Part shown: positions 1 through 64,000 of the stretch, one piece after another
Layout of the letters: each line of letters opens with the position of its first letter
Position numbering within the stretch: position 1 is the stretch's first letter
NCBI RefSeq assembly: GCF_014267175.1
Contig: NZ_JACMTR010000002.1
Location: 1,624,001-1,688,000, forward strand
DNA from: Pseudonocardia sp. C8
Lineage (GTDB): Bacteria; Actinomycetota; Actinomycetes; Mycobacteriales; Pseudonocardiaceae
Reading direction: 5' to 3'
DNA length: 64,000 bases
Made by a program: the position numbers and the translations under genes
The notes under the pieces: generated by a model
What the model was told of the DNA's origin: nothing
Seen by the model: the letters and a program-made list of their open reading frames with translations, nothing else
Database searches by the model: none

Positions 1-1482
1 GTCGGCCGCGAGCGCGTCCCAGAGCCGCAGCTCGGCGGCGCTACGGCCGTCGAAGAAGCGATCGCGGACGTCCACGCCGTCGGAGCGCTCCGGTGTCGCG
101 GTCAGGCCGAGCAGCTCCGCCGGCCGCAGGTGATCCAGCAGCCGGCGGTAGGTTGCGGCTTCGGCGTGGTGGAACTCGTCGATGACGACGACGTCGAAGT
201 GGTCGGCGGGGATGTTCTCCACGCCGTAGGCGGCGAGGGACTGCACGGACGCGAACACGTGGGTCCACCGTGTGGGCCGGGCACCGCCGACGTACTTCTC
301 CCCGAACGCACCATCGGCGAGCACCGCCCGGTACGTGCGCAGCGACTGGTCCAGGATCTCCCTGCGGTGGGCGACGAACAGCAACCTCGGATGCGCGGCG
401 CGCAGACGCTGGTAGTCGAGGGCGGCGACGACCGTCTTCCCGGTCCCGGTCGCCGCGATCACGAGGTTGCGGTGCCGGTCGTGAACCTCCCGCTCGGTGT
501 CGAGCGCCTCGAGGAGCTGCTCCTGGTGCGGGAACGGCCGGACCTCGAGCCCGATCAGAGGGGTGTCGGCCTGCCGGGACCTTCCGAGCGCGTCCGCGAG
601 CCGCTGCGAGTCCGCGGGGACGGCCGGGTCGTAGGAGACGAAGTCCGGTGCGTTCCAGTAGGTGTCGAACGTGGAGGTGAACTTGCGGATCAGGTCGGGC
701 GTCGCGACCGACGAGAGACGGACGTTCCATTCCAGGCCGTCGACCAGCGCGGAGCGGGAGAGGTTCGAGCTTCCGACGAAGGCGGTATCGAAGCCGGAGT
801 CGCGGCGGAACAGCCACGCCTTGGCGTGCAGGCGGGTCGTCGCACTCGCATAGTTGATCTTCACCTCGGCGCCGTGGCGCTGCACCAGCTCGTCGACCGC
901 GCGTTGATCGGTGGCGCCCATGTAGGTCGTGGTGATCACCCGGAACGGGACTCCGCGCTCCCGCAGCACGTCGAGCTCGCGCTCCAGCAGGCGGATGCCG
1001 TGCCACCGGATGAACGCGCACAGCAGATCGACGCGGTCGGCGCTGGCCAGCTCCGACCGCAGCGCGGAATGTAGCTTCGGTTCACCCGCCGCGTTCGTGA
1101 ACAGGGCCGCGTCCGACAAGGGAGTGAGCGGCCGGCGAACCTCGTGGACGCCGGGAAGGACCTCTCGGGTGAGCGCGATGAGCTGTTGCAGGTCCTCGTG
1201 AAGCTGCTCGTCGTGCTCCACGAGCCCCATCAGCTGGTTGACCAGCTCGACGCGCTGCGGGGCATCGCGCTCGGCGAGCGCGTGCTCGACGACTGCGGCC
1301 ACGTGCCGGGCCAGCACCCGCGGCTGGACGGCCGCGTCGATGTCGTCCCAGCGTGGAGTCAGGTCGGTGACCTCGGCGAGCGCAGCCTCGAGCCGGGTGG
1401 TGCGCAGGCGTTCGTGTGCCCCGGCGCGCAGTGGTTCGGACACGCTTCCCCGTCCGTCGTCGTTCACGATCGGGTGCAGCAT
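1..1482 (-). CDS. DEAD/DEAH-type helicase with N-terminal phospholipase-D-like domain (partial)
   Basis: The frame is open from an ATG at 1482 to the left window edge, so only the first 494 codons are present. The N-terminal ~120 residues are a helical leader. A PLD-like domain follows, with GSSNLSRSAL and an HxK-type RLHAKAWLF segment. The helicase core then begins, with Walker A ATGTGKT near nt 430-450 and a DEFHHAE Walker B box near nt 160-190, followed by the GLTATPERSDG motif. Proteins of this layout are superfamily 2 helicases often annotated with PLDc and DUF3427 domains; some sit in defence or DNA-repair loci. The C-terminal helicase lobe lies outside the window. Role here is unknown; domain identity is well supported. 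Confidence 0.85.
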   Translation of the reverse strand, partial: MLHPIVNDDGRGSVSEPLRAGAHERLRTTRLEAALAEVTDLTPRWDDIDAAVQPRVLARHVAAVVEHALAERDAPQRVELVNQLMGLVEHDEQLHEDLQQLIALTREVLPGVHEVRRPLTPLSDAALFTNAAGEPKLHSALRSELASADRVDLLCAFIRWHGIRLLERELDVLRERGVPFRVITTTYMGATDQRAVDELVQRHGAEVKINYASATTRLHAKAWLFRRDSGFDTAFVGSSNLSRSALVDGLEWNVRLSSVATPDLIRKFTSTFDTYWNAPDFVSYDPAVPADSQRLADALGRSRQADTPLIGLEVRPFPHQEQLLEALDTEREVHDRHRNLVIAATGTGKTVVAALDYQRLRAAHPRLLFVAHRREILDQSLRTYRAVLADGAFGEKYVGGARPTRWTHVFASVQSLAAYGVENIPADHFDVVVIDEFHHAEAATYRRLLDHLRPAELLGLTATPERSDGVDVRDRFFDGRSAAELRLWDALAAD

Positions 1483-1507
1483 GCCGTGCAGCTACGACAG
1501 GTCTCGC

Positions 1508-4072
1508 TCAGGGCGTTCCTTGCCGCCGGCGGCCCGTGAGTGGTTGGGAGGCCCCTGACCCGACGAACCACTCACGGGCGCGGAGCGCGAGCCGGCACGC
1601 CAGCCACGCACCCACCCCGACGACCAGGCAGGCCAGGACGACCACGGGCCCGGGCAGGTGCGCGTGCAGCGCGGCCAGCACCGCGTAGTGCGTCAGGTAG
1701 ATCGTCAGCGACGCCCCGGCCACCAGCGCGGTCAGCTTGGCGAGGGCGTGCGGGAGCAGCATCCGGTCGACACCCAGGATCAGGGCCACCCCGAGCACGA
1801 GCACGGCCGTGCGGGTCGGGTCGGAGAACCCGCCGGGCACGACGAAGGGGAGCAGGCCCAGCACCGCGAGCCGGCGGCCGGGGGTGTCGGCCCGCTGGGC
1901 CAGCCAGCCCAGGGTGAAGATCCAGAACACCTGCTGGGGGGCGAACGGACCGACCGTGAACCCGTTGACCGGCCCGGCCCACGGCCGCATCAGCAGCCCG
2001 GCGACCAGCGCGCCGGCGGCGAACCCGAACGGCACGCGGCGCTCGGCCCGGCGCACCGGGGGCAGCGCGAACACGGCCGCCAGCACGAGCAGGATCTGCA
2101 GCAGCGACTCGACGAACCAGTAGCCGGTGAGCTCCGGGTCCACCACGACGTTGGCGAGCAGCAGGTTGTGCAGCCCCACGTCGTCCTCGACCGCGGCCCG
2201 CCAGGACAGCCACAGCACGGTGGGCACCGCGATCCGCAGCGCGGTGCCGAGCAGCCGCCGCGACACCACCCCGGTGGCCGGGGTGAACCGGGCGAACGAC
2301 CAGCCCGCCAGCGCCAGCAGCAGGTGCGCCCCGCCCAGCACGGCCACCGGGCCGACGTGCGCCACCAGCACGAGCACGATGCCGACCGCGCGCAGCAGCA
2401 CCGGGGTCTCGACCGGTCGCACCTTGCGCCGCCGGCGGGCCGCGCCCTCCAGCTCGGCGACCGTGCGCCCGGGCCAGTCGGCGGGCGGGTCACCGAGGAT
2501 CTCGGTCAGCGCGGTCGACATCTGCACGTAGCGCAGCGAGTCGCCGCCCAGGTCGCGGAAGGTCGCGTCACCGGGGACGTCGGCGAGCCCGAACACGCGG
2601 GCGAACGCGGCCCGCACGGAGCCGTCGCCTTGGTCGCCGGTGTGCCCGGCGAGCCGCTGCACGGCCGGGCGGTCGACCTTGCCGGTGTCGGTGTACGGCA
2701 GCGCGTCGAGCGCGACCCCGTGCACGGCGTCGGGCGGCAGGCCGAGCCGGACCGCGGTGTCCGCGGCGACGGGGCCCGCGTCGGCGCCGACGACGCCGAG
2801 CAGCAGCCGGCTGTCGTCCCCGGTCGCCAGGGCGGTGACCCCGCGCGCGGCGAGGGTGCGTTCGACGTCGTCGAGGTCGATGCGCACCCCGAACAGCTTC
2901 ACGAACCGGCTGAGCCGGCCGGCGAGCTCGTAGAGCCCGTCCGGGCCCCGGCGGGCCAGGTCACCGGTGGCCAGCGCCTCGACCTCCCGGCCCCGGGCCA
3001 GGTCGGCGGGCTCCCGGGCGTACCCGAACATGACGTTCGGGCCCCGGTAGATCAGCTCGCCGAGGCCGGGTCCGGCGCCGTCGGCCGGGGCGAGCTCGAA
3101 GTCCCCGCCCGGGATCGGGACGCCGATCGCCTCCGGCCGGGACTCCGCCAGGTCCGGCGGCAGGTAGGCCATCCGCGCGGTCGCCTCGGTCTGGCCGTAC
3201 ATCACGAACAGCCGCCAGCCCTCGGCCCGGCCGCGCCGGGCCACCGTGCGGACCCGTTCCGGATCCAGCCGGCCGCCGGCCTGGGTGACGTAGCGCAGCG
3301 ACGGCAGCGGCGGCCAGCCGAGTGCGTCGAGCTGGTCGAACGTGTGCGGCACCCCGTGCAGGCTCGTCACCCCGTACGCGCGGGCGGTGTCCCAGAACGC
3401 GGGCTCGGTCACCGGCGTACCCGGCAGGACCAGCGCGGCCCCGCGCAGCAGGTTCGAGTGCAGCACCGACAGGCCGTAGCAGTAGTGCAGCGGCAGCATC
3501 GCCGGCGCCCGATCGGTCTCCCGGACGTCGAGGTAGTCGGCGATCGACTCGGCGTTGGCCTGCACGGCGCTCGCCGGCAGCCGGACCAGCTTGGGTGATC
3601 CGGTGGACCCGGAGGTGGTCAGCAGCAGTGCCAGCTCCGGGTGCAGCTCGTGCGCGCTCCCGGGACGGCGCGGGCTCAGGTCCCAGCCGGATCCCTGCGG
3701 TGCGGCCACCACGTCCGGGTCGTAGGCGGCGGTGAGCGCCGCGAGCCGGTCCGGGGCGGGGGAGCTGAGCAGCACCGGGTGCCCGCCGCGCACGGCTCCC
3801 AGGTAGGTCACCAGCGGGTCGACACCGGCTCCGGCGGCCACCAGCACCAGCCTGCGCTCCGGGCCGAGCCGGTCGGCGACGTCGTCGACCCGGTCGGCGA
3901 GCTCCCGGTAGTCCAGTGCGGTCCCGTCGGCGGCGAGCACCGCCGTCCGGTCACCGTGCGTACGGAGGTCGCGGACGAACCCGACCGTGTCGGTCCCCCG
4001 GACGGCCGTACCGGTACCGATCACGTCGTCAGGTCCGGACACCCTGACATTCGATAAGGGAAGGCTCACCAT
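1508..4072 (-). CDS. Adenylation-carrier-acyltransferase fusion protein (A-PCP-AT3)
   Basis: An 854-residue fusion. Residues ~30-475 form an AMP-binding enzyme with A3 core TSGSTGSPK (153-161), YGQTE (292-296), a GDLARR hinge and the catalytic lysine in TGKVD (K465). Residues ~485-545 are an acyl/peptidyl carrier with LGGDSL, phosphopantetheine serine 512. Residues ~558-840 are about ten hydrophobic segments opening with RAVGIVLVLVAH, the family-3 acyltransferase signature with H572. The logic resembles DltA-DltC-DltB: activate a carboxylic or amino acid, load it, pass it to a membrane acyltransferase. Start ATG 4072 lies 2 nt beyond the stop of the iron-transport ATPase, so it closes that operon. 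A substrate cannot be read from sequence. An iron-box-like site overlaps its start codon. Confidence 0.85.
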   Translation of the reverse strand: MVSLPLSNVRVSGPDDVIGTGTAVRGTDTVGFVRDLRTHGDRTAVLAADGTALDYRELADRVDDVADRLGPERRLVLVAAGAGVDPLVTYLGAVRGGHPVLLSSPAPDRLAALTAAYDPDVVAAPQGSGWDLSPRRPGSAHELHPELALLLTTSGSTGSPKLVRLPASAVQANAESIADYLDVRETDRAPAMLPLHYCYGLSVLHSNLLRGAALVLPGTPVTEPAFWDTARAYGVTSLHGVPHTFDQLDALGWPPLPSLRYVTQAGGRLDPERVRTVARRGRAEGWRLFVMYGQTEATARMAYLPPDLAESRPEAIGVPIPGGDFELAPADGAGPGLGELIYRGPNVMFGYAREPADLARGREVEALATGDLARRGPDGLYELAGRLSRFVKLFGVRIDLDDVERTLAARGVTALATGDDSRLLLGVVGADAGPVAADTAVRLGLPPDAVHGVALDALPYTDTGKVDRPAVQRLAGHTGDQGDGSVRAAFARVFGLADVPGDATFRDLGGDSLRYVQMSTALTEILGDPPADWPGRTVAELEGAARRRRKVRPVETPVLLRAVGIVLVLVAHVGPVAVLGGAHLLLALAGWSFARFTPATGVVSRRLLGTALRIAVPTVLWLSWRAAVEDDVGLHNLLLANVVVDPELTGYWFVESLLQILLVLAAVFALPPVRRAERRVPFGFAAGALVAGLLMRPWAGPVNGFTVGPFAPQQVFWIFTLGWLAQRADTPGRRLAVLGLLPFVVPGGFSDPTRTAVLVLGVALILGVDRMLLPHALAKLTALVAGASLTIYLTHYAVLAALHAHLPGPVVVLACLVVGVGAWLACRLALRAREWFVGSGASQPLTGRRRQGTP
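1533..1578. repeat. Palindromic hairpin element, copy 1
   Basis: Perfect 13-bp arms CCCGTGAGTGGTT (1533-1545) and AACCACTCACGGG (1566-1578) with a 20-nt loop. It lies inside the last codons of the adenylation-acyltransferase gene. A second element with the same GTGAGTGGT/ACCACTCAC core occurs at 29554-29615. It could act as a bidirectional terminator or a REP-like element. Confidence 0.7.
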
Positions 4073-4073
4073 G
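4055..4073. promoter_or_regulatory. Candidate DtxR/IdeR iron box overlapping a start codon
   Basis: TAAGGGAAGGCTCACCATG matches the IdeR consensus TTAGGTTAGGCTAACCTAA at 12 of 19 positions and shares the GATAAG...AGGCT.ACCAT pattern with the site at 7840. It covers the ATG of the gene starting at 4072, so it may be an internal operator of the operon or fortuitous. Confidence 0.45.
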
Positions 4074-4074
4074 G

Positions 4075-5139
4075 CTAGCCGCCGAACGAGCGACGGCGGG
4101 CCGCGACGGGTTCCGGCGCCTCCCGGGAGTCGTCGTGCGGGACCGGTGTCGGGGAGCGGCCCTCGGCGATCCGGGCCACGACGCGGTCGCCGACCCGCAG
4201 CGACGTGCTGTCCGGCAGCAGCGCGCGCAGCGTGCGGCCGGACCCCAGCCGGACCGCGTAGAGCGTGAACCCGCCCCGGAACTCCCGGTCCAGGACGACG
4301 GCGTCGCCGTCCGGGGCCGCCCGCAGCGTGACGTCGTGCGGACGCAGCATCACCAGGTCGCCGTCGGCCTCCGCGACCGCCCCGATCTCGCCGGCGTCGG
4401 CGGCGGGCAGGAAGTCGGCCTCCCCGAGGAAGGTGGCCACGAACCGGTTGCGCGGGGTGTGGAACACCTCCGGCGGCGTGCCGAGCTGCTCCACCCGCCC
4501 GGCACGCAGCACCGCCACCCGGTCCCCGACGGCCAGGGCCTCGGCCTGGTCGTGGGTGACCAGCACGGCCGTGGTCCCGGTGCGGCGCAGGACGGCGACG
4601 GTCTCCGCCCGGACCTGGTCGCGCAGCCCCCGGTCGAGGTGCGCGAACGGTTCGTCGAGCAGGAGCACCGCCGGCTCGGGCGCCAGCGCGCGGGCCAGCG
4701 CGACCCGCTGCTGCTCCCCGCCGGAGAGCTCGTGCGGGTAGCGCCCGGCCAGGCCGGCCAGGTTCACCAGCTCCAGGACCGTGCGGACCCGCTCCCGGCG
4801 TTCCGCGGCCGGGCGCCCGTCGAGCCCGAACGCGACGTTCCCGGCCACGTCCAGGTGCGGGAACAGGGCGTGGTCCTGGAAGACGACGCCGACCCGGCGG
4901 CGCTCCGGCGGCACCCAGGTGCCGGGGCCGGCGACGAGGCGGCCGGCGAGCCGGACCGTGCCGGCGTCCGGCCGGTCCAGCCCGGCGATCAGCCGCAGCG
5001 CGGTGGACTTGCCGCACCCCGACGGACCGACCACGGCCAGCAGCTCGCCGTCGCCGACCCGCAGGTCCAGCCGGCGTACCGCGTCGACCTTCCCGTAGCG
5101 GCGGCCCACGCCGTCGAGGGCCAGCACCTCGGCGGTCAC
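4075..5139 (-). CDS. Fe(3+)-type ABC transporter ATP-binding protein
   Basis: A 354-residue ATPase of the CUT/FbpC type. Walker A GPSGCGKST is at residues 38-46, the signature LSGGEQQR at 138-145 and Walker B LLLDEP at 159-164. A switch-histidine segment LVTHDQAEA follows, and a C-terminal TOBE-like beta domain (from ~240) fits the MalK/FbpC subgroup. It powers import by the permease encoded immediately upstream. GTG 5139 overlaps the permease stop codon (GTGA), which implies translational coupling. Ferric iron as substrate is inferred from the binding protein, the two-lobed permease and the iron boxes. Confidence 0.92.
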   Translation of the reverse strand: MTAEVLALDGVGRRYGKVDAVRRLDLRVGDGELLAVVGPSGCGKSTALRLIAGLDRPDAGTVRLAGRLVAGPGTWVPPERRRVGVVFQDHALFPHLDVAGNVAFGLDGRPAAERRERVRTVLELVNLAGLAGRYPHELSGGEQQRVALARALAPEPAVLLLDEPFAHLDRGLRDQVRAETVAVLRRTGTTAVLVTHDQAEALAVGDRVAVLRAGRVEQLGTPPEVFHTPRNRFVATFLGEADFLPAADAGEIGAVAEADGDLVMLRPHDVTLRAAPDGDAVVLDREFRGGFTLYAVRLGSGRTLRALLPDSTSLRVGDRVVARIAEGRSPTPVPHDDSREAPEPVAARRRSFGG

Positions 5140-6809
5140 GACGGCACCCGGGTGCGGGGCACCAGCAGCAGCACCGGCACGACCGCGACCAGCACGATCG
5201 TCAGGGCGGGCAGCGCGGCCGCCTGCCAGAAGTTCTCCGAGGCCAGCAGCCACACCCGCACGGCCAGCGTGTCGAACCCGGACGGGCGCAGCAGCAGCAC
5301 GATCGGGAGCTCCTTGAGCACGTCGGCGATCACCAGGACGAGCGCGACCCCGATCCCGGCCCGGACCTGCGGCAGGTGCACCCGGGTCAGCACCCGCCGG
5401 GGTGGTGCGCCGAGGCAGAGCGCCGACCGGGTGGTGGCGGGGCCGAGCCCGGCCAGGCTCGCGTCGATGCTCTGGTGGCTCAGGGCGAGGAACCGGACCA
5501 GGTAGGCGTAGAGGATCCCGGCGACCGAGCCGGTGGCGAGCAGCCCGGTGCCGCCGGGCACGCCGAGCGCCTCCAGCGCGTCGTCCAGGCCGGCGGTCAC
5601 CACCAGCACCCCGATCCCGAGGACGACACCGGGGACGGCGTAGCCGACCGTCGAAAGCGGGGCGGCGAACCGGACCAGCGGGCCGGGCGCCATCCGCCGC
5701 CCGTGCACCACGACCAGCGCCACCGCGGTGCAGCCTGCCGCGGTCAGCACGGCCAGCAGCAGGCCGTTGCCCAGGTGCTCGGCGAACCGGGCGGCCCCGC
5801 CGGAGCCGTGGCCCCCATCGGCGAGTGCCCAGCCGGCCAGCCGCAGCACCGGGAGCCCGAACGCGGCGGCCAGCACGACCGCGCACGCCGTGGTGGCTGC
5901 CGCGGCCCGCCGGCCGTGCAGCGCCACGGCCGGGAGCCCGCGCCCGGTGCCGCCGGCGCGGTCGAACCGGGCACGGCCGCGCAGCCGTCGTTCGGCGGCC
6001 AGGACCAGCAGCGCGAACACCAGCACCACGGTCGCCAGCCCGGCGGCCGCCTGCCGGTCGAAGGTCCCCTTCCACACCTGGTAGACGCCGACCGAGACGG
6101 TATGCAGGTCGAAGTACTGCACGGTGGCGAAGTCGGTGAGGGTCTCCATCAGCACCAGCGCGACCCCGGCCGCCAGCGCCGGGCGCGTCATCGGCGCGAC
6201 CACCCGCAGGCCCGCGCGGGTGTGCCCGGCGCCGAGCGCGCGGGCCGCCTCGTAGCCGGCCGGGGCCTGCTCGGCCAGCGCGGCGCGGGCGAGCAGGTAG
6301 ACGTAGGGGTACAGGCACAGCGTCAGGACGACGACGGCGCCGGCCAGCGAGCGGGGCTCCGGGAACCAGGCCTGCGGGCCGAGCAGCGACCGCCACGCGG
6401 TCTGCACCGGGCCGGTGTAGTCGACCACGGACAGGAACGCGAAACCCAGGACGTAGGCGGGCATCGCCAGCGGGAGCACCAGCAGCCAGGAGAACAGCGT
6501 CCGGCCCGGGAACCGGTGCGCCGCGACCAGCCAGGCCAGGCCGCCGCCCAGCAGCAGGGTCCCGGCGCCGACACCGACCATCAGGGCGAGCGTGGTCGCG
6601 ACCATCCGCAGCATCGCCCCTGTCCCGAGCGCCGACCACGCGTCCGGCACCCGCAACAGCCCCTCCGCGCCCACCCCGAGCACCGGCAGCAGGGCCAGCG
6701 CCGCGGCGGCCACGACCGCGAGCCGCCAGCTGCGCCGCTCACCGGTGCCGAGCAGCCGGGACCGGGCCGCGCCGGGCGCGGTGACGTCAGGGAGGGGTGG
6801 CGCGCTCAC
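5136..6809 (-). CDS. Fe(3+)-type ABC transporter permease, two fused permease domains
   Basis: A 557-residue integral membrane protein with about twelve hydrophobic segments in two homologous halves. The first half carries an EAA-loop-like segment around EAARALGAGHTRAGLRVVAPM, the second one around SIDASLAGLGPATTRSALCLG. This fused layout is typical of FbpB/SfuB ferric-iron permeases. GTG 6809 overlaps the stop of the upstream binding-protein gene by four bases, and its own stop overlaps the ATPase start. Molybdate or thiamine transport is less likely given the binding protein family and the iron-box context. Confidence 0.9.
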   Translation of the reverse strand: MSAPPLPDVTAPGAARSRLLGTGERRSWRLAVVAAAALALLPVLGVGAEGLLRVPDAWSALGTGAMLRMVATTLALMVGVGAGTLLLGGGLAWLVAAHRFPGRTLFSWLLVLPLAMPAYVLGFAFLSVVDYTGPVQTAWRSLLGPQAWFPEPRSLAGAVVVLTLCLYPYVYLLARAALAEQAPAGYEAARALGAGHTRAGLRVVAPMTRPALAAGVALVLMETLTDFATVQYFDLHTVSVGVYQVWKGTFDRQAAAGLATVVLVFALLVLAAERRLRGRARFDRAGGTGRGLPAVALHGRRAAAATTACAVVLAAAFGLPVLRLAGWALADGGHGSGGAARFAEHLGNGLLLAVLTAAGCTAVALVVVHGRRMAPGPLVRFAAPLSTVGYAVPGVVLGIGVLVVTAGLDDALEALGVPGGTGLLATGSVAGILYAYLVRFLALSHQSIDASLAGLGPATTRSALCLGAPPRRVLTRVHLPQVRAGIGVALVLVIADVLKELPIVLLLRPSGFDTLAVRVWLLASENFWQAAALPALTIVLVAVVPVLLLVPRTRVPS

Positions 6810-7816
6810 CGGTAGCCGGCTTCGGCCATCAGCCGGACGGCCTCGGCGTTACCGCCGCCGTAGTCCTCCGCGTCGACCGGCGCGTACCGGAACGCACCCC
6901 AGCGCGCGATGGCGGGCTCGGGCGGGACCGACGGGTTGGCCGGGAACTCGTGGTTGCCGTCGACGAACGGGCGCTGCCCGGTGGTGGCCAGCCACTCGAC
7001 GAACCGGCGGGCCAGCGGCGGGTTGTCCGAGTGCGCGACGATCCCGGCCCCGGAGATGTTCACGTGGACGCCGCGGCCCTGCTGGCCGGCCCAGTAGGGC
7101 GCGACCGGCAGGTCCGGGCGCTCGGCCAGCAGCCGGGCCAGGTAGTAGTGGTTGGTGACCCCGACGTCGCAGCCACCGGCCGCGACCTCCTCGAGGATCT
7201 GCACGTCGTTGTCCCGGATGCGCACGCCGTTGGCCACCCACCCGCGGACGACCTGCGCGGCCCGGTCCCGCCCCAGCTCACCGATCATGCTCGCGACCAG
7301 GGCCTGGGTGTAGGAGCTGTTCGCGGTCCGCATGCACACCCGGTCCCGCCACTTCGGGTCGGCGAGGGCCGCGTAGGTGTCGACCGGGTCGAGCTCGCCG
7401 GGCTGCACCCGCTGCGGGTTGTACATCACGGTGCGCACCCGCATGCTCAGCCCGTACCAGTGGCCGTCCGGGTCGCGCAGGCCGGCCGGGACGGCGCCGT
7501 CGAGCACCGGGGAGCCGGCCGGGGCGAGCAGACCCTCCCGCTCGGCCAGCCACAGGTTGCCCGCGTCGACGGTGAGGAACACGTCCGCCGGGGTGTCCTC
7601 GCCCTCGGCCTTGAGCCGTTCCCGCAGCTCGGCGTCGCTGCCGTTCAGGATCTCGACCGGGATCCCGGTCTCGTTCGTGAACTGGGTGAACGCGCGTTCC
7701 AGGTCGTAGTGCCGGCCGGAGTAGACCTGGACCGTGTCCGGGTCGGCCCCGCCGACGCCGCACCCCGCGACCAGCAACATCAGGGCGCCGACGGCGGCGA
7801 GCGCGGCTGTGCGCAT
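6806..7816 (-). CDS. Ferric-iron ABC transporter substrate-binding lipoprotein
   Basis: A 336-residue lipoprotein with a short positively charged start, a hydrophobic stretch and lipobox LVAGC (acylated C19). The mature part opens with DTVQVYSGRHYDLERAF and continues QFTNETGIPVEI, the fold start of FbpA/FutA-type ferric-binding proteins. Tyrosine-rich motifs near the C-terminus (GVTNHYYLARLL) fit tyrosinate iron ligation in this family. ATG 7816 has GGAG a few bases upstream. It is the first gene of the transporter operon, and an iron box lies 24 bp upstream of the start. Confidence 0.9.
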   Translation of the reverse strand: MRTAALAAVGALMLLVAGCGVGGADPDTVQVYSGRHYDLERAFTQFTNETGIPVEILNGSDAELRERLKAEGEDTPADVFLTVDAGNLWLAEREGLLAPAGSPVLDGAVPAGLRDPDGHWYGLSMRVRTVMYNPQRVQPGELDPVDTYAALADPKWRDRVCMRTANSSYTQALVASMIGELGRDRAAQVVRGWVANGVRIRDNDVQILEEVAAGGCDVGVTNHYYLARLLAERPDLPVAPYWAGQQGRGVHVNISGAGIVAHSDNPPLARRFVEWLATTGQRPFVDGNHEFPANPSVPPEPAIARWGAFRYAPVDAEDYGGGNAEAVRLMAEAGYR

Positions 7817-7839
7817 GGAGTCTCCTGCCCGACCCTGGG

Positions 7840-7858
7840 ATAAGTGAGGCTTACCATC
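7840..7858. promoter_or_regulatory. Candidate DtxR/IdeR iron box upstream of iron transporter
   Basis: ATAAGTGAGGCTTACCATC matches the 19-bp IdeR consensus at 12 positions around the AGGCT core and resembles the boxes at 4055 and 21763. It lies in the 129-bp gap upstream of the minus-strand operon starting at 7816, where a repressor would block transcription when iron is replete. Confidence 0.6.
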
Positions 7859-7945
7859 ACGAGGTGTGGTTTGCCTGTCAAGAGTGATCCACGCGGGTGG
7901 TAGAGGTGGGTCGCGGATCGGTTCGTCCGAGGGGCGGAGGGCGGC

Positions 7946-8800
7946 TCAGCCGGCTGCCGGTGACGCGGCTCGGCCCCGGGGCGCCGGGAACCGGGCGGCG
8001 ATGCCGGTCGGGCCGTCCGGCTGCTCGTCGCCGAAGACCTGCCCGACGACGTACAGCCGCGGGTCCGGGCCGTCGTCGAGCACGCAGGAGAAGGCTCCCC
8101 GGTCGAACGGGACCGTCGCGAGCACCTCGCCGCCCTCGCGGACCCGCACGCAGTGCGCGTGGCCGACGTCGGCGTACCACAGCGCCCCGTCGCGGTCGAG
8201 GCAGATGCCGTCCGGATGGTCGCCGGGCGTGGCCGCCCAGACCCGCCGGTCGGCGAGCCGCCCATCGGCGTCCACCGTGTACGCGGTCACCTGCTCGGCG
8301 TAGGACTCGGCCACCAGCAACGTGGACCCGTCCGGGGTGACGGCCATGCCGTTGGGGAACGCGAGACCGTCGGCGACCCGGGTGACGGAGCCGTCCGGGC
8401 GGACCAGCGCGATGATCCCCGGCGCGAACTCGCCGGCCGGGAAGTCGAACCCGATGTTGTTCACGTAGGCCCGGCCGTGCCCGTCGACGACGATCTCGTT
8501 CCACGGCGTCGTGGCCTCCCCGGACAGGTCGGCGTGCCGGGACAGCGCGCCGCCGGGCTCCCGGCGCAGCACCGCACGGTCCGTCGAGGAGACGAGCAGC
8601 AGGCGCCCGTCGGGCAGGAAGTCGATGCACAGCGGGAACGAGGCGACCTCGGCCTCGACCGCGCGCGTCCCGTCGGGGGCGAGCGACCACACCCGTCCCG
8701 CGCCCCAGTCGCTCACCCAGAGCCGGCCGTCGTGCCACCGCGGGGACTCCGCGAACACGAGGCCGTCCATGACGACGTCCCTCTGCTGTGTGCTGTCCAT
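7946..8800 (-). CDS. SMP-30/gluconolactonase-like beta-propeller protein
   Basis: About 284 residues of the SMP-30/LRE family: six-bladed propeller repeats with ESPRWHDGRLWVSDWGAG near the start, WNEIVVDGHGRAYVNN (metal-site Asn/Asp region), LAFPNGMAVTPDGSTLLVAES and DHPDGICLDRDGALWYADVG. These residues match the metal ligands (Glu, Asn, Asp) of lactonases of this family, usually acting on sugar or other lactones. ATG 8800 is chosen; ATG 8833 and ATG 8770 (better placed AGAGGGA) are alternatives. It follows the membrane protein gene on the same strand, but the iron operon after it has its own promoter region. Confidence 0.85.
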   Translation of the reverse strand: MDSTQQRDVVMDGLVFAESPRWHDGRLWVSDWGAGRVWSLAPDGTRAVEAEVASFPLCIDFLPDGRLLLVSSTDRAVLRREPGGALSRHADLSGEATTPWNEIVVDGHGRAYVNNIGFDFPAGEFAPGIIALVRPDGSVTRVADGLAFPNGMAVTPDGSTLLVAESYAEQVTAYTVDADGRLADRRVWAATPGDHPDGICLDRDGALWYADVGHAHCVRVREGGEVLATVPFDRGAFSCVLDDGPDPRLYVVGQVFGDEQPDGPTGIAARFPAPRGRAASPAAG

Positions 8801-8847
8801 GACGGTCAGACCCGGATCCGGGGCGGCACTCATCGGCCCCCGGTCGA

Positions 8848-10188
8848 TCACTCGAAGCCGAAGACCGGGGGGAGCACGACGACGACCGCCGCGGCCCAGC
8901 CGGCGAAGACCGGCAGGTACGCGGTCTGCCACCGTTCGACGCGGTGGAACGGGACCCGCCCGGTGAGGAACCGCAGCGACAGCCAGGCGGTCCACCCGAG
9001 GTTCACGAGCAGGACCAGGTTGAGCCCGAGCGCCGCCGCCCGGTTCGGGGTGAACCCCAGGTCGCCGATGCGGGCGACCATCGAGCCGAGCACCAGCACG
9101 TCGAGCACGAGCGCGCTCGCGACGGTGAGCAGCCGGACGCCGTCCATCAGCCCGGCCGGCCGGGACGGGTCCCGCGCCGACGTGGCGTAGAGGACGAGCC
9201 CCAGCACGACGACCAGGAGGGCGTCGAAGACGCCGAGCAGCTCGCGGTCGAACGCGGCCCCGGACACGAGGTAGGCGACCGCCGCGACGCTGAGCATCAC
9301 GGCGAACAGCGGCGTGAACAGCAGGGTGAGCACCGGCGCCATGTTCTCCACCACGTGCTGCTTCGACTCGACCAGCCACGCGGAGACGATCACGGCACCG
9401 GCCGCGCCCGACGGCACCACCCACTCGGCGACCAGCTCGACGTCGACCCCGATCGGGTCGAGGATCGCCCCGGTCAGCAGGAGCAGCACGCTGCCGCCGA
9501 GCGCGATGAGCACGTAGTAGATGATCCACTCGCCGGTGAAGCGGACGAAGTCCATGCGCCGCTCGTGCGACCGGAGCGTGCCGCCCATGTACGGGTGGGC
9601 GACCGCCAGCCACAGGACGACCGGCAGGTGCAGCCCCACGAGCACCTCGGTCGCACCGCCGGGCCGGAACGGGTACAGGTTGACCACGAGCGCGGCCAGC
9701 ACGAACGGGGCCGCCGTGACCAGCCAGCCCCGGGTGTCGAGCCGCCGCCTCCGGGCGAGGTACCCGGCGAGGAACGGCAGCACGAGCAGGCCCGCGTTGC
9801 GCAGCAGCCACCCCGGCTCCTGGTCGGGGAACCCGGCGGCCAGGCGCGCGACCTGGACGGCGACGGCCGCGCCCACCGCGGGGACGAGCACCTCCAGCCA
9901 GCCGCCGGACCGGCGCACCGGCTCGGCGTCGTCGCCGTCGCGCAGGACGAGCTGCTTCCACAGCCGGCCGCTGTGCTCGCGGGCGAACTCCCGGGACAGG
10001 CTGTCGAGGTCGCCCATCCGCTTGACCGCGACGAGGAACGCCTCGTCGGCCGTGAGGTCCATCGCGTCCAGCTCGGCAATCTGGTCACGGAGGTGGGCCT
10101 CGAGCTCGTCGACGTCGCGGTCGCCGACCGCCGGGGCCTTCGCGACGTAGGCCCGCCACTCGGCGATCTGCGCCTCCACCGGGTCCAT
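8848..10188 (-). CDS. HAAS-domain (permease prefix) integral membrane protein
   Basis: 446 residues. Residues ~1-75 are a soluble helical domain (VEAQIAEWRAYVAKAP, DVDELEAHLRDQIAEL, FLVAVKRMGD) of the HAAS / permease-prefix type. About ten hydrophobic helices follow. HAAS domains commonly accompany a PadR regulator encoded next door, and here the PadR stop is only 3 nt upstream of ATG 10188. The family probably senses or remodels the membrane, but no reaction is known. Identification of the domain pair is good; function is open. Confidence 0.8.
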   Translation of the reverse strand: MDPVEAQIAEWRAYVAKAPAVGDRDVDELEAHLRDQIAELDAMDLTADEAFLVAVKRMGDLDSLSREFAREHSGRLWKQLVLRDGDDAEPVRRSGGWLEVLVPAVGAAVAVQVARLAAGFPDQEPGWLLRNAGLLVLPFLAGYLARRRRLDTRGWLVTAAPFVLAALVVNLYPFRPGGATEVLVGLHLPVVLWLAVAHPYMGGTLRSHERRMDFVRFTGEWIIYYVLIALGGSVLLLLTGAILDPIGVDVELVAEWVVPSGAAGAVIVSAWLVESKQHVVENMAPVLTLLFTPLFAVMLSVAAVAYLVSGAAFDRELLGVFDALLVVVLGLVLYATSARDPSRPAGLMDGVRLLTVASALVLDVLVLGSMVARIGDLGFTPNRAAALGLNLVLLVNLGWTAWLSLRFLTGRVPFHRVERWQTAYLPVFAGWAAAVVVVLPPVFGFE

Positions 10189-10191
10189 GGG

Positions 10192-10551
10192 TCACGCCTC
10201 ACCGAGTGCGGGCATCAGCCCGCCGGGGCCCCGCCAGACGTCGCCGAGCGCACGGGTGACCGTCATCCACTGCCGTCGTTGCTCGGCGAGGGCCACCCGC
10301 CCGTCGTCGGTGATCGCGTAGTACCGGCGGCGCCGGCCCTCCGGCGGGGTCCGCCACTCCGTGGTCACGTAGCCGAGCCGGCGCAGCCGGTGCAGCAGCG
10401 GGTAGAGCATCCCGTCGGTCCACTCGAGCTCACCCCCGGAGAGCTCGCGCACCCGCTTGAGGATGGCGTAGCCGTAGCTCTCGCCCTCGGTGAGGATCGC
10501 GAGCACGAGCGGGGTGGCCGAGGCCGCGACCAGGTTTTTGTCGATCTGCAC
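10192..10551 (-). CDS. PadR-family transcriptional regulator
   Basis: 119 residues from GTG 10551, which follows GGAGGG with ideal spacing; in-frame codons further upstream lack such a site. The winged helix contains PLVLAILTEGESYGYAILKRV, the MLYPLLHRLRRLGYV recognition region and the RRRYYAITDDGR wing, all classic PadR. It is a short PadR-s1-like protein without a long C-terminal helix domain. It forms a two-gene unit with the HAAS membrane protein and probably represses its own promoter. Confidence 0.9.
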   Translation of the reverse strand: MQIDKNLVAASATPLVLAILTEGESYGYAILKRVRELSGGELEWTDGMLYPLLHRLRRLGYVTTEWRTPPEGRRRRYYAITDDGRVALAEQRRQWMTVTRALGDVWRGPGGLMPALGEA

Positions 10552-10562
10552 GGTCCCTCCAT

Positions 10563-10587
10563 GGCTTGAAGCCTTATGCATAGAAGC
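10563..10587. promoter_or_regulatory. Candidate PadR operator
   Basis: Just upstream of the padR start are GGCTTGAAGCC (10563-10573, inverted arms) and TATGCATA (10575-10582, perfect palindrome). PadR proteins usually bind AT-rich palindromes next to their own gene, so this patch is the likely autoregulatory site. Confidence 0.4.
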
Positions 10588-10842
10588 ACGAGGTATCGGT
10601 GATGGCAAGGCTCGAGGGCACTGGCCGGGTGCTCGAGCTCGACCACCTCCTGGCGGTGCTCGACACGACGCGAGAGCCGCCTGCCGGGCGCCGTGCGGCA
10701 CCGGTGCACCCGTGCGGTGCCACGGGCGTCGACGCCGTCGAGCTGGTGGGGGGCGACGCCGCCGCTGCCCGGCCTGCCGTTCTCCGTGTCGGCGGTGCGC
10801 CCACGTCACGGGATGCGGCACCGTGGAGTTCTGACCGATCGT

Positions 10843-10910
10843 CCTCACACCCCTTCGCCACGCCGCACACCCGGCGCAATAGGTGTGACGCGCGGCGAAG
10901 GGGTGTGAGG
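10843..10910. repeat. Large inverted repeat, 17-bp perfect arms
   Basis: CCTCACACCCCTTCGCC (10843-10859) and its exact reverse complement GGCGAAGGGGTGTGAGG (10894-10910) enclose 34 nt that contain a smaller inverted pair (CACACC / GGTGTG). The whole could fold into one long imperfect hairpin. There is no T-run, so a simple intrinsic terminator is not obvious. Confidence 0.8.
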
Positions 10911-11117
10911 TCGGAGCCGCCCTCGACTCACCCGTCGTCGAGCACGGCGGGCCGGTCGCTCATTCGGTTTCTCGGTGTCGGCGGCGCCATCGTCGAAGCC
11001 GATCACCTGCTGCGACCGCGAAATCCGCCGGACGGTCCGGCTGCTTCCGTCCACTGCGCCGGAAAGAGGTCTCCGTCACCCACTGTCCGGAGGCATGGAC
11101 GCTGCGCCATCCGAAAG

Positions 11118-11136
11118 TTAGGTTCGCCTTGCATCA
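11118..11136. promoter_or_regulatory. Candidate DtxR/IdeR iron box of the siderophore operon
   Basis: TTAGGTTCGCCTTGCATCA carries a perfect TTAGGTT half-site and, aligned as its reverse complement, matches the 19-bp IdeR consensus at about 14 positions. It lies 45 bp upstream of the sbnA start and is the best of the five boxes. Confidence 0.7.
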
Positions 11137-11180
11137 GAAGAAGGTAAGTAACCCTGCGCTGGTTGCCGACGGAGGTTGGA

Positions 11181-12230
11181 GTGCCCCCCACCCACGCCTC
11201 GGTCGAGCCGATCCTGGGCAGCGTCCTCGACTGTGTCGGGGCGACGCCACTGGTCTCGCTCGATCGACTGTTCCCCCATGCCGACGTGCAGGTTCTGGCC
11301 AAGCTGGAGCTGATGAACCCCGGCGGGAGCATGAAGGACCGCACCGCCCGGCACATCGTCGCCGGCGGGCTCGAGGACGGGTCGATCGCGCCGGGCAGCC
11401 GGCTCGTCGAGTCCAGCTCCGGCAACTTCGGTGTCGCCGTCGCCATGGCGGCCCGCCTGCACGGGTTGCGGTTCACCTGCGTGGTGGACCCGATGGCCGC
11501 GCCCGCCAACATCGCCATCATGCGGTCGCTCGGCGCCACCGTCGAACGCGTCCACCAGCCCGCCGAGGTCGGTGGCTTCCTGGCCGCCCGGCTCGACCGG
11601 GTCCAGGAGGTCCTCGCCGACGAGCCGGACGCGGTCTGGATCAACCAGTACGCGAACGACCACAACTGGCTGGCGCACTACCACGGCACGGGCGCCGAGG
11701 TCGCCGATGCGCTGCTGCTGCCGCCGACCGTGCTCGTCGCCCCGGTCAGTACCACCGGCAGCATCCTCGGCTGCGCCCGCCGGCTCCGCGAGCACGCGCC
11801 CGACCTGCGGGTGGTGGCCGTCGACGCGGTCGGATCCGTGATCTTCTCCGGGGACCGTCCGTCCCCGCCCGGCACCCGGGAGCTGCCCGGGGCGGGTTCC
11901 AGCCGGGTCCCCGAGCTGCACAGCCCGAACGAGATCGACGACGTCGTGCACGTCGACGACGCGTCCGCGGCCGAGGCCTGCCGGGAGCTCCTGCTCACCG
12001 AGGCGATCTTCGCCGGCGGCTCGACCGGCTCGGTGGTGGCCGCGATCCGGCGGATCCTGCCCACCCTGGAACGGCCGGCCCGGGTGATCGCCCTGTTCCC
12101 GGACCGGGGTGACCGCTACCTCGACCGGGTCTACGACGACGAGTGGCTGGACCGGGCCCGCGTCCGGGCCGGGCGTCCGGCGGCGGCCCCCGCCGACGCC
12201 CGTGCCGTGTCCGCGGTCGGGGTCGGCTGA
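11181..12230 (+). CDS. sbnA: SbnA-like N-(1-amino-1-carboxy-2-ethyl)-glutamate synthase
   Basis: A cysteine-synthase-fold PLP enzyme of ~349 residues. It contains the PLP lysine motif NPGGSMKDR, the substrate loop ESSSGNFG, the segments WINQYANDHNWLAHYHGTG and VAPVSTTGS, and FAGGSTGS for the phosphate. The end LFPDRGDRYLDRVYDDEWL matches staphylococcal SbnA nearly word for word. SbnA condenses O-phospho-L-serine with L-glutamate to ACEGA, the precursor of L-2,3-diaminopropionate. GTG 11181 is preferred because GGAGG sits 5 nt upstream; a TTG at 11163 is also in frame. It is first in the operon and overlaps the next gene by one base. Confidence 0.93.
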   Translation: MPPTHASVEPILGSVLDCVGATPLVSLDRLFPHADVQVLAKLELMNPGGSMKDRTARHIVAGGLEDGSIAPGSRLVESSSGNFGVAVAMAARLHGLRFTCVVDPMAAPANIAIMRSLGATVERVHQPAEVGGFLAARLDRVQEVLADEPDAVWINQYANDHNWLAHYHGTGAEVADALLLPPTVLVAPVSTTGSILGCARRLREHAPDLRVVAVDAVGSVIFSGDRPSPPGTRELPGAGSSRVPELHSPNEIDDVVHVDDASAAEACRELLLTEAIFAGGSTGSVVAAIRRILPTLERPARVIALFPDRGDRYLDRVYDDEWLDRARVRAGRPAAAPADARAVSAVGVG

Positions 12231-14029
12231 TGGGCCGGATGCCCTCGCCGGGCCGGTGGGTGACCGCCGACCTGCTCGAGGCGGCGACGATCGAGGGCCT
12301 GTGGGGGCTCGGCGAGCGCGACCTCGGACCGCCCCCGCCCGGGCTGCCGTCGGCGGCGCCGTGCCCGGGCTCCGGGTGGGTGCGGGTCGACCTGCCCGGT
12401 GGCGGGTGGCTGGCCTGGTCGGCCACCGACGGCGCGCCGGTGACCCGGACCCGGCACGCCGGGGGCCCGGTCTGGTACCGGGAGGACGCCGAGCACCACA
12501 CGGCCTACCCGGTCGGGCCCGACCGGGTGCTCGCCCTGCTGGAGGGGGCCCGGCCGCACCGGGACGCGGTCCTCGCCGACCTGCGGACCGCCGTCCGGCA
12601 CGCGCACGTCGTCCGTGCCGGCTGGCTGCGCCTGCCCGACCCGGCGCTCCGGCCCGCCGACCGGGACGGCGGGCCCGCGGCGACGCTGCTGGCCGGGGAG
12701 CGGCTCGCCGCGACCCGGGGGCGCCCGTTCCATCCCACCGCCCGCGCGGTGGGCGGGTGGACCGGCGAGGAGCTGGCCCGGTTCGGTCCGATGACGACCG
12801 AGCCGGTACCGCTGGACTGGGTGGGTGTGCGCCGCGACCACCTGCGGCTCGGCCCGGGCACGCACGCGGACCGGCTGGCCGAGCTGGTGCTCGGCGAACC
12901 CGCCGCGTCCCGGCTCACCGGGACGCTGCCCGATCCCGACGGGTTCGTGGCGCTGCCGGTGCACCCGTTCGACGGCGAGCACGTGCTGCCGAAGGAGTTC
13001 GGCGACGAGATCCGGGACGGGATCGTCGTCCCGCTGGGCCGCGCCGGCGAGGCCGGCCCGACGGCGTCGCTGCGCACGCTCGCGCTGCCCGGACGCACCC
13101 CGCGGCACCTGAAGCTGCCGCTCGCGGTGACCACGCTCGGCGCGGCCCGGCTGCTGCCACCGCGGCACCTCGACCACGGCGACCGGGCCACCCGGGTGAT
13201 CTCCGCCGTGCTGGGGTCGGATCCCGGGCTGGCCGCGCGGGTCGGCGTCGCGGACGAGTCCGACTGGGCCGGGTTCGCCCGCCCGGACGGCTCGGACGAG
13301 TTCGACGACCGTCCCGGCCGGCTCGCCGCGCAGCTCCGGCACTACCCCGACCTCGGCGACTGCCCGCTACCGCTGGCCGCGCTCGCCGCGCCCGGGTGGG
13401 ACCTGCTCGGCCCCCTGCTCGGGGTCGACGACCGGGCCGCTGCCGAGCGGTTCCTGGCCGCGCTGACCACCGACGTCCTCACCGCCGGGATCGGCTTCCT
13501 CGGGCACGGCGTGCTGCCGGAGATGCACGGCCAGAACGTCGTCGTCGCGTTCGACCGGGACCCGGACCGGCCCGCCCGGGTCCGGCAGCTGGTCCTGCGC
13601 GACCACGACACGCTGCGGGTGCACCCGGACTGGGCCCGTGCCGCCGGCACCCCCGACCCCGGGTACCGGATCGCCCCGGGGGCGTCGCAGTCCCTGGTGC
13701 TGGACCGGCCCGAGCGGCTCGTCGGCTACCTGCAGACCCTGGTCGTGCAGGTGGCGCTGCGCGGGGTCGCGGTCGCGATGGGGGAGGAGTTCGGGATCCC
13801 CGAGCCGGCGTGGTGGGACATGGTGCGCGACGCCGTCCCGGCCGCGCTGGACGCGGCGGACCCGCCCGCCGGGATCCGGGACGCGCTCACCGCGCTGCTC
13901 CTGGACGCCCCGGTGTGGCCGGCCCGTGCGGTGCTCGGGCCGCTGCTCGACCGCGGCCCGTCCGAGGGGGTCAGCATGCCGGCGGGCGTCGTCGAGGTCC
14001 CGAACCCGCTGCGCGGGCGGGCCCGGTGA
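12230..14029 (+). CDS. sbnC: IucA/IucC-type NIS synthetase, SbnC-like
   Basis: 599 residues of the NRPS-independent siderophore synthetase family. Visible landmarks are GRPFHPTARAVGGW (ATP-binding HP..HP loop), PTASLRTLALPG, KLPLAVTTLGAARLL, GHGVLPEMHGQNVVV and the end VEVPNPLR. It activates a carboxylate with ATP and joins it to an amine; in staphyloferrin B assembly SbnC performs the final condensation with alpha-ketoglutarate. Assignment as SbnC rests on gene order A-C-D-E-F-G-H; substrate is not proven. The lysine that follows the HP motif in the two sister synthetases is arginine here. ATG 12230 overlaps the sbnA stop (TGATG). Confidence 0.85.
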   Translation: MGRMPSPGRWVTADLLEAATIEGLWGLGERDLGPPPPGLPSAAPCPGSGWVRVDLPGGGWLAWSATDGAPVTRTRHAGGPVWYREDAEHHTAYPVGPDRVLALLEGARPHRDAVLADLRTAVRHAHVVRAGWLRLPDPALRPADRDGGPAATLLAGERLAATRGRPFHPTARAVGGWTGEELARFGPMTTEPVPLDWVGVRRDHLRLGPGTHADRLAELVLGEPAASRLTGTLPDPDGFVALPVHPFDGEHVLPKEFGDEIRDGIVVPLGRAGEAGPTASLRTLALPGRTPRHLKLPLAVTTLGAARLLPPRHLDHGDRATRVISAVLGSDPGLAARVGVADESDWAGFARPDGSDEFDDRPGRLAAQLRHYPDLGDCPLPLAALAAPGWDLLGPLLGVDDRAAAERFLAALTTDVLTAGIGFLGHGVLPEMHGQNVVVAFDRDPDRPARVRQLVLRDHDTLRVHPDWARAAGTPDPGYRIAPGASQSLVLDRPERLVGYLQTLVVQVALRGVAVAMGEEFGIPEPAWWDMVRDAVPAALDAADPPAGIRDALTALLLDAPVWPARAVLGPLLDRGPSEGVSMPAGVVEVPNPLRGRAR

Positions 14030-15339
14030 GCGGCGCACCGGCACTCGCCGACCGGGCACCGGCCGCAGGCACCGCCCACCGGGTGATCTGGTTCGGCCAG
14101 TTCAGCGCCGTGGCCGGGCTGACCGTCGTCGTCCCGCTGCTGCCGTTCCAGCTCGCCGCGCTCGGCGCGCCGCCGGACACGGTGCCCTGGTGGACGGCGG
14201 CCTGCCTGGCGGCCCCCGCGCTGACCCAGATGGTGTCCGGGCCGCTGTGGGGCGCGCTGGGCGACCGCTGGGGCCGCCGGGCGATGGTGGTCCGCGCGCA
14301 CCTCGGCCTGGCCGTCGCGGTGGGGTTGATGGCGCTGGCCGACACCCCGGGGGAGTTCCTGCTGTGCCGGCTGGCCCAGGGTGCCTTCGGGGGCGTGCTC
14401 GCGGCGACGGCCGCCTACGCGACGACGCTGAGCGCACCCCAGCGCCGCGGGCGGACGCTGGGCAACCTGTTCGCCGCCACCGCGGCCGGGTCCCTGATCG
14501 GCCCGCTGGTCGGCGGCGCCACGGCCGGGCTGCTCGGCTACGCGGTGGTGTTCGCCGCGATCGCGGCCATGCTGGTCCTCTCCGGGCTGCTGGCGTGGCT
14601 GCTGCTGCACGAACCGGCCGCCGACCCGGACGACCCCGGCGACCCGGCCGGAGCCGGCGACCCGGACGGACCCGACGGCAGGCTCGGCACGGGCACGACG
14701 GCGGCGGGCCGGCTCGCCGGTGCCCGGTCCGGCCTGGCGACCCTGCTCCGGACCCCGGCGACGCTGCGCGTGCTCGGCGCCGGGCTCGCCGCCCAGGCCG
14801 GCGTGTTCGGGCTGGTCGTGCTGTTCGCCCCGAAGGTGGCGTCGGTGGCCGGCTCGCCGGTGGCGGCCACCACCTGGGTCGGCGTGCTGCAGGCCCTGAC
14901 CTGGGCCGCGTCCCTGCCCGGGGCGCGGTTCTGGGGGGCCCGCAGCGACCGGCCGGGCCCGCGCGGGCGCCCGGGCGCGGTGCGGGTCCTGGTCCCGGCC
15001 ACCGCGGTGCTCGCGGTCGCCGTCGTGCTGCAGGCGGTACCGACGGATCCGGCCCTGCTGGTGCCGCTGCGCCTCGTGCAGGGGTTCTGCATCGCGGCCG
15101 TCATCCCGTGCGTGCTGCACGTGGTGACGTGCACGGTCGCCGACCGCGTCCGCGGCGCCGCCCTCGGGGTGGGCACCGCCGTGCTCGACCTCGGGCAGGT
15201 GCTCGGACCGGCCGTCGCCGCGCTCGCGGTGTCCCTGCTCTCCGGCGCCGCCGCGTTCGGTGTGCTCGGCGCCCTGTTCCTGCTCGCCGCGGGCCTCGCC
15301 GCGAGCACCCGCCGGACCGGTGCGGAGGTGACCGGATGA
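14026..15339 (+). CDS. sbnD: MFS siderophore exporter, SbnD-like
   Basis: A 437-residue major-facilitator protein with about twelve hydrophobic helices. It has the motif-A-like loop GPLWGALGDRWGRRAMVVR after helix 2 and a long acidic/Gly-Pro loop (DDPGDPAGAGDPDGPDG) in the middle. Position between two siderophore synthetases matches sbnD of Staphylococcus, the proposed staphyloferrin B efflux pump. GTG 14026 overlaps the previous stop (GTGA), and the stop overlaps the next ATG, so expression is coupled. Export of the finished siderophore is the natural role; an antibiotic exporter is a less likely alternative. Confidence 0.85.
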   Translation: MSGAPALADRAPAAGTAHRVIWFGQFSAVAGLTVVVPLLPFQLAALGAPPDTVPWWTAACLAAPALTQMVSGPLWGALGDRWGRRAMVVRAHLGLAVAVGLMALADTPGEFLLCRLAQGAFGGVLAATAAYATTLSAPQRRGRTLGNLFAATAAGSLIGPLVGGATAGLLGYAVVFAAIAAMLVLSGLLAWLLLHEPAADPDDPGDPAGAGDPDGPDGRLGTGTTAAGRLAGARSGLATLLRTPATLRVLGAGLAAQAGVFGLVVLFAPKVASVAGSPVAATTWVGVLQALTWAASLPGARFWGARSDRPGPRGRPGAVRVLVPATAVLAVAVVLQAVPTDPALLVPLRLVQGFCIAAVIPCVLHVVTCTVADRVRGAALGVGTAVLDLGQVLGPAVAALAVSLLSGAAAFGVLGALFLLAAGLAASTRRTGAEVTG

Positions 15340-16928
15340 CGACTGTTCCCTCGACCCCCTTGCATCCCACCGAGGACGTGGCGCCACCCGTCACGGCGGC
15401 GGCCGAGGCTGCCGCCCGGGAACGGCTGCTGCGCTGCCTGCTGCGGGAGACCGGGACCCCGGTGACCGCGCCCGGCCCGCTGCGGCTGCCGGTCCCGGGC
15501 CGCCCGCTCGTGGCGGAGGTGACGGTGGTGTCGCCGTCCGGGCACCACGGCTTCGCCGCACCGGTCCGCGACGAGGACGGTCGCCCGGTCGAGCACCACG
15601 CCGTCGTCGACGCCGTGCTGCGCGCCGCCGGCGGCGACCCGGACCGGGCCGCCGGCCTGGCCGGCGAGGTGGCCGACAGTGCCGCCCGCACCGCCCGCTA
15701 CCTCGCCGGCGCACGGGGCCGGTGGGCGGACCGGCCCTCGGAGCTGTCCGTGCTGCGCGGGCACCCGTTCCATCCCACGCCGAAGAGTGCGGTCGGCTTC
15801 ACCGACGCCGACCTCGGCGCCTACGCACCGGAGCTCGCCGCCGAGTTCCGGTGCGAGCACGTCGCCGTGCACCCGCAGCTGCTCGCCGAGCGCCGGGTCG
15901 CCCCCGGCGACTGGGGCCTCGAGCCGGCCCCCGACGGGTGGCCGGTGCTGCCGGTGCACCCGTGGCAGGCCCGCTGGCTGGCCGGTCACCCCCGTGGTGC
16001 GGAGCTGCTGGCCGACGGGTGGCTGCGGCGCCTCGGCCCGCGCGGGCCGGTCGTCCGGCCGACGTCGTCGGTGCGCACCGTGGCGGCGCCCGGAGCCCCG
16101 TCGGTGTGGAAGCTCCCGCTCGGGGTGCGGATCACCCACTTCGTCCGGACCAACCCGGCCGAGCACGTGCGGCGCGCGCTCGACGCGAGCGCGCTGGTGG
16201 CCCGCGCCGACCCGGCCGGCGAGCACCCGGGCTTCACGGTGCTGCTCGAGACCGGCTACCGCGGCGTCGCGGAGGAGCAGGCGGGTGCCGAACTGGCCGA
16301 CGGGCTCGCCGTGCTGTTCCGCGAACCGCCCGGCGCCGACCTCGCGGTCCTGGCCGGGCTGCTGGAGGACGGCCCGTCCGGGGAGGAACCGGCACTGGCC
16401 CGCCTGCTCCGGGCCGCCGGCGGAGGACCGGCGGCCTGGCTGCGCCGGCACCTGGCCGTCGCGACCGTCCCGCTGCTGCGGGTGTTCGACCGGCACGGCA
16501 TCGGGTTCGAGGCGCACGTGCAGAACACCCTGGTCGGCACCCGCGACGGCCGGCCGGTGCGGTGCGCGGTCCGCGACATGGAGGGCACCCACGTGGCCCG
16601 GGACGGCGCGGCCGCTGCGCTGCTGGAGACCGGCTCGCCGCTGCTCTACGACCGCGAGGAGGCCTGGCAGCGGCTGCGCTACCACGCGGTGACCAACCAC
16701 CTCGCCCACCTGGTCGCGACCCTCGGCCGGGTCGGCCCGGTGAGCGAGCACGCGTTGTGGGCGGTGGTCGCCGAGGAGCTGGCCGCCGCCGGGACGCCGT
16801 CGGCGACCGCGCTGACCCGGGACCGGACCCTGCCGGCCAAGGCCAACCTGGCCAGCCGGCTCGGCGGGCACGGCGAGCGCCCCGACTACGTCGAGATCCC
16901 CAACCCCATCCAGGAGGCCGCCCGATGA
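15336..16928 (+). CDS. sbnE: IucA/IucC-type NIS synthetase, SbnE-like
   Basis: 530 residues, a little shorter than staphylococcal SbnE. It shows GHPFHPTPKSAVGF, VLPVHPWQARWL, PTSSVRTVAAPG, KLPLGVRITHFVRTN, HGIGFEAHVQNTLV and RDMEGTH, which together define the NIS adenylating fold and its ATP and citrate pocket. In staphyloferrin B assembly SbnE couples citrate (from SbnG) to L-2,3-diaminopropionate. The name rests on motif class and operon position. ATG 15336 overlaps the sbnD stop (ATGA). Confidence 0.85.
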   Translation: MTTVPSTPLHPTEDVAPPVTAAAEAAARERLLRCLLRETGTPVTAPGPLRLPVPGRPLVAEVTVVSPSGHHGFAAPVRDEDGRPVEHHAVVDAVLRAAGGDPDRAAGLAGEVADSAARTARYLAGARGRWADRPSELSVLRGHPFHPTPKSAVGFTDADLGAYAPELAAEFRCEHVAVHPQLLAERRVAPGDWGLEPAPDGWPVLPVHPWQARWLAGHPRGAELLADGWLRRLGPRGPVVRPTSSVRTVAAPGAPSVWKLPLGVRITHFVRTNPAEHVRRALDASALVARADPAGEHPGFTVLLETGYRGVAEEQAGAELADGLAVLFREPPGADLAVLAGLLEDGPSGEEPALARLLRAAGGGPAAWLRRHLAVATVPLLRVFDRHGIGFEAHVQNTLVGTRDGRPVRCAVRDMEGTHVARDGAAAALLETGSPLLYDREEAWQRLRYHAVTNHLAHLVATLGRVGPVSEHALWAVVAEELAAAGTPSATALTRDRTLPAKANLASRLGGHGERPDYVEIPNPIQEAAR

Positions 16929-18649
16929 CCCCCGCCGACACCGTCGCGGACGCGCTGCGTGCCCCCACCGCCGACGCCGTGCGGCAGCGGGTGCTCGCCC
17001 AGCTGGTCGCGTCGCTGGTCGCCGAGGACGCGCTGAAGGCCGAACGGGACGGCACGTCGTACACGGTGCGCGGCACCGCGACCTACACGTTCACCGCCCG
17101 CGAGCACGGGTTCGGCCGGGTCCGCGTGCACGGGCCGGTGTACCGGGACGGCGAGCCGGCCCGCTCCCCGACCCGGTTCCTCGAGGAGGCCGGCGACCTG
17201 CTCGACGCCGACCCCGACCGGCTCCCCGGGTTCGCCCGGGAGCTGGAGGAGACCGTGCTCAAGGACGCGCTCGCCCAGCACGCCCGCCCGGCCGGCCCGA
17301 TCGACCCCGGCGCCGGGCACGACGCGCTGGAGGCGCTGGCCGGCGACGGGCACCGCTACCACCCGGCGTACAAGTCCCGGCTCGGGTTCGACGTCGACGA
17401 CCAGCTCGCCTTCGGGCCCGAGTTCGCCCCCACCGTGCACCCGGTGTGGCTGGCCGTGGACGCCGCGCTCGCCTCGGTCACCCCGTCCGCGACGGCGCCG
17501 GTCGGCAGCGACCCGGAGGCGCTGTGGTCGGCGCAGCTCGCGGGCACGGGCCTGGTCCCGCCACCCGGCACGGTGCCGGTCCCGGTGCATCCCTGGCAGT
17601 GGCGGACGGTGATCGCCCGCGCGTTCGCCCCGGAGCTCGCCTCCGGCGCGATCCGGGTGCTCGGCGTCGACCCGCACGGCTACCGGCCGCAGGCCTCGAT
17701 CCGCACGCTGGCCTGCGTGGACGCGCCGTCGCTGCCGTCGCCGAAGCTGTCGTTGTCGATCACCAACACGTCCACGGCGCGGGGGCTCGCGCCGTACACG
17801 GTGCGCAACGCCGCCCCCATCTCGGACTGGCTGGCCGGCCTGGTCGCCGGCGACCCGGTGCTGCGCGCCGCGCGGCCGATCGTGCTGCGCGAGGTCCTCG
17901 GCATCTCGGTGGGCGAGGGGGCGGGCCCGCTGGACCGCGAACGCGAGGGCGCGCTCTCGGTGATCTGGCGGGAGAGCCTGCACACCCACCTGGACCCCGA
18001 TGAGCGGGCCGTGCCGTTCCCCGGGCTCGCGGCCCGCTCCCCGGAGGGCGTGCCGCTGATCGACCCGTGGATCCGGGCCCGCGGCGCCCGGGCCTGGGCC
18101 CGCGAGCTGGCCGAGGTGGCGGTCGTGCCGCTGGTGCACCTGCTGGTGCGGCACGGCGTCGCCCTGGAGTCGCACGCGCAGAACATGCTGCTCGTGCACG
18201 ACGGCGGCCGGCCCACCCGGGTCGCGCTCAAGGACTTCCACGACGGCGTGCGCTTCAGCCGGGCCGACCTCGCCGACCCGGCGGCCTGCCCGCCGCTGGA
18301 GGCACCGCCCGCCCACCACGGCAACGCGAACTCGTTCCTCGAGACCGACGACCTCGAGGCGGTGACCGGCTTCCTGCTGGACGCGCTGTGCTTCGTCAAC
18401 CTCACCGACGTCGCGCACCTGCTGGAGACGGAGTACGGCCTCGCCGAGGCCGCGTTCTGGGCGGAGGTGGTCGGCGCGGTCCGGGCGCATGCCGCGCGGG
18501 TCGGCGAGTTCGCCGCCCGGTTGGACCGCTTCGACGTGTTCGCCCCGACCCTGGAGGTGGAGAAGCTGACCGCACGACGGCTGCACCCGGACACCGAGGT
18601 ACGGGTCCGGCGGGTGCCCAACGAGTGGGCGGTGACCGGTGCTGCGTGA
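16925..18649 (+). CDS. sbnF: IucA/IucC-type NIS synthetase, SbnF-like
   Basis: 574 residues with GHRYHPAYKSRLGF, PVPVHPWQWRTV, PQASIRTLACVD, KLSLSITNTSTARGL, VALESHAQNMLLVHD and LKDFHDGVRF, a full NIS synthetase motif set distinct from the SbnE-like paralogue. The KLSLSITNTSTARG segment is the form seen in type B/C synthetases that accept larger substrates. In the staphyloferrin B route SbnF adds a second L-2,3-diaminopropionate to the decarboxylated intermediate. ATG 16925 overlaps the sbnE stop (ATGA). Exact acceptor here is inferred from synteny. Confidence 0.85.
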   Translation: MTPADTVADALRAPTADAVRQRVLAQLVASLVAEDALKAERDGTSYTVRGTATYTFTAREHGFGRVRVHGPVYRDGEPARSPTRFLEEAGDLLDADPDRLPGFARELEETVLKDALAQHARPAGPIDPGAGHDALEALAGDGHRYHPAYKSRLGFDVDDQLAFGPEFAPTVHPVWLAVDAALASVTPSATAPVGSDPEALWSAQLAGTGLVPPPGTVPVPVHPWQWRTVIARAFAPELASGAIRVLGVDPHGYRPQASIRTLACVDAPSLPSPKLSLSITNTSTARGLAPYTVRNAAPISDWLAGLVAGDPVLRAARPIVLREVLGISVGEGAGPLDREREGALSVIWRESLHTHLDPDERAVPFPGLAARSPEGVPLIDPWIRARGARAWARELAEVAVVPLVHLLVRHGVALESHAQNMLLVHDGGRPTRVALKDFHDGVRFSRADLADPAACPPLEAPPAHHGNANSFLETDDLEAVTGFLLDALCFVNLTDVAHLLETEYGLAEAAFWAEVVGAVRAHAARVGEFAARLDRFDVFAPTLEVEKLTARRLHPDTEVRVRRVPNEWAVTGAA

Positions 18650-19424
18650 ACGCCTGGGCGCGGGTGACGAGGTCTACGGCCTGTTCGTGGCCCTGCCGTC
18701 GCCGTCGCTGGTGGAGATGGTCGGCGCGGCAGGCTTCGACTTCGCGATCCTCGACGCCGAGCACGCCCTGGTCGACCCGCAGACGTTGCAGCACATGATC
18801 CGCGCCGCGGAGGCGTTCGGGATCGCGCCGCTGGTCCGGGTGCCCGAGCGGGACCCCGGGATGGTCCTGCGGGTCCTCGACGCCGGCGCGCACGGCGTCG
18901 TCGTCCCGCACGTCCGCGATCCGCAGGACGTCCGGGACGCCGTCCACGCGGCCCGCTACGCCCCGGCGGGCATGCGGTCGCTGAACGGCGGCCGCACCGC
19001 CGGCTACGGCCGGGTCGACCTGCGCGAGCACGTGGCCGCGTCGAACGCGCGGACGCTGGTCGTGCCGATGATCGAGGACGCGGAGGCGCTGGACCGGATC
19101 GACGAGATCGTCCGGGTCCCCGGCGTGGACATGGTGCTCGAAGGTGCCGCCGACCTCTCGCAGTCGCTGGGCGTGACCTGGCAGACCCGGCATCCGGACG
19201 TGGTGGCCGCGGTACGCGAGGTGGCCGCGGCCTGCGAGCGGGCAGGCGTGCCGTTCTGCGCGATCCCGCGGGTGCCCGAGGACCACGCGGCCTGGCGGGC
19301 GGCCGGGGTCCGCGCGTTCGTCCTCGGCGAGGAGCGGGGCATCGCGGCCCGGGCACTGCGCGCGCACCTGGCCGCGCACCGGGACACCGCAGCCGACGAC
19401 GTGGTGGAGGCCGGCCGTGCGTGA
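18639..19424 (+). CDS. sbnG: SbnG-like citrate synthase (HpcH/HpaI aldolase fold)
   Basis: 261 residues of the class II metal-dependent aldolase family. FDFAILDAEHALVD (catalytic/base region), DAGAHGVVVPHV, SLNGGRTAGYG and VLEGAADLSQSLG (metal ligands) followed by TWQTRHP match staphylococcal SbnG closely. SbnG makes citrate from oxaloacetate and acetyl-CoA, freeing siderophore synthesis from the TCA cycle under iron starvation. GTG 18639 lies inside the end of sbnF (11-nt overlap). A generic HpcH aldolase is the alternative, but the EGAADLSQS and NGGR signatures plus context make SbnG likely. Confidence 0.9.
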   Translation: MLRERLGAGDEVYGLFVALPSPSLVEMVGAAGFDFAILDAEHALVDPQTLQHMIRAAEAFGIAPLVRVPERDPGMVLRVLDAGAHGVVVPHVRDPQDVRDAVHAARYAPAGMRSLNGGRTAGYGRVDLREHVAASNARTLVVPMIEDAEALDRIDEIVRVPGVDMVLEGAADLSQSLGVTWQTRHPDVVAAVREVAAACERAGVPFCAIPRVPEDHAAWRAAGVRAFVLGEERGIAARALRAHLAAHRDTAADDVVEAGRA

Positions 19425-20598
19425 CCTGACTCCCGTCGTGCAGGAGCGGGCCGGTGCGGGCGAGCCGGTCTGCTTCTACGCCTACGACCTCGCCGCCCTG
19501 CGCGCCCACGTCCGCGGGGTGGTCGGTGCGCTGCCGGACCGGTGCCGGATGTTCTACGCGGTCAAGGCCAACACCGGCGGGCCGCTGCTGGAGGCGCTCG
19601 CGGGCGAGGTCGCCGGGTACGAGGTGGCCTCCGGCGGTGAGCTCGCCAAGGTGCGTGCCGCCGCCCCGGACGCGGACGTGCTCATGGGCGGGCCGGTGCC
19701 GACGCCGTCCGAGATCCGGGCGGGCCTGGACGCCGGCGTGCGGCGCTTCCACGTCGAGAGCCTGCTCGGTCTGCACCGGATCTCCCGGGTGGCGACCGAG
19801 GCCGGGGTGACGGCCGCGGTGCTGCTCCGGGTGAACCTGGCCGGGCCGTTCCCGGCGGCGACCCTGGCGATGGCCGGGCGGCCCACCCAGTTCGGGATCG
19901 ACGAGTCCGACCTGCCCGCCGCCGTGCAGGCCGCGACGACCCTGCCCGGCGTGCGGCTGGACGGCTTCCACCTGCACTCGCTGTCGAACAACCTCTCCGC
20001 CGAGACGCACCTGCAGATGCTGGAGCTCTACCGGGACACCGTCGCGGGCTGGGAACACCGGTTCGGGCTGCGGTGCCGGGTCGTGAACGTGGGCGGCGGA
20101 ATCGGCGTCGACTACGGCGACCTGGAGCGGACCTTCGACTGGGCGGCGTTCACCGACGGCCTGCACGACTGGGTGGACACGCTGCCCGGGCACTGGGAGG
20201 AGATCGACTTCGAGTGCGGGCGGTTCCTGGTCGCCGGCTGCGCCGGGTACGCCGTCGAGGTGCTCGACGTCAAGCACACCCACGGCCAGGCGTACGCCCT
20301 GGTCCGCGGCGGTACCCACCAGTTCCGGCTGCCGTCGTCGTGGCAGCACAGCCACCCGTTCGACGTGGTGCCGGTCGAGCGCTGGGACCCCGGGCTGCCC
20401 CGCCCGGAGCTGGTCGAGGAGAAGGTCACGGTGTGCGGGGAGCTGTGCACCCCGAAGGACGTGCTCGCCGTCGAGCACGTCACCCGGCTCCGGCCGGGCG
20501 ACGTGCTCGTGTTCCGGGCCGCGGGGGCGTACGGCTGGGAGATCTCGCACCACGACTTCCTCAGCCATCCGCACCCGGAGCAGCTGTGGCTGTCCTGA
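19417..20598 (+). CDS. sbnH: SbnH-like PLP-dependent citryl-diaminopropionate decarboxylase
   Basis: 393 residues of the alanine-racemase-fold (ODC/LysA) decarboxylases. The PLP lysine is in MFYAVKANTGG, the phosphate loop is NVGGGIGVDYG and the active-site segment is CGELCTPKDV, with ECGRFLVAG before it. In Staphylococcus SbnH decarboxylates the citryl-diaminopropionate intermediate, giving the ethylenediamine piece of staphyloferrin B. GTG 19417 overlaps the sbnG stop by 8 nt. It ends the operon, with only 3 nt between its stop and the stop of the convergent sbnB. Confidence 0.9.
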   Translation: MRDLTPVVQERAGAGEPVCFYAYDLAALRAHVRGVVGALPDRCRMFYAVKANTGGPLLEALAGEVAGYEVASGGELAKVRAAAPDADVLMGGPVPTPSEIRAGLDAGVRRFHVESLLGLHRISRVATEAGVTAAVLLRVNLAGPFPAATLAMAGRPTQFGIDESDLPAAVQAATTLPGVRLDGFHLHSLSNNLSAETHLQMLELYRDTVAGWEHRFGLRCRVVNVGGGIGVDYGDLERTFDWAAFTDGLHDWVDTLPGHWEEIDFECGRFLVAGCAGYAVEVLDVKHTHGQAYALVRGGTHQFRLPSSWQHSHPFDVVPVERWDPGLPRPELVEEKVTVCGELCTPKDVLAVEHVTRLRPGDVLVFRAAGAYGWEISHHDFLSHPHPEQLWLS

Positions 20599-20601
20599 GG
20601 G

Positions 20602-21660
20602 TTACAGCCGGACGAGGGTCCCGATGTCCTCGCGTTCGGCGACGTCCCGGACCGCCCCGGCCAGTGCCACGTCCAGCACGCCCATCCCGAACGGGTTGCT
20701 GAGCACGATGTCGGTGCTCGAGGCCCGGCCGGGGTGCGTGCCGGCGAGGATGCCGGCCAGGCTGGCGTCCACCCGGCGGCCCTTCTCGGGGGTGCCGTCC
20801 ACGTGCTGACCCTCGGGTCCGGTGACCTCGCCCGACCGGTAGAGGCGCCCGAGGATCCGCCGGTCGTCGGCGGCGATCAGGTCCCAGTCGTCGACCACGA
20901 GCAGGTCGGCGCGCTCGATCACCTCGGGCAGCACGTCGTCCAGCGACACGTGCGCCACCAGCGCCCCGGGGGCGAGCCAGTCGTGGGCGATGTAGCCGGT
21001 GGTGGTCGTCGTCGTGCACACCACGAGGCCGGCACCGTCCACCGTGGAGCGCGGGTCGGTGCTGGGGTGCACGGTCAGCCCGCTCGCCGGGCCGGCCCAC
21101 TCGTCGGCCAGCGCCCGGGCGCGGTCCGGGTCCAGGTCGTACACCGTGACCTCGGCGCCCGGCAGCTCCGCGGCGAGCAGCCGCAGGTGCGCGGCGGCCA
21201 GCGCGCCGCAGCCGAGCACGCCGATCCGGCGGACGCCCGGCGCGGCCAGCTCCCGGACGGACAGCACCGTGTAGGCGGCGGTGCGGGTGGCGGACAGCCA
21301 GGCCGCCTCCATCATCGCCGTGGGCCGGGCGGTGTCCGGGTCGAACAGGAACGTCAGGCCCTGGGCGCGGGGCAGCCCGCGTCCGGGGTTCTCCAGGCTC
21401 GAGTTGATCATCTTCAGGCCGATGGCGGGCCGCTCGCCCCAGACGGCCCCGGGCAGCGCGAGGCTGCGCGCGAACGCGCCGCCCTCGGTGTGCCAGGGCA
21501 GGTAGGCCTCGTCGGGCAGCGTGGTCGCGCCCTCGGCGTGGTGGATCAGGGTCTCGCGGACAACCGCAACCGGATCGAGGTCGGCTGCGGCACGGAGGAC
21601 GTCCGCATGACCCAGGATGCGCAGGGGAGGTTCGTCGACGGTCACGCCATGATCGTGCAC
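20602..21660 (-). CDS. sbnB: SbnB-like ACEGA dehydrogenase (ornithine cyclodeaminase fold)
   Basis: 352 residues of the ornithine cyclodeaminase / mu-crystallin family. It has the NAD-binding GVLGCGALAAAHLRLL, the KMINSSLENPGRGLPRAQG substrate region, EAAWLSATRTAAYT, and VLSNPFGMGVLDVAL at the end. SbnB oxidises ACEGA from SbnA to L-2,3-diaminopropionate plus alpha-ketoglutarate, both siderophore building blocks. In Staphylococcus the gene lies between sbnA and sbnC; here it is on the opposite strand beyond sbnH. GTG 21660 is used, with no strong ribosome site; GTG 21645 is possible. An iron box lies 13 bp upstream. Confidence 0.9.
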   Translation of the reverse strand: MHDHGVTVDEPPLRILGHADVLRAAADLDPVAVVRETLIHHAEGATTLPDEAYLPWHTEGGAFARSLALPGAVWGERPAIGLKMINSSLENPGRGLPRAQGLTFLFDPDTARPTAMMEAAWLSATRTAAYTVLSVRELAAPGVRRIGVLGCGALAAAHLRLLAAELPGAEVTVYDLDPDRARALADEWAGPASGLTVHPSTDPRSTVDGAGLVVCTTTTTTGYIAHDWLAPGALVAHVSLDDVLPEVIERADLLVVDDWDLIAADDRRILGRLYRSGEVTGPEGQHVDGTPEKGRRVDASLAGILAGTHPGRASSTDIVLSNPFGMGVLDVALAGAVRDVAEREDIGTLVRL

Positions 21661-21672
21661 GGTGACTCTAGA

Positions 21673-21691
21673 TATGGGAAGGCTGCCCTAA
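21673..21691. promoter_or_regulatory. Candidate DtxR/IdeR iron box, sbnB side
   Basis: TATGGGAAGGCTGCCCTAA matches the IdeR consensus at about 13 of 19 positions. It sits 13 bp from the sbnB start in the divergent region with the binding-protein gene. Confidence 0.6.
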
Positions 21692-21762
21692 CATTCGTGG
21701 TGTGGGTCGCAACACCGTGTCAAGATCCTAACGGGTATGGCGGAGGCCTCCTTTCGTCATGT

Positions 21763-21781
21763 ATTGGTTAGCCTTCGCTTA
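21763..21781. promoter_or_regulatory. Candidate DtxR/IdeR iron box, binding-protein side
   Basis: ATTGGTTAGCCTTCGCTTA matches the consensus at about 13 positions and on the other strand reads GATAAGCGAAGGCTAACCAA, very like the boxes at 4055 and 7840. It is 24 bp upstream of the lipoprotein start. Confidence 0.6.
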
Positions 21782-21804
21782 TCCGCGCACGTCAGGAGTT
21801 GTCA

Positions 21805-22731
21805 GTGTCACATGCCGGGCGGCTACTCGCCGCGATCATCGCCGTACTGGGCCTCGTCCTTGCGGGCTGTGGGGGAGCCGGCGGGGGCGCCGAGGGGCCG
21901 AAGCACAGCGTGCAGCACGCCATGGGCGCCTCCGACGTCCCGGTGAACCCGCAGCGGGTCGTCGTCCTCGACACCGGTGAGCTCGACTCGGTGCTCGCGC
22001 TGGGCGTCAAGCCGGTCGGCGCCGTGCGCGCCGACGAGGTCACGGGCCCCCAGTCCTACCTCGGCCAGAAGGCCCAGGGGATCCAGGAGGTCGGCACCAT
22101 CGAGGCCCCGAACCTCGAGGCCATCGCCGCGCTGAAGCCCGACCTGATCCTGTCGAACAGCGTGCGGCACAAGGACATCTACCCGCAGCTGAGCGAGATC
22201 GCCCCCACCGTCTTCGCCGCATCGGTCGGGAAGTCCTGGAAGGAGAACTTCCGGCTGGCAGGCACGGCGCTGGGCAAGTCCGACCAGGCCGAGAAGATCC
22301 TCGCCGACTACCAGAACAAGGCCAAGCAGGTCGGCACCGCGTTCGGCAACCCGGCGCAGGTCGAGGTGAGCATGGTGCGGTTCATGGCCAACGGCGTCCG
22401 CGTCTACGGCCAGGGCTCGTTCATCGGGACGATCCTCGCCGACGCCGGCTTCGCCCGCCCGCAGATCGCGCGCACCGACAAGACCTTCGTCCAGGTCGGA
22501 CCGGAGCAGATCACGCAGGCCGACGGGGACCTGCTGTTCTACGCCGGCTACGGCAAGGACGGCATGGACCAGCAGGCCAAGCTTGCCGCCGGCCCGCTGT
22601 GGCAGCGGCTCGGTGCGGTCACCCGCGGCGCCGCGCACCCGGTGAGCGACGACCTCTGGTACCTCGGGATCGGGCCGCTCGCGGCGAACCAGGTCCTCGA
22701 CGAGCTCCCGCGGTACGCCCCGCGCGCCTGA
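21805..22731 (+). CDS. Siderophore-binding lipoprotein (FecB/SirA-type, PF01497)
   Basis: 308 residues with a lipoprotein signal (AAIIAVLGLVLAGC, acylated cysteine in LAGC) and a periplasmic-binding fold of class III: PQRVVVLDTGELDSVLALGVKPVGA, EAPNLEAIAALKPDLILSN and ADGDLLFYAG. Such proteins capture Fe-siderophore complexes for an ABC importer. GTG 21805 is chosen because AGGAG lies 6 nt upstream; TTG 21799 abuts that site. Divergent from sbnB with its own iron box, so it probably binds the product of this cluster. No cognate FecCD permease is present in the window; it must be supplied elsewhere. Confidence 0.9.
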   Translation: MSHAGRLLAAIIAVLGLVLAGCGGAGGGAEGPKHSVQHAMGASDVPVNPQRVVVLDTGELDSVLALGVKPVGAVRADEVTGPQSYLGQKAQGIQEVGTIEAPNLEAIAALKPDLILSNSVRHKDIYPQLSEIAPTVFAASVGKSWKENFRLAGTALGKSDQAEKILADYQNKAKQVGTAFGNPAQVEVSMVRFMANGVRVYGQGSFIGTILADAGFARPQIARTDKTFVQVGPEQITQADGDLLFYAGYGKDGMDQQAKLAAGPLWQRLGAVTRGAAHPVSDDLWYLGIGPLAANQVLDELPRYAPRA

Positions 22732-22748
22732 GCTCCGCCACGACCCCC

Positions 22749-22791
22749 GGGCCCGGGTGCCCGCCGATCGACGACGGCGGCGCCCGGGCCC
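22749..22791. terminator. GC-rich hairpin downstream of the siderophore-binding gene
   Basis: GGGCCCGGGTGCC (22749-22761) pairs with GGCGCCCGGGCCC (22779-22791), 13 bp with one G-T wobble and a 17-nt loop, 18 bp after the stop codon. It lacks a long T-run, as is usual for actinobacterial terminators. Confidence 0.6.
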
Positions 22792-22810
22792 GCGTCGTTC
22801 CTGCCGGGTG

Positions 22811-23320
22811 TCGATCAGCACGGTCCAGCGCTGGTCGGGCCCGGAAGGCGCGTGTCGACCGCGGCGGGGCGACCGCGGCGGGTTGTCGATCAGCGCGTTG
22901 TCGCCGCGGTGGGGCGGGAGCGTGTGCCTCGGTCGGGTGCCTCGTGTTGATCAGCGCTCTTTCGCCCTGGTCGGGGCGGCAATGTGCGTGTCGGTCGACG
23001 GAACCGGGTCGATCAGCACGTTGTCGCCCTAGTGACGGCTGGATCGTGAGGCTCGACCAGGCGTCGGTGGTCGATCAGCGCGTTCTCGCCCTTGGCCGGG
23101 CGACAACGTGAGTGTCGCCGGCAGGCGCCCGGCCGATCAGCGCGTTCTCGCCCTCGCCGGGGCGGCAACGTGCGTGTCGACCGAAGGGAACGGGTCGATC
23201 AGCGCGGTTCCTCCCTGGCGAGGGCGGGATCGTGCAGGTCGGTCGGCACGTGCTGGATGTCGACCAGCGCGCTGGGGTCCTGGCCAGGGCAGGAGCGTGC
23301 GCGCCGATCTACGGGTGGCA
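22811..23320. repeat. Tandem array of ~62-bp units, each an imperfect palindrome
   Basis: Eight units begin at 22811, 22886, 22947, 23009, 23071, 23133, 23195 and 23260; five successive intervals are 61-62 bp. Left arm consensus is CGATCAGCGCGTTNTCGCCC and right arm consensus GGGCGGCAACGTGCGTGTCG, nearly complementary, so each unit can form a stem-loop. About 15 bp between units is variable. The outer copies are the most degraded. It is not CRISPR-like: the repeats are too divergent and the variable parts too short. Confidence 0.8.
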
Positions 23321-23570
23321 CCGGCGTTGCGGCGCTCGTGATCGGCGCTGCCGGTCGGGGCGACGCCACCGCCGGGCGGGGCAGCCCGGCGCCGCCCGCC
23401 GGGATCCCGCCGGCCACGCGCCGCCGGACCGGGTCCCGGCCCGGCAGCTCGTGTGCGGCGGTGTCGAGGGGACCGCCTTTGGCGGGAGCAGGCCGAGACC
23501 GACCAGCCGGCGGGCGCGAGCAGGAGTCCGGTGCCGGACCGGCCGCGCCGCGCCGCCTGCCCGCCCGCCC

Positions 23571-23626
23571 GGCTGCCCGGCTGCCCGGCTGCCCGGCTGC
23601 CCGGCTGCCCGGCTGCCCGGCCGCCC
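23571..23626. repeat. 8-bp microsatellite (GGCTGCCC)n
   Basis: Six perfect tandem copies of GGCTGCCC (23571-23618) followed by one GGCCGCCC copy, preceded by CGCCCGCCC. It lies in the gene-free stretch just before the 3' end of the small gene at 23653. Confidence 0.85.
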
Positions 23627-23652
23627 GCGAGGGTTTCGCCCCGGGCGGTCGA

Positions 23653-23892
23653 TCAGGAGCGCCGCCCGGTGTCCTCCGACGGTGACAGCTTCACGAGCAG
23701 GTCGTGGCAGGTCGCCGCCCGCCGGGAGTCCTCCTCCATGACCTGCTCGAAGAACGCCGCGACGTCGTCGTGGCCCGCGTTGCGGGCGTCGCGGACGTAC
23801 TGGCCGTAGTCGTGCCCGCCCTTGAGCGCGTGGTACTGGACCGAGACCAGGTCGTACACCACGTCGCTGAATCCGGTCTCACCGGTTGCCAT
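23653..23892 (-). CDS. Small ferritin-like helical protein (unknown function)
   Basis: 79 residues, predicted nearly all helical, with VVYDLVSVQYHALKGG, HDYGQYVRDARNAGHDDVAAFFEQVMEEDSRRAATCHDLL. The spacing of His, Tyr, Asp and Glu in two helices resembles half of a ferritin-like or rubrerythrin four-helix bundle, so a dimer could bind metal; this is inference. I do not recognise a named family. It is first in line after a small gap in a minus-strand row with DUF2267 and hemerythrin genes, suggesting an envelope or oxidative stress set. Confidence 0.7.
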   Translation of the reverse strand: MATGETGFSDVVYDLVSVQYHALKGGHDYGQYVRDARNAGHDDVAAFFEQVMEEDSRRAATCHDLLVKLSPSEDTGRRS

Positions 23893-23926
23893 CGATCTCC
23901 TCCTTCGGTGTGGTCGTGATGTGCGG

Positions 23927-24319
23927 TCAGCTCAGTTCCGCGCGGCCGAACAGGGCCGCGTAACCGGATGGGAGCTGGGTCAGGATGTGGTTCAGCTGCC
24001 CGCCGGTGACGGTCTCGGCGATCGTCGCCAGCACCGCTTCGGTGTGGGTGCGTGCCGCGGTCTCGTCGGTTCCGATCTGGTCGGCGACGCGCTGCACGAA
24101 CTCGCTCACCCCGAAGTCGCCGTCCGCGGTCCGGTCGTCGCGGCCGCGCAGCTCCTCGTCCAGCGGCTGCGGTACCTGCGAGGCGAGGTCGCGGGCCTCG
24201 TTCCCGGTCAGCCGCGTGGACAGCACACGCAGGACGGCCCGGGTGGCCACCTCGGCTTCGGCCGGGTTCGCGTAGTTACCGCGCCGCTGGACCCCGGCCA
24301 GGAATTCGTGGGCTTTCAT
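23927..24319 (-). CDS. DUF2267 family protein
   Basis: 130 residues, all helical: an opening FLAGVQRRGNYANPAEAEVATRAVLRVLSTRLTGNEARDLASQVP, then a second half GDFGVSEFVQRVADQIGTDETAARTHTEAVLATIAETVTGGQLNHILTQLP. The repeated layout of two similar halves and the 'L..LP..' ends are diagnostic of DUF2267, a widespread small stress-associated protein of unknown reaction. It is encoded on the same strand 42 bp from the hemerythrin gene. Start ATG 24319 is the only good one. Confidence 0.85.
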   Translation of the reverse strand: MKAHEFLAGVQRRGNYANPAEAEVATRAVLRVLSTRLTGNEARDLASQVPQPLDEELRGRDDRTADGDFGVSEFVQRVADQIGTDETAARTHTEAVLATIAETVTGGQLNHILTQLPSGYAALFGRAELS

Positions 24320-24361
24320 CGGTGTCCTTGCATCTTCTCGGGTGTCGGTACCGGTTTCCGT

Positions 24362-24922
24362 CTAGTTGCTGCGCCCGGTGAGCCGGTCCCGGAGCCGGTC
24401 GACGAGACCGACGCCCGGACCGGCCAGCTTGTGGAACAGCTCGGCGTTGGGCGCGTCCGGGTGCGGCCGGGTCGGTGCCGCCGTCTTCGCCTTCGCGACC
24501 TTCTCCCGGAGCTCGACCAGCACGTTCTGCGGCAGCCGGGCACGAAGCTGCGGGAACTGCTCGCTCTCCTCCTCCGCCGCGTGGTGGCGCAGCGCGTTGG
24601 TCATCTCGGCGACCAGCGTGTCGAACCGCTCGTCGGACGGGTCGGCGGACTCGAGGCGCTTCATGATGCGCTCGAGCTCCTGGTGCTCCTCGGCATCGTG
24701 CCGGACGGTGCCCTGCCCGTCGTCGAGGTTGTCCTTCATGGCCGGGTAGACGTACATCTCCTCGGCCACCGAGTGCCGGACGACCTCGGCGATCACGGTG
24801 TCGGCCATGTCCCGGCGCTCGGACGGGCTGTCGGACCGGGAGATGCGATCGAGCAGGTCCAGCGCCTCCCGGTGGTCGGTGGTGAGCTCGTCGACGACGT
24901 CGACGGCGTGGGTGTGGGCCAT
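24362..24922 (-). CDS. Hemerythrin HHE domain protein
   Basis: 186 residues. Iron-ligand pattern for a hemerythrin bundle is visible: DHREALDLLD (H..E/D), VVRHSVAEEMYVYP (H...E), HDAEEHQELERIM (H...E/H) and LRHHAAEEESEQFP (H...E). The C-terminal 50 residues are a basic Pro/Ala tail ending in VGLVDRLRDRLTGR. Actinobacterial proteins of this type bind a di-iron centre and are linked to oxygen or nitric-oxide stress. Start ATG 24922; CACTCC after it on the plus strand gives GGAGTG as the ribosome site. Confidence 0.9.
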   Translation of the reverse strand: MAHTHAVDVVDELTTDHREALDLLDRISRSDSPSERRDMADTVIAEVVRHSVAEEMYVYPAMKDNLDDGQGTVRHDAEEHQELERIMKRLESADPSDERFDTLVAEMTNALRHHAAEEESEQFPQLRARLPQNVLVELREKVAKAKTAAPTRPHPDAPNAELFHKLAGPGVGLVDRLRDRLTGRSN

Positions 24923-25029
24923 GGTCACTCCTGGTGGTGGGGCGTTCGGGTGCGGAGTGCGTACCCGCCGTCGGCGAGGCCATGCGCGCGGGGGACGGCG
25001 GCCGCCGTTCCGCGGAACGCGCGCCGCCG

Positions 25030-25704
25030 TCACCCGGTCTCGCCGGTGTCGGCGTGCGCGGCGCCCACCGGCTTGGACTCCGGCGAGCCGCGCTGGCGCA
25101 GGTAGATCGCGAGGACCGCCATCGATCCCACGGCGAGCATCTCGGACTGCCAGTTCTGCAGGGTCCGGTTCCAGAAGTCGGCTCCGCCGATGTACTCCAG
25201 CCAGCCGACCGGGTCCTGGTGGTGGCCGAGCTGCTCGGTGTTGTAGGCCGCCCACCCGGTGACCGCCTGGGCCAGCCACGACAGCACGAAGATCCCGCCC
25301 ATCACGAGCCCCAGCGAGTGCGCGAACACGGCCTGCCGCCAGCCGTGCCGGTGCGCCCAGCGCGGCGAGTCCGCGCGGGCGTGCGGGCCCACCAGCTGCT
25401 CCGCGTCGGATTCCGAGCCGGCCTTCTCCACGTCCTTCGACTCCGGCGAGCCCTTCTGGACCAGCCACACCGTGGCGAAGATGTAGAGGAAGAACTGCAG
25501 GTACTCCGACTGCCAGTTCTCGACGACGTCGACGGCGAACGTCGACGACGTCACCCACTGGACCAGCGACACCGGTTCCGCGCCGCGGGTGAGCTGCTCG
25601 TCGTTGTACTGCGCCTGCCCGGCGACCGCCTGGCCCGCCAGCGTGACCAGGAACAGGGCGCCGAACCCCAGCCCCAGCCCGTTGACGCGAAGGTTCCGGC
25701 GCAT
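25030..25704 (-). CDS. DUF6766 family membrane protein
   Basis: 224 residues with four hydrophobic helices in two similar halves. Each half has AGQA/TGWAAYN-type helix ends followed by W..SEYLQ or W..SEMLA and a cytoplasmic (Q)(K/R)GSPESK motif, which is seen twice. I recognise this as the DUF6766 family, common in actinobacteria and alphaproteobacteria and without a known role. ATG 25704 fits the family start MRRNLRVNG; GTG 25713, which overlaps the previous stop, is an alternative and would mean translational coupling. Confidence 0.8.
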   Translation of the reverse strand: MRRNLRVNGLGLGFGALFLVTLAGQAVAGQAQYNDEQLTRGAEPVSLVQWVTSSTFAVDVVENWQSEYLQFFLYIFATVWLVQKGSPESKDVEKAGSESDAEQLVGPHARADSPRWAHRHGWRQAVFAHSLGLVMGGIFVLSWLAQAVTGWAAYNTEQLGHHQDPVGWLEYIGGADFWNRTLQNWQSEMLAVGSMAVLAIYLRQRGSPESKPVGAAHADTGETG

Positions 25705-25709
25705 GCCAC

Positions 25710-25802
25710 TCACCGGCCCAGCAGCCCGAGCAGCGTGAAGTACGCCAGCCCGAGCCCGATCACGGCCAGGTAGGTCACGAACAGCACGCGTACCGATCTC
25801 AC
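25710..25802 (-). CDS. 30-residue single-pass membrane peptide
   Basis: The frame from GTG 25802 encodes VRSVRVLFVTYLAVIGLGLA and a further ten residues ending in LLGR: two basic residues, then one hydrophobic helix. Its GTG overlaps the stop of the upstream lipoprotein gene (GTGA), and its own stop overlaps a GTG of the DUF6766 gene. That double coupling argues that it is translated. Function unknown; it may be a subunit or regulator of a membrane complex with its neighbours. Confidence 0.55.
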   Translation of the reverse strand: MRSVRVLFVTYLAVIGLGLAYFTLLGLLGR

Positions 25803-26182
25803 GGCCCCTCCAGGCGGCATGCGTAGGGCGCCTCCCCGGCGGGGGCGCAGCCGGCTGCGGACACGGCCCAGCCGTCGCCGGCACGGGTGAGGAACAGTGT
25901 GTCGCCGGCGACGCGGACCAGGGCCTGGTCGCCCCACACCTCGACGTGCTGCACCTGCCCGCCCGGGCGGGTGCCGCCGGCCACCGTGTCCGGGCACGCG
26001 CCCGGCCGGTCGTGCTCGACGGCCGCGCGCGTGGCGGGGGCGAGCAGAGCGCAGCGGGTGGCCGGGTCGCCGGTGGCGAATGCGGTGGCGACCCGTTCGA
26101 CCTGCGGGACCTGGCCTGCCGCGCAGGCACTCACCAGCCCGGCCGCCGCAGCGGCCAGGCCGAGCACACCGACCATGGCCAC
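25799..26182 (-). CDS. Small secreted lipoprotein of unknown function
   Basis: 127 residues starting with a signal (MAMVGVLGLAAAAAGLVSAC) whose LVSAC is a lipobox. The mature part is a small cystatin/SnoaL-like alpha-beta domain (FATGDPATRCALLAPATRAAV, GDQALVRVAGDTLFLTRAGDGWAVSAAGC) with two cysteines likely to form a disulfide. Proteins of this kind are frequent in actinobacteria and have no known function. GTG 26182 and ATG 26176 are both possible starts after GGAGGGG. It heads a coupled three-gene set with the 30-residue peptide and DUF6766. Confidence 0.75.
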   Translation of the reverse strand: MAMVGVLGLAAAAAGLVSACAAGQVPQVERVATAFATGDPATRCALLAPATRAAVEHDRPGACPDTVAGGTRPGGQVQHVEVWGDQALVRVAGDTLFLTRAGDGWAVSAAGCAPAGEAPYACRLEGP

Positions 26183-26259
26183 GATCGTTGCTACCCCTCC
26201 GGAGTGGACCGGAAACCCCGGCCGGGCATGACCGGCGTGCCCGGGGGTAGGCGCGGCCG

Positions 26260-27063
26260 ATGACGGAGACGAGCAGACGCGACAGGCCGCTGGCCCTGGT
26301 CACCGGGGCATCCTCGGGCATCGGGCGGGAGCTGGCCCGCGAACTGGCCGGGCGCGGGTTCGACCTGGTCGTCTGTGCCGAGGACGCGGAGCTGGACGAC
26401 GCGGCCCGCGCGTTCGAGGAGTCCGGAGCCGAGGTCGCACCGGTCCGGACCGACCTGCGCCGGCCGGAGGGCGTGGACCAGGTGTGGTCGGCGGTCGAGG
26501 CCGGCGGGCGCCCGCTCGCGGCGGCCGCGTTGAACGCCGGTGTCGGGCAGGGCGGTCCGTTCGTCGGGACCGACCTCGTCGAGGACCGCTCGATCATCGA
26601 CCTCAACATCACCTCGACCGTGCACCTGGCCAAGCTCGTGCTCACCGACATGGTCGCCCGGGGCGAGGGACGGGTGCTGATCACCTCGTCGGTCGCGGCG
26701 ACGACGCCGGGGACCTACCAGGCCGTCTACAACGCGTCGAAGTCGTTCCTGCAGTCGTTCGCGCTCGCCGTGCGGGCCGAGCTGCGCGACACCGGCGTGA
26801 CCGTGACGTCGTTGATGCCGGGCCCGACCGAGACCGAGTTCTTCGAGCGTGCCGACATGACCGACACCCGGGTCGGCGCGGGGGAGAAGGACGACCCGGT
26901 GCAGGTGGCCCGGCAGGGTGTCGAGGCGATGCTCGACGGCCGGGAGAAGGTGCTGGCCGGGTCGCTGTCGACCCGGGCGACCGGGGCGGCGACCGCAGTG
27001 CTCCCGGACTCGGTGAAGGCGGCGGTGCACGGGCGGATGGCGAAGCCCGGCTCCGCCGGGTGA
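26260..27063 (+). CDS. Short-chain dehydrogenase/reductase
   Basis: 267 residues, classical SDR: NAD(P)-binding VTGASSGIGRELA, LNAGVGQGGPF in place of NNAG, catalytic serine in VLITSSVAATTPG and YNASK with the catalytic Tyr and Lys. MPGPTETEFFERADM follows the substrate loop. Cysteine or acidic residue after beta-2 is not conclusive for the cofactor. It is transcribed divergently from the lipoprotein set and stands alone. Substrate unknown; related proteins are annotated as general oxidoreductases. Confidence 0.88.
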   Translation: MTETSRRDRPLALVTGASSGIGRELARELAGRGFDLVVCAEDAELDDAARAFEESGAEVAPVRTDLRRPEGVDQVWSAVEAGGRPLAAAALNAGVGQGGPFVGTDLVEDRSIIDLNITSTVHLAKLVLTDMVARGEGRVLITSSVAATTPGTYQAVYNASKSFLQSFALAVRAELRDTGVTVTSLMPGPTETEFFERADMTDTRVGAGEKDDPVQVARQGVEAMLDGREKVLAGSLSTRATGAATAVLPDSVKAAVHGRMAKPGSAG

Positions 27064-27255
27064 CCACAGCGGGACAGCGGACCGCGCTGCAGCTCGGCCG
27101 GGTCCTGGTGGGAGCCCAACCGACGGTCCGGGACTGGGGCGCACCCGGTTCCGGCGCCCGGGACGCCACGCCGACGCCATCCGCGCGCGCACCGCGCGTG
27201 AACACTGCGGATCACGGGTAGCCGCAGGACGGACGCGACCACCGAGGAGGTAGCG

Positions 27256-27891
27256 ATGCCGAACCCGGGAAGCCACAGCTACGACGTCAAGCGGACCCGG
27301 CTGCGCGACCGGTACGACGACGAGGGCACGCTGCACACCAACGACGGCAAGGCCGACCGGGCCGCGAACGCCGAGCTCGAACGCGAGCACCCGCCGAGGA
27401 CGCTCGGTGACCCGGACCGTGCGGCCGGGCCGCGGGGCGAGCAGGGCGGTACCGGTGCCGCCACACCCGTCCTGCGCAGCACCGCGTTCGTGGATCACGA
27501 CCTGATCCCCGCCGAGTACATCGAGGCCGGGCCGCCGCTGCAGTGGGCCGGTGCGCCGGACGGCACCGCCGAGTTCGCGCTGCTCTGCGAGGACCGCGAC
27601 GCCGGCGACGCCGCGCACTGGGTCGCCGCCGGTATCCCCGGTGACGTCACCGGGATCGACTCGCCGCGCGCCCTACCGGAGGGCGCCGTGCCCGGGCTGT
27701 CCGACGACGGCACGCTCGGCTGGCGGGCGCCCCAGCCGCCGGTCGGGGACGCGCATCGCCTGGTGTTCCGGCTGCTGGCGCTGGACCGCACGCTCGGGTT
27801 CGGCGAGGGGGTGACGGCGGCCGAGGTGCGCCGCGCCGCCGAGGGGCACGTCCTCGCGCGCGGCAACCTGGTCGGCGTGGTGGCGCGGTAG
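27256..27891 (+). CDS. YbhB/YbcL (PEBP-like) protein with N-terminal extension
   Basis: 211 residues in two parts. Residues ~1-60 are charged and low in structure (SYDVKRTRLRDRYDDEGTLH, ADRAANAELEREH), a module that also occurs as a stand-alone small actinobacterial protein. Residues ~70-205 are a phosphatidylethanolamine-binding-like domain: GPPLQWAGAPDGTAEFALLCEDRDA, HWVAAGIPGDVTGI and PPVGDAHRLVFRLLALD, corresponding to the DPDAP and GxHR ligand-site motifs in altered form. PEBP-like bacterial proteins have no settled function. ATG 27256 follows GAGGAGG. Confidence 0.8.
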   Translation: MPNPGSHSYDVKRTRLRDRYDDEGTLHTNDGKADRAANAELEREHPPRTLGDPDRAAGPRGEQGGTGAATPVLRSTAFVDHDLIPAEYIEAGPPLQWAGAPDGTAEFALLCEDRDAGDAAHWVAAGIPGDVTGIDSPRALPEGAVPGLSDDGTLGWRAPQPPVGDAHRLVFRLLALDRTLGFGEGVTAAEVRRAAEGHVLARGNLVGVVAR

Positions 27892-28022
27892 CCGCCACCA
27901 CGCGCGGCACGCCGGCCCGGCCGGCGGGTGCCGAGGGTGGGCATGGACGCCGGCGACCGCGGGTAGTCGACCTCCGGTTGAGCCACCAGCCCGAGCAGTG
28001 ACCCCGCACGGCTGGAGCGACC

Positions 28023-28802
28023 ATGCCCACCGACCTCATCGTCCGCGGCGCCGAGCGGATCGGCGCCGCACTCGTCGCCGGCCTCGACGACGGACCGGGC
28101 GGGCCGCGCGACGGCGAGCAGGCGGCCCCGGTCGACGGGGACCCGGTGCTGCTCGTCGGCGGTTTCGCCACCACGCCACCGCTGCTGGGCCCGATGGCCC
28201 GCTGGCTGTCCGCCCTCGGCTACGCCCCGACACCGGTGGCGATCGGCGCCGGCCTGGACTGCGGGCAGCGCAGCGTCGACGCCCTCACCGAGCGGGTGCG
28301 CGAGCGTGCCGACCGCACGGGGCGCCCGGTGCGGCTGCTCGGGCACAGCCGTGGCGGGCAGTTCGCCCGTGCGGCCGGTGCCCGGACCCCCGGCCACGTG
28401 GCCGGCCTGGTCACCCTGGGCACCCCGTTCGACCTGTACGGGCTCGCAGTGCCGACGATGGGCGCGATGGCGACCGTCGCCGTGGCCGGCACCATCGGGC
28501 TGCCCCGGCTGGCCCGGCTCAGCTGCCTGTTCGGCGAGTGCTGCCGCCGCTTCCGGTCGGAGCTGCGTGCCCCGTGGCCGGACGGGACACCGTTCACCAG
28601 CATCTACAGCCGCGCCGACCGGGTCGTCCCGGCCCGCGCCAGCATCGATCCCTCGGCGAGCAACGTCGAGGTGCCCGGCACCCACAACGGCCTGCTCCTC
28701 GGCCGCACCGCGCACCGCGCGATCGCCGAGGCGTTGGCCCGCTGCGAACCGGCCCCGGCCGCGGAGCAGCGGGGCGGGGCGCTCCGGGCGACGGTGGCGT
28801 AG
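28023..28802 (+). CDS. Alpha/beta hydrolase, lipase-like
   Basis: 259 residues. The oxyanion segment VLLVGGFATTPPLLGPMARWL, nucleophile elbow LGHSRGG (Ser), acid SRADRVVPA (Asp) and PGTHNGLLLG (His) give a complete triad in the order of small esterases/lipases such as LipA-type or PGAP1-like proteins. No signal peptide is evident, so it is probably cytoplasmic. It precedes the DUF2071 gene by 42 bp on the same strand. Natural substrate unknown. Confidence 0.85.
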   Translation: MPTDLIVRGAERIGAALVAGLDDGPGGPRDGEQAAPVDGDPVLLVGGFATTPPLLGPMARWLSALGYAPTPVAIGAGLDCGQRSVDALTERVRERADRTGRPVRLLGHSRGGQFARAAGARTPGHVAGLVTLGTPFDLYGLAVPTMGAMATVAVAGTIGLPRLARLSCLFGECCRRFRSELRAPWPDGTPFTSIYSRADRVVPARASIDPSASNVEVPGTHNGLLLGRTAHRAIAEALARCEPAPAAEQRGGALRATVA

Positions 28803-28844
28803 CGCCGCGTCGAGGGACGAGCCGGAGCCGGGCATCCTGGTCCG

Positions 28845-29657
28845 ATGCCCGACCCGCCCCCGCGGACAGCGCCGCCGCTGCCGCGCCCGCACCTGCTCCG
28901 GCAGCACTGGTGCGACGTCACGTTCCTGCACTGGGCCGTCCCACCGGGCAGCGTGCAGCACCTGCTCCCGCCCGGTACCGAGCCGGACGTCGCGGACGGG
29001 GCGACCTACGTCGGGCTGGTGCCGTTCCGGCTGGTCGGCACGGCGGCCGCCCACGGTCCCGCGATCCCGTGGGCCGGCACGTTCCTCGAGACGAACGTGC
29101 GCCTCTACACGGTCGACGGAACCGGCCGCCGTGGCGTCGTCTTCCTCAGCATGGACGCCGGGCGCGCCCTGCCCGTCGTCGTGGGGCGCGCCGTGTTCGG
29201 GCTGCCCTACCGGTGGTCGCGGATGCGGTTCCGCGCCGACGGGGACGTCCGCTCGTACACCACCCGGCTCCGCGGGCGCGGACCGGAGACCCGCAGCCGG
29301 GTGGTGGTCCGCCCGGCCGGGCCCGCGCCGGACGGGCCGCTGGAACGGTTCCTCACCGCACGCTGGGGCCTGCACGTGGCGCGGCTCGGCCGCACCTGGT
29401 ACCTCCCGAACAGCCACGCCCCCTGGCCGCTGCGGCGGGCAGAGCTGCTCGAGCTCGACGACGGCCTGCTCGCCGCGGCCGGCCTGGGTGACGTGGCGCG
29501 GCGGCCACCGGACCACGTGGCGTTCAGCGAGGGTGTCACGGCGACATTCGCTCCTCCGGCGCCCGTGAGTGGTGAGCGGTGCCAGGGCACTGCCAACCAC
29601 TCACGAGCGCCGGAGGGGCCGCCTGGTTCGGGCCCGGCCCGCCGGGGTACGGCGTGA
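28845..29657 (+). CDS. DUF2071 (YqjF-like) protein
   Basis: 270 residues with the DUF2071 hallmarks: LLRQHWCDVTFLHWAVPPGSV, LVPFRLVG, ETNVRLYTVDGTGRRGVVFLSMDAG and GLPYRWSRM. The family is a beta-rich acetoacetate-decarboxylase-like fold of unknown function (YqjF). The last ~40 residues are atypical because the reading frame runs through a strong hairpin (29554-29615) before reaching a stop, so the ancestral protein probably ended earlier. ATG 28845 is the first good start after the preceding stop. Confidence 0.85.
   Translation: MPDPPPRTAPPLPRPHLLRQHWCDVTFLHWAVPPGSVQHLLPPGTEPDVADGATYVGLVPFRLVGTAAAHGPAIPWAGTFLETNVRLYTVDGTGRRGVVFLSMDAGRALPVVVGRAVFGLPYRWSRMRFRADGDVRSYTTRLRGRGPETRSRVVVRPAGPAPDGPLERFLTARWGLHVARLGRTWYLPNSHAPWPLRRAELLELDDGLLAAAGLGDVARRPPDHVAFSEGVTATFAPPAPVSGERCQGTANHSRAPEGPPGSGPARRGTA
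29554..29615. repeat. Palindromic hairpin element, copy 2
   Basis: Arms CTCCGGCGCCCGTGAGTGGT (29554-29573) and ACCACTCACGAGCGCCGGAG (29596-29615) pair over 20 bp with one mismatch and a 22-nt loop. The GTGAGTGGT core is the same as at 1533-1578. It overlaps the 3' end of the DUF2071 gene and probably ends its transcript. Confidence 0.75.
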
Positions 29658-29729
29658 CCAGCACCCGTTCGCACGACCGGAGGCACCGTGAGGGAGACAT
29701 CGAGGAGCTCGTCGTGATCGAGGCGTCCC

Positions 29730-29933
29730 GTGCCGGCTGAACCGACCCGTGTGACCGTGACCGACGACGGGCCGCTCCTCGTCCACGGGCCGGTGGAGGT
29801 CGAGCTGCCCGACGGGCGCCGGGTCCGGTCCGACCGCCCGGTCACGGCCCTGTGCACCTGCCGGCGCACCCGGCGTCCGCCGTTCTGCGACACCAGCCAC
29901 CGCGCCCGGGTCCGAGAGGAGCGACGACCGTGA
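29730..29933 (+). CDS. CDGSH-type iron-sulfur protein
   Basis: 67 residues. The single metal motif is LCTCRRTRRPPFCDTSH: C42, C44, C53 and H57 match the C-x-C-x2-(S/T)-x3-P-x-C-D-x-(S/T)-H signature of CDGSH proteins, which hold a redox-active 2Fe-2S cluster with three Cys and one His ligand (mitoNEET family). N-terminal VTVTDDGPLLVHGPVEV is the usual beta lead-in. GTG 29730 is the start. Its stop overlaps the GTG of the diiron enzyme (GTGA), so it may serve as electron donor or cluster carrier for that enzyme. Confidence 0.9.
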   Translation: MPAEPTRVTVTDDGPLLVHGPVEVELPDGRRVRSDRPVTALCTCRRTRRPPFCDTSHRARVREERRP

Positions 29934-30967
29934 CCAGCACCGTGACCACCACCGGGCCGATCGCCCGGACCGGCCTCGCCCCGCTGCCGGGTGCGCGCGG
30001 CCCGCTGTCGGCGACGGTGCTCGCGCTCCTGTGGGGCGAGGACCCGCCGCCCGCCGATCCCGGCTCCGCGGACCCGTTCGGCGACGACCTGCACCTCGCC
30101 CTGCACTGCTGTTACGAGCTGCACTACCGCGGCTTCACCGGTGTCGACGACGACCGGGAGTGGGACCTGCGGCTGCTGGGGATGCGGCGGTCGCTGGAGG
30201 AGCGGTTCCTGGCCGCGCTGCGGGCCGAGGTGGCACCGGACGACGACGTCGCGGGCGCCGTCGACGCCCTGCTGGTCGAACCGGTGGGGCCCGGCGCCGA
30301 GCCCGGCGTCTCGCACCACCTCCAGCGCAGCGGGGAGTTCTGGCAGCTGCGCGAGTACGTCGTGCACCGCTCGATCTACCACCTGAAGGAGGCCGACCCG
30401 CAGGCGTGGGTGATTCCCCGGCTGCCGGTCGCGGCCAAGGCCGGGCTGGTCGGCGTCGAGCACGACGAGTACGGCGCGGGCGACCCGGACCGGACGCACG
30501 CGAACCTGTTCGCCGCCATGATGCGCGAGCTCGGCCTGTCCGACGGGTACGGCCACTACGTCGACGCGGTGCCCGCCGCCACGCTCGCCGAGGTCAACTT
30601 CATGTCGCTGTGCGGGCTGCGGCGCAGCCTGCGCGGCGCGCTGGTCGGCCAGTTCGCGCTGGTCGAGCTGACGTCGTCACCCGGATCTGCACGGCTGGTC
30701 CGCGGTATGCGCCGGCTCGGCTGCGGACCGGCCGCGGTCCGGTTCTACGACGAGCACGTCGAGGCCGACGCGGTGCACGAGCAGGTCGTCCGCCGCGGGG
30801 TGCTGGCCCCGCTGCTCGCCGACGAGCCCGGCCTCGCCGCGGATGTCGTGTTCGGGATCCGGGCGGCCGGCGTCCTCGGCGACCGGCTCGGTGCGGCGAT
30901 GCTCGACGCCTGGTCGGCCGGCCGGTCCAGCCTGCGCGTGCCGCTGCCGGACGGGCCCGGCCGGTGA
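29930..30967 (+). CDS. Heme-oxygenase-like diiron oxidase (iron-containing redox enzyme family)
   Basis: 345 residues of the Haem_oxygenas_2 type, an all-helical fold. Candidate metal ligands stand in FWQLREYVVHRSIYHLKEAD (E142, H146/H151), LVGVEHDEYG (E177, H178), DRTH (H190) and FYDEHVEADAVHEQV (H276, D280, H283). Known relatives (UndA, BesC, SznF central domain) use a labile Fe2 centre for oxidative cleavage, desaturation or N-oxygenation of small substrates. GTG 29930 and the following gene's GTG overlap stops by four bases, so the trio is one translational unit. Which residues bind iron and what is oxidised are unresolved. Confidence 0.85.
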   Translation: MTSTVTTTGPIARTGLAPLPGARGPLSATVLALLWGEDPPPADPGSADPFGDDLHLALHCCYELHYRGFTGVDDDREWDLRLLGMRRSLEERFLAALRAEVAPDDDVAGAVDALLVEPVGPGAEPGVSHHLQRSGEFWQLREYVVHRSIYHLKEADPQAWVIPRLPVAAKAGLVGVEHDEYGAGDPDRTHANLFAAMMRELGLSDGYGHYVDAVPAATLAEVNFMSLCGLRRSLRGALVGQFALVELTSSPGSARLVRGMRRLGCGPAAVRFYDEHVEADAVHEQVVRRGVLAPLLADEPGLAADVVFGIRAAGVLGDRLGAAMLDAWSAGRSSLRVPLPDGPGR

Positions 30968-31929
30968 ACGCCGGTCCGGTCGCGCTCGAGCACGGCGCCG
31001 TCGACGAGGCCGCCGAGCTGCGCGCCCGCCTCACCGAACCCGACCCGGGGATCCCGCCGTGGTTCGGCTACGACGCGCGCGGGTCGCAGCTGTTCGAGCA
31101 GATCACCGAGCTGCCGACGTACTACCTGACCCGGGTCGAGTGGGGCCTGCTGCGGCGCCACACCGACGACATCGCCCAGCGGCTGGGCTGCGCCCGGGTC
31201 GCCGAGCTGGGCTCGGGCAGCGGGAAGAAGACCCGGCTGCTCCTGGCGGCCTGCGCGCGGCGCCGGCCCACCACCTACCTGCCGGTCGACGTGAGCCGGG
31301 AGATGCTCGAGCACAGCGCCGCGCGGCTCGCCGGGATCCCCGGCCTGGCCGTGACCGGGCTGTGGGGTCGGTACGAGGCCGGCCTCGACCGGCTGCGCGA
31401 CGACGGCGGCGCGCCGCTGGCGGTGCTGTTCCTCGGCGCCAACATCGGCAACGCCACCCCGGCCGAGCGTGCCGCGCTGCTCGCCCGCGTCGCGGCCACC
31501 CTCCGCCCCGGCGACGCCCTGCTCGTCTCGGCCGACCTGCTCAAACCGGCGACGGTGTTCGAGACCTGCTACAACGACCCGCCCGGCCACACCGCGTTCG
31601 CGGAGTTCCGGCTCAACCACCTCACGCGGCTCGCGTGCCGCTTCGGGGAGGGCCGGGTCGACCTGACCGGCTTCCGGCCCGCCGCGCACTACGACGGCGC
31701 CGCCGAGGTCGTCGACGGCCGGCTGTGGGCCCGCCGCGACCAGCAAATCACCCTGCCGGGGCTCGGGCTGGACCTCGCGCTGCGCCGCGGCGACGGCCTC
31801 AACGTCGGCGTCTCCGCGAAGTTCGACCGGGACCGGTTCTGCCGGGAGGTCGCCTCGCACGGCCTGGCGAGCGAGGCCGAGTGGATCGACCACGACAACC
31901 GGTACGGGATCTTCCTGTTCCGCCGCTGA
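30964..31929 (+). CDS. EgtD-like amino acid N-methyltransferase with altered substrate pocket
   Basis: 321 residues, the same length as mycobacterial EgtD. It has the EgtD N-terminal motif WFGYDARGSQLFEQITELP and continues TYYLTR, SAM-binding ELGSGSGKKT (81-90), VDVSREML, FLGANIGN, and NVGVSAKF near the C-terminus. In EgtD, Met252 and Glu282 shape the histidine pocket; here the aligned residues are G252 and G282, while S284 is kept. The enzyme therefore probably trimethylates or methylates an amino acid other than histidine. No egtB, egtC or egtE gene is nearby. GTG 30964 overlaps the previous stop. Confidence 0.88.
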   Translation: MNAGPVALEHGAVDEAAELRARLTEPDPGIPPWFGYDARGSQLFEQITELPTYYLTRVEWGLLRRHTDDIAQRLGCARVAELGSGSGKKTRLLLAACARRRPTTYLPVDVSREMLEHSAARLAGIPGLAVTGLWGRYEAGLDRLRDDGGAPLAVLFLGANIGNATPAERAALLARVAATLRPGDALLVSADLLKPATVFETCYNDPPGHTAFAEFRLNHLTRLACRFGEGRVDLTGFRPAAHYDGAAEVVDGRLWARRDQQITLPGLGLDLALRRGDGLNVGVSAKFDRDRFCREVASHGLASEAEWIDHDNRYGIFLFRR

Positions 31930-32028
31930 GCCCGGAGCCGGAGGCCACGTCGTCGATAGCGATCGCCGAGTACCTGGTCGCGGAGCACGCGAGCGCGGGC
32001 CGTGAGATCCGCGGTGGTCGTCGGTGCT

Positions 32029-32763
32029 TCACCTCCCGCCGTCCGCCTCGCTCCGATAGACACAGGCGAACCCTTCGATGTGCTCGCGCATCAGGGTGCT
32101 CGCACGATCGGCGTCACCGTCGAGGTAGGCCTCGACGATCTCGCGGTGCTCGTCGAGCTCCTTGATGCTCGTGTCGTATCGCTGCCACCCCTGCACGACG
32201 GCGAGCGTGAGCCGGTCGCCGTACGACGCGACGACGTCGATGATCTCCTGGTTGCCGCATTCCGCGATCAAGGCGCCGTGCAGGCGGCGGTTGGCCTGCG
32301 CCAGCGTGGGGTGGCGGGTGTGCTGGGCGACCTCCTCGATGCTGCGCATCGTCTCGCGAACGTGCCGGCGGCCTTCCTGCGTGCTGCGGGTGCATGCTCG
32401 CCCGATTGCCGTCGATTCCAGGATCGCCCGGATATCGAAGATGTTCTGCACGTCCTCGGAGGACAGGACGCGGACGCGCCAGGTGCGGAACGCGTCCGTG
32501 GTGATCAGGCCGCTGTGCGCGAGGAGTCGCAGCGCTTCCCGCACCGGTGTCTTCGACATGCCCAGTTGCTGCACGAGGTCGGCCTCGACGAGTGGAGCGC
32601 CCGGGAGTAGTGCTCCCTCGAGAATTGCGCTGCGCAACTGCTGCTCTGCCTTGTCCGCCAGCGGGACCCGCGTCGTTCCCGACCTCTTCGGGGCCCGGTC
32701 CCAACGCGGTGTGGCTTCCGCTCCTGCGACCTCTGCGCGACCGCCGTTGACACCGTCTGGCAT
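32029..32763 (-). CDS. GntR-family regulator, FCD subfamily
   Basis: 244 residues. An N-terminal tail of ~30 is followed by the GntR winged helix (LADKAEQQLRSAILEGALLPG, LVEADLVQQLGMSKTPVREALRLLAHSGLI) and a helical FCD effector domain with metal-type residues (D..RAILE, NRRLHGALIAECGN, HREIVEAYLDGDADRAS). FCD proteins sense small carboxylates or amino acids. It is divergent from the M24-TPP-MHS-dehydrogenase operon and 50 bp from it, so it most likely controls that operon through the site at 32781-32792. Confidence 0.9.
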   Translation of the reverse strand: MPDGVNGGRAEVAGAEATPRWDRAPKRSGTTRVPLADKAEQQLRSAILEGALLPGAPLVEADLVQQLGMSKTPVREALRLLAHSGLITTDAFRTWRVRVLSSEDVQNIFDIRAILESTAIGRACTRSTQEGRRHVRETMRSIEEVAQHTRHPTLAQANRRLHGALIAECGNQEIIDVVASYGDRLTLAVVQGWQRYDTSIKELDEHREIVEAYLDGDADRASTLMREHIEGFACVYRSEADGGR

Positions 32764-32780
32764 GGTGCGTACCTTTCGCG

Positions 32781-32792
32781 TATCAAATGATA
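32781..32792. promoter_or_regulatory. Candidate GntR operator TATC-N4-GATA
   Basis: TATCAAATGATA in the 50-bp divergent gap between the GntR gene and the next operon is an inverted TATC/GATA pair, like FCD-type operator sites. It is one of very few AT-rich patches in the region. Confidence 0.5.
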
Positions 32793-32813
32793 TACCGTTT
32801 GAGGAGCGGCCTG

Positions 32814-34418
32814 GTGAGACTGACTTCGAACCTCGACTCTCTGGATCAGCAGGGGTTGCGACCGCGCACCGAGCTCCTCAGTCCACACCTGCGTCGCGAT
32901 GCACTCCTGATGACCACCCCGCTCCTCGTCGAAGACGATACCAAATGGTGTCGTACGTGGCTCGTGCGTCACCAAGAGCGGGGTGCCATCGAGGCGTCGT
33001 CGGTCGACGTGGCCCACGTCGTGTTCCATGACCCATACATGACGTTGCGGCCCGAGCCCGACGAGGTCGCTCCCGACCTGGGCGCAGCCGTGGCCGGTCT
33101 GGTCGGTCGTGGACCGGTGGAGGTGGACCCGGAGCTGCCGCTCGCCCGCTACCGGGAGATTGCCCGCCACGTCGAGTTGTACGTGGGCGGGGACGTCGTG
33201 CGTCCGGCTGTCGCTGCGGGCTCGGTCGGGACGGGCGAGGTGTCCGAGACCGTGGCGCGGGCCGTGGCCCGGATCCGGCTGGCCGCAGCCGAGTTGATCG
33301 AGCAGACGCCGTCGCTGCGGCCGTTGGCGCCCTACCTCGAGGAGTGGTCGGCGGACACCCGCTTCACCGACCTCGACGAGGTGCTCGCGCGGACCGGCGC
33401 CGACGCCGTGCTCACCTCGTCCCCGATCGGTGTGGAGGAGTTGTGCGCGCTGCCCGGCCGGGATGGCAGCGCACTCTACCGGCGCGGCTCGGACTCGGTG
33501 GAGTACGGCCCGTCGGCGGCCGTGCTCGTCGAGGCTGCCGGTGTCCGCCGGGTTCTGGTCGAGGAGTGGGGCCTCGGGATCGGCGAGGCCGAGGAGCTGC
33601 AGCAGCTCGGCGTCACCCTGGTCGACGGTTCACACGCCATCGCCAAGTGGCGGGAGCGGCGCGATCACCAGTACCTCCCCGCCGTCGTCGTGGTCGCCCG
33701 GGCCACCGGGCACGCCCTCGACTCGGCCGTCGAGTTCGCACGTGACGCGGTCGCACGGGTTCGGCCGATCACCGAGAACGACGTCCGCGCGGCCTACCTC
33801 GATGCAGCGCACGCGTTCGCCGACAGCATCGGACTGACCGGTCACATCCACGAGTTCTTCACGAACTGCCACGCCGGGGACCGGTCGATCCATCCGTGCC
33901 TGGCCACCGACCATCCGGTCGGGCCCGGCACCACGTCGCTCAAGCTCGACGCCGGGCTCGCGGTCGTGGTCGACGGCCTCACCCTGGCCACCTCGGACGC
34001 GGCCCGTACCTTTGTCAGCGATCCCGATGCCGAGCGCGCCTACGAGATCCTGATCAGGATCGTGCGCAGCACGATCTCGGAGCAGATCACCGAGGGCGCC
34101 GTGTTCGCCGACGTTCACCGCCGGGTCGTGGATCAGCTGGTCGCCGAGCGCGACGGCCTCGTGAAGGCCGGCTTCTGGCCCGAACAGATCGATCTCGCCG
34201 GGCGGTACGCCCTGCGCAACGTCGGACATCTCATGGGCCGCCAGGAGTCGTTCTCCTCCGAGTTCCGGCCCGGTGACCGTGAGGTCGTGCGGGTCGGTGA
34301 CTTCGGCGCCTGCGAGATCCAGTGGCCGATCGGTGAGTACTCGATCGGCGCCGAGGACATGTGGCTGGTCCTCCCGAGCACCACCGTCAACCTGACCCAG
34401 CAGGGTGATGCGCCGTGA
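32814..34418 (+). CDS. M24 (pita-bread) metallopeptidase-fold protein, creatinase/aminopeptidase-like
   Basis: ~534 residues with a long N-terminal domain (~340) and a C-terminal pita-bread domain. The metal-ligand positions of M24 can be traced: LKLDAG (Asp), LATSDAARTF (Asp), LRNVGHLMGRQE (His), then GACEIQW and YSIGAEDMWLV (Glu pair). Members include aminopeptidase P, prolidase and creatinase; others are hydrolases for cyclic or N-methyl amides. The central GHGIG motif is altered to GHLMG, so specificity is uncertain. GTG 32814 follows GAGGAG; an ATG at 32787 lies inside the operator. Confidence 0.75.
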   Translation: MRLTSNLDSLDQQGLRPRTELLSPHLRRDALLMTTPLLVEDDTKWCRTWLVRHQERGAIEASSVDVAHVVFHDPYMTLRPEPDEVAPDLGAAVAGLVGRGPVEVDPELPLARYREIARHVELYVGGDVVRPAVAAGSVGTGEVSETVARAVARIRLAAAELIEQTPSLRPLAPYLEEWSADTRFTDLDEVLARTGADAVLTSSPIGVEELCALPGRDGSALYRRGSDSVEYGPSAAVLVEAAGVRRVLVEEWGLGIGEAEELQQLGVTLVDGSHAIAKWRERRDHQYLPAVVVVARATGHALDSAVEFARDAVARVRPITENDVRAAYLDAAHAFADSIGLTGHIHEFFTNCHAGDRSIHPCLATDHPVGPGTTSLKLDAGLAVVVDGLTLATSDAARTFVSDPDAERAYEILIRIVRSTISEQITEGAVFADVHRRVVDQLVAERDGLVKAGFWPEQIDLAGRYALRNVGHLMGRQESFSSEFRPGDREVVRVGDFGACEIQWPIGEYSIGAEDMWLVLPSTTVNLTQQGDAP

Positions 34419-36037
34419 GTTCACCCGAGCCGCACCGCTCGAGCCGCCCAGGTGGGCACGCGCTGGTCGAGCAGCTGGTCGCGCACGGTGTCACCCGGGC
34501 ATACGGCGTGCCGGGGGAGAGCTATCTCGCCGTGCTCGACGGGATGCACGAACACGGCGACCGGCTCTCCTTCGTCGCGACCCGCCAGGAAGGCGGCGCC
34601 GCGCTGATGGCGGCCGCACACGGTAGGCTGACCGGCCGTCCGGGGATCTGCATGGTCACCCGCGGGCCCGGCGCGACGAACGCCGCGATCGGGGTGCACG
34701 TCGCCGCCCAGGACGCCAGCCCGATGCTGCTGCTCGTGGGCCAGGTACCACGCCGGGAACGAGGCCGCCGGGCCTTCCAGGAGATCGACTACAGCGTGAT
34801 GTTCGGCGGGATCGCAAAGGCCGTCGTCGAGATCAACGAACCCGCGCGCGTGCCGGAGCTGACCTCGCGTGCGCTGACGTTGGCGACGTCCGGCGAGCCC
34901 GGTCCCGTCGTCGTCGTGCTGCCCGAGGACGTGGTGTCCGGCCCGACCTCGGCGCCGGTCCGGCCCGTGTCCGCCGTCGCCGACGCTGCGCCACGGGGCG
35001 AGGACGTGCGCCTCACCGTGGAGCTGCTCGAGTCGGCCCGGGCACCGGTCGTCGTCACCGGACGGTGTGGCTGGGACGCCGACACCACCGCCGCCGTGCG
35101 GGACTTCGCCGAGCGGTCGGCCGTCCCCCTGGTGACGGGGTTGCGGAACCAGGACACCGTCGACCCGGCGTCGCCGATGTTCGCCGGAACCCTCGGCCTG
35201 AACACGACGGCGGGGTTGCCCGAGCGGCTCGGTGCGGCGGATCTCGTGATCCTCCTCGGCAGCCGACCCGACGGACTCACCGCCCAGGCACTGGAGCCCG
35301 CGCTGCACGGGGCCCGGGTCGTCCACGTCTATCCTGGTGCGGACGACCTGGGTGTATCCGTTGCGGCCGACGTCGCCGTGGCCTGTTCGCCCGCGGCGTT
35401 CGTCGCCGCACTGCCCGAGCGGATCGAGCCCTGTGACGAACGGCGCCGGTGGGCGGACAGCCTGCGGTCGGCGTTCCACGAGGCCCACGACACCGTGCAC
35501 GCTCGCGATCCGGCCGCCGCGTTCATGCGGGTGTTCGACGAGCAGGTGGGTTCCGACGCCATCGTCAGCTGCGGTGCAGGCAACTACACGGCCTGGCCGC
35601 AGCGCTTCCACCGGTTCGGTGTCTACCCGTCCCAGCTCGCATCGACCAGCGGGGCGATGGGTTACGGCATCCCCGCAGCGATCGCCGCCGCGTTCGAGCA
35701 ACCCCACCGGGAGGTCGTGGCCTTCGCCGGGGACGGCTGTTTCCTGATGACCGGCCAGGAGCTGGCCACCATCACGCAGTACCAGCTGAACGTCCTCGTG
35801 ATCGTGGTCAACAACGGCCGCTACGGCACGATCCGCGACCACCAGGAACGGGTCTACCCCGGCCGGGTCAGCGGCACGGACCTGACCAACCCCGAGTTCG
35901 TCCCGCTCGCCGAGGCGTTCGGTGGCCTCGCCGCGCAGGTTCGCACGCCCGAAGAGCTCGCCGTCGCACTGACCAAGCTCCGCCAGGCCGACGGTCTACG
36001 ACTGATCGAGATCCGTACAGACAACCTTCCCAAATAG
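34415..36037 (+). CDS. Thiamine-diphosphate-dependent enzyme, acetolactate-synthase-like
   Basis: 540 residues in the three-domain layout of the POX/AHAS family. The catalytic glutamate is in ATRQEGGAALMAAAHGR, the central domain is ~200-330, and the ThDP motif is GDGCFLMTGQELATITQYQL with NN 28 residues later. Substrates of this family are 2-oxo acids, acyl acceptors or sulfoacetaldehyde. In this cluster it could decarboxylate or condense the oxo acid released by the neighbouring dehydrogenase. GTG 34415 overlaps the M24 stop (GTGA). True acetolactate synthase is unlikely because no small subunit or ilvC follows. Confidence 0.85.
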   Translation: MSSPEPHRSSRPGGHALVEQLVAHGVTRAYGVPGESYLAVLDGMHEHGDRLSFVATRQEGGAALMAAAHGRLTGRPGICMVTRGPGATNAAIGVHVAAQDASPMLLLVGQVPRRERGRRAFQEIDYSVMFGGIAKAVVEINEPARVPELTSRALTLATSGEPGPVVVVLPEDVVSGPTSAPVRPVSAVADAAPRGEDVRLTVELLESARAPVVVTGRCGWDADTTAAVRDFAERSAVPLVTGLRNQDTVDPASPMFAGTLGLNTTAGLPERLGAADLVILLGSRPDGLTAQALEPALHGARVVHVYPGADDLGVSVAADVAVACSPAAFVAALPERIEPCDERRRWADSLRSAFHEAHDTVHARDPAAAFMRVFDEQVGSDAIVSCGAGNYTAWPQRFHRFGVYPSQLASTSGAMGYGIPAAIAAAFEQPHREVVAFAGDGCFLMTGQELATITQYQLNVLVIVVNNGRYGTIRDHQERVYPGRVSGTDLTNPEFVPLAEAFGGLAAQVRTPEELAVALTKLRQADGLRLIEIRTDNLPK

Positions 36038-36077
36038 GCCGCCCCACGCAGGGGCAGTCGGTCACAACGAGGTGCCC

Positions 36078-37391
36078 ATGACCCAGGCAGATCACACCGT
36101 GCGCCATGACCACCACGCCGGAAGCAGCCCACGGCGAGTGGCCGCCGGTGCCGCCGTCGGCCAGTTCGTCGAATGGTACGACTACGGGATCTACGGCTTC
36201 CTCGCCGTCCCCATCGCCGCCACGTTCTTCGCCTCGCAGGATCCGACCACGGCCCTGCTGTCGACCTTCGCCGTCTTCGCCGTTCCCTTCGTTGCGCGAC
36301 CGTTCGGCGGTGTCCTCTGCGGGTACCTCGCGGACCGGTTCGGTCGGCAGAAGGTGCTCGTCGGGGTGCTGATGTTGATCTCGGCGGCCACCGTGCTCAT
36401 CGGGCTGCTCCCCGGGCTGGCAACCATCGGGATCGCGGCCCCGATCCTGCTGGTGTTGTTCCGGTTGATGCAGGGCGTCTCGGCCGGTGGCGAGATCGTG
36501 AGCGCGATGTCGTTCGTCGCCGAGCACGCGCCGCTCGGGAAGCGGGCGTTCTACATGTGCTGGGGCCAGACCGGCTCGTTCCTCGCCCTGCTCGCCGGAA
36601 ACCTTGCCGGCCTGGGCCTGACCGTGGCCCTCAGCGAGGAACAACTCCTGGCCTGGGGCTGGCGGATCCCGTTCCTGCTCGCCCTGCCGCTGGCGTTGAT
36701 CGGTATCTATCTTCGCCGTCGTCTCGACGAGTCCCCGGCCTTCCTCGCGGCCCTGAAGGCGGCGTCGGCCGAGCAGCGCCAGCCGCTACGCGCCTCGCTC
36801 GCGGTGCCCGCCGTGCGCAGGGCGATCATGCGGTGCGGGGCTCTCTCCCTGCTGAACAGCTCCGGCTACTACGCCCTGCTGACCTACATGCCGACCTACC
36901 TCAAGACCGAGCTCGGTCATTCCCAGGGGCAGGCATTCGCAGCGACGGGGACAGCGGTCGCGGTCCTGCTCGTGCTCATCCCGTTCGGCGCCGTGCTGGC
37001 CGACCGGATCGGACGGCGACCGGTCATCATCGGCGCCTCTCTCGCCGTGGCGTTGACGGCGGTCCCGGGGTTCCTCCTGCTGCGCCAGGGGGGCTTGTCG
37101 ATGGTCCTCGGGCTGACGATGATCGCCGCCGCGTTCGCCTTCTACACCGGTACGATCCACGCCGCATTGGCCGAGCTGTTCCCGACCAGCGTCCGGGTCA
37201 CCGCCTATTCGGTTGGCTACAATTTCTCGACCGCTGTCTTCGGCGGCGCGGCCCCGTTCCTCATGATCTACCTCATCGGTCTCACCGGGAGCTCGCTGAT
37301 CCCGGCTGTCTACATGGTCCTGACCGCACTCGGCACGGGAATTGCCGCGCTGAGCCTGGGCGAGACCCGGGCAGCCGAACTGCCCAATTAG
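36078..37391 (+). CDS. MHS-family MFS transporter (metabolite:H+ symporter)
   Basis: ~437 residues with twelve hydrophobic helices. It shows the MHS motifs GQFVEWYDYGIYGF in helix 1, RPFGGVLCGYLADRFGRQKV in loop 2-3, QGVSAGGEIVSAMSF and WGWRIPFLLALPLALIG in helix 6. Close MHS types carry osmolytes, dicarboxylates, aromatic acids or amino acid derivatives by proton symport. ATG 36078 follows CGAGGTG; a GTG at 36072 is also in frame. It is third in the operon, so it probably imports the compound that the enzymes degrade. Confidence 0.9.
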   Translation: MTQADHTVRHDHHAGSSPRRVAAGAAVGQFVEWYDYGIYGFLAVPIAATFFASQDPTTALLSTFAVFAVPFVARPFGGVLCGYLADRFGRQKVLVGVLMLISAATVLIGLLPGLATIGIAAPILLVLFRLMQGVSAGGEIVSAMSFVAEHAPLGKRAFYMCWGQTGSFLALLAGNLAGLGLTVALSEEQLLAWGWRIPFLLALPLALIGIYLRRRLDESPAFLAALKAASAEQRQPLRASLAVPAVRRAIMRCGALSLLNSSGYYALLTYMPTYLKTELGHSQGQAFAATGTAVAVLLVLIPFGAVLADRIGRRPVIIGASLAVALTAVPGFLLLRQGGLSMVLGLTMIAAAFAFYTGTIHAALAELFPTSVRVTAYSVGYNFSTAVFGGAAPFLMIYLIGLTGSSLIPAVYMVLTALGTGIAALSLGETRAAELPN

Positions 37392-37459
37392 CGTTTCGAG
37401 CGGGCGATTCCGCTCGCCGAGCATCTGTCACCGATTTCTGGTTCACGGAGGTACCACCC

Positions 37460-38608
37460 ATGATGCCCGACCTGTTCCCCTCCATCGACGAATGGGGACC
37501 CGAGCGGATCGTCGTCGTCTCGGACGCCAAGACCGGGATGAAGGGAGTCCTGGTCATCGACAACACCGCGCGCGGCATGGGCAAGGGCGGCACCCGCATG
37601 TCGTCCACCCTGCAGGTGGGAGAGGTCGCCCGGCTCGCGCGGGTGATGACCTGGAAGTGGGCCGCCACCGACCTGTTGTTCGGCGGTGCGAAGGCAGGCA
37701 TTCTCGGTGACCCGGCAGGCGTAGACCGCGAACGGGTCATCCGGGCCTTTGCACGCAAGCTCGCCAACGAGGTGCCCCGCGAGTACGTGTTCGGCCTGGA
37801 CATGGGGCTGACCGAGAACGACGCGGCCCTGATCCAGGACGAGCTCGGCGACCGGGGTGCCAGCGTCGGTGCCCCGGCGGTGCTCGGTGGAATGCCCTAC
37901 GACGAACTCGGTGTAACCGGTCACGGCGTCGCCGAAGCGGTCGCCACGATCCTCGACGTCGAAGGCAGGCAGGTCGCGGGCACCCGGGTCAGCGTCCAGG
38001 GCCTCGGCGCGGTCGGCGCAGCCACCGCCCGACGCCTTGCCGGGATGGGCGCCCTGATCGTGGCCGCATCCACGGCCAAGGGCGCCCTGGTCGACCCGGA
38101 CGGTCTCGACATCGCCGCGCTGCTGAAACTCCGCGAGGAGTACGGCGACGCCTGCGTCGACCACTATGACGCCGCCGTGCAACCGCTCGGCACCGAGCTC
38201 GTGTGCGACACCGACGTCCTCGTCCCGTCCGCGACCCAGGACGTTATCGACACCGGGCTGGTCGACGAGCTCAAGGCCTCGATCATCGTCGAGGGCGCCA
38301 ACCTCCCGATCACCCCGGACGCACTGAACCTCCTGTACGAGCGCGGGGTCCCGGTGGTCCCGGACTTCATCGCCAACGCCGGGGGAACGATCGCCGCGGC
38401 CTACAGCATGGACATGCGCTACTCGGCCTTCCGCCCGGACACCGACGCCATCTTCACGACCACCGCCGAGAAGATCCGCACCAACGTGGCCACCGTCGCC
38501 GCCAAGTCGGCGGTCGACGGGCTCCGCCCGCACAACGCCGCCCGAGCGCTGGCCCAGGAACGGGTCCGCCATGCGATGGAGGTTCGGGGCGGCGTCACGC
38601 GGTCGTGA
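37460..38608 (+). CDS. Glu/Leu/Phe/Val-type amino acid dehydrogenase
   Basis: 382 residues. The N-terminal catalytic domain has KWAATDLLFGGAKAGI (lysines 66 and 78) and GLDMGLTENDA (catalytic Asp114). The NAD-binding domain has VQGLGAVGAATARRL, and PDFIANAGGTI belongs to the substrate part. These enzymes deaminate amino acids to 2-oxo acids with NAD(P)+. The GGAK(A/G)GI signature fits both glutamate and leucine types; the length lies between the two. ATG 37460 follows GGAGG by 8 nt. It is last in the operon, 68 bp after the transporter. Confidence 0.88.
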   Translation: MMPDLFPSIDEWGPERIVVVSDAKTGMKGVLVIDNTARGMGKGGTRMSSTLQVGEVARLARVMTWKWAATDLLFGGAKAGILGDPAGVDRERVIRAFARKLANEVPREYVFGLDMGLTENDAALIQDELGDRGASVGAPAVLGGMPYDELGVTGHGVAEAVATILDVEGRQVAGTRVSVQGLGAVGAATARRLAGMGALIVAASTAKGALVDPDGLDIAALLKLREEYGDACVDHYDAAVQPLGTELVCDTDVLVPSATQDVIDTGLVDELKASIIVEGANLPITPDALNLLYERGVPVVPDFIANAGGTIAAAYSMDMRYSAFRPDTDAIFTTTAEKIRTNVATVAAKSAVDGLRPHNAARALAQERVRHAMEVRGGVTRS

Positions 38609-38734
38609 CAGGACGGCCCAGGGACAGGCTGGACGTGGACCGTCCGACGATCGAGCCGTCCATCGACGGCGCCGGTCGGGTGTCGGCGCGACGCTCATGG
38701 AGGTGCTCAAGCACGCCGCGCCACACGAGGGTGG

Positions 38735-39574
38735 TCAGAGCGGGTTGACGAGCTCGGAGTAGAGGTCCGGCCGTCGGTCGCGGAAAATGGTCATCTGCGC
38801 GCGCTCCTCGACCAGGGCCGCCTGGTCGAGTTCGCCATGGATGATGGTGTCCTCCGTCGTGGCCGCGGCGATGGTCTCGCCGAGCGGGTTCGCGATGGCG
38901 CTGTGCCCGAAGAAGCGGATGTCGTTGTTCTCGCCGATCCGGTTGCAAGAGACCGCGAACATGCGATTCTCGAATGCGCGCACCGACGTCAGGTGATGCA
39001 GGATGCTGCCGTCGTTGGAGAAGCTCGGCATGTTCCACAGCATCACCAGGATCTCAGCGCCCCTCAGGGCGTAGGTCCGCGTGAGCTCGGCGAACTGGTT
39101 GTCGTAGCAGACACCGACGCCCACGGTGCCGATGTCGGTCTCGATGACGCCGTTGGTGTTGGACGGAACGAAGTAGTGCTTCTCGTAACCGGGGATGTGC
39201 GCCTTGCGGTGCACCCCGTGGACCTTGCCCGACGGGCCGATGACCACGGCGGTGTTGTAGAGCGTCGCCGGCACGGTGGGATGAAGCTCAGCCATACCTG
39301 CGATGATGTAGGCACCGCTGGAGCTCGCGAGTTCACCGAGCGCCCCGGTGAACTCTCCTGGGACCTTCTCGGCTGCTTGGATGTACCTCGCGCCGAAGTG
39401 CTTGTCTCGCCCCTTGATGTAGCCGATGTTGGACAGCTCGGGAAACACGATCAGGTCGGGGCTCGCCTCGGCCGTGGCCCGTCCGACCGCTGCGTCGATC
39501 CGTTCCAGATTCTTCTGGACGTCGAAGAGCTCGACGTCCATCTGCACGGCGGCGACGGTGAGCTTCTTCTTCAT
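38735..39574 (-). CDS. Carbon-nitrogen hydrolase (nitrilase superfamily amidase)
   Basis: 279 residues with the Glu-Lys-Cys triad: PDLIVFPELSN (E46), HGVHRKAHIPGYEKHYF (K124) and VGVGVCYDNQFAE (C156). The loop YEKHYFVPSNTNGVIET and the length resemble N-carbamoyl-D-amino acid hydrolases and N-carbamoylputrescine/beta-ureidopropionate amidases. It therefore cleaves an amide or carbamoyl group. ATG 39574 follows GGAGG by 7 nt. It lies after the amidohydrolase gene on the same strand, so the two may act in series. Confidence 0.88.
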   Translation of the reverse strand: MKKKLTVAAVQMDVELFDVQKNLERIDAAVGRATAEASPDLIVFPELSNIGYIKGRDKHFGARYIQAAEKVPGEFTGALGELASSSGAYIIAGMAELHPTVPATLYNTAVVIGPSGKVHGVHRKAHIPGYEKHYFVPSNTNGVIETDIGTVGVGVCYDNQFAELTRTYALRGAEILVMLWNMPSFSNDGSILHHLTSVRAFENRMFAVSCNRIGENNDIRFFGHSAIANPLGETIAAATTEDTIIHGELDQAALVEERAQMTIFRDRRPDLYSELVNPL

Positions 39575-39629
39575 GGAAGTCCTCCGGGAGCGCGGTTGCG
39601 TCGGATACCCGGTCGCGGTGTCGGGTGGG

Positions 39630-40829
39630 TCAGGCGATTCGTCGACCGTCCCGGTATGTCGCCAGGACGTTCCGGGTCGCCCGGATGTCCTCGGTCGGAT
39701 CGCCGTCGAAGAGCGCGAGGTCCGCGCGGTGGCCTGGGCGGATGTACCCGACTTCGTGGTCGATACGCAGGTACGTGGCGTTCCCGCTCGTGGCGAGAGT
39801 GAGGATCTCGGTCGCGGAGTAGCCGGAGAGCGAGAGCAGCCCCAGTTCGGTCGAGAAGTCACCGAAGGCGGTGTGCTTCCAGCCGGCATCGCTGGCCGGA
39901 GCGATGCGGCCGCCGAGGGCCCTCAAACGGCCGGCGTTGTGCACGTAGTAGTCGGTTCGTTCGCGCTGTTCGTCGACCTCATGGTCGGAGACCTCGCCCT
40001 GCTCGGCGAGCTCGACATAGTGGAAGTTGCAGCCCAGGGTCGACCCGAAGGTGGTCCCGTGCTCGACGGCGAGCGCGACGAGCTTCTCGTCGAAAGCTGC
40101 CGAGCCGTCGGGGCCGAGGAAGGCGATGTGCTCGATCCCGTCACTGCCGGACACGATCGCCCGGCGAATCGACTCGTTGGACAGGGCGTGGGTCGTAGCG
40201 AGCAGTCCGTGCTCGTGTGCGACCGACACCGCGGCGCGGATCTGGTCCTCCGTCAGTGTCTCGTGGTGGGGGATCGTGCCTTCGGTGCCACCACCTGTCG
40301 CCGCGATCTTGATGCCTTCGGCTCCTAGCGCGATGTTGCGGCGGGCGATGGCGGCCGCCTGCTCGGCATCGGCGGCGTCGCCACCGAAGAGATGCATGTG
40401 GCCACCGACCCCCGTGACCGGCATGCCGTAGCGGATCAGCCGTGGCAGATCGGCGGGCTCGGCCGGAAGCCAGCTGAGGAAGTCGGGATGCGAGCCGAGG
40501 TCGCGCACGGTGGTCACACCGCCGGCGGCGTGTGCGCGCAGATTCGCCGCGGCCTGGGCGAATCTGGCTTCGGCAGCACGGTTCACCGCCGGTTCGTACG
40601 CGGTCCCGTCGCCCGGCATCGTCAGGTGCACATGGCTGTCGATCAAGCCGGGGCTGAGGGTCGCTCCCGGATAGTGGTCGACGGGGATGCCGGGCCACCG
40701 CTGGAGCACTTCGTGGGCGGCGCCGACCTCGGCGATGGTGTGGCCATCGAGCGCCACTGCCGCCTCACCTGCGCCGAGCTGTTCTCCATCGAAGACCTGG
40801 CCTGCGTGGACGAGTCGGTCGACGGGCAC
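39630..40829 (-). CDS. Metal-dependent amidohydrolase (imidazolonepropionase-like)
   Basis: 399 residues of the amidohydrolase superfamily. The beta-1 motif LIDSHVHLTMPG carries H66 and H68; GAEGIKIAATGG supplies a lysine, TTHALS a histidine, GIEHIAFL a histidine and APASDAGWKHTAFGD the aspartate. The closing domain GYIRPGHRADLALFDGDP is typical of this group, which cleaves cyclic amides, ureas or peptides (Xaa-Pro dipeptidase- or imidazolonepropionase-like). GTG 40829 is preferred because AGGAGG lies 6 nt upstream; ATG 40853 has none. It precedes the nitrilase-family gene in one transcript. Confidence 0.85.
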   Translation of the reverse strand: MPVDRLVHAGQVFDGEQLGAGEAAVALDGHTIAEVGAAHEVLQRWPGIPVDHYPGATLSPGLIDSHVHLTMPGDGTAYEPAVNRAAEARFAQAAANLRAHAAGGVTTVRDLGSHPDFLSWLPAEPADLPRLIRYGMPVTGVGGHMHLFGGDAADAEQAAAIARRNIALGAEGIKIAATGGGTEGTIPHHETLTEDQIRAAVSVAHEHGLLATTHALSNESIRRAIVSGSDGIEHIAFLGPDGSAAFDEKLVALAVEHGTTFGSTLGCNFHYVELAEQGEVSDHEVDEQRERTDYYVHNAGRLRALGGRIAPASDAGWKHTAFGDFSTELGLLSLSGYSATEILTLATSGNATYLRIDHEVGYIRPGHRADLALFDGDPTEDIRATRNVLATYRDGRRIA

Positions 40830-40925
40830 GTCAATCCTCCTTGATCGAGACATCTGGTGGTCGTCGCAGCGGCGCCCCGGGTGAGGGGTGCGTGGGACCC
40901 GGGGGTGAGCCCTCCTTGGCTCGAT

Positions 40926-40953
40926 CTTGCATCATTGCTACATGTGATGCAAG
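40926..40953. promoter_or_regulatory. 28-bp palindromic operator, copy 1
   Basis: CTTGCATCA (40926-40934), 10 nt, TGATGCAAG (40945-40953): perfect 9-bp arms. The same element recurs 174 bp away. Regulator unknown; the RpiR gene at 42810 is the nearest candidate. Confidence 0.75.
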
Positions 40954-41099
40954 AAACGGATTCCTTGTCGAAGTACAGACGTCTCGGTGATCGATGCGCC
41001 GGGGGTTGTCGTCGACACAATGCCCCCGTTAGAAGCATCACCTGCGTCGGGGTCGCGACGCTCAAACCGCTTGCCCTGGCTGTGCGCGGAGAGCAAGGG

Positions 41100-41127
41100 C
41101 TTGCATCTGGACATCATATGACGCAAG
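41100..41127. promoter_or_regulatory. 28-bp palindromic operator, copy 2
   Basis: CTTGCATCT (41100-41108), 10 nt, TGACGCAAG (41119-41127). Seven of nine arm positions pair and it has the same arm length and spacing as copy 1. It lies 31 bp upstream of the small frame at 41158. Confidence 0.65.
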
Positions 41128-41157
41128 CTCGCGAGTGAGGCCGGACAGGGAGACACG

Positions 41158-41292
41158 ATGACGTGGACTGATGCCGGGGAATCGCCGCCGGCCCTCGATC
41201 GCGGCTGCGAGGCGCGCCGCAGCGCTCGCGGAGACGCCGAGCGCGAGGCTCCGATACTCCGAGCCCTGCCCAGGAGGGGCGTGATCCGATGA
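41158..41292 (+). CDS. Possible 44-residue leader ORF coupled to pxpB
   Basis: ATG 41158 follows GGGAG and opens a 44-codon frame (MTWTDAGESPPALDRGCEAR and onward) that ends in a TGA overlapping the pxpB ATG (ATGA). The peptide is very polar and arginine-rich and resembles no family known to me. It may be a translated leader coupling pxpB expression, or a chance frame; its only support is the ribosome site and the overlap. Confidence 0.35.
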   Translation: MTWTDAGESPPALDRGCEARRSARGDAEREAPILRALPRRGVIR

Positions 41293-41915
41293 GTGGAACC
41301 GTTGAGACCGTCCGCAAGGTCGGTGAGCGTGGCCTGCTCATCGAGTTGGCAGCCGGCATCGATTCCCATCGAGTTGCTGCGTGGGTACGACGACACGAGG
41401 TCCGGGCGCAGCTGACCGAGGTGGTTCCCGCCGCACGGACGGTGTTCGTGCTGGGCGACCCCGACGCAGTGCGGCAAGTGGCGGAGGGCGTCGAGTCGGC
41501 GACCATTCCCGAAGCGGAGAGCCGCGCGTCCAAGACGGTGATCGTTCCGGTCCGCTACGACGGTCCCGACCTGTCCGACGTCGCTGAACTCACGGGACTG
41601 TCGGAAAGGGAGGTGATCGAAGCGCACACCGGTACGGAGTTCACCGTGTCGTTCTTCGGGTTCGCTCCCGGTCAGGCGTTCTTCGCCCCACTACCCGACC
41701 GGGTGCGGGTTCCTCGCCGGACCAGCCCGCGCACGCGTGTCCCGTCGGGCAGCGTGGCCATCGCGAACGAGTTCACGATCATCTATCCGCTCGACTCACC
41801 GGGAGGATGGAACTTGATCGGAACACGGATGGGTCCGTCGCTGTGGGACGTCCGTGCGGAGCCCCCGAACGCCGTCGCGGTCGGGGATCGAGTGGTGTTC
41901 GAGCAGGTCCGATGA
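41289..41915 (+). CDS. pxpB: 5-oxoprolinase subunit PxpB (KipI / allophanate hydrolase subunit 1 family)
   Basis: 208 residues of the cyclophilin-like AHS1 fold: GERGLLIELA, then VIVPVRYDGPDLSDVAELTGLSEREVIEAHT, the diagnostic FFGFAPGQAFFAPLP, RRTSPRTRVPSGSVAIANEFTIIYPLDSPGGWNLIG. PxpB with PxpC forms the ATPase-like part of the PxpABC complex that opens 5-oxoproline to glutamate. Its ATG overlaps the leader frame and its stop overlaps pxpC. PxpA is encoded 5.5 kb away on the other strand. Confidence 0.92.
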   Translation: MSGTVETVRKVGERGLLIELAAGIDSHRVAAWVRRHEVRAQLTEVVPAARTVFVLGDPDAVRQVAEGVESATIPEAESRASKTVIVPVRYDGPDLSDVAELTGLSEREVIEAHTGTEFTVSFFGFAPGQAFFAPLPDRVRVPRRTSPRTRVPSGSVAIANEFTIIYPLDSPGGWNLIGTRMGPSLWDVRAEPPNAVAVGDRVVFEQVR

Positions 41916-42799
41916 TCGAGATCGTGCGTACCGGTCCTCAGGCGACGGTGCAGGACGCCGGACGGGTCGGACACGGCCACCTCGGTGTACCGCGCGCCGG
42001 CGCGATGGACCTCCGCGCTCTCGAGCAGGCGAACCGCCTGGTGGGCAATCCTCCGGGCACCGCCGCGATCGAGATCCTCCTGGGCGGCGTGGCGATCCGG
42101 TTCCACGCCGACGTGTCTTTCGCGCTGACCGGAGCCCCGCTCGTCGCGACCTTGCACGGCCGACCCGTCCACCGGAACGCATGGACCTACGCCCGTCGCG
42201 GCGAGGAACTGGTCGTGTGCGGGCGCCCGCTGTTCGGGCTGTACAGCTATCTCGCCGTGGCCGGCGGGATAGCCGTCGAACCGGTCCTGAGCAGCAGATC
42301 GACGGACTCGCTGTCCGGGCTGGGGCCGCCTGCCCTGGCGGCCGGGGACGTTCTGCCGATCGGCTCGGAGCGCGGTGTCCCCTCAGAGCCGGGGGACGTG
42401 TTGCTCGAGACCGCGTCTCCGGACACCGTGCTGGATGTGCGATTCCAGTGGGGCCCGCGCAGCGACTGGTTCACCGGCGCGGCTCGGGCGCGGCTCGCCT
42501 CGACGCGTTGGACGATCAGCAACGAGGTCAACCGCATCGCGGCACGTCTGACCGGACCCGCGCTCGAGTACGCCCGTACCGATCAGTTGCCGACCGAGGG
42601 AGTCCATCCGGGTTCTGTGCAGGTGCCGCCCTCCGGGCTGCCGCTGCTCTTCCTCGCCAACCACCCCCCGACCGGCGGCTACCCGGTGATCGCAGTGGTC
42701 TGCGAACGGGACCTGCCCCGGATCGCCCAGGCGCCGCCGGGAACTATCTTGTCGATGCGGCCTGTTCGGTGCAGGCACACGACCACGGTGTCCGGCTGA
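41912..42799 (+). CDS. pxpC: 5-oxoprolinase subunit PxpC (KipA / allophanate hydrolase subunit 2 family)
   Basis: 295 residues of the AHS2 family: TGPQATVQDAGRVGHGHLGVPRAGAMD, ALEQANRLVGNPPGTAAIEI, ARRGEELVVCGR, LYSYLAVAGGIAVEPVLSSRSTD, and LPTEGVHPGSVQVPPSGLPLLFLANHPPTGGYPVIA. These are the classic PxpC/KipA blocks. It partners PxpB in ATP-dependent cleavage of 5-oxo-L-proline or a related lactam. ATG 41912 overlaps the pxpB stop (ATGA). Confidence 0.92.
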   Translation: MIEIVRTGPQATVQDAGRVGHGHLGVPRAGAMDLRALEQANRLVGNPPGTAAIEILLGGVAIRFHADVSFALTGAPLVATLHGRPVHRNAWTYARRGEELVVCGRPLFGLYSYLAVAGGIAVEPVLSSRSTDSLSGLGPPALAAGDVLPIGSERGVPSEPGDVLLETASPDTVLDVRFQWGPRSDWFTGAARARLASTRWTISNEVNRIAARLTGPALEYARTDQLPTEGVHPGSVQVPPSGLPLLFLANHPPTGGYPVIAVVCERDLPRIAQAPPGTILSMRPVRCRHTTTVSG

Positions 42800-42809
42800 G
42801 AGGTGAGAA

Positions 42810-43679
42810 GTGTCGACTGGCGCAGGTTCGTTGCCCGAGCGGATCCGCGTCCGTTTCGACCTGCTGAGCAGCAGCCAGCGCAAGATCGCGCGGTACTGCC
42901 TGTCGCGCCCCGGCGACGCCGGCACGCTGACCGCCCTGCGCATCGCCGAGCAGCTGGGAGTCAGCGAGTCCACGGTCGTCCGGTTCGCGATCAAACTCGG
43001 CTACGACGGGTTCCCGTCGATGCAGGAGGCCATTCGCTCCGAGGACCACTCTGCCACGATGCACGACGACCAGGACGTCCCTGCCGATCCTGTGCAAGGG
43101 ACCACGTCGCGCTCGCTACGCAACGATCTCGACGTGCTCGGTCAGTCCATCGCCGAGCTCGACCTGCGCGCGGTCGGTCACGCGGTGCGAGCGCTGTCGG
43201 AGGCGGACCGCATACTCGTGTGCGGCTTCCGCACGTCGTTCAGCCTGGCGCACCTGGCGCACTTCCATCTGCGCAAGGTCCACCGCGACACCAGGCTGCT
43301 CGACGACCTGGGCGGGACTCTGGTCGACGACCTGGAGCTCGTCCGGGGCGGCGACGCGGTGTGGGCCTTCACCTTCCCTGTCTATGACGAACGGACCATC
43401 CAGGTCGTCAATCACGCGGAGTCGGTCGGAGCGTCCAGCGTCGTCGTCACCGACAGTGCGTTGGCACCGCTGCCGATCGGGCCGAGCATCCATCCGCTGA
43501 TGGTCCGGCACGACAGCGTGAGTTTCTTCAACACCACAGTCGCTGCAGTCGCTCTGGTGAACGCCGTGGTCTCGGAGCTGACGGAGATCAGGACAAGGAA
43601 CGACCCGATGTTCGCACGTCAGCTGTCCCGCAAGTTTCACACGAAGGGCCAGCTGCGCGCCGCGACCCGTTCCGAATGA
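42810..43679 (+). CDS. RpiR/MurR-family transcriptional regulator
   Basis: 289 residues. The HTH_6 domain (LPERIRVRFDLLSSSQRKIARYCLSRPGDAGTLTALRIAEQLGVSESTVVRFAIKLGYDGFPSMQEA) is followed by a SIS sugar-phosphate-binding-like domain (ADRILVCGFRTSFSLAHLAHFHLRK, VWAFTFPVYDERTIQVV, SSVVVTDS). RpiR proteins often control amino-sugar, sugar-acid or N-compound catabolism. It follows pxpC by 10 bp, so it is cotranscribed and is the nearest candidate for the two 28-bp palindromes upstream. Confidence 0.9.
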   Translation: MSTGAGSLPERIRVRFDLLSSSQRKIARYCLSRPGDAGTLTALRIAEQLGVSESTVVRFAIKLGYDGFPSMQEAIRSEDHSATMHDDQDVPADPVQGTTSRSLRNDLDVLGQSIAELDLRAVGHAVRALSEADRILVCGFRTSFSLAHLAHFHLRKVHRDTRLLDDLGGTLVDDLELVRGGDAVWAFTFPVYDERTIQVVNHAESVGASSVVVTDSALAPLPIGPSIHPLMVRHDSVSFFNTTVAAVALVNAVVSELTEIRTRNDPMFARQLSRKFHTKGQLRAATRSE

Positions 43680-43853
43680 GGGCGATCACGGGCACGAGGC
43701 GTGCCTCGAGTTCCGGTACCGGGACGATCTGGTCGGGTTGGAACCGGTACTCGACGCAGCCGCGACGCGCGGGTGCCCGCCGCTGGTCACCAGCCACATG
43801 CGGCGTAGCAAATGCTCCCGGAGCGTCGCCGATGTTCATGGGACTCCCGGCGC

Positions 43854-44630
43854 TCAGGTTCGGAGGTGGCTGGCGCCGTTGACGTCGAGGATTGCGCCGG
43901 TCGTCCATTCGGCGTGCGGCGAGGCCAGGTACAGCACGGCGGAGGCGATCTCGGCCGGTTGTGCGACGCGTCCCAGCGGGCTCTGGTCCCGGATTCCCTT
44001 GCCTTCGGGACCGTCGAGGCGACCGGCAACGCGCTCGGTCTCGACGAAGCCGGGGGCGACCGTGGTGACCGAGATGCCGTGCTTGCCGAGGGCCAGCGCG
44101 AGCGACTGCCCCAGGGCGTTGAGAGCAGCCTTGCTGGCTCCGTACGCCGGGTGGTGGGGCTCACCGCGAAAGGCACCGCGCGAGCTGACGTTGACGATGC
44201 GTCCTGCCCTCTGACCGGCGATCATGTGCCGGGCGGCGCAGTAGCTGACGTTCGCCGCGGCGAACACGTTGACGGCGAAGGTCTGTTGCCAGGCCTGCTG
44301 CCAGTCGTCGTAGGAGCAGTCGTCGATCGAGCTGGGAAGCATGATCGCCGCGTTGTTGACCACCACGTCAATTCCGCCGAGGTCGTGTTCTGCGGTGTCG
44401 ACGAGATGTGCGACCTGTCCGGAATCCGACAGGTCCGCGCGGATCAGGGTGTGGCCGTCGCCGCGGAGACCGGCGCGGGTGCTCTCCGCGTCGACGTCGC
44501 GGCTCGCGTAATGAAGTGCGACCCGATCGCCGTTGCCGGCGAACGCGGTGGCGATTGCGCGTCCGATGCCGCGGGCGGCACCGGTGACCAGGACTCCTCG
44601 GGAACGGGGAGAGCCCGCGTCTCGGGTCAT
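43854..44630 (-). CDS. Short-chain dehydrogenase/reductase
   Basis: 258 residues, classical SDR: GVLVTGAARGIGRAIA for NAD(P), ASRDVDAE after beta-2 (basic residue, NADP-like), VNNAAIMLPS, catalytic serine in NVSSRGAF and YGASK with Tyr/Lys, then APGFVETERVAG. It resembles FabG-type reductases. It is last in a minus-strand operon of transporter, racemase-like enzyme, RidA and SDR; its ATG overlaps the RidA stop (ATGA). Probably reduces or oxidises an intermediate of the same pathway. Confidence 0.9.
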   Translation of the reverse strand: MTRDAGSPRSRGVLVTGAARGIGRAIATAFAGNGDRVALHYASRDVDAESTRAGLRGDGHTLIRADLSDSGQVAHLVDTAEHDLGGIDVVVNNAAIMLPSSIDDCSYDDWQQAWQQTFAVNVFAAANVSYCAARHMIAGQRAGRIVNVSSRGAFRGEPHHPAYGASKAALNALGQSLALALGKHGISVTTVAPGFVETERVAGRLDGPEGKGIRDQSPLGRVAQPAEIASAVLYLASPHAEWTTGAILDVNGASHLRT

Positions 44631-45115
44631 CGGCCTCGCTCTCCGTTCAGCGCAGCGGTGGCGGGCGCGGTCGTGAACACGGCGGTGACCTCCACCGGTG
44701 CGCCTTCCGGCAGGCTGCTCACACCGACGGTGGCGCGCGCGGGTACGTGCGAGTGCAGCATCTGCGAGAGGACCGCGCTCGCTCCGTCGGCGACGGCGCT
44801 GTGTGAGGTGAACTCCGGGATCGCTCTGACATAGACGGTCAGCGAAACTGATTGGTCGACCGTGAGCCCGGCATCCTGTGCGACGGCTCGAGCTGCGCCG
44901 ATCGCTCGATGGGCTGCGTGCGCGGCGAGACGGGCAGCGTCGTCGACGTCGATGTCGGCGCCGACGACACCGACACCGTCCATGGTGGCTCCTCGTCGTG
45001 GCGTCATCCCGGCGGTGAACACCAATCCTCCACCCAGCCGGGCCACGGAGTAGTCACCATGTGCTCGCGGCTGGTCCGCGGTGCCCGGCGGAGGGTGCTG
45101 GTCGGTCGTGCTCAT
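44627..45115 (-). CDS. RidA/YjgF-family enamine-imine deaminase
   Basis: 162 residues: YSVARLGGGLVFTAGMTPR, NIxxxL-like segment RAIGAARAVAQDAGLTVDQSVSLTVYV, then VPARATVGVSSLPEGAPVEVTAVF, whose Arg and Glu positions match the active-site Arg105/Glu120 pattern of RidA. RidA hydrolyses reactive 2-aminoacrylate-type imines released by PLP enzymes, or a pathway-specific imine. Placement between a racemase-like gene and an SDR suggests the second. ATG 45115 is the start. Confidence 0.88.
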   Translation of the reverse strand: MSTTDQHPPPGTADQPRAHGDYSVARLGGGLVFTAGMTPRRGATMDGVGVVGADIDVDDAARLAAHAAHRAIGAARAVAQDAGLTVDQSVSLTVYVRAIPEFTSHSAVADGASAVLSQMLHSHVPARATVGVSSLPEGAPVEVTAVFTTAPATAALNGERGR

Positions 45116-45145
45116 CGGTCCTCTGGTGGTGGTGTTGTTGCGTGG

Positions 45146-45955
45146 TCAGACGGCACCGACGGTCGGGAGCGTCGCGTAGTCCACCGGCGGTAGATCCAGG
45201 CCGTAGGTGTCGCGGGCCAACTGGCGGATGTCGACCTCGTGCGGGCCGGTGAGGTACAACCGGTCTCCGCGGCCCGGGCCGGCGTGGGCGGCGACGCGCG
45301 CCGCGGTGTCCAGGACGAGGTCGGCAGCGGCGCCAAGGGGGTCGATGACGGCGATGCCGTCCGACGCAGCCGTGATGAGGTCCAGCACGCAGGTGAAGTC
45401 GGTGCAGGCCAGCAGTATCGATGTGCAGTGCCAGCCGCGTAGGATCGCGACGGCCTCGTCCACCAGGGTCTGGAGCCGCCGCGGGTCGTCCCCGCCGTCG
45501 ATCTCGGCGAGGCGCAGCAGGTCCTCGGTGGCCAGCTCGCGTACGTCGCGGTCCGAGATCGCGCGACCGACCGCACCGCTGGCGACCGTGCCGGCGGTGG
45601 CCAACACCCCGATCGTCCCGGCCGGCGCAGTGTCGGCGGCGGCTCTGTTGGCCATGAGCATGTCGACCCGTGGAATGAGACGAGCGGGCTGGTCTTCGAG
45701 GACGACGCTCGCGGTGTTGCACGCGACCGCCCAGACGTCGCAGCCGGCGTCGGCGAAGAACTGCTCGGCCTCGGCGACGTACTGGGTGACCTCTGCGGCC
45801 GGTCTCGGCCCGTATGGTCGCCGGGCGGCGTCTCCGAGGTAGACCAACGAGTGCTGGGGTGCCCTGTGACGCAGGATCGAGGCGAGTGGGAGTCCCCCGA
45901 TCCCCGCGTCGAACACGCCGATGGTCGCCATGGGCAATCTGTGTGGCTCAGTCAT
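45146..45955 (-). CDS. Glutamate-racemase-like protein with altered second active-site motif
   Basis: 269 residues of the Asp/Glu racemase fold: GVFDAGIGGLPL (substrate loop), VYLGDAARRPYGP, VACNTAS with C79, and ILLACTDFT with C184. MurI has FDSG, GDTAR.PYG, CNTAS and (G)CTH; here the last is ACTD, so the histidine that assists the second cysteine is replaced by Asp186. It may racemise or isomerise a glutamate-like or lactam substrate rather than supply D-glutamate. ATG 45955 overlaps the transporter stop by 8 nt. Confidence 0.85.
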   Translation of the reverse strand: MTEPHRLPMATIGVFDAGIGGLPLASILRHRAPQHSLVYLGDAARRPYGPRPAAEVTQYVAEAEQFFADAGCDVWAVACNTASVVLEDQPARLIPRVDMLMANRAAADTAPAGTIGVLATAGTVASGAVGRAISDRDVRELATEDLLRLAEIDGGDDPRRLQTLVDEAVAILRGWHCTSILLACTDFTCVLDLITAASDGIAVIDPLGAAADLVLDTAARVAAHAGPGRGDRLYLTGPHEVDIRQLARDTYGLDLPPVDYATLPTVGAV

Positions 45956-47261
45956 CGACCAAGGCCTCGTGCGCGGTCTCGCGGGTCAGCCAGACCGCGA
46001 TGCCGGTGGCCACGGCACAGAAGAGCACGTAGTACGCCGGGACTGACGGGTTCCCGCTGACCCCGATGAGATAGGTGACGATCAGGGGCGCGGCGCCGCC
46101 GAAGATCGCGGTACCGACGTTGTAACCGAGGGAGTATGCGGTGTAGCGCACGCGCGTCGGGAACAGCTCCGCGAGAACGGTGTGGATGATCCCCGTGTGA
46201 CCGGCGTAGGCAAGGGCCAGTAGCGCTGCGCCCAGGGCGGCGAGCGGGACAGAGCCGTGGGTCATGAGCCCGTAGCAGGGCAGAGCCAGTCCGCCGACGA
46301 GCACCGACGACCCGATCATCGTGGGCCGGCGCCCGATGCGGTCGGAGAGCCGACCGGCCAGCGGGATCGCCACCATGACCGCGACGAGCGAGATGCTGGT
46401 AACCATCAGTCCCTGTCCGACGGTGAAGTGAAGGGTCCGGTTGAGAAACGTCGGCATGTAGGTGAACAGGATGTAGTAGCCCGCACCGTTCAGCATCGGG
46501 ATGGTAATTGCGAACAGCACGGCTCGGCGGTGGCGCTTGGACGCGAGCGCCTCGCGCAGGGGGTTCCCGGCACGGGTGTTCGTCTTGCGGAGCTCCCTGA
46601 ACTTCGGGGTGTCGTCCAGCTTGTTACGGATGTAGAAGCCGACCAGGCCGAGCGGGAGCGCGAGCAGGAAGGGGATGCGCCAGCCCCAGGCCTCGAGGTC
46701 GTCGCTGCTGAGGGTCTCGGCGATGATCGTGCCCATCATCGTCGCGGCGAACAGCGACAGGTACGAGGCCATCTGCGCCCACGCCACCAACCGGCCACGC
46801 TCTCCGGTGGGTGCGTACTCGGCGACGAACGACATCGCCCCGGCGGACTCGCCGCCCGTCGCGAAACCCTGCACCAGACGGAGCAGCAACAGTAGGATGG
46901 GAGCCGCGATCCCGATCGCGGCGTAGGAGGGAAGCAGGCCGATCATCGCGGTGGACACCGTGATGAGAGCCATGATGAACACCAATGTGCGCTGGCGACC
47001 GATGCGGTCTCCCATGAAGCCGCACACCACGCCACCCAGCGGGCGGATGAAGAACGTCAGTCCGAAGATGGCGAACGTCAGCATGAGGGCGGCGGCGGGA
47101 TCGTCCGCGGGGAAGAAGACCAAGGCGATGGTCGAGGCAAAGAACCCGTAGATCCCGTAGTCGAAGAACTCGACGAAGAGCCCGGCCGAGGCGCCGAGCG
47201 TGACCCGGCGCAGTGTCCTGCGATCCACCGGGGTGTCCTGTTGGACGTGTGTGTGTTCCAT
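45948..47261 (-). CDS. MHS-family MFS transporter
   Basis: 437 residues and about twelve helices. GLFVEFFDYGIYGFF in helix 1, RPLGGVVCGFMGDRIGRQRT, QGFATGGESAGAMSFVAEYAP, WGWRIPFLLALPLGLVG and ELFPTRVRYTAYSLGYNVG are MHS hallmarks. It is a homologue of the transporter at 36078 but clearly diverged. It opens the operon racemase-like, RidA, SDR and likely imports the substrate of the pxp half of the island. ATG 47261 has AGCTGCC upstream, a weak ribosome site. Confidence 0.9.
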   Translation of the reverse strand: MEHTHVQQDTPVDRRTLRRVTLGASAGLFVEFFDYGIYGFFASTIALVFFPADDPAAALMLTFAIFGLTFFIRPLGGVVCGFMGDRIGRQRTLVFIMALITVSTAMIGLLPSYAAIGIAAPILLLLLRLVQGFATGGESAGAMSFVAEYAPTGERGRLVAWAQMASYLSLFAATMMGTIIAETLSSDDLEAWGWRIPFLLALPLGLVGFYIRNKLDDTPKFRELRKTNTRAGNPLREALASKRHRRAVLFAITIPMLNGAGYYILFTYMPTFLNRTLHFTVGQGLMVTSISLVAVMVAIPLAGRLSDRIGRRPTMIGSSVLVGGLALPCYGLMTHGSVPLAALGAALLALAYAGHTGIIHTVLAELFPTRVRYTAYSLGYNVGTAIFGGAAPLIVTYLIGVSGNPSVPAYYVLFCAVATGIAVWLTRETAHEALVDD

Positions 47262-47418
47262 GGCAGCTCCAGCCGTGAGGCGGGGTCAACTCTGACCTGA
47301 CCACCGCAGGTTGGTGACGAACTGAGTCGTCCGGGTGCTAGGACAGGGCCCGCCGAGCGTGAGGCGTCCGGCGTCCGATCTGCCCGCAGCGTTGCCTGGT
47401 ACGTGGACGAACGGCGTG

Positions 47419-48213
47419 CTACGCGGGTGTGGCGGTGGATCGGTCCGCGAGGATCTCCCCGACCGGAGCGATGCGCACGCCAGCCTCCTCGAGGTCGGCC
47501 CGGATCCGGGTGGCGAGTGCGACGGCACCGGGGCTGTCCCCGTGGACGAGCACGGTGTCGCACGTCACCGGCAGGTCCTTACCGTTGATCGACTCGACCA
47601 GTCCCTCGGTCACCATGCGGACGGTCCGTGCCGCGACGACGTCCTCGTCGTGGATGACGGCGCCGGTTTCCCGGCGGGGCACGAGCGTCCCGTCGTCGAG
47701 GTAGGCGCGGTCGGCCATTCCGATGATGCCGACCTCGAGCCCTCGCTCGCGCGCGATGCGCGCGAGCTCGCCTTCCTGGGTGAGGATGATCAGACCCGGG
47801 TCGAACTGCTCGACCGCGTCGGCGACTCCGAGCGCGTACTCGGTCTCGGTGACCACCAGGTTGCCCAGCCGTCCGTGTGCGGTCAGGTGCGCGATGGCGG
47901 TCCGGTGCGCGGTGGTGAAGGCACTGAGGGCGCCGACCTGGTAGAGGACGTCGGTGCGGATCTCGTCGCGGGTGAGTGTCATGTCCCGTCGGCCGAACCC
48001 GACCAGGTCCGGGAAGCCGGGGTGGGCACCGACGGATACGCCAGCGCGGCGACACGCGGCCACCGTGGCGTCCATAACGCGCGGGTCGCCGGCGTGGAAG
48101 CCGCAGGCCAGATTCGCCGAGCTGACCAGCCTCAGCATGGCCGAGTCGTCTGCCATCCGATAGGCGCCGTAGGCCTCACCCAGGTCGGCGACGACATCGA
48201 TCGCGGTCGTCAT
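47419..48213 (-). CDS. pxpA: 5-oxoprolinase subunit PxpA (LamB/YcsF family)
   Basis: 264 residues. ADLGEAYGAYRMADDSAMLRLVSSANLACGFHAGDPRVM is the start block with the metal/substrate His and Asp; SVGAHPGFPDLVGFGRRDM, HLTAHGRLGN, DRAYLDDGTLVPRRETGAVIHD and TVLVHGDSPGAV are the family signatures. In most genomes pxpA lies beside pxpBC; here it is on the opposite strand after the transporter operon. ATG 48213 follows GGAGGAGGG. Together with PxpBC it should hydrolyse 5-oxoproline or an analogue at ATP cost. Confidence 0.92.
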   Translation of the reverse strand: MTTAIDVVADLGEAYGAYRMADDSAMLRLVSSANLACGFHAGDPRVMDATVAACRRAGVSVGAHPGFPDLVGFGRRDMTLTRDEIRTDVLYQVGALSAFTTAHRTAIAHLTAHGRLGNLVVTETEYALGVADAVEQFDPGLIILTQEGELARIARERGLEVGIIGMADRAYLDDGTLVPRRETGAVIHDEDVVAARTVRMVTEGLVESINGKDLPVTCDTVLVHGDSPGAVALATRIRADLEEAGVRIAPVGEILADRSTATPA

Positions 48214-48251
48214 CGAAGCCCTCCTCCTTCGTTCGTGCTCGGTTGTCATCC

Positions 48252-49475
48252 TCAGGCGAACGAGGTGACGACATCGATGATGCGGTCGAGGGCTCGGTCC
48301 CAGACCTGCTCGTCCTGGGCGAAGCACAGCCGCATGTGGCCCACTCCGCCGGGCCCCGACTGGTAACCCGGGTTGACCACGACGCCGGCGCGAGACTTCA
48401 GCGCAAGCGCGAGCTCCTGGTCGGTGGCGTCGACCAGGACCTTGGGGAAGAGGTAGGCCGTTCCGAAGCTGGGTTCGACGGAGAACACTCCGCTGTCGTT
48501 GAGCTTCTGCGCCGTGGAGTCGCGCAGCACCTGGTACTCCTTGATGCGGCCGACCAGGTACTCCTCGTCGTCGGCGATCCAGCGCGCGAGCAGGTGCTGC
48601 GCGTAGGACGGGGCGCGCAGTGCGGTGCAGGACTGCACGTCCTCCATGGCCGGGAGCAGGGTTGCCGGGGCGACGGCGATCCCGAGGCGGTAGCCGGACA
48701 GCGACTCGGTCTTCGACGGGCCGAGCAGGGTCACGGTGCGTTCGGCCATGCCCGGGCGGGCCGCGAGGTGGTGGAACGGCTCGCCGTCGTAGACCAGCCG
48801 GCAGTAGAGTTCGTCGGCGATGACCGTGAAGTCGTGACACTGGGCGAGCTCCGCGATGGCGGAAATGGTCTCCTCGCCGTAGATCCCGCCGGTGGGGTTG
48901 TTCGGGTGGGAGAAGACCATCAGCTTCGGCTTGCGGGCCGCGGCCTTCTCGAGTGCGTCGAGGTCGAGGGTTGGACGAGCTCGGTTGCCCAGCGGCCCCG
49001 GCTCGGTCGGCCAGACCATCGGCACGCGCACGACCTCTGCGCCGAAGTAGCGCAGCATCCGCTCCGTGGACAGGTAGTCCGGGTCGGGGAGGACGACGAG
49101 GTCGCCGGGAGAGAGGATCGCTGCCAGGGCGGTGAACAGCGCGCCCTGGGTACCCGGCGTGAGCATGACCGAGGCGGGTTCCGTGGTGGGTACGCCCAGG
49201 ACCGACGCCACGTTCTGTGCGACGGCCGCACGCACGCCATGGTCGCCGCGGTAGGGGGTGTAGGTCATCCCCGATCCGGACGCCGCCTGCTCGAAGGTGG
49301 GCAGGGCCCACTCCGGCGGGGGGAACCTGTGGGTGTCGGCGTACGTGGCGTCGAGGATCTGCGAGGGGCCCTCGGCCTCCTCGAGCTCACGCTCGGCGGC
49401 GCGCAGCGGCTTTCCGACGTAGCTCGTCGCCTCGGGGACCAGGAGTCGGTCGACGGCCTCGGGCTGGGAACGCAT
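48252..49475 (-). CDS. Class I/II PLP-dependent aminotransferase
   Basis: 407 residues of fold type I: MLTPGTQGALFTALAAIL, DPDYLSTERML, SHPNNPTGGIYG (Asn), VIADELYCRLVYDG (Asp/Tyr), LLGPSKTESLSGYRLG with the Schiff-base lysine, and GHMRLCFA with the carboxylate Arg. The 'SKT.S..GYRLG' form is like aspartate/aromatic aminotransferases and capreomycidine-type synthases. It is upstream of pxpA on the same strand (38-bp gap), so it probably removes the amino group of the product or of a related amino acid. Confidence 0.88.
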   Translation of the reverse strand: MRSQPEAVDRLLVPEATSYVGKPLRAAERELEEAEGPSQILDATYADTHRFPPPEWALPTFEQAASGSGMTYTPYRGDHGVRAAVAQNVASVLGVPTTEPASVMLTPGTQGALFTALAAILSPGDLVVLPDPDYLSTERMLRYFGAEVVRVPMVWPTEPGPLGNRARPTLDLDALEKAAARKPKLMVFSHPNNPTGGIYGEETISAIAELAQCHDFTVIADELYCRLVYDGEPFHHLAARPGMAERTVTLLGPSKTESLSGYRLGIAVAPATLLPAMEDVQSCTALRAPSYAQHLLARWIADDEEYLVGRIKEYQVLRDSTAQKLNDSGVFSVEPSFGTAYLFPKVLVDATDQELALALKSRAGVVVNPGYQSGPGGVGHMRLCFAQDEQVWDRALDRIIDVVTSFA

Positions 49476-49520
49476 GGATGTCCTTTCTCGGATGTGGGAG
49501 TGCGACGTGCGGTGGGGCGG

Positions 49521-50228
49521 TCAGCCAGACGTGGTCGGCGGCTCGTCGGCCTCCAGCGACGCGACGAGGCTGCACCACCCGCCGAGGACGTGATCGCGGG
49601 TCAGAACCGCAGTGCGGTCGGCGTCGCCGGCATCGAGGGCGGTGAGGATCTGCTCGTGTTCGGCCAGGGAATCCTGCGCCCGGTCGAGCCGGGCGAGATG
49701 CAGTGAAACGTACCGATCGCTGCGGGTGCGGAGGAGCTGCAGCGCCGAGAGCGAGGCGGGCATCCGTGCCAGCTCGTAGATGCGGGTGTGGAACTCGTGG
49801 TCGAGACGCATGAGCTCCCGACGGTCCTGGTCGCGGGCCGCGTCATGCTGACTGCGCAGGACGTGCTCGATGCCGATCAATCCCGGAAGCGGTGTCTCGC
49901 TCTCGGCGACGCGGTTCGCGGCGGCCCTCGCGAGTGCTTCCTCCAGCGCGGCGCGACCGAGGTAGAGGTCTCGCGCATCCTCGACCGAGATCTCGGCGAC
50001 CGTCCAGCTCTGATGCGGGCGGTCGACGACCAGGCCGTCGGCCGCGAGGCGGGACAGGGCGTGGCGTAGCGGAATCCGGCTGACGGTCAGTTCGTCGGCG
50101 AGCTCCTGCTGCCGGATCGTCTCCCCGGGCCCCATCTCGCCGGTGAGGATGCGGTCGCGGATGACCTGGTAGGCCCAGTCCTGCTTGCGCAGGGAGAAGG
50201 GAATCTGGGGGGCCCGCGACTTGGCCAT
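49521..50228 (-). CDS. GntR-family regulator, FCD subfamily
   Basis: 235 residues. WAYQVIRDRILTGEMGPGETIRQQELADELTVSRIPLRHALSRLAADGLV is the winged helix; the FCD domain has DLYLGRAALEEALARAA, MRLDHEFHTRIYELA and EHEQILTALDAGDADR. It precedes the aminotransferase and pxpA genes on the same strand and likely controls them. ATG 50228 is taken; GTG 50234 is also in frame. A palindrome lies 35 bp upstream. Confidence 0.88.
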   Translation of the reverse strand: MAKSRAPQIPFSLRKQDWAYQVIRDRILTGEMGPGETIRQQELADELTVSRIPLRHALSRLAADGLVVDRPHQSWTVAEISVEDARDLYLGRAALEEALARAAANRVAESETPLPGLIGIEHVLRSQHDAARDQDRRELMRLDHEFHTRIYELARMPASLSALQLLRTRSDRYVSLHLARLDRAQDSLAEHEQILTALDAGDADRTAVLTRDHVLGGWCSLVASLEADEPPTTSG

Positions 50229-50262
50229 CTGCACAACCTCACTGTTTCCGCAGCTAGCTAGC

Positions 50263-50281
50263 TTGTGTATCCAATATGCAA
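50263..50281. promoter_or_regulatory. Candidate GntR operator
   Basis: TTGTGTATCCAATATGCAA has dyad symmetry (TTG, TAT / ATA, CAA) and is AT-rich against the GC-rich background. It lies just upstream of the GntR gene, as is usual for autoregulated FCD proteins. Confidence 0.55.
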
Positions 50282-50330
50282 CCTAGCGCGGTCGTGCGTG
50301 TCTGGGCAAGTGGTGATATCAGTGCGGTCG

Positions 50331-51869
50331 TCAGCCCCGCGGCCGGACGACCGCGGCCAGGCCGGGCGGGTCGCCGAGCGGCTCGGTGGACGGCCCCTCC
50401 AGCACGGTGCCGTCCGGGGCGAACCGGGACGCGTGCAGCGGGCAGTCCCAGCTGAGCTCGGCGTCGTTCCACTCGACGATCCCGCCCAGGTGCGGGCACA
50501 CGGCGCTGCGCTCGTAGGCCCGGCCGCCGACCCGGCAGCGGGCGACCTTCCCGCGCCGGGTCGTCTCCACCCGGCCCTCACCGTCGGCGAGACCGTCGCG
50601 CGGCAGGTCCGGCCGTGCCCATCCGGTGGCCAGGTAGCGGGTGACCTGGCCGTTGGCCATCGCCAGGGTCGGCAGCGCGCGCGGCCGTGGAACCCGGTCG
50701 GCCCGCATCCGGGAGGCCCACGGCGTCGTCCGGCCCAGGACGTGGTCGGTGAGCGCGACGGCGGCGGCGGTCCCGCCGGTCATGCCCCACTTCGCGAAGC
50801 CGAACCCGACGAGGACCTGCGGGGACAGCGGGCTGATCGGGCCGAGGAACGGCAGCCCGTCCTCGGTCCGGTAGTCCTGCGCCGACCAGCGGTGGACGAC
50901 CGCCTCGACCGGCCAGTGCCGCGACGCCCACCCGGCCAGGTCGCGTTCGTGCTGCAGCATCGGCGCGGTGGTGCCCACCCGGTGCCCGTCGCCGCCGACG
51001 AGCAGCAGCCGCTCGCCGTCACCGGCGGCGTCGCGGATCGAGCGGGTCGGGGAGTCGGCGCAGAGGTACATCCCGGCCGGCAGCTCGGCACCACACCGCA
51101 GCGCCAGCGTGTAGGAGCGCGAGGGCTCCATCCGGGTCGAGTGCAGGCCGCGTTCGAGGATCGGTAGCCCGGTCGCGACGACGACCCAGCGCGACCGCAC
51201 CCGCCCGCCGGGCGTCCGCACCTCGTGCGGGGCGCGCCAGGACACGGACCGGACCCGGGTGTCCTCGTGCACCGCGCCGCCGCTGCCGTGCACCTCGGCA
51301 GCGAGATCGCGCAGGTAGGGGACGGGGTCGAACTGGGACTGGCCGGGGAGGGTGACCGCCTCGGACACCGCGAAGGGCAGGCCGACGTCGGTGCCGCCGG
51401 TCACCGGCAGCCCGGCCCCGGCGAGCAGTTCGCGTTCGCGGCGCACGGTGCGCGCCGCGGACCCGTCCCGCGGGCCGGTGCTGTAGGTGACCGCCGGCCG
51501 CCGCTCCAGGTCGCAGTCCACCCCGGCGGCCCGATCGAGCAGCCAGCGCATGCCGGCCGCGTGCGCCGCGAGGTGGTCGTCCACGGCGGCGCGGCCCGCG
51601 GAGCGGGCGACGTCCGCCGCACGGGTCCCCTGCAGCAGCGAGATCTTCGCGGTGGTGCGGCCCGAGGTGGTGGCGGCGAGGTGCCGGGCCTCCAGCACGG
51701 CGACCGTGCAGCCGGCTCGCGTGAGCATCACCGCGGTGGACAGGCCCGTGATGCCGGCCCCGACGACGGTGACGTCGACGTCGAGGTCCTGCTCCAGCCG
51801 CGGGTAGGTGGGGGCGGCGCCGTCGTCGAGCCACAGCGACGACGACCGGGGCGGCAGCGGTGGGGTCAT
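50331..51869 (-). CDS. FAD-dependent oxidoreductase with C-terminal Rieske domain
   Basis: 512 residues. The DAO-type flavin domain starts with VTVVGAGITGLSTAVMLTRAG and has LEARHLAATTSGRTTAKIS, VVVATGLPI, and GFGFAKWGMTGGTAAA near its end. From ~430 a Rieske module follows with CPHLGG and CPLHASRF, giving the C-x-H ... C-x2-H ligands of a 2Fe-2S cluster. Such proteins are common in actinobacteria; YhfW-like. They are assumed to oxidise amines or act in stress. ATG 51869 is the start. The gene is 71 bp downstream of the TetR stop on the same strand. Confidence 0.87.
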   Translation of the reverse strand: MTPPLPPRSSSLWLDDGAAPTYPRLEQDLDVDVTVVGAGITGLSTAVMLTRAGCTVAVLEARHLAATTSGRTTAKISLLQGTRAADVARSAGRAAVDDHLAAHAAGMRWLLDRAAGVDCDLERRPAVTYSTGPRDGSAARTVRRERELLAGAGLPVTGGTDVGLPFAVSEAVTLPGQSQFDPVPYLRDLAAEVHGSGGAVHEDTRVRSVSWRAPHEVRTPGGRVRSRWVVVATGLPILERGLHSTRMEPSRSYTLALRCGAELPAGMYLCADSPTRSIRDAAGDGERLLLVGGDGHRVGTTAPMLQHERDLAGWASRHWPVEAVVHRWSAQDYRTEDGLPFLGPISPLSPQVLVGFGFAKWGMTGGTAAAVALTDHVLGRTTPWASRMRADRVPRPRALPTLAMANGQVTRYLATGWARPDLPRDGLADGEGRVETTRRGKVARCRVGGRAYERSAVCPHLGGIVEWNDAELSWDCPLHASRFAPDGTVLEGPSTEPLGDPPGLAAVVRPRG

Positions 51870-51940
51870 GCGCCGGTGGCTTCCCGCGTCCGGCCCGGTG
51901 AAACCCCGCGCCGCACGCCCCGCCGGCCGGGCGGGAGGGG

Positions 51941-52534
51941 TCACGCCCCGGGGTCGGCGGACCTCAGGTAGCCGGTCGCCAGCTCGGCGATGTCGGTGGC
52001 CGCCCGCTCGATGCCTGCTCCCGGGCGGACGATGTGGCTGAGCGTCAACCGGACCGTGGCCTCGGCGGCGAGCCGGGTCGGCCGCTCGGGCAGGTCCGGC
52101 CACCGCTCGCGGGCCGCCCGGGTGAGCCGGTGGGTCGCGCGTTCGATGACCGCGCCGCCCTCGCTGGTGAGCAGCGGGAGGAACTCGGCGCTGTCGACGC
52201 CGGCCAGGACCGTGCCCAGCAGCGGGTCCTCGTCGGCGGCGCGCAGGGCGCAGTGGACGGCGTCGTGCCAGCTGGTGGTCAGGTCGGGGGTCGCGACGAG
52301 GACGGCGTGCACGTCGTCGAGGAACCGCTCGGTGACGCGCATGATCAGTGCCTCGGCGAGCCGAGCCTTGGTGCCGAACTCGTTGTACACGGTCCGCCTG
52401 CTGACCCCGACCCGCTCGGCGATCGCCTGCATCCGCAGCTGCTGCCAGCCCCCGTCGACGACCATGCCGGCCGCCGCGTCGATCAGCTCCTCGCGGAGCT
52501 GGGCGCGGACCCGCTCGCCGAACGTGGCCGTCAT
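51941..52534 (-). CDS. TetR-family transcriptional regulator
   Basis: 197 residues. The HTH (LREELIDAAAGMVVDGGWQQLRMQAIAERVGVSRRTVYNEFGTKARLAEAL) is typical TetR; the C-terminal ligand domain carries AVHCALRAADEDPLLGTVLAGVDSAEFLP. It is divergent from the P450 operon across 161 bp that contain a perfect 8-bp inverted repeat, so it probably represses that operon and itself. Related regulators control alkane or steroid P450 genes. Confidence 0.9.
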   Translation of the reverse strand: MTATFGERVRAQLREELIDAAAGMVVDGGWQQLRMQAIAERVGVSRRTVYNEFGTKARLAEALIMRVTERFLDDVHAVLVATPDLTTSWHDAVHCALRAADEDPLLGTVLAGVDSAEFLPLLTSEGGAVIERATHRLTRAARERWPDLPERPTRLAAEATVRLTLSHIVRPGAGIERAATDIAELATGYLRSADPGA

Positions 52535-52603
52535 GCCGCCCAGTCTCGGACGGGACAGGCAGATCGCGCAAGGTGCTCACAGAGCAGGTACCGCGGGACA
52601 CAG

Positions 52604-52629
52604 CTGCACAAAACTCAAAACTTGTGCAG
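52604..52629. promoter_or_regulatory. Candidate TetR operator between tetR and P450 genes
   Basis: CTGCACAA (52604-52611), 10 nt, TTGTGCAG (52622-52629): perfect inverted repeat in the divergent region, spaced by one helical turn as typical for TetR sites. Confidence 0.7.
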
Positions 52630-52695
52630 GCTCTGCAATCTCTGGCACCATCTGTGCACTCCACGTCAGGCGCTCGGAGCAAGGAGGCACGGCGA

Positions 52696-54030
52696 ATGAC
52701 GGACACCGAGAAGTTCAGCGGGCAGGGAACGGGCCTGACGCAGCAGGCCAGCGGCAACCCGGACCGGCCCTACTGTGAGATCGACATCTCCGGCAAGGAG
52801 TTCTGGTCCACCACCGCCGACGAGCGGGAGCGGACCTTCGCGCGGCTGCGGGCGGGCAGCCCGATCAGCTGGCAGCCCCCGCTGGAGGACAACCTCCTGC
52901 CGGTCGAGGACGACCACGGCTACTGGGCGATCACCACGCACCGGCACCTCACCGAGGTCACCAAGCGCAACGCCGACTTCCTGTCCGGCCCGGGCATCGT
53001 CGGCGACAACATGCCGGTCGAGATGCTCGAGGCGGCCCAGTCGATCATCGCGATGGACCCGCCCCGGCACACGAAGCTGCGCCGCCTGGTCTCGGCCGCG
53101 TTCACGCCGAAACAGGTGCGCCGGATCGAGGACCGGATCAAGGGCAACGCCCGGCGGGTCGTCGACAACCTGGTGGAGAAGGCCCGGTCGGCACCCGACG
53201 GCCGGGTGGACTGGGTCGCCGAGTGCGGCGCGCTGCTGCCGATGCACAACTTCAACGACATGATGGGCGTCCCGGAGGGCGAGCGGGAGAAGACGTCGCA
53301 GCAGATGACGTTGCTGATGTCCTGGGGCGACGACGACGTCAGCGGCGCCGACCGCGAGCAGAAGCTCGGGACGATGCTGCAGGCGCTCGTCTACATGCAC
53401 GAGCTGTCCGCGCGGATCGTCGCCGAGCGCCGGGAGAACCCGCAGGACGACCTGTTCACCGCGCTCGCCCAGGCCGAGGTGGACGGTGAGCGGCTCACCG
53501 ACCACGAGATCGGGTCGTTCTTCGTGCTGCTGACGATCGCCGGGAACGACACCACCCGGCAGTCGCTGGCGCACGGCGTGCGGGCCCTCACCACGCATCC
53601 GGAGCAGCGGGCCTGGCTCGCCGAGGACCTCGAGGGCCGGGTCACCACCGCCGTCGAGGAGATCGTCCGCTGGGCGACGCCGATCATGACGTTCCGCCGG
53701 ACGGCGGCCCACGACACCGAGCTGGACGGCGTCCCGATCACCGCCGGCGACAAGCTGATCATGTTCTACAGCTCGGCCAACCGGGACGAGCAGGCCATCG
53801 AGCGGCCGCACGAGCTCGACCTGTCCCGGCACCCGAACCCGCACGTGTCGTTCGGGGGCGGCGGCATCCACCACTGCCTCGGCAACCAGCTCGCCCGGTT
53901 CCAGCTGCGCGCGTTGTTCGTGGAGCTGCTGACCCGCTGCCCGGACATCGTCGCCGAGGAGCCCGAGCTGTCCCCGGGCAGCTTCTTCCACGTCGTCAAG
54001 CGGATGGCCTGCCGCCCGTTCCCGAACTGA
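52696..54030 (+). CDS. Cytochrome P450
   Basis: 444 residues. The I-helix is LLTIAGNDTTRQSLAHG, the K-helix EEIVR, and the heme loop FGGGGIHHCLGNQLAR with Cys394. The start block SGKEFWSTTADERERTFARLR and length match actinobacterial CYP families near CYP125/CYP142/CYP123, which oxidise steroid side chains or other terpenoids. It should take electrons from the ferredoxin and reductase encoded next. ATG 52696 follows AAGGAGG. Substrate unknown, but a GMC oxidase of cholesterol-oxidase type in the operon hints at a sterol or alcohol. Confidence 0.93.
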   Translation: MTDTEKFSGQGTGLTQQASGNPDRPYCEIDISGKEFWSTTADERERTFARLRAGSPISWQPPLEDNLLPVEDDHGYWAITTHRHLTEVTKRNADFLSGPGIVGDNMPVEMLEAAQSIIAMDPPRHTKLRRLVSAAFTPKQVRRIEDRIKGNARRVVDNLVEKARSAPDGRVDWVAECGALLPMHNFNDMMGVPEGEREKTSQQMTLLMSWGDDDVSGADREQKLGTMLQALVYMHELSARIVAERRENPQDDLFTALAQAEVDGERLTDHEIGSFFVLLTIAGNDTTRQSLAHGVRALTTHPEQRAWLAEDLEGRVTTAVEEIVRWATPIMTFRRTAAHDTELDGVPITAGDKLIMFYSSANRDEQAIERPHELDLSRHPNPHVSFGGGGIHHCLGNQLARFQLRALFVELLTRCPDIVAEEPELSPGSFFHVVKRMACRPFPN

Positions 54031-54059
54031 CTCCCACCACCACGAGGAGGACACCCGCC

Positions 54060-54260
54060 ATGCGGATCGTGCTCGACGAGTCCAAGTGCTCCGGCCTCGG
54101 CATGTGCGAGGCCGAGGCCCCCGATCTGTTCGAGGTCCAGGACGACGGCTCCCTGCGGGTCCTGGACGACCGCCCGCCCGAGGACCAGTACGAGGTGGCC
54201 CGTGCGGCCTGCGACGCCTGCCCGACCGAGGCGCTCTCGATCGTCGAGGACGACCGGTGA
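54060..54260 (+). CDS. 3Fe-4S-type ferredoxin
   Basis: 66 residues with four cysteines C10, C16, C51 and C54 (KCSGLGMC and CDACP). The position normally filled by the second cluster cysteine is Gly/Leu, as in the 3Fe-4S or mixed ferredoxins that serve actinobacterial P450s. It lies between the P450 and the oxidoreductase genes and is their likely electron carrier. Start ATG 54060 follows GAGGAGG. The stop overlaps the next GTG (GTGA). Confidence 0.92.
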   Translation: MRIVLDESKCSGLGMCEAEAPDLFEVQDDGSLRVLDDRPPEDQYEVARAACDACPTEALSIVEDDR

Positions 54261-55990
54261 CCGCGGCACCGCCGGCCCACTACGACGTCGTCGTGGTCGG
54301 GTCCGGCTTCGGCGGCAGCGTGGCCGCGCTCCGGCTGACCGAGAAGGGCTACCGGGTCGGGGTGCTGGAGGCGGGCCGGCGGTTCAGCGCCGAGACGCTG
54401 CCCCGGACGTCCTGGGACGTGCGGAGCTTCCTGTGGGCCCCGCGGCTCGGCTGCTTCGGCGTGCAGCGGATCCACCTGCTGCGGGACGTCGTCATCCTCG
54501 CCGGGGCGGGCGTCGGCGGCGGATCGCTGAACTACGCCAACACGCTGTACCGCCCGCCCGCGGCGTTCTACGCCGACCCGCAGTGGGCGCACCTGACCGA
54601 CTGGGGCGACGAGCTCGCGGAGCACTACGACCGGGCCGAACGGATGCTCGGCGTCACCGAGAACCCGCGGGAGTCCCGGGCCGACGGGGTCATCCGCGCG
54701 GTCGCCGAGGAGATGGGCGTCGGCGACACGTACCACCGCACCCGGGTCGGCGTGCTGTTCGGCGCCCCCGGCGACGCCCCGGGGGCCGCGGTCCCGGACC
54801 CGTACTTCGGTGGTGCCGGCCCGCCGCGGCACACCTGCACCGCCTGCGGATCGTGCATGACCGGGTGCCGGGTGGGCGCCAAGAACACCCTCGACCGCAA
54901 CTACCTCTACCTCGCCGAGCAGGCCGGCGCGACCGTGCACCCGCTCACCACGGTGCAGGCCGTCCGGCCGCGCCCGGGTGGCGGCTACACCGTCGAGACG
55001 ACGGCCACCGGACGGTCACCGCGCCGCGCGCGCCACCGGTGGACGGTCACCGCCGACCAGGTCGTCCTCGCCGCGGGCACCTACAACACCCAGAAGCTGC
55101 TGCACGCCATGCGCGACAGCGGTGACCTGCCGCACCTGTCGCCGCGGCTCGGCGTGCTGACCCGCACGAACTCGGAGTCGATCCTCTGCGCGAAGGGGCC
55201 CGACCCCGAGGTCGACTACACCGACGGCGTCGCCATCACCTCGTCGTTCCACCCGGACGACCACACCCACGTCGAGCCGGTCCGGTACGGGCGCGGCAGC
55301 AACCTGATGGGGATGCTGCTCACCGCGCTGACCGACGGCGGCGGGCCCCGCCCGCGCTGGACGACCTGGCTCGCGACGATGATCCGCCGGCCCCGCAACC
55401 TCGGCTGGCTCTCGGTCCGCCGCTGGTCCGAGCGGTCGATCATCCTGCTGGTGATGCAGAGCCTGGACAACTCGATCACGGTGTCCGGGCGCAGGCGGTT
55501 CGGGCGGTTCCGCCTGACCTCCGGGCGCGGGCACGGCGAGCCGAACCCGACCTGGATCCGGGCGGGCAACGAGGCGGCCCGCCGGGTCGCCGCGAGGATC
55601 GGTGGCATCGCGGGCGGCTCGATCGGGGAGATCCTCAACGTCCCGATGACCGCCCACTTCATCGGCGGTTGCGCCATCGGCGCCGACCCCGGGCAGGGCG
55701 TCGTCGACCCGTACCACCGGGTGTTCGGGCATCCCGGCCTGCACGTCGTCGACGGCTCGGCGATCTCGGCGAACCTCGGTGTCAACCCGTCGCTGACCAT
55801 CACCGCGCAGGCCGAACGGGCGCTGGCGATGTGGCCGAACCGGGGCGAGCCCGACCCGCGCCCCGCGCCCGGTGCGCCCTACCGCCGCGTTCCGCCGGTG
55901 CCGCCGCGGCACCCGGCGGTCCCGGACGGTGCCCCGGCCGCCATCACCGTGCCGGTCCCGTCCGTCCCCGCCCGGGCGGTCGCGTCATGA
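54257..55990 (+). CDS. GMC-type oxidoreductase, cholesterol-oxidase-like
   Basis: 577 residues. The FAD-binding motif VVVVGSGFGGSVAALRLTEKG is at the start, VILAGAGVGGGSLNYANTLY follows, TACGSCMTGCRVGAKNTLDRNYLYLAE is a cysteine-rich loop, and MTAHFIGGCAIG ... HPGLHVVDGSAISANLGVNPSLTITAQAERAL is the GMC end. The last ~50 residues are Pro/Ala-rich. The layout fits cholesterol oxidase or sterol/alcohol dehydrogenase relatives in actinobacteria. GTG 54257 is coupled to the ferredoxin stop. It may oxidise the alcohol formed by the P450. Confidence 0.88.
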   Translation: MTAAPPAHYDVVVVGSGFGGSVAALRLTEKGYRVGVLEAGRRFSAETLPRTSWDVRSFLWAPRLGCFGVQRIHLLRDVVILAGAGVGGGSLNYANTLYRPPAAFYADPQWAHLTDWGDELAEHYDRAERMLGVTENPRESRADGVIRAVAEEMGVGDTYHRTRVGVLFGAPGDAPGAAVPDPYFGGAGPPRHTCTACGSCMTGCRVGAKNTLDRNYLYLAEQAGATVHPLTTVQAVRPRPGGGYTVETTATGRSPRRARHRWTVTADQVVLAAGTYNTQKLLHAMRDSGDLPHLSPRLGVLTRTNSESILCAKGPDPEVDYTDGVAITSSFHPDDHTHVEPVRYGRGSNLMGMLLTALTDGGGPRPRWTTWLATMIRRPRNLGWLSVRRWSERSIILLVMQSLDNSITVSGRRRFGRFRLTSGRGHGEPNPTWIRAGNEAARRVAARIGGIAGGSIGEILNVPMTAHFIGGCAIGADPGQGVVDPYHRVFGHPGLHVVDGSAISANLGVNPSLTITAQAERALAMWPNRGEPDPRPAPGAPYRRVPPVPPRHPAVPDGAPAAITVPVPSVPARAVAS

Positions 55991-57219
55991 GCGCGGCGGA
56001 TCGCTTCGTCGTCGTGGGGGCCTCGCTGGCCGGGCTGCGCGCGGCACAGGCCGCACGCCGGCAGGGCTTCGACGGGCCGTTGACCCTGGTCGGGGCCGAG
56101 CCCCACCTGCCCTACGACCGCCCCCCGCTGTCGAAGGAGCATCTGGAGCCCGGCGACGAGCCGGCCGACCCGGTCTTCCGGTCCGAGGCCGAGCTCCGCG
56201 ACGAGCTGGGGATCGACCTGCGGTGCGGCACCCGGGCCACCGGGCTGGACGAGCGCCGCGGGGTGGTCGCGCTGCAGGGACCGGACGGCGAGTCCGAACT
56301 GGACTACACCCGGCTGGTGATCGCGACCGGTGCCACCGCCCGCACCCTGCCGGACGCCGACGGGGTCACCGGCGTGCACACGTTGCGCACCCTCGACGAC
56401 GCCCGCGCGGTCCGGGCCGCGCTGGACGCGGGCGCGCGCACCGTCGTCGTCGGCGCCGGGTTCATCGGGTCCGAGGTGGCCTCGGGGGCCCGGAAGCGGG
56501 GCCTGCCGGTGACGGTGCTGGAGGCGCTGCCGGTCCCGCTGGTGCGGTCGGTGGGGGAGGACGTCGGACGCGCCTGTGCCGAGCTGCACCGCCGGAACGG
56601 GGCCGACCTGCGGTGCGGGGTCCGGGTGAGCGGGCTGGAGCAGGACGGCGGCCGGGTGACCGGTGTCCGGCTCGACGACGGCGACGTCGTCCCGGCCGAT
56701 CTGGTCGTGGTCGGGACCGGCGTCGCCCCGAACACGGGCTGGCTGGCGGGGACCGGGGTCCGCCTGCACGAGCGGGACGGCGGGGTGGTCTGCGACGCCA
56801 CCCTGTCCACCGGCGTCCCGGGCGTCTACGCGGCCGGGGACGTCGCGCACTTCCCGCACCCGCTGTTCGACGACGACGTGCTGCGCCTGGAGCACTGGAC
56901 CAACGCCCAGGAGCAGGGCACCCTGGCCGCCCGCAACGCGCTCGCGCCGGACGCGGCGGCGGCCGTGACCGGGGTCCCGTACTTCTGGTCGGACTGGTAC
57001 GGCAGCCGCATCCAGTTCGTCGGGGTCCCGCGGGCCGACGAGATCCGGGTGGTGTCCGAGGAGCTGGGCGACGACCGGTTCCTGGCCCTCTACCGGCGGG
57101 GTGACCGGATCACCGGCTGCCTCTGCATCGACCGGCCGTCGCAGGTGATGAAGTACCGCAAGCTCATCGCCCGCAGCGCGACCTGGGACGAGGCCCTGGA
57201 GTTCGCGGGTGCGTCCTGA
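55987..57219 (+). CDS. Ferredoxin reductase (FAD/NAD-dependent)
   Basis: 410 residues. FAD motif FVVVGASLAGLRAAQAAR, YDRPPLSKE, NAD motif TVVVGAGFIGSEVASGARKRG, the FAD-binding segment GVYAAGDVAHFPHPL and EHWTNAQEQGTLAARN are of the putidaredoxin-reductase/rhodocoxin-reductase type. It passes electrons from NAD(P)H to the ferredoxin for the P450. ATG 55987 overlaps the GMC stop, so all four genes are coupled. Confidence 0.92.
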   Translation: MSAADRFVVVGASLAGLRAAQAARRQGFDGPLTLVGAEPHLPYDRPPLSKEHLEPGDEPADPVFRSEAELRDELGIDLRCGTRATGLDERRGVVALQGPDGESELDYTRLVIATGATARTLPDADGVTGVHTLRTLDDARAVRAALDAGARTVVVGAGFIGSEVASGARKRGLPVTVLEALPVPLVRSVGEDVGRACAELHRRNGADLRCGVRVSGLEQDGGRVTGVRLDDGDVVPADLVVVGTGVAPNTGWLAGTGVRLHERDGGVVCDATLSTGVPGVYAAGDVAHFPHPLFDDDVLRLEHWTNAQEQGTLAARNALAPDAAAAVTGVPYFWSDWYGSRIQFVGVPRADEIRVVSEELGDDRFLALYRRGDRITGCLCIDRPSQVMKYRKLIARSATWDEALEFAGAS

Positions 57220-57835
57220 CGGGGGACCGGGCGGGGCCGGCCGCGGCCCGGCGATCTCGGGCCGGGCCGGGCGGCTCCCCGCCACCCCGCGGCAGTACCT
57301 CGACGCGGGGCTCGACCTGCTCGCCGAGCACGGGCCGGCCGGCACGACGATCACGGCGCTGTGCCGGCGGCTGGGGACCACGAGCGGCTCGTTCTACCAC
57401 CACTTCTCCGGGTGGGACTGCTACCGGGAACGGCTCGTGCAGCACTGGGAGCGTCGCCATCTCGACCACCAGCGTGCGGTCACGGGGACCCCCGGCGGAC
57501 CCCCGCAGGCCGGCCTGGCCCGGTACCGCGCCGCCGTGCTCGCGCTGCCGCACAGCGTCGACGCGGCCGTCCGGGTCTGGGCGGTCGCCCGCCCGGAGGT
57601 GGCCGCCGCCGCGCAGCGCGTCGACTCCGGGTGGTTCCACGCGCTGCACGGGCTCCTGCTCGACGTGTGCGCCGACGCGGCGACCGCCCGGCGGCTGGCC
57701 ACCCTCGGTCACGCGCTGGTCGTGGGCTGCCAGCTCGTGCACGGCCGCCGGACCGGTGAGGTCGTCGGGGACATGCTCGCCGACTTCGAGACGATGGTCG
57801 GGCAGGCCGCGCCGCACCGGGCGACGCCGCCGTGA
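57209..57835 (+). CDS. TetR-family transcriptional regulator
   Basis: 208 residues: an N-terminal Gly/Arg-rich tail, then PRQYLDAGLDLLAEHGPAGTTITALCRRLGTTSGSFYHHFSGWDCYRERLV, a TetR helix-turn-helix, and an all-helical ligand domain (PQAGLARYRAAVLALPHSVDAAVRVWAV). GTG 57209 lies within the reductase gene end (11-nt overlap), so it is expressed with the P450 operon. It could control the operon through a second input, or the adjacent convergent operon. Confidence 0.87.
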   Translation: MRPDGGPGGAGRGPAISGRAGRLPATPRQYLDAGLDLLAEHGPAGTTITALCRRLGTTSGSFYHHFSGWDCYRERLVQHWERRHLDHQRAVTGTPGGPPQAGLARYRAAVLALPHSVDAAVRVWAVARPEVAAAAQRVDSGWFHALHGLLLDVCADAATARRLATLGHALVVGCQLVHGRRTGEVVGDMLADFETMVGQAAPHRATPP

Positions 57836-57881
57836 CGGGGCGGCGCCCGGTGCGACCACCGGTGGGCCGGGCCGTGCCCGG

Positions 57882-59228
57882 TCAGGACCGGGCCGGCTCC
57901 GGGGACCCGGTGCTCCCGCCGGTGCCGCCCGGACCGGCCGGGTCACCCTCCGCCGGGCCGGCCGTCCGGCGTCCGCGCCGCGCACCCCGGTTGAGGACGA
58001 GCGCCGACACCAGGGAGAGCACCCCCATCGCGATCATGTAGACACCCAGAGCCGCGATGCCCGCCGCGGCCACCAGGCTCGCGGCGATCATCGGCGCGAC
58101 GGCGCTCCCCGCGATCATCCCGATCGTGTAGCCCAGCGACAGCCCCGAGTACCGGACGGTCGCCCCGTACACCTCCGCCAGGTACACGCCGGCGACACCC
58201 TGGGTCGCGGCGTGCGGGACGGCCATCATCAGGTATCCGAGCAGGACGATCCACGGCTCGCCGGTCCCGAGCAGCCACAGCCACGGGAACGCGAGCACGA
58301 GCATCCCGGCGACACCACCGGCGTACACCGGGCCGCGGCCGACCCGGTCGGACAGCCGCCCGAACCCGATGATCATCAGGCAGTCGACGACCATCGTCAC
58401 GAGCACGATCAGCAGGATCGTGCTCCGTGGCATCTGCAGGGTGGACGTGCTGTAGGACAGGCCGAACACGGCCATCATGTAGAAGGTGACGCCCCCGCCG
58501 AGCGTGGCGCCGGCCACCAGCAGGGTCCGGGCGGGGTACTGGCGCAGGACGGTCAGCAGCGGTGCGCGGTCGACCGCGCCGGTGCGCTTGACCTCGGTGA
58601 AGGCCGGGCTCTCGTGGATCGTGCGGCGCAGCACGTAGCCGACGACGATCAGCACGACGCTGAGCAGGAACGGGATCCGCCACCCCCAGGTCAGGAACTC
58701 CTCCTGCGGGAGCGTCGCGATCGGCAGGAAGACGAGGTTCGCCAGCACCAGCCCGAGCGGGCCCCCGGTCTGCACCCAGCTGCCGAAGAAGCCGCGCCGG
58801 CGCGCGTCGCTGTGCTCCATCGTCAGGACGACGGCGCCGCCGAACTCGCCGCCGAGCGCGAAGCCCTGCACGATCCGCAGCAGCACGAGCAGGATCGGTG
58901 CGGCGATCCCGATCGAGGCGTACCCGGGAAGCAGGCCGATCAGCAGCGTGGCCGCACCCATCGAGACGAGGGTGAAGACCAGCATCGGCCGCCGGCCCAG
59001 CTTGTCGCCGAGATGCCCGATCACGATCCCGCCGATCGGCCGGACGACGAACGCGATCGCGAACGTGGACAGCGAGATCAACGTCCCGGCGAGGCCGTCG
59101 AACGAGGGGAAGAAGACCTTGTTGAAGACCAGGGCGGCGGCCGTGGCGTAGATGAAGAAGTCGTAGTACTCGATCGTGGTACCGATGAGCGACGCCGCGG
59201 CGGCACGCCGCGGCTGGAGGACGGACAT
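57882..59228 (-). CDS. MHS-family MFS transporter, paralogue A
   Basis: 448 residues. SLIGTTIEYYDFFIYATAAALVF in helix 1, RPIGGIVIGHLGDKLGRRPM, QGFALGGEFGGAVVLTMEHS, WGWRIPFLLSVVLIVVGYVLRR and EVYGATVRYSGLSLGYTIG are MHS signatures. It is very similar throughout to the transporter at 62195-63484, suggesting local duplication. The C-terminus has a ~40-residue Gly/Pro/Arg tail. ATG 59228 follows AGGAG. It is last in the operon with SnoaL, PTE and MBL genes. Confidence 0.9.
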   Translation of the reverse strand: MSVLQPRRAAAASLIGTTIEYYDFFIYATAAALVFNKVFFPSFDGLAGTLISLSTFAIAFVVRPIGGIVIGHLGDKLGRRPMLVFTLVSMGAATLLIGLLPGYASIGIAAPILLVLLRIVQGFALGGEFGGAVVLTMEHSDARRRGFFGSWVQTGGPLGLVLANLVFLPIATLPQEEFLTWGWRIPFLLSVVLIVVGYVLRRTIHESPAFTEVKRTGAVDRAPLLTVLRQYPARTLLVAGATLGGGVTFYMMAVFGLSYSTSTLQMPRSTILLIVLVTMVVDCLMIIGFGRLSDRVGRGPVYAGGVAGMLVLAFPWLWLLGTGEPWIVLLGYLMMAVPHAATQGVAGVYLAEVYGATVRYSGLSLGYTIGMIAGSAVAPMIAASLVAAAGIAALGVYMIAMGVLSLVSALVLNRGARRGRRTAGPAEGDPAGPGGTGGSTGSPEPARS

Positions 59229-59301
59229 GACGAGCTCCTGGGGGAGAGTGACGGTACCGGTCGCCCCGGAGGGGACCGGTCGTGCGGGACGGTGGTGCGG
59301 G

Positions 59302-59826
59302 TCAGCCGGAGCGGAGGAAGGGCGCCGACGGATCGGCGTCACCGAGCGCGCCCCGCTTCCAGGTGGGGCCGGCGGGAACCGCGGGGGCACGCGCCCCGGA
59401 CTGCTCCCAGTCCAGGACGACGGTGCGCTCGGCGATCGCCCATCGGCCGTCCCTCCGCTCGAGCCGGTCGAGGTAGCGCAGGCCCTGCAGGACCGCGTCC
59501 TCCGGCGCGCTGTCGTGGGTCTCGCGCCGGTAGAGGCAGTAGGTCTCGGCCAGCGCGGTGCCGGGCCCGGTGAACCGGATCCACGGTGGACCCATCTGGT
59601 GGAACGTGCGGCGCAACGTCGAGCCGAGCGCGGCGAAGAACTCGATGAGCCCGTCGACCCCGCCGGAGTAGCGACCGTGGTCGTCGACGGCGTCGGGGTG
59701 GTAACAGGACCGGGCGAGATCGAGGTCCTGCCGGTCGACCGCGTGGGCGTAGCACAGCAGGACGTCGGTGATCGCGATGCGGTCGGCGACGGTCCCGGGT
59801 GCGTCGACGGCGCCGGGCGCGGTCAC
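59302..59826 (-). CDS. SnoaL-like (nuclear transport factor 2 fold) protein
   Basis: 174 residues: DRIAITDVLLCYAHAVDRQDLDLARSCYHPDAVDDHG and YSGGVDGLIEFFAALG form the helix-strand start of a SnoaL_4 type NTF2 fold, and ETYCLYRRETHD, YLDRLERRDGRWAIAERTVVLDW the sheet. This group includes aromatic dioxygenase small-subunit-like proteins, dehydratases and isomerases. GTG 59826 overlaps the PTE stop (GTGA). Enzyme activity is not proven; the conserved Tyr/Asp/His pocket is present (Y, D, H of CYAHAVD). Confidence 0.83.
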   Translation of the reverse strand: MTAPGAVDAPGTVADRIAITDVLLCYAHAVDRQDLDLARSCYHPDAVDDHGRYSGGVDGLIEFFAALGSTLRRTFHQMGPPWIRFTGPGTALAETYCLYRRETHDSAPEDAVLQGLRYLDRLERRDGRWAIAERTVVLDWEQSGARAPAVPAGPTWKRGALGDADPSAPFLRSG

Positions 59827-60797
59827 GAGGGCCGCCCGGCGAGGATGCGACGCGGGGTGTCCACGAGCATCGCGGTCAGCTGGGCGTCGGTCACCCCGCG
59901 CTCGCGCAGCGCCGGCAGCACGTCCTGCGGGATGTGCGTGTAGCGCCAGTCCGGGAGCCGGCGGGCCTTGAAGTCGGGGTCGAAGTTGTGGCTGAAGCAC
60001 GACGCGTCGTGCGAGAGCACCATGCGGTCGGCGTAGCCGAGCTCGCACATCCGGGCCACGGTCTCGACCCGGTCGGTGAAGCCACCGAGCGACTCCAGGC
60101 CGAACCGGTCCATGCCGAGCGTCGACCCCTGGTCGGCGAGCGCGCGCAGGTAGTCGAGGTCGGTGCTGTCACCGCTGTGCCCGATCACGACCCGGGAGAG
60201 GTCGACCCCCTCCTCGGCGAAGATCTTCTGCTGTTCCAGCCCGCGCCGGGTGGCGGCGTCGGCGTGGGTGGAGATCGGGACGCCCGTCCGCCGGTGCGCC
60301 GCGGCGACGGCGCGGAGCACCCGCTCGACCCCCGGGGTGACGCCGGGCTTGTCGGTGGCGCACTTCAGGACGCCGGCCCGGATGCCGGTCTCGCCGATGC
60401 CGTGCTCGATGTCGCGGACGAAGTGCGTCTCCAGCGGGTCGTCGCCGCCCTGCATGGTGCCGGGCCCGCGGAAGGCGACCCAGTTCGGCAGGTCGGTGAA
60501 CGTGTACCAGCCGGTGGCGGCGACGACGTTGATCCCGGCCCCCGCGGCGACCTCGGCGACCCGGGCGACATCGCGGCCGAGGCCGAACACGGTGAGGTCG
60601 ACGATCGTGGCGAACCCGGCCTCGCGGAGCTCGGTGAGCTTGGCGACGGCGTCCGGGATGCGGGCGGCGGCGTCGAACGACGACGGGTCGTTGCGTTCCA
60701 GCTCGGCGTTGAGCACGAACACGTGCTCGTGCATGAGCGTGCGGCCGAGCCGGTCGGGGGCGACCGGGCCGGTGACGGTGGGTACGGCGGTTTCCAT
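59823..60797 (-). CDS. Phosphotriesterase-like metal hydrolase (possible lactonase)
   Basis: 324 residues of the PTE family. Metal ligands are all visible: LMHEHVF (H23, H25), GVLKCAT (carboxylated lysine K145), ISTHAD (H178), IGHSGD (H207) and LSHDASC (D264). The set with LGMDRFG after beta-5 and the loop lengths resembles phosphotriesterase-like lactonases more than true organophosphate hydrolases. ATG 60797 begins METAVPTV. Located between the MBL-fold gene and the SnoaL gene in one operon; a lactone or ester intermediate is the likely substrate. Confidence 0.9.
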   Translation of the reverse strand: METAVPTVTGPVAPDRLGRTLMHEHVFVLNAELERNDPSSFDAAARIPDAVAKLTELREAGFATIVDLTVFGLGRDVARVAEVAAGAGINVVAATGWYTFTDLPNWVAFRGPGTMQGGDDPLETHFVRDIEHGIGETGIRAGVLKCATDKPGVTPGVERVLRAVAAAHRRTGVPISTHADAATRRGLEQQKIFAEEGVDLSRVVIGHSGDSTDLDYLRALADQGSTLGMDRFGLESLGGFTDRVETVARMCELGYADRMVLSHDASCFSHNFDPDFKARRLPDWRYTHIPQDVLPALRERGVTDAQLTAMLVDTPRRILAGRPS

Positions 60798-60830
60798 GTG
60801 CGCTCCAGGTGATCCGTGGTTCGGGGGGCG

Positions 60831-62177
60831 TCAGGAGGTCCTGCGGGCCTCCTCCCACGAGACCGGGACCTCGTCCGGCGAGCTCGCGAGGTCGCGCACA
60901 CCGCGGCTGCTCGACACCGCGGCGTGGTCGAGGATGTTGCGTGCCATCGACGACGTCTGCTCGGCCGCCCGCGCCGCGTAGACCTCGGCCCGCAGGCGGT
61001 GGGCCTCCGGGGCACCGCCGGACGCGACGACGGCGTGCTCGACGAGATGGCAGGCCAGCGCCAGCTCGCCGGCGTCGGCGAGGGCGCGCGCCCGCTCCAG
61101 GACGGCGGTGACCCCGCCGGCCAGGGCCACCCACTCCCGTGCCTGCTGTGCGCGCGGGGCGGGGAGCAGGTTGTCCGGCTCGCCGTCGTACCACCCGCCG
61201 AAGCGGCGCCATATGTTGCGGACGAGGAACTGCGGGTGGTCGTAGACGGGCCGGAGATAGGGGCGTTCGAGGAGGTGGGCGGGCGGGGTGACCTCGTGGA
61301 TCACCGTGTCGAGCGGCAGCCCCTGGTTCATCAGGTCGAGGGTCTGCTGCACGAGGCTGTCGAGGAGGTCGGCGGTGTCGGTGAGCGCCTGCCGGATCCG
61401 GTCCGCGCCGAAGATCGGCAGCCCGTGCCCGGCCAGGAGCAGCTCGGCGCCGAGTGCCGCCATCTCGCGCAGCGCCGCGGCCCACTCACCGGCGTAGCGC
61501 TGCACCTTCTGCGGGTTGCCGGCGTTCGGCACGCCCCAGATGAAGAGGTCGCCCGGGTGCAGGATGCGGCGCTCCGGGATCCAGGTCCAGGTGTGGTCCT
61601 CGGTCTCGCCCCGCGCGTGGTGCAGCTCGAAGGTGAGCTCACCGCGGCGGAACGTGAACCGGTCGGTGTAGGTGTGATCCGGGTAGCGGAAGCTCTGCGG
61701 CCACGTGAAGTTGCGGGCGAACCCGAACTGGCGCCGGTTGAGGCGGGCGTTGAGGTCCAGGGTCCGCAGGTAGCGGTCGAAGTGCTCGGCCATCACCGCG
61801 TGGCCGTAGACGACCGGGCCGGCGACGCCGCGTTCCTCGGCCTCGCGTTCGAACGGGCCGGTCCCGCCGACGTGGTCGATGTGGTGGTGGGAGAAGACGG
61901 CGGCGGCCAGCGGTGCCGAGCGCCAGCGTCGTACCTGGGCGAACAGGTCGTCGGCCTCCGGGGCGCCGCCGGTGTCGAGCAGGACGAGGCCGTCCCCGGT
62001 ATCCAGGGCGTTCGCGCTGGCCGTGCCGGTGAACAGCAGCAGTCCGTCGTCGATCTCCTCGGCGTCGGCGAACCGGGTGTGCACCGGGTGGAGGTCACGC
62101 TCGAGGTCGGCCGTTCCCTGCCAGCACTGCTCGGCGAGCTCCCGGACCGAGGTCTGCGAGGTCGGGGTGGTGGTCAT
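60831..62177 (-). CDS. Metallo-beta-lactamase-fold hydrolase, alkyl-sulfatase-like
   Basis: 448 residues. The metal motif is FSHHHIDHVGG (H97, H99, D101, H102); HARGETEDHTW and LLLAGHGLPI supply further ligands. The C-terminal region (ALADAGELALACHLVEHAVVASGGAPEAHRLRAEVYAARAAEQTS) is the alkyl-sulfatase dimerisation-type helical domain. Members hydrolyse alkyl sulfates, and some act on other esters. A sterol-carrier-like domain seen in SdsA1 is absent. ATG 62177 follows GGGAGG. It follows the MFS gene by 17 bp. Confidence 0.87.
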   Translation of the reverse strand: MTTTPTSQTSVRELAEQCWQGTADLERDLHPVHTRFADAEEIDDGLLLFTGTASANALDTGDGLVLLDTGGAPEADDLFAQVRRWRSAPLAAAVFSHHHIDHVGGTGPFEREAEERGVAGPVVYGHAVMAEHFDRYLRTLDLNARLNRRQFGFARNFTWPQSFRYPDHTYTDRFTFRRGELTFELHHARGETEDHTWTWIPERRILHPGDLFIWGVPNAGNPQKVQRYAGEWAAALREMAALGAELLLAGHGLPIFGADRIRQALTDTADLLDSLVQQTLDLMNQGLPLDTVIHEVTPPAHLLERPYLRPVYDHPQFLVRNIWRRFGGWYDGEPDNLLPAPRAQQAREWVALAGGVTAVLERARALADAGELALACHLVEHAVVASGGAPEAHRLRAEVYAARAAEQTSSMARNILDHAAVSSSRGVRDLASSPDEVPVSWEEARRTS

Positions 62178-62194
62178 CGGTGTCCTCCCGGTGG

Positions 62195-63484
62195 TCAGGT
62201 GGTGGCGGGTGCGAGGGACACCCGATCCCGGTTGCGACGCCCGATCCGGATCAGGCCGAGCACGCAGCCGAGGGTCAGCACCCCGGTGGCGACCATGTAG
62301 ACGCCGACGGCCGGCAGGCCGGCCGAGGCCTCGAGCGCGGCGGCGATCATCGGCGCGACCGCACTGCCGGCGATCATCCCGACGGTGTAGCCGATGGACA
62401 GCCCGGAGTACCGGACGGCGGCCGGGAACGTCTCGGCGAAGAACACCCCGGACACGCCCTGCCCCGCCGAGTGCGTGGCGGTGAGCAGGAGGTAGCCGAG
62501 GAGCATCCACCCCGGCTCGCCGGTCTGCAGGAACCACAGGAACGGCAGCGAGAGCGCGATCTTGCCGACGGATGCGATCACCATCATCACCGGCCGCCCG
62601 GTGCGGTCGGACAGGCTCCCGGTGATCACCACCAGCACGCAGCAGGCGATCATCGCGGTCATCACCACCACGAGCATGGTCGACCGCGGCAGCCCGAGCT
62701 GCGCGGTGCCGTAGGACAGCCCGAACACCGACATCATGTAGAACGCGACGCCGCCGCTGATCGTCGATCCGGCCACGAGCAGGGTCTCCACCGGATGCCG
62801 GCGCAGGATCGTCAGCGCGGGGGACCGGTCGGCGCGCCCGCGGACCTCCTGTTCGAAGGCCGGGCTCTCGTCCACCGAGCGGCGCAGCGCGTACCCGGTC
62901 ACGATCAGCACGACGGACACCAGGAACGGGATCCGCCAGCCCCACGCCAGGAACGCCTCCTCGGGCAGGGCCGCGACCGGCAGGAAGGCGGCGGTGGCGA
63001 GCACCAGACCGAGCGGGCCGCCGACCTGCACGAAGCTGCCGAAGAACCCGCGGCGCTGCTCGGGGGCGTGTTCCATCGTCATGAGCACCGCACCGCCCAG
63101 CTCGCCGCCCATGGCGAAGCCCTGGACGACGCGGAGCAGGATCAGCAGCACCGGCGCCGCCACCCCGATCGCGGTGTAGTCGGGCAGCAAACCGATGAGC
63201 AGCGTGGCGCCCCCCATCAGCACCAGGGTGAGGACCAGCACGGGTTTGCGGCCCATCCGGTCCCCGAGGTGTCCGAACACCACGCCGCCGAGCGGGCGGA
63301 CCACGAAGCCGACCGCGAAGGTCGACAGGGCGACGAGGGTCCCGGCGAGGCCGCCGAGCGCGGGGAAGAACACCTTCTTGAACACGATGGCGGCCGCCGT
63401 CGCGTAGATGAAGAAGTCGTAGTACTCGATCGTCGTTCCGATGACGCTCGCCGCAGCGGCGCGCCGGGGCTGGAGCCGGGCCAT
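62195..63484 (-). CDS. MHS-family MFS transporter, paralogue B
   Basis: 429 residues. LQPRRAAAASVIGTTIEYYD then FFIYATAAAIVF, RPLGGVVFGHLGDRMGRKPV, QGFAMGGELGGAVLMTMEHA and WGWRIPFLVSVVLIVTGYALRR repeat the pattern of the transporter at 57882-59228 almost position by position. It opens the operon and should import the compound processed by the MBL- and PTE-type enzymes. ATG 63484 follows GGAGGAGAC. Twelve hydrophobic helices are visible. Confidence 0.9.
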   Translation of the reverse strand: MARLQPRRAAAASVIGTTIEYYDFFIYATAAAIVFKKVFFPALGGLAGTLVALSTFAVGFVVRPLGGVVFGHLGDRMGRKPVLVLTLVLMGGATLLIGLLPDYTAIGVAAPVLLILLRVVQGFAMGGELGGAVLMTMEHAPEQRRGFFGSFVQVGGPLGLVLATAAFLPVAALPEEAFLAWGWRIPFLVSVVLIVTGYALRRSVDESPAFEQEVRGRADRSPALTILRRHPVETLLVAGSTISGGVAFYMMSVFGLSYGTAQLGLPRSTMLVVVMTAMIACCVLVVITGSLSDRTGRPVMMVIASVGKIALSLPFLWFLQTGEPGWMLLGYLLLTATHSAGQGVSGVFFAETFPAAVRYSGLSIGYTVGMIAGSAVAPMIAAALEASAGLPAVGVYMVATGVLTLGCVLGLIRIGRRNRDRVSLAPATT

Positions 63485-63582
63485 GGCGGGTCTCCTCCGT
63501 TGGAGCGGGTGCCAGGGGCAGGAATGCCGTGTCCGGGGCGCCGCGGAACCGCGGTGGCGCCCGTTGTGAACGGGAACACTGA

Positions 63583-63605
63583 CTTGACTTTGATATCAAG
63601 TCAAG
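63583..63605. promoter_or_regulatory. Candidate operator in divergent promoter region
   Basis: CTTGACTT (63583-63590), 7 nt with central GATATC, AAGTCAAG (63598-63605): perfect 8-bp arms between the transporter operon and the monooxygenase gene. TTGACT within it could also act as a -35 element. Confidence 0.7.
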
Positions 63606-63686
63606 GTTCTCTGTGTCCACAGCCGGCCGGGCGCATCGCCGCCGGCACCGTCACGTCCCCGTCACCGCCGACACCGGGAGCGAGCG

Positions 63687-64000
63687 ATGTCCGCACCACA
63701 CTTCGGAATCTTCCTGCTGACCAACGTGCCCGAGTGGAGCTCGGACACCGAGGCGATCCACAAGGGAATCGAGCAGATCCGGTACGCCGACGAGCTGGGC
63801 TTCGAGGAGGCCTGGGTCGCCGAGCACAACGGACGCAACTACGGGATCATCGCCTCTGCCCAGCTCATGCTCGCGGCGGCCGCCTCCACGACGTCGCGGA
63901 TCCGGCTGGGGTCCGGGGTGACCCGGCTGCCGATGCACCACCCGCTTCGGCTCGCCGAGGACTTCGCCTACCTCGACCAGCTCAGCCGGGGCCGGATCAA
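63687..64000 (+). CDS. Luciferase-like (F420/flavin) monooxygenase, 5' part
   Basis: The first 104 residues are present, open to the right edge. FGIFLLTNVPEWSSDTEAIHKGIEQIRYADELGFEEAWVAEHNG is the beta-1/alpha-1 start of bacterial-luciferase-like monooxygenases, followed by the TSRIRLGSGVTRLPMHHPLRLAEDFAYLDQLSRGRI core. These use FMNH2 or F420 to oxidise small substrates, including Baeyer-Villiger and desulfonation steps. ATG 63687 follows GGGAG. It is divergent from the MFS-MBL-PTE operon and shares the palindrome at 63583. Confidence 0.9.
   Translation, partial: MSAPHFGIFLLTNVPEWSSDTEAIHKGIEQIRYADELGFEEAWVAEHNGRNYGIIASAQLMLAAAASTTSRIRLGSGVTRLPMHHPLRLAEDFAYLDQLSRGRI

Follow-up and report, generated by a model that had tools for sequence, protein, structure and literature searches.

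An EgtD-like methyltransferase with glycine at both substrate-selecting positions, encoded with a CDGSH protein and a heme-oxygenase-like diiron enzyme in Pseudonocardia sp. C8

EgtD serves as a model of amino-acid selection by an enzyme that makes betaines. In its active site the substrate carboxylate is bound by Tyr56, Tyr206 and Ser284, the amino group by Asn166, and Thr213 positions a water molecule that binds the imidazole (PMC8593015). An engineered form has been solved as PDB entry 4pip, titled 'EgtD-M252V,E282A in complex with tryptophan and SAH'. A second group of described enzymes relevant here are the heme-oxygenase-like diiron enzymes (HDOs). A ligand set of three histidines and four carboxylates (3H/4C) has been described for SznF, which also carries a cupin domain, and is found by estimate in about a quarter of HDOs, and HrmI is listed as a 3H/3C enzyme (PMC13108848, a 2026 review). 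Since HrmI is of the 3H/3C type, the 3H/4C set alone does not define N-oxygenases.

Here we describe a locus of Pseudonocardia sp. C8 within a 64,000-nucleotide stretch of DNA (hereafter the window) that encodes an EgtD-like methyltransferase. Its substrate-selecting residues are glycine and its gene adjoins those of an iron-sulfur protein and an iron enzyme that uses oxygen; its substrate is thus probably an amino acid other than histidine, methylated as part of a small-molecule pathway.

The methyltransferase and its clade

The methyltransferase gene (30964..31929, + strand) is an intact open reading frame whose GTG start codon shares bases with the stop codon of the preceding HDO gene (GTGA) and whose own stop codon is at 31927-31929; ORF translation, Pfam and a structure model agree on a Methyltransf_33 protein of 321 amino acids. 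The Pfam profile matches residues 17-320 (268.9 bits) and spans the full length. All six matches in an HMMER search of solved structures were EgtD (E 2e-44 to 2.2e-41), aligned over residues 16-318 or 23-318, and the AlphaFold model (mean pLDDT 94.2, from an input of 58 sequences) retrieved EgtD at TM 0.88-0.91 with 31-34% identity, PDB 4pip being among the best structural matches at ranks 3, 4, 6 and 11. These results bear out the original prediction that the protein aligns with EgtD end to end. The score against the EgtD equivalog TIGR03438 is 228.4 bits, below the cut-off of 290.9, and that against the EasF family TIGR03439 is 130.1 bits, below the cut-off of 205.55. Crude dN/dS values of 0.34, 0.38 and 0.51 against three relatives reflect purifying selection and indicate that the gene is maintained. 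Many relatives bear the database name L-histidine N(alpha)-methyltransferase, which for members of the clade described below is probably a misannotation.

The glycines predicted at residues 252 and 282, in place of the Met and Glu of the M. smegmatis EgtD taken as reference, were recovered by HMMER and MAFFT alike. Both programs set Gly252 (codon 31717..31719, + strand) and Gly282 (codon 31807..31809, + strand), as located by alignment and translation, opposite Met252 and Glu282, which leaves no Met/Glu equivalents at other alignment positions. Residues across the clade were counted in an alignment in which identical sequences were merged and two divergent long-branch rows on the EgtD side (L121 and L127) were omitted. 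Of the 139 distinct aligned relatives, 138 have Gly and one has Ser at position 282, and at position 252 there are 121 with Gly, 17 with Ala and one with Val; because the alignment took in only the best 120 of 2126 database matches, more distant relatives may differ. The EgtD-type sequences all have Glu282 (52 of 52), and 49 of the 52 have Met252, the other three having Leu; with L121 and L127 included, Glu282 is present in 54 and Met252 in 51 of 55 rows. Valine at 252 and serine at 282 occur together in a single aligned row (L016).

Further changes accompany the glycines. In the same 139 clade rows, Arg invariably occupies the position of EgtD Asn217 (Arg216 in the window protein, codon 31609..31611, + strand, from alignment and translation), where 47 of 52 EgtD-type sequences have Asn; D141R, F142Y and D207N are each present in 139 of 139 and T163N in 132, and more such changes exist. 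EgtD Asp141 and Phe142 we take to be SAM-binding positions. The clade Arg corresponds to the fourth EgtD residue beyond Thr213; position 213 itself varies among the aligned rows, and MAFFT places a two-residue insertion after it. Six pocket residues of the window protein, Y36, F44, Y53, N163, Y203 and S284, match EgtD Y39, F47, Y56, N166, Y206 and S284, and they are kept in 141-143 of 143 rows of an alignment that retains duplicates and in which 120 of the 143 rows are the best 120 of 2126 matches. A tree of 30 clade and 55 EgtD-type rows separated the two groups at 100% SH-aLRT, with a program warning about L121, a long branch that meets the clade. A tree that omits L121 parts 60 clade rows from 4 EgtD rows, again at 100% SH-aLRT.

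Judged from these alignments, the double glycine is a trait of the clade and is not unique to the window protein, and the side-chain pocket appears to have lost one acid and one large residue. The loss of Glu282 together with the gain of Arg216 may make room for a larger side chain that carries hydrogen-bond acceptors or a negative charge; going by the alignment, Arg216 would face the pocket.

The window holds no other ergothioneine gene, as had been claimed: tblastn with the genome's own EgtA, EgtB and EgtC proteins gave nothing in it at E < 0.09. A canonical egtABCD cluster, whose presence in the genome had been raised as a question, was found on the same contig about 1.6 Mb from the window methyltransferase. 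Its EgtD (G000:C2:3246521-3247435, minus strand, 369.2 bits) carries Met and Glu at the selecting positions, and its same-strand neighbours are genes for EgtB (FGE-sulfatase and DinB_2 domains), EgtC and EgtA, the last two named from the look of their sequences and gene order rather than from a profile. With this separate cluster, ergothioneine synthesis is independent of the window methyltransferase. A second match at the level of EgtD (35-41% identity) is present in all 21 Pseudonocardia genomes with an intact clade copy. Matches to canonical egtD were also seen on plasmids. As the selecting positions are lost, the backbone-binding residues are kept and egtABCD lies elsewhere, a non-histidine substrate is the likeliest reading. 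To this extent the original prediction of a bulkier aromatic or other amino acid holds; its 'bulkier aromatic' part is not established, in view of the invariant Arg and of the HDO and CDGSH context.

The operon and its diiron enzyme

The methyltransferase gene is the last of a run of three (CDGSH, HDO, methyltransferase) that has no gaps and a GTGA stop/start overlap at both joints; by this arrangement, the run is translationally coupled. The gene facts given earlier were right, and the operon partners, an N-oxygenase-type HDO and a CDGSH protein, had gone unnoticed. The gene for the CDGSH-type [2Fe-2S] protein (29730..29933, + strand, putative start codon), at 67 amino acids, is shorter than the 80-residue limit of the list of open reading frames; it contains the motif CTCRRTRRPPFCDTSH, in the form Cys-X-Cys ... 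Cys-Asp-X-Ser-His, and scores 59.8 bits against the zf-CDGSH profile (cut-off 29.5). The HDO (Haem_oxygenas_2, 345 amino acids, 29930..30967, + strand) matches PF14518 at 194.1 bits and has a putative GTG start that overlaps the CDGSH stop. Upstream, positions 29702..29740 (+ strand) hold the 3' remnant of a HemK2/MTQ2-like methyltransferase gene, of which only the last codons are left in the window. In relatives this gene is whole and comes first in the set, and two of its members exceed the TIGR00537 cut-off. DNA similarity to P. parietis begins at the remnant, and the best match to the HemK2-like protein elsewhere in the genome reaches 54 bits, with 44% identity over part of the length.

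The structure model of the HDO (pLDDT 91.0) has HrmI, SznF and RohS as its best 18 PDB matches. These three are N-oxygenases acting on lysine, methylarginine and, as we assume for RohS, 2-aminoimidazole. HDO residues E154, E180, H190, E246, H276, D280 and H283 align with SznF E189, E215, H225, E281, H311, D315 and H318, presumably the metal ligands of that enzyme, so that the HDO has the complete SznF-type set (3H/4C) of three histidines and four carboxylates, the extra Glu among them. The seven positions are invariant in 73 of 73 rows (72 distinct), from an alignment that includes L012 and L024 and leaves out the short L021, which the HDO tree also leaves out. They are likewise invariant in 41 of 41 rows of a smaller alignment that omitted 15 loci, mostly partial or duplicates of one genomic copy but including L012 and L024, which are distinct and full-length. 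The stretch of HrmI aligned to the HDO stops short of the extra-Glu position. A profile search found no cupin domain in the HDO. Identity to HrmI, SznF and RohS is 18-21%, and for this reason N-oxygenation, as suggested by sequence and model, is likely and no more than that. Flags reading '1 TGA' at several HDO matches raised selenocysteine or read-through as a candidate; among six flagged genomes viewed, a stop was present in two, where it lies close to the C-terminus of the match, and absent from the other four, and read-through of the HDO was thus rejected.

Distribution and association of the genes

The HDO is found in 149 of 296 genomes of the class (E up to 1e-50) and in 53 of 62 Pseudonocardia genomes (1e-60). 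The methyltransferase occurs in only five of the 296, the source genome and four of one other genus, and adjoins the HDO in all five; at least four more genomes of that other genus are without it. An intact methyltransferase is present in 21 of the 62 Pseudonocardia genomes, 20 of which also have the HDO, with the two genes at most 1.5 kb apart in 17 of the 21. The HDO is also present in 33 of the 41 Pseudonocardia genomes that have no methyltransferase. The HDO being so much the commoner of the two, and some genomes having no methyltransferase, it works without the methyltransferase. Among the best 29 other HDO loci, taken with 1.5 kb flanks, 27 carry the CDGSH gene and 23 of them HemK2 as well. 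From this distribution, the methyltransferase is an addition to a common HemK2-CDGSH-HDO set. Two genomes in the Pseudonocardia counts (G024 and G341) have identical scores and are near copies.

Of 14 loci in a contig scan whose methyltransferase copy is intact, 11 have the HDO nearby, L010, L013 and L016 being the exceptions; these loci belong in part to the same species as the 21 carrier genomes. No HDO was seen in the 6 kb upstream of the methyltransferase in L016, whose contig ends soon after that gene. Among the Pseudonocardia exceptions, G008 and G015 have the methyltransferase and the HDO on different contigs, each genome holding a HemK2-CDGSH-HDO set, and G349, a fragmented assembly, has the methyltransferase on another contig than its intact set. 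In G360 no HDO was found; a HemK2 gene directly precedes the methyltransferase and the CDGSH gene is cut by the contig end.

On a plasmid of Streptomyces sp. NBC_01237 all four genes lie together in the order methyltransferase, HemK2, CDGSH, with the HDO convergent; this HDO belongs to a different lineage of the HDO tree, and the methyltransferase nests inside the clade and pairs with that of Embleya hyalina. The pairing was therefore made or remade separately. Other gene orders occur in L015 and G370. To explain where the methyltransferase occurs, the HDO tree requires at least six gains or losses, four of them forced by well-supported branches. Losses are seen: L017, which is one genome with G001, has an intact HDO next to a deleted methyltransferase remnant, and G002 has broken matches to all four genes, for which assembly errors may be to blame.

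Clustering of the genes around 61 loci gave no partner near HemK2's frequency in the wider neighbourhood; the simple gene caller used for this overlooked a number of HDO, HemK2 and short CDGSH genes. On a Kitasatospora plasmid a dimethylargininase lies next to the HDO set and suggested a methylarginine substrate, an idea dropped when tblastn found the enzyme in just 1 of the 61 loci. A YbdK-type ligase, present in 5 of the 61, was too rare to count as a partner of the set.

Proposed pathway, alternatives and relation to known systems

The explanation that we favour, with somewhat better than even confidence, is that the methyltransferase is a non-histidine alpha-N-methyltransferase of EgtD fold that performs a tailoring step in a small pathway built on an HDO of the N-oxygenase type and its CDGSH partner. 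In such a pathway the HDO would N-oxygenate a nitrogen of the amino-acid substrate with electrons that the CDGSH protein may pass to it, and the methyltransferase would methylate the alpha-amino group, probably up to three times to give a betaine; the two enzymes would share a substrate or product. Methylation of a planar side-chain nitrogen is the chemistry of the HemK2 family, and the HemK2-like enzyme, where present, would act in this way. The loss of Glu282 and gain of Arg216 suit a side chain that bears acceptors or a negative charge, as an N-oxygenated one would. More tentatively, and with less than even confidence, we propose that HemK2-like N-methyltransferase, CDGSH protein, 3H/4C HDO and specificity-switched EgtD constitute an undescribed actinobacterial pathway to an N-oxygenated, alpha-N-trimethylated amino acid. 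This product would be a betaine parallel to ergothioneine, chemically different from it and possibly a metal chelator or stress metabolite. Against the favoured explanation speak the loss of the HemK2 gene in the window, the four of 21 Pseudonocardia carriers without an HDO nearby, the similar case of L016, and the HDO being far commoner than the methyltransferase.

The methyltransferase could instead be a natural aromatic-amino-acid betaine synthase for Trp, Tyr or Phe, with the HDO acting on the same amino acid or separately. We hold this to be unlikely. In its favour, the HDO family includes the tryptophan enzymes AetD and SktA (PMC13108848), the doubly substituted EgtD of PDB 4pip binds tryptophan, and positions 252 and 282 are both small in the clade. 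The two glycines make room for an indole or a phenol, and taken alone they would suit indole, but an indole pocket does not require the invariant Arg at EgtD 217, T163N or D207N. Moreover, the HDO fold is nearest to the N-oxygenases for lysine, methylarginine and 2-aminoimidazole, with AetD not among the best 50 matches listed. That the two enzymes share an operon without sharing a pathway, through common descent or because joint regulation is convenient (as it might be for stress genes), is improbable in our estimate. Most of the pairs do come from one genus, the HDO is widespread by itself, some HDO sets have sigma-factor and other stress genes nearby, and in three genomes the methyltransferase is on another contig than the HDO; yet the association recurs in a second genus and on a Streptomyces plasmid with a different HDO lineage and gene order, and the orders in L015 and G370 differ again.

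We regard as very improbable a divergent histidine Nalpha-methyltransferase that still makes hercynine redundantly with the canonical EgtD. The EgtD fold and the backbone-binding residues are retained, and many relatives carry the histidine-specific name, but Glu282 is missing in all 139 aligned clade rows, the score falls under the equivalog cut-off, all 21 Pseudonocardia carriers have a second EgtD-like gene, and egtA, egtB and egtC are absent from the window. Hardly probable at all is a substrate other than a free amino acid, with methylation falling on the N-terminus of a peptide or protein. Enzymes of the HemK2 family, which includes the usual neighbour, modify proteins, and a peptide could fit an enlarged pocket; the retention of the EgtD carboxylate residues Y56, Y206 and S284 in 141-143 of 143 rows nevertheless suits a free amino acid.

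No described activity was found in the literature for any clade member. Our literature search, outside which most subscription journals and preprints lay, returned no paper on the clade or the gene set, and within the same scope none joining EgtD to HDOs, CDGSH proteins to both HDOs and methyltransferases, an N-oxygenase to CDGSH proteins, or hypaphorine to EgtD. Because the clade is a natural one in which the selecting residues are gone and the others remain, the rule for substrate choice derived from engineered EgtD becomes testable on natural enzymes. The operon also offers an entry point to a widespread and seemingly uncharacterised HDO set, with the HDO in 149 of 296 genomes of the class, whose chemistry is likely N-oxygenation.

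With EgtD (4pim and 4uy6 from M. smegmatis, 7scf from M. tuberculosis; TIGR03438) the methyltransferase shares the full-length fold, the glycine-rich SAM motif and the residues for the alpha-amino and carboxyl groups. It differs from EgtD by M252G, E282G, N217R, T163N, D141R, F142Y and D207N, by its location outside any egt cluster and by its 31-34% identity and score under the equivalog cut-off. The small side chains at both selecting positions recall the engineered EgtD-M252V,E282A of PDB 4pip; unlike the clade, that laboratory mutant keeps the other EgtD residues and has no Arg at 217. The EasF family (TIGR03439), which we take to consist of fungal indole N-methyltransferases, is represented by a related profile, but the methyltransferase stays below its cut-off. 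The HDO, in turn, resembles SznF, HrmI and RohS, which are its best fold matches, and has all seven ligand positions of the SznF type (3H/4C). It is set apart from these enzymes by an identity of 18-21% and by its coupling to a CDGSH protein and an EgtD-like methyltransferase.

Borders of the gene set in the window

In relatives, the set opens with a gene for a HemK2/MTQ2-like methyltransferase (HemK2), and at window positions 29657-29740 this gene is reduced to its last codons (29702-29740), with a DUF2071 gene immediately upstream of the remnant. The DNA similarity to P. parietis starts at window position 29702. Downstream of the EgtD-like gene (30964-31929, + strand), the region 32029-37391 encodes a GntR/FCD regulator in the opposite orientation, an M24 peptidase-like protein, a thiamine-diphosphate enzyme and an MFS transporter. 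These genes appear to form a catabolic cluster of their own.

Sets lacking the EgtD-like gene

The combination of HemK2, the [2Fe-2S] protein CDGSH (window 29730-29933, + strand) and the heme-oxygenase-like diiron enzyme HDO (29930-30967, + strand) is widespread in actinomycetes without the EgtD-like gene (loci L043-L071, L149-L152 and L153-L192), and in this form the set looks uncharacterised. HDO, counted at E up to 1e-50, is present in 149 of the 296 genomes of the class sample. Near plasmid-borne sets, sigma-factor, CsbD or gas-vesicle genes are found; on a Kitasatospora plasmid (L151, 5881-9008), genes for a YbdK-type carboxylate-amine ligase and a dimethylargininase are followed by HDO on the same strand.

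Decayed, separate and divergent methyltransferases

Decayed copies of the set occur in two genomes. At L017/L147 (both G001), the EgtD-like methyltransferase is a remnant, and HemK2, CDGSH and HDO are matched nearly end to end; at L146 (G002), the matches to all four are fragmented, possibly through assembly errors.

In two Pseudonocardia species (L010 and L013), the EgtD-like gene lies apart from the HDO set and is immediately preceded by a LacI-type regulator gene, an assignment based on a profile match for the L010 protein, with which the L013 protein clusters. Another divergent Methyltransf_33 protein is encoded at L121 (G307:C2:672000-678500), with Ile at the position of EgtD Met252 and Val at that of EgtD Glu282.
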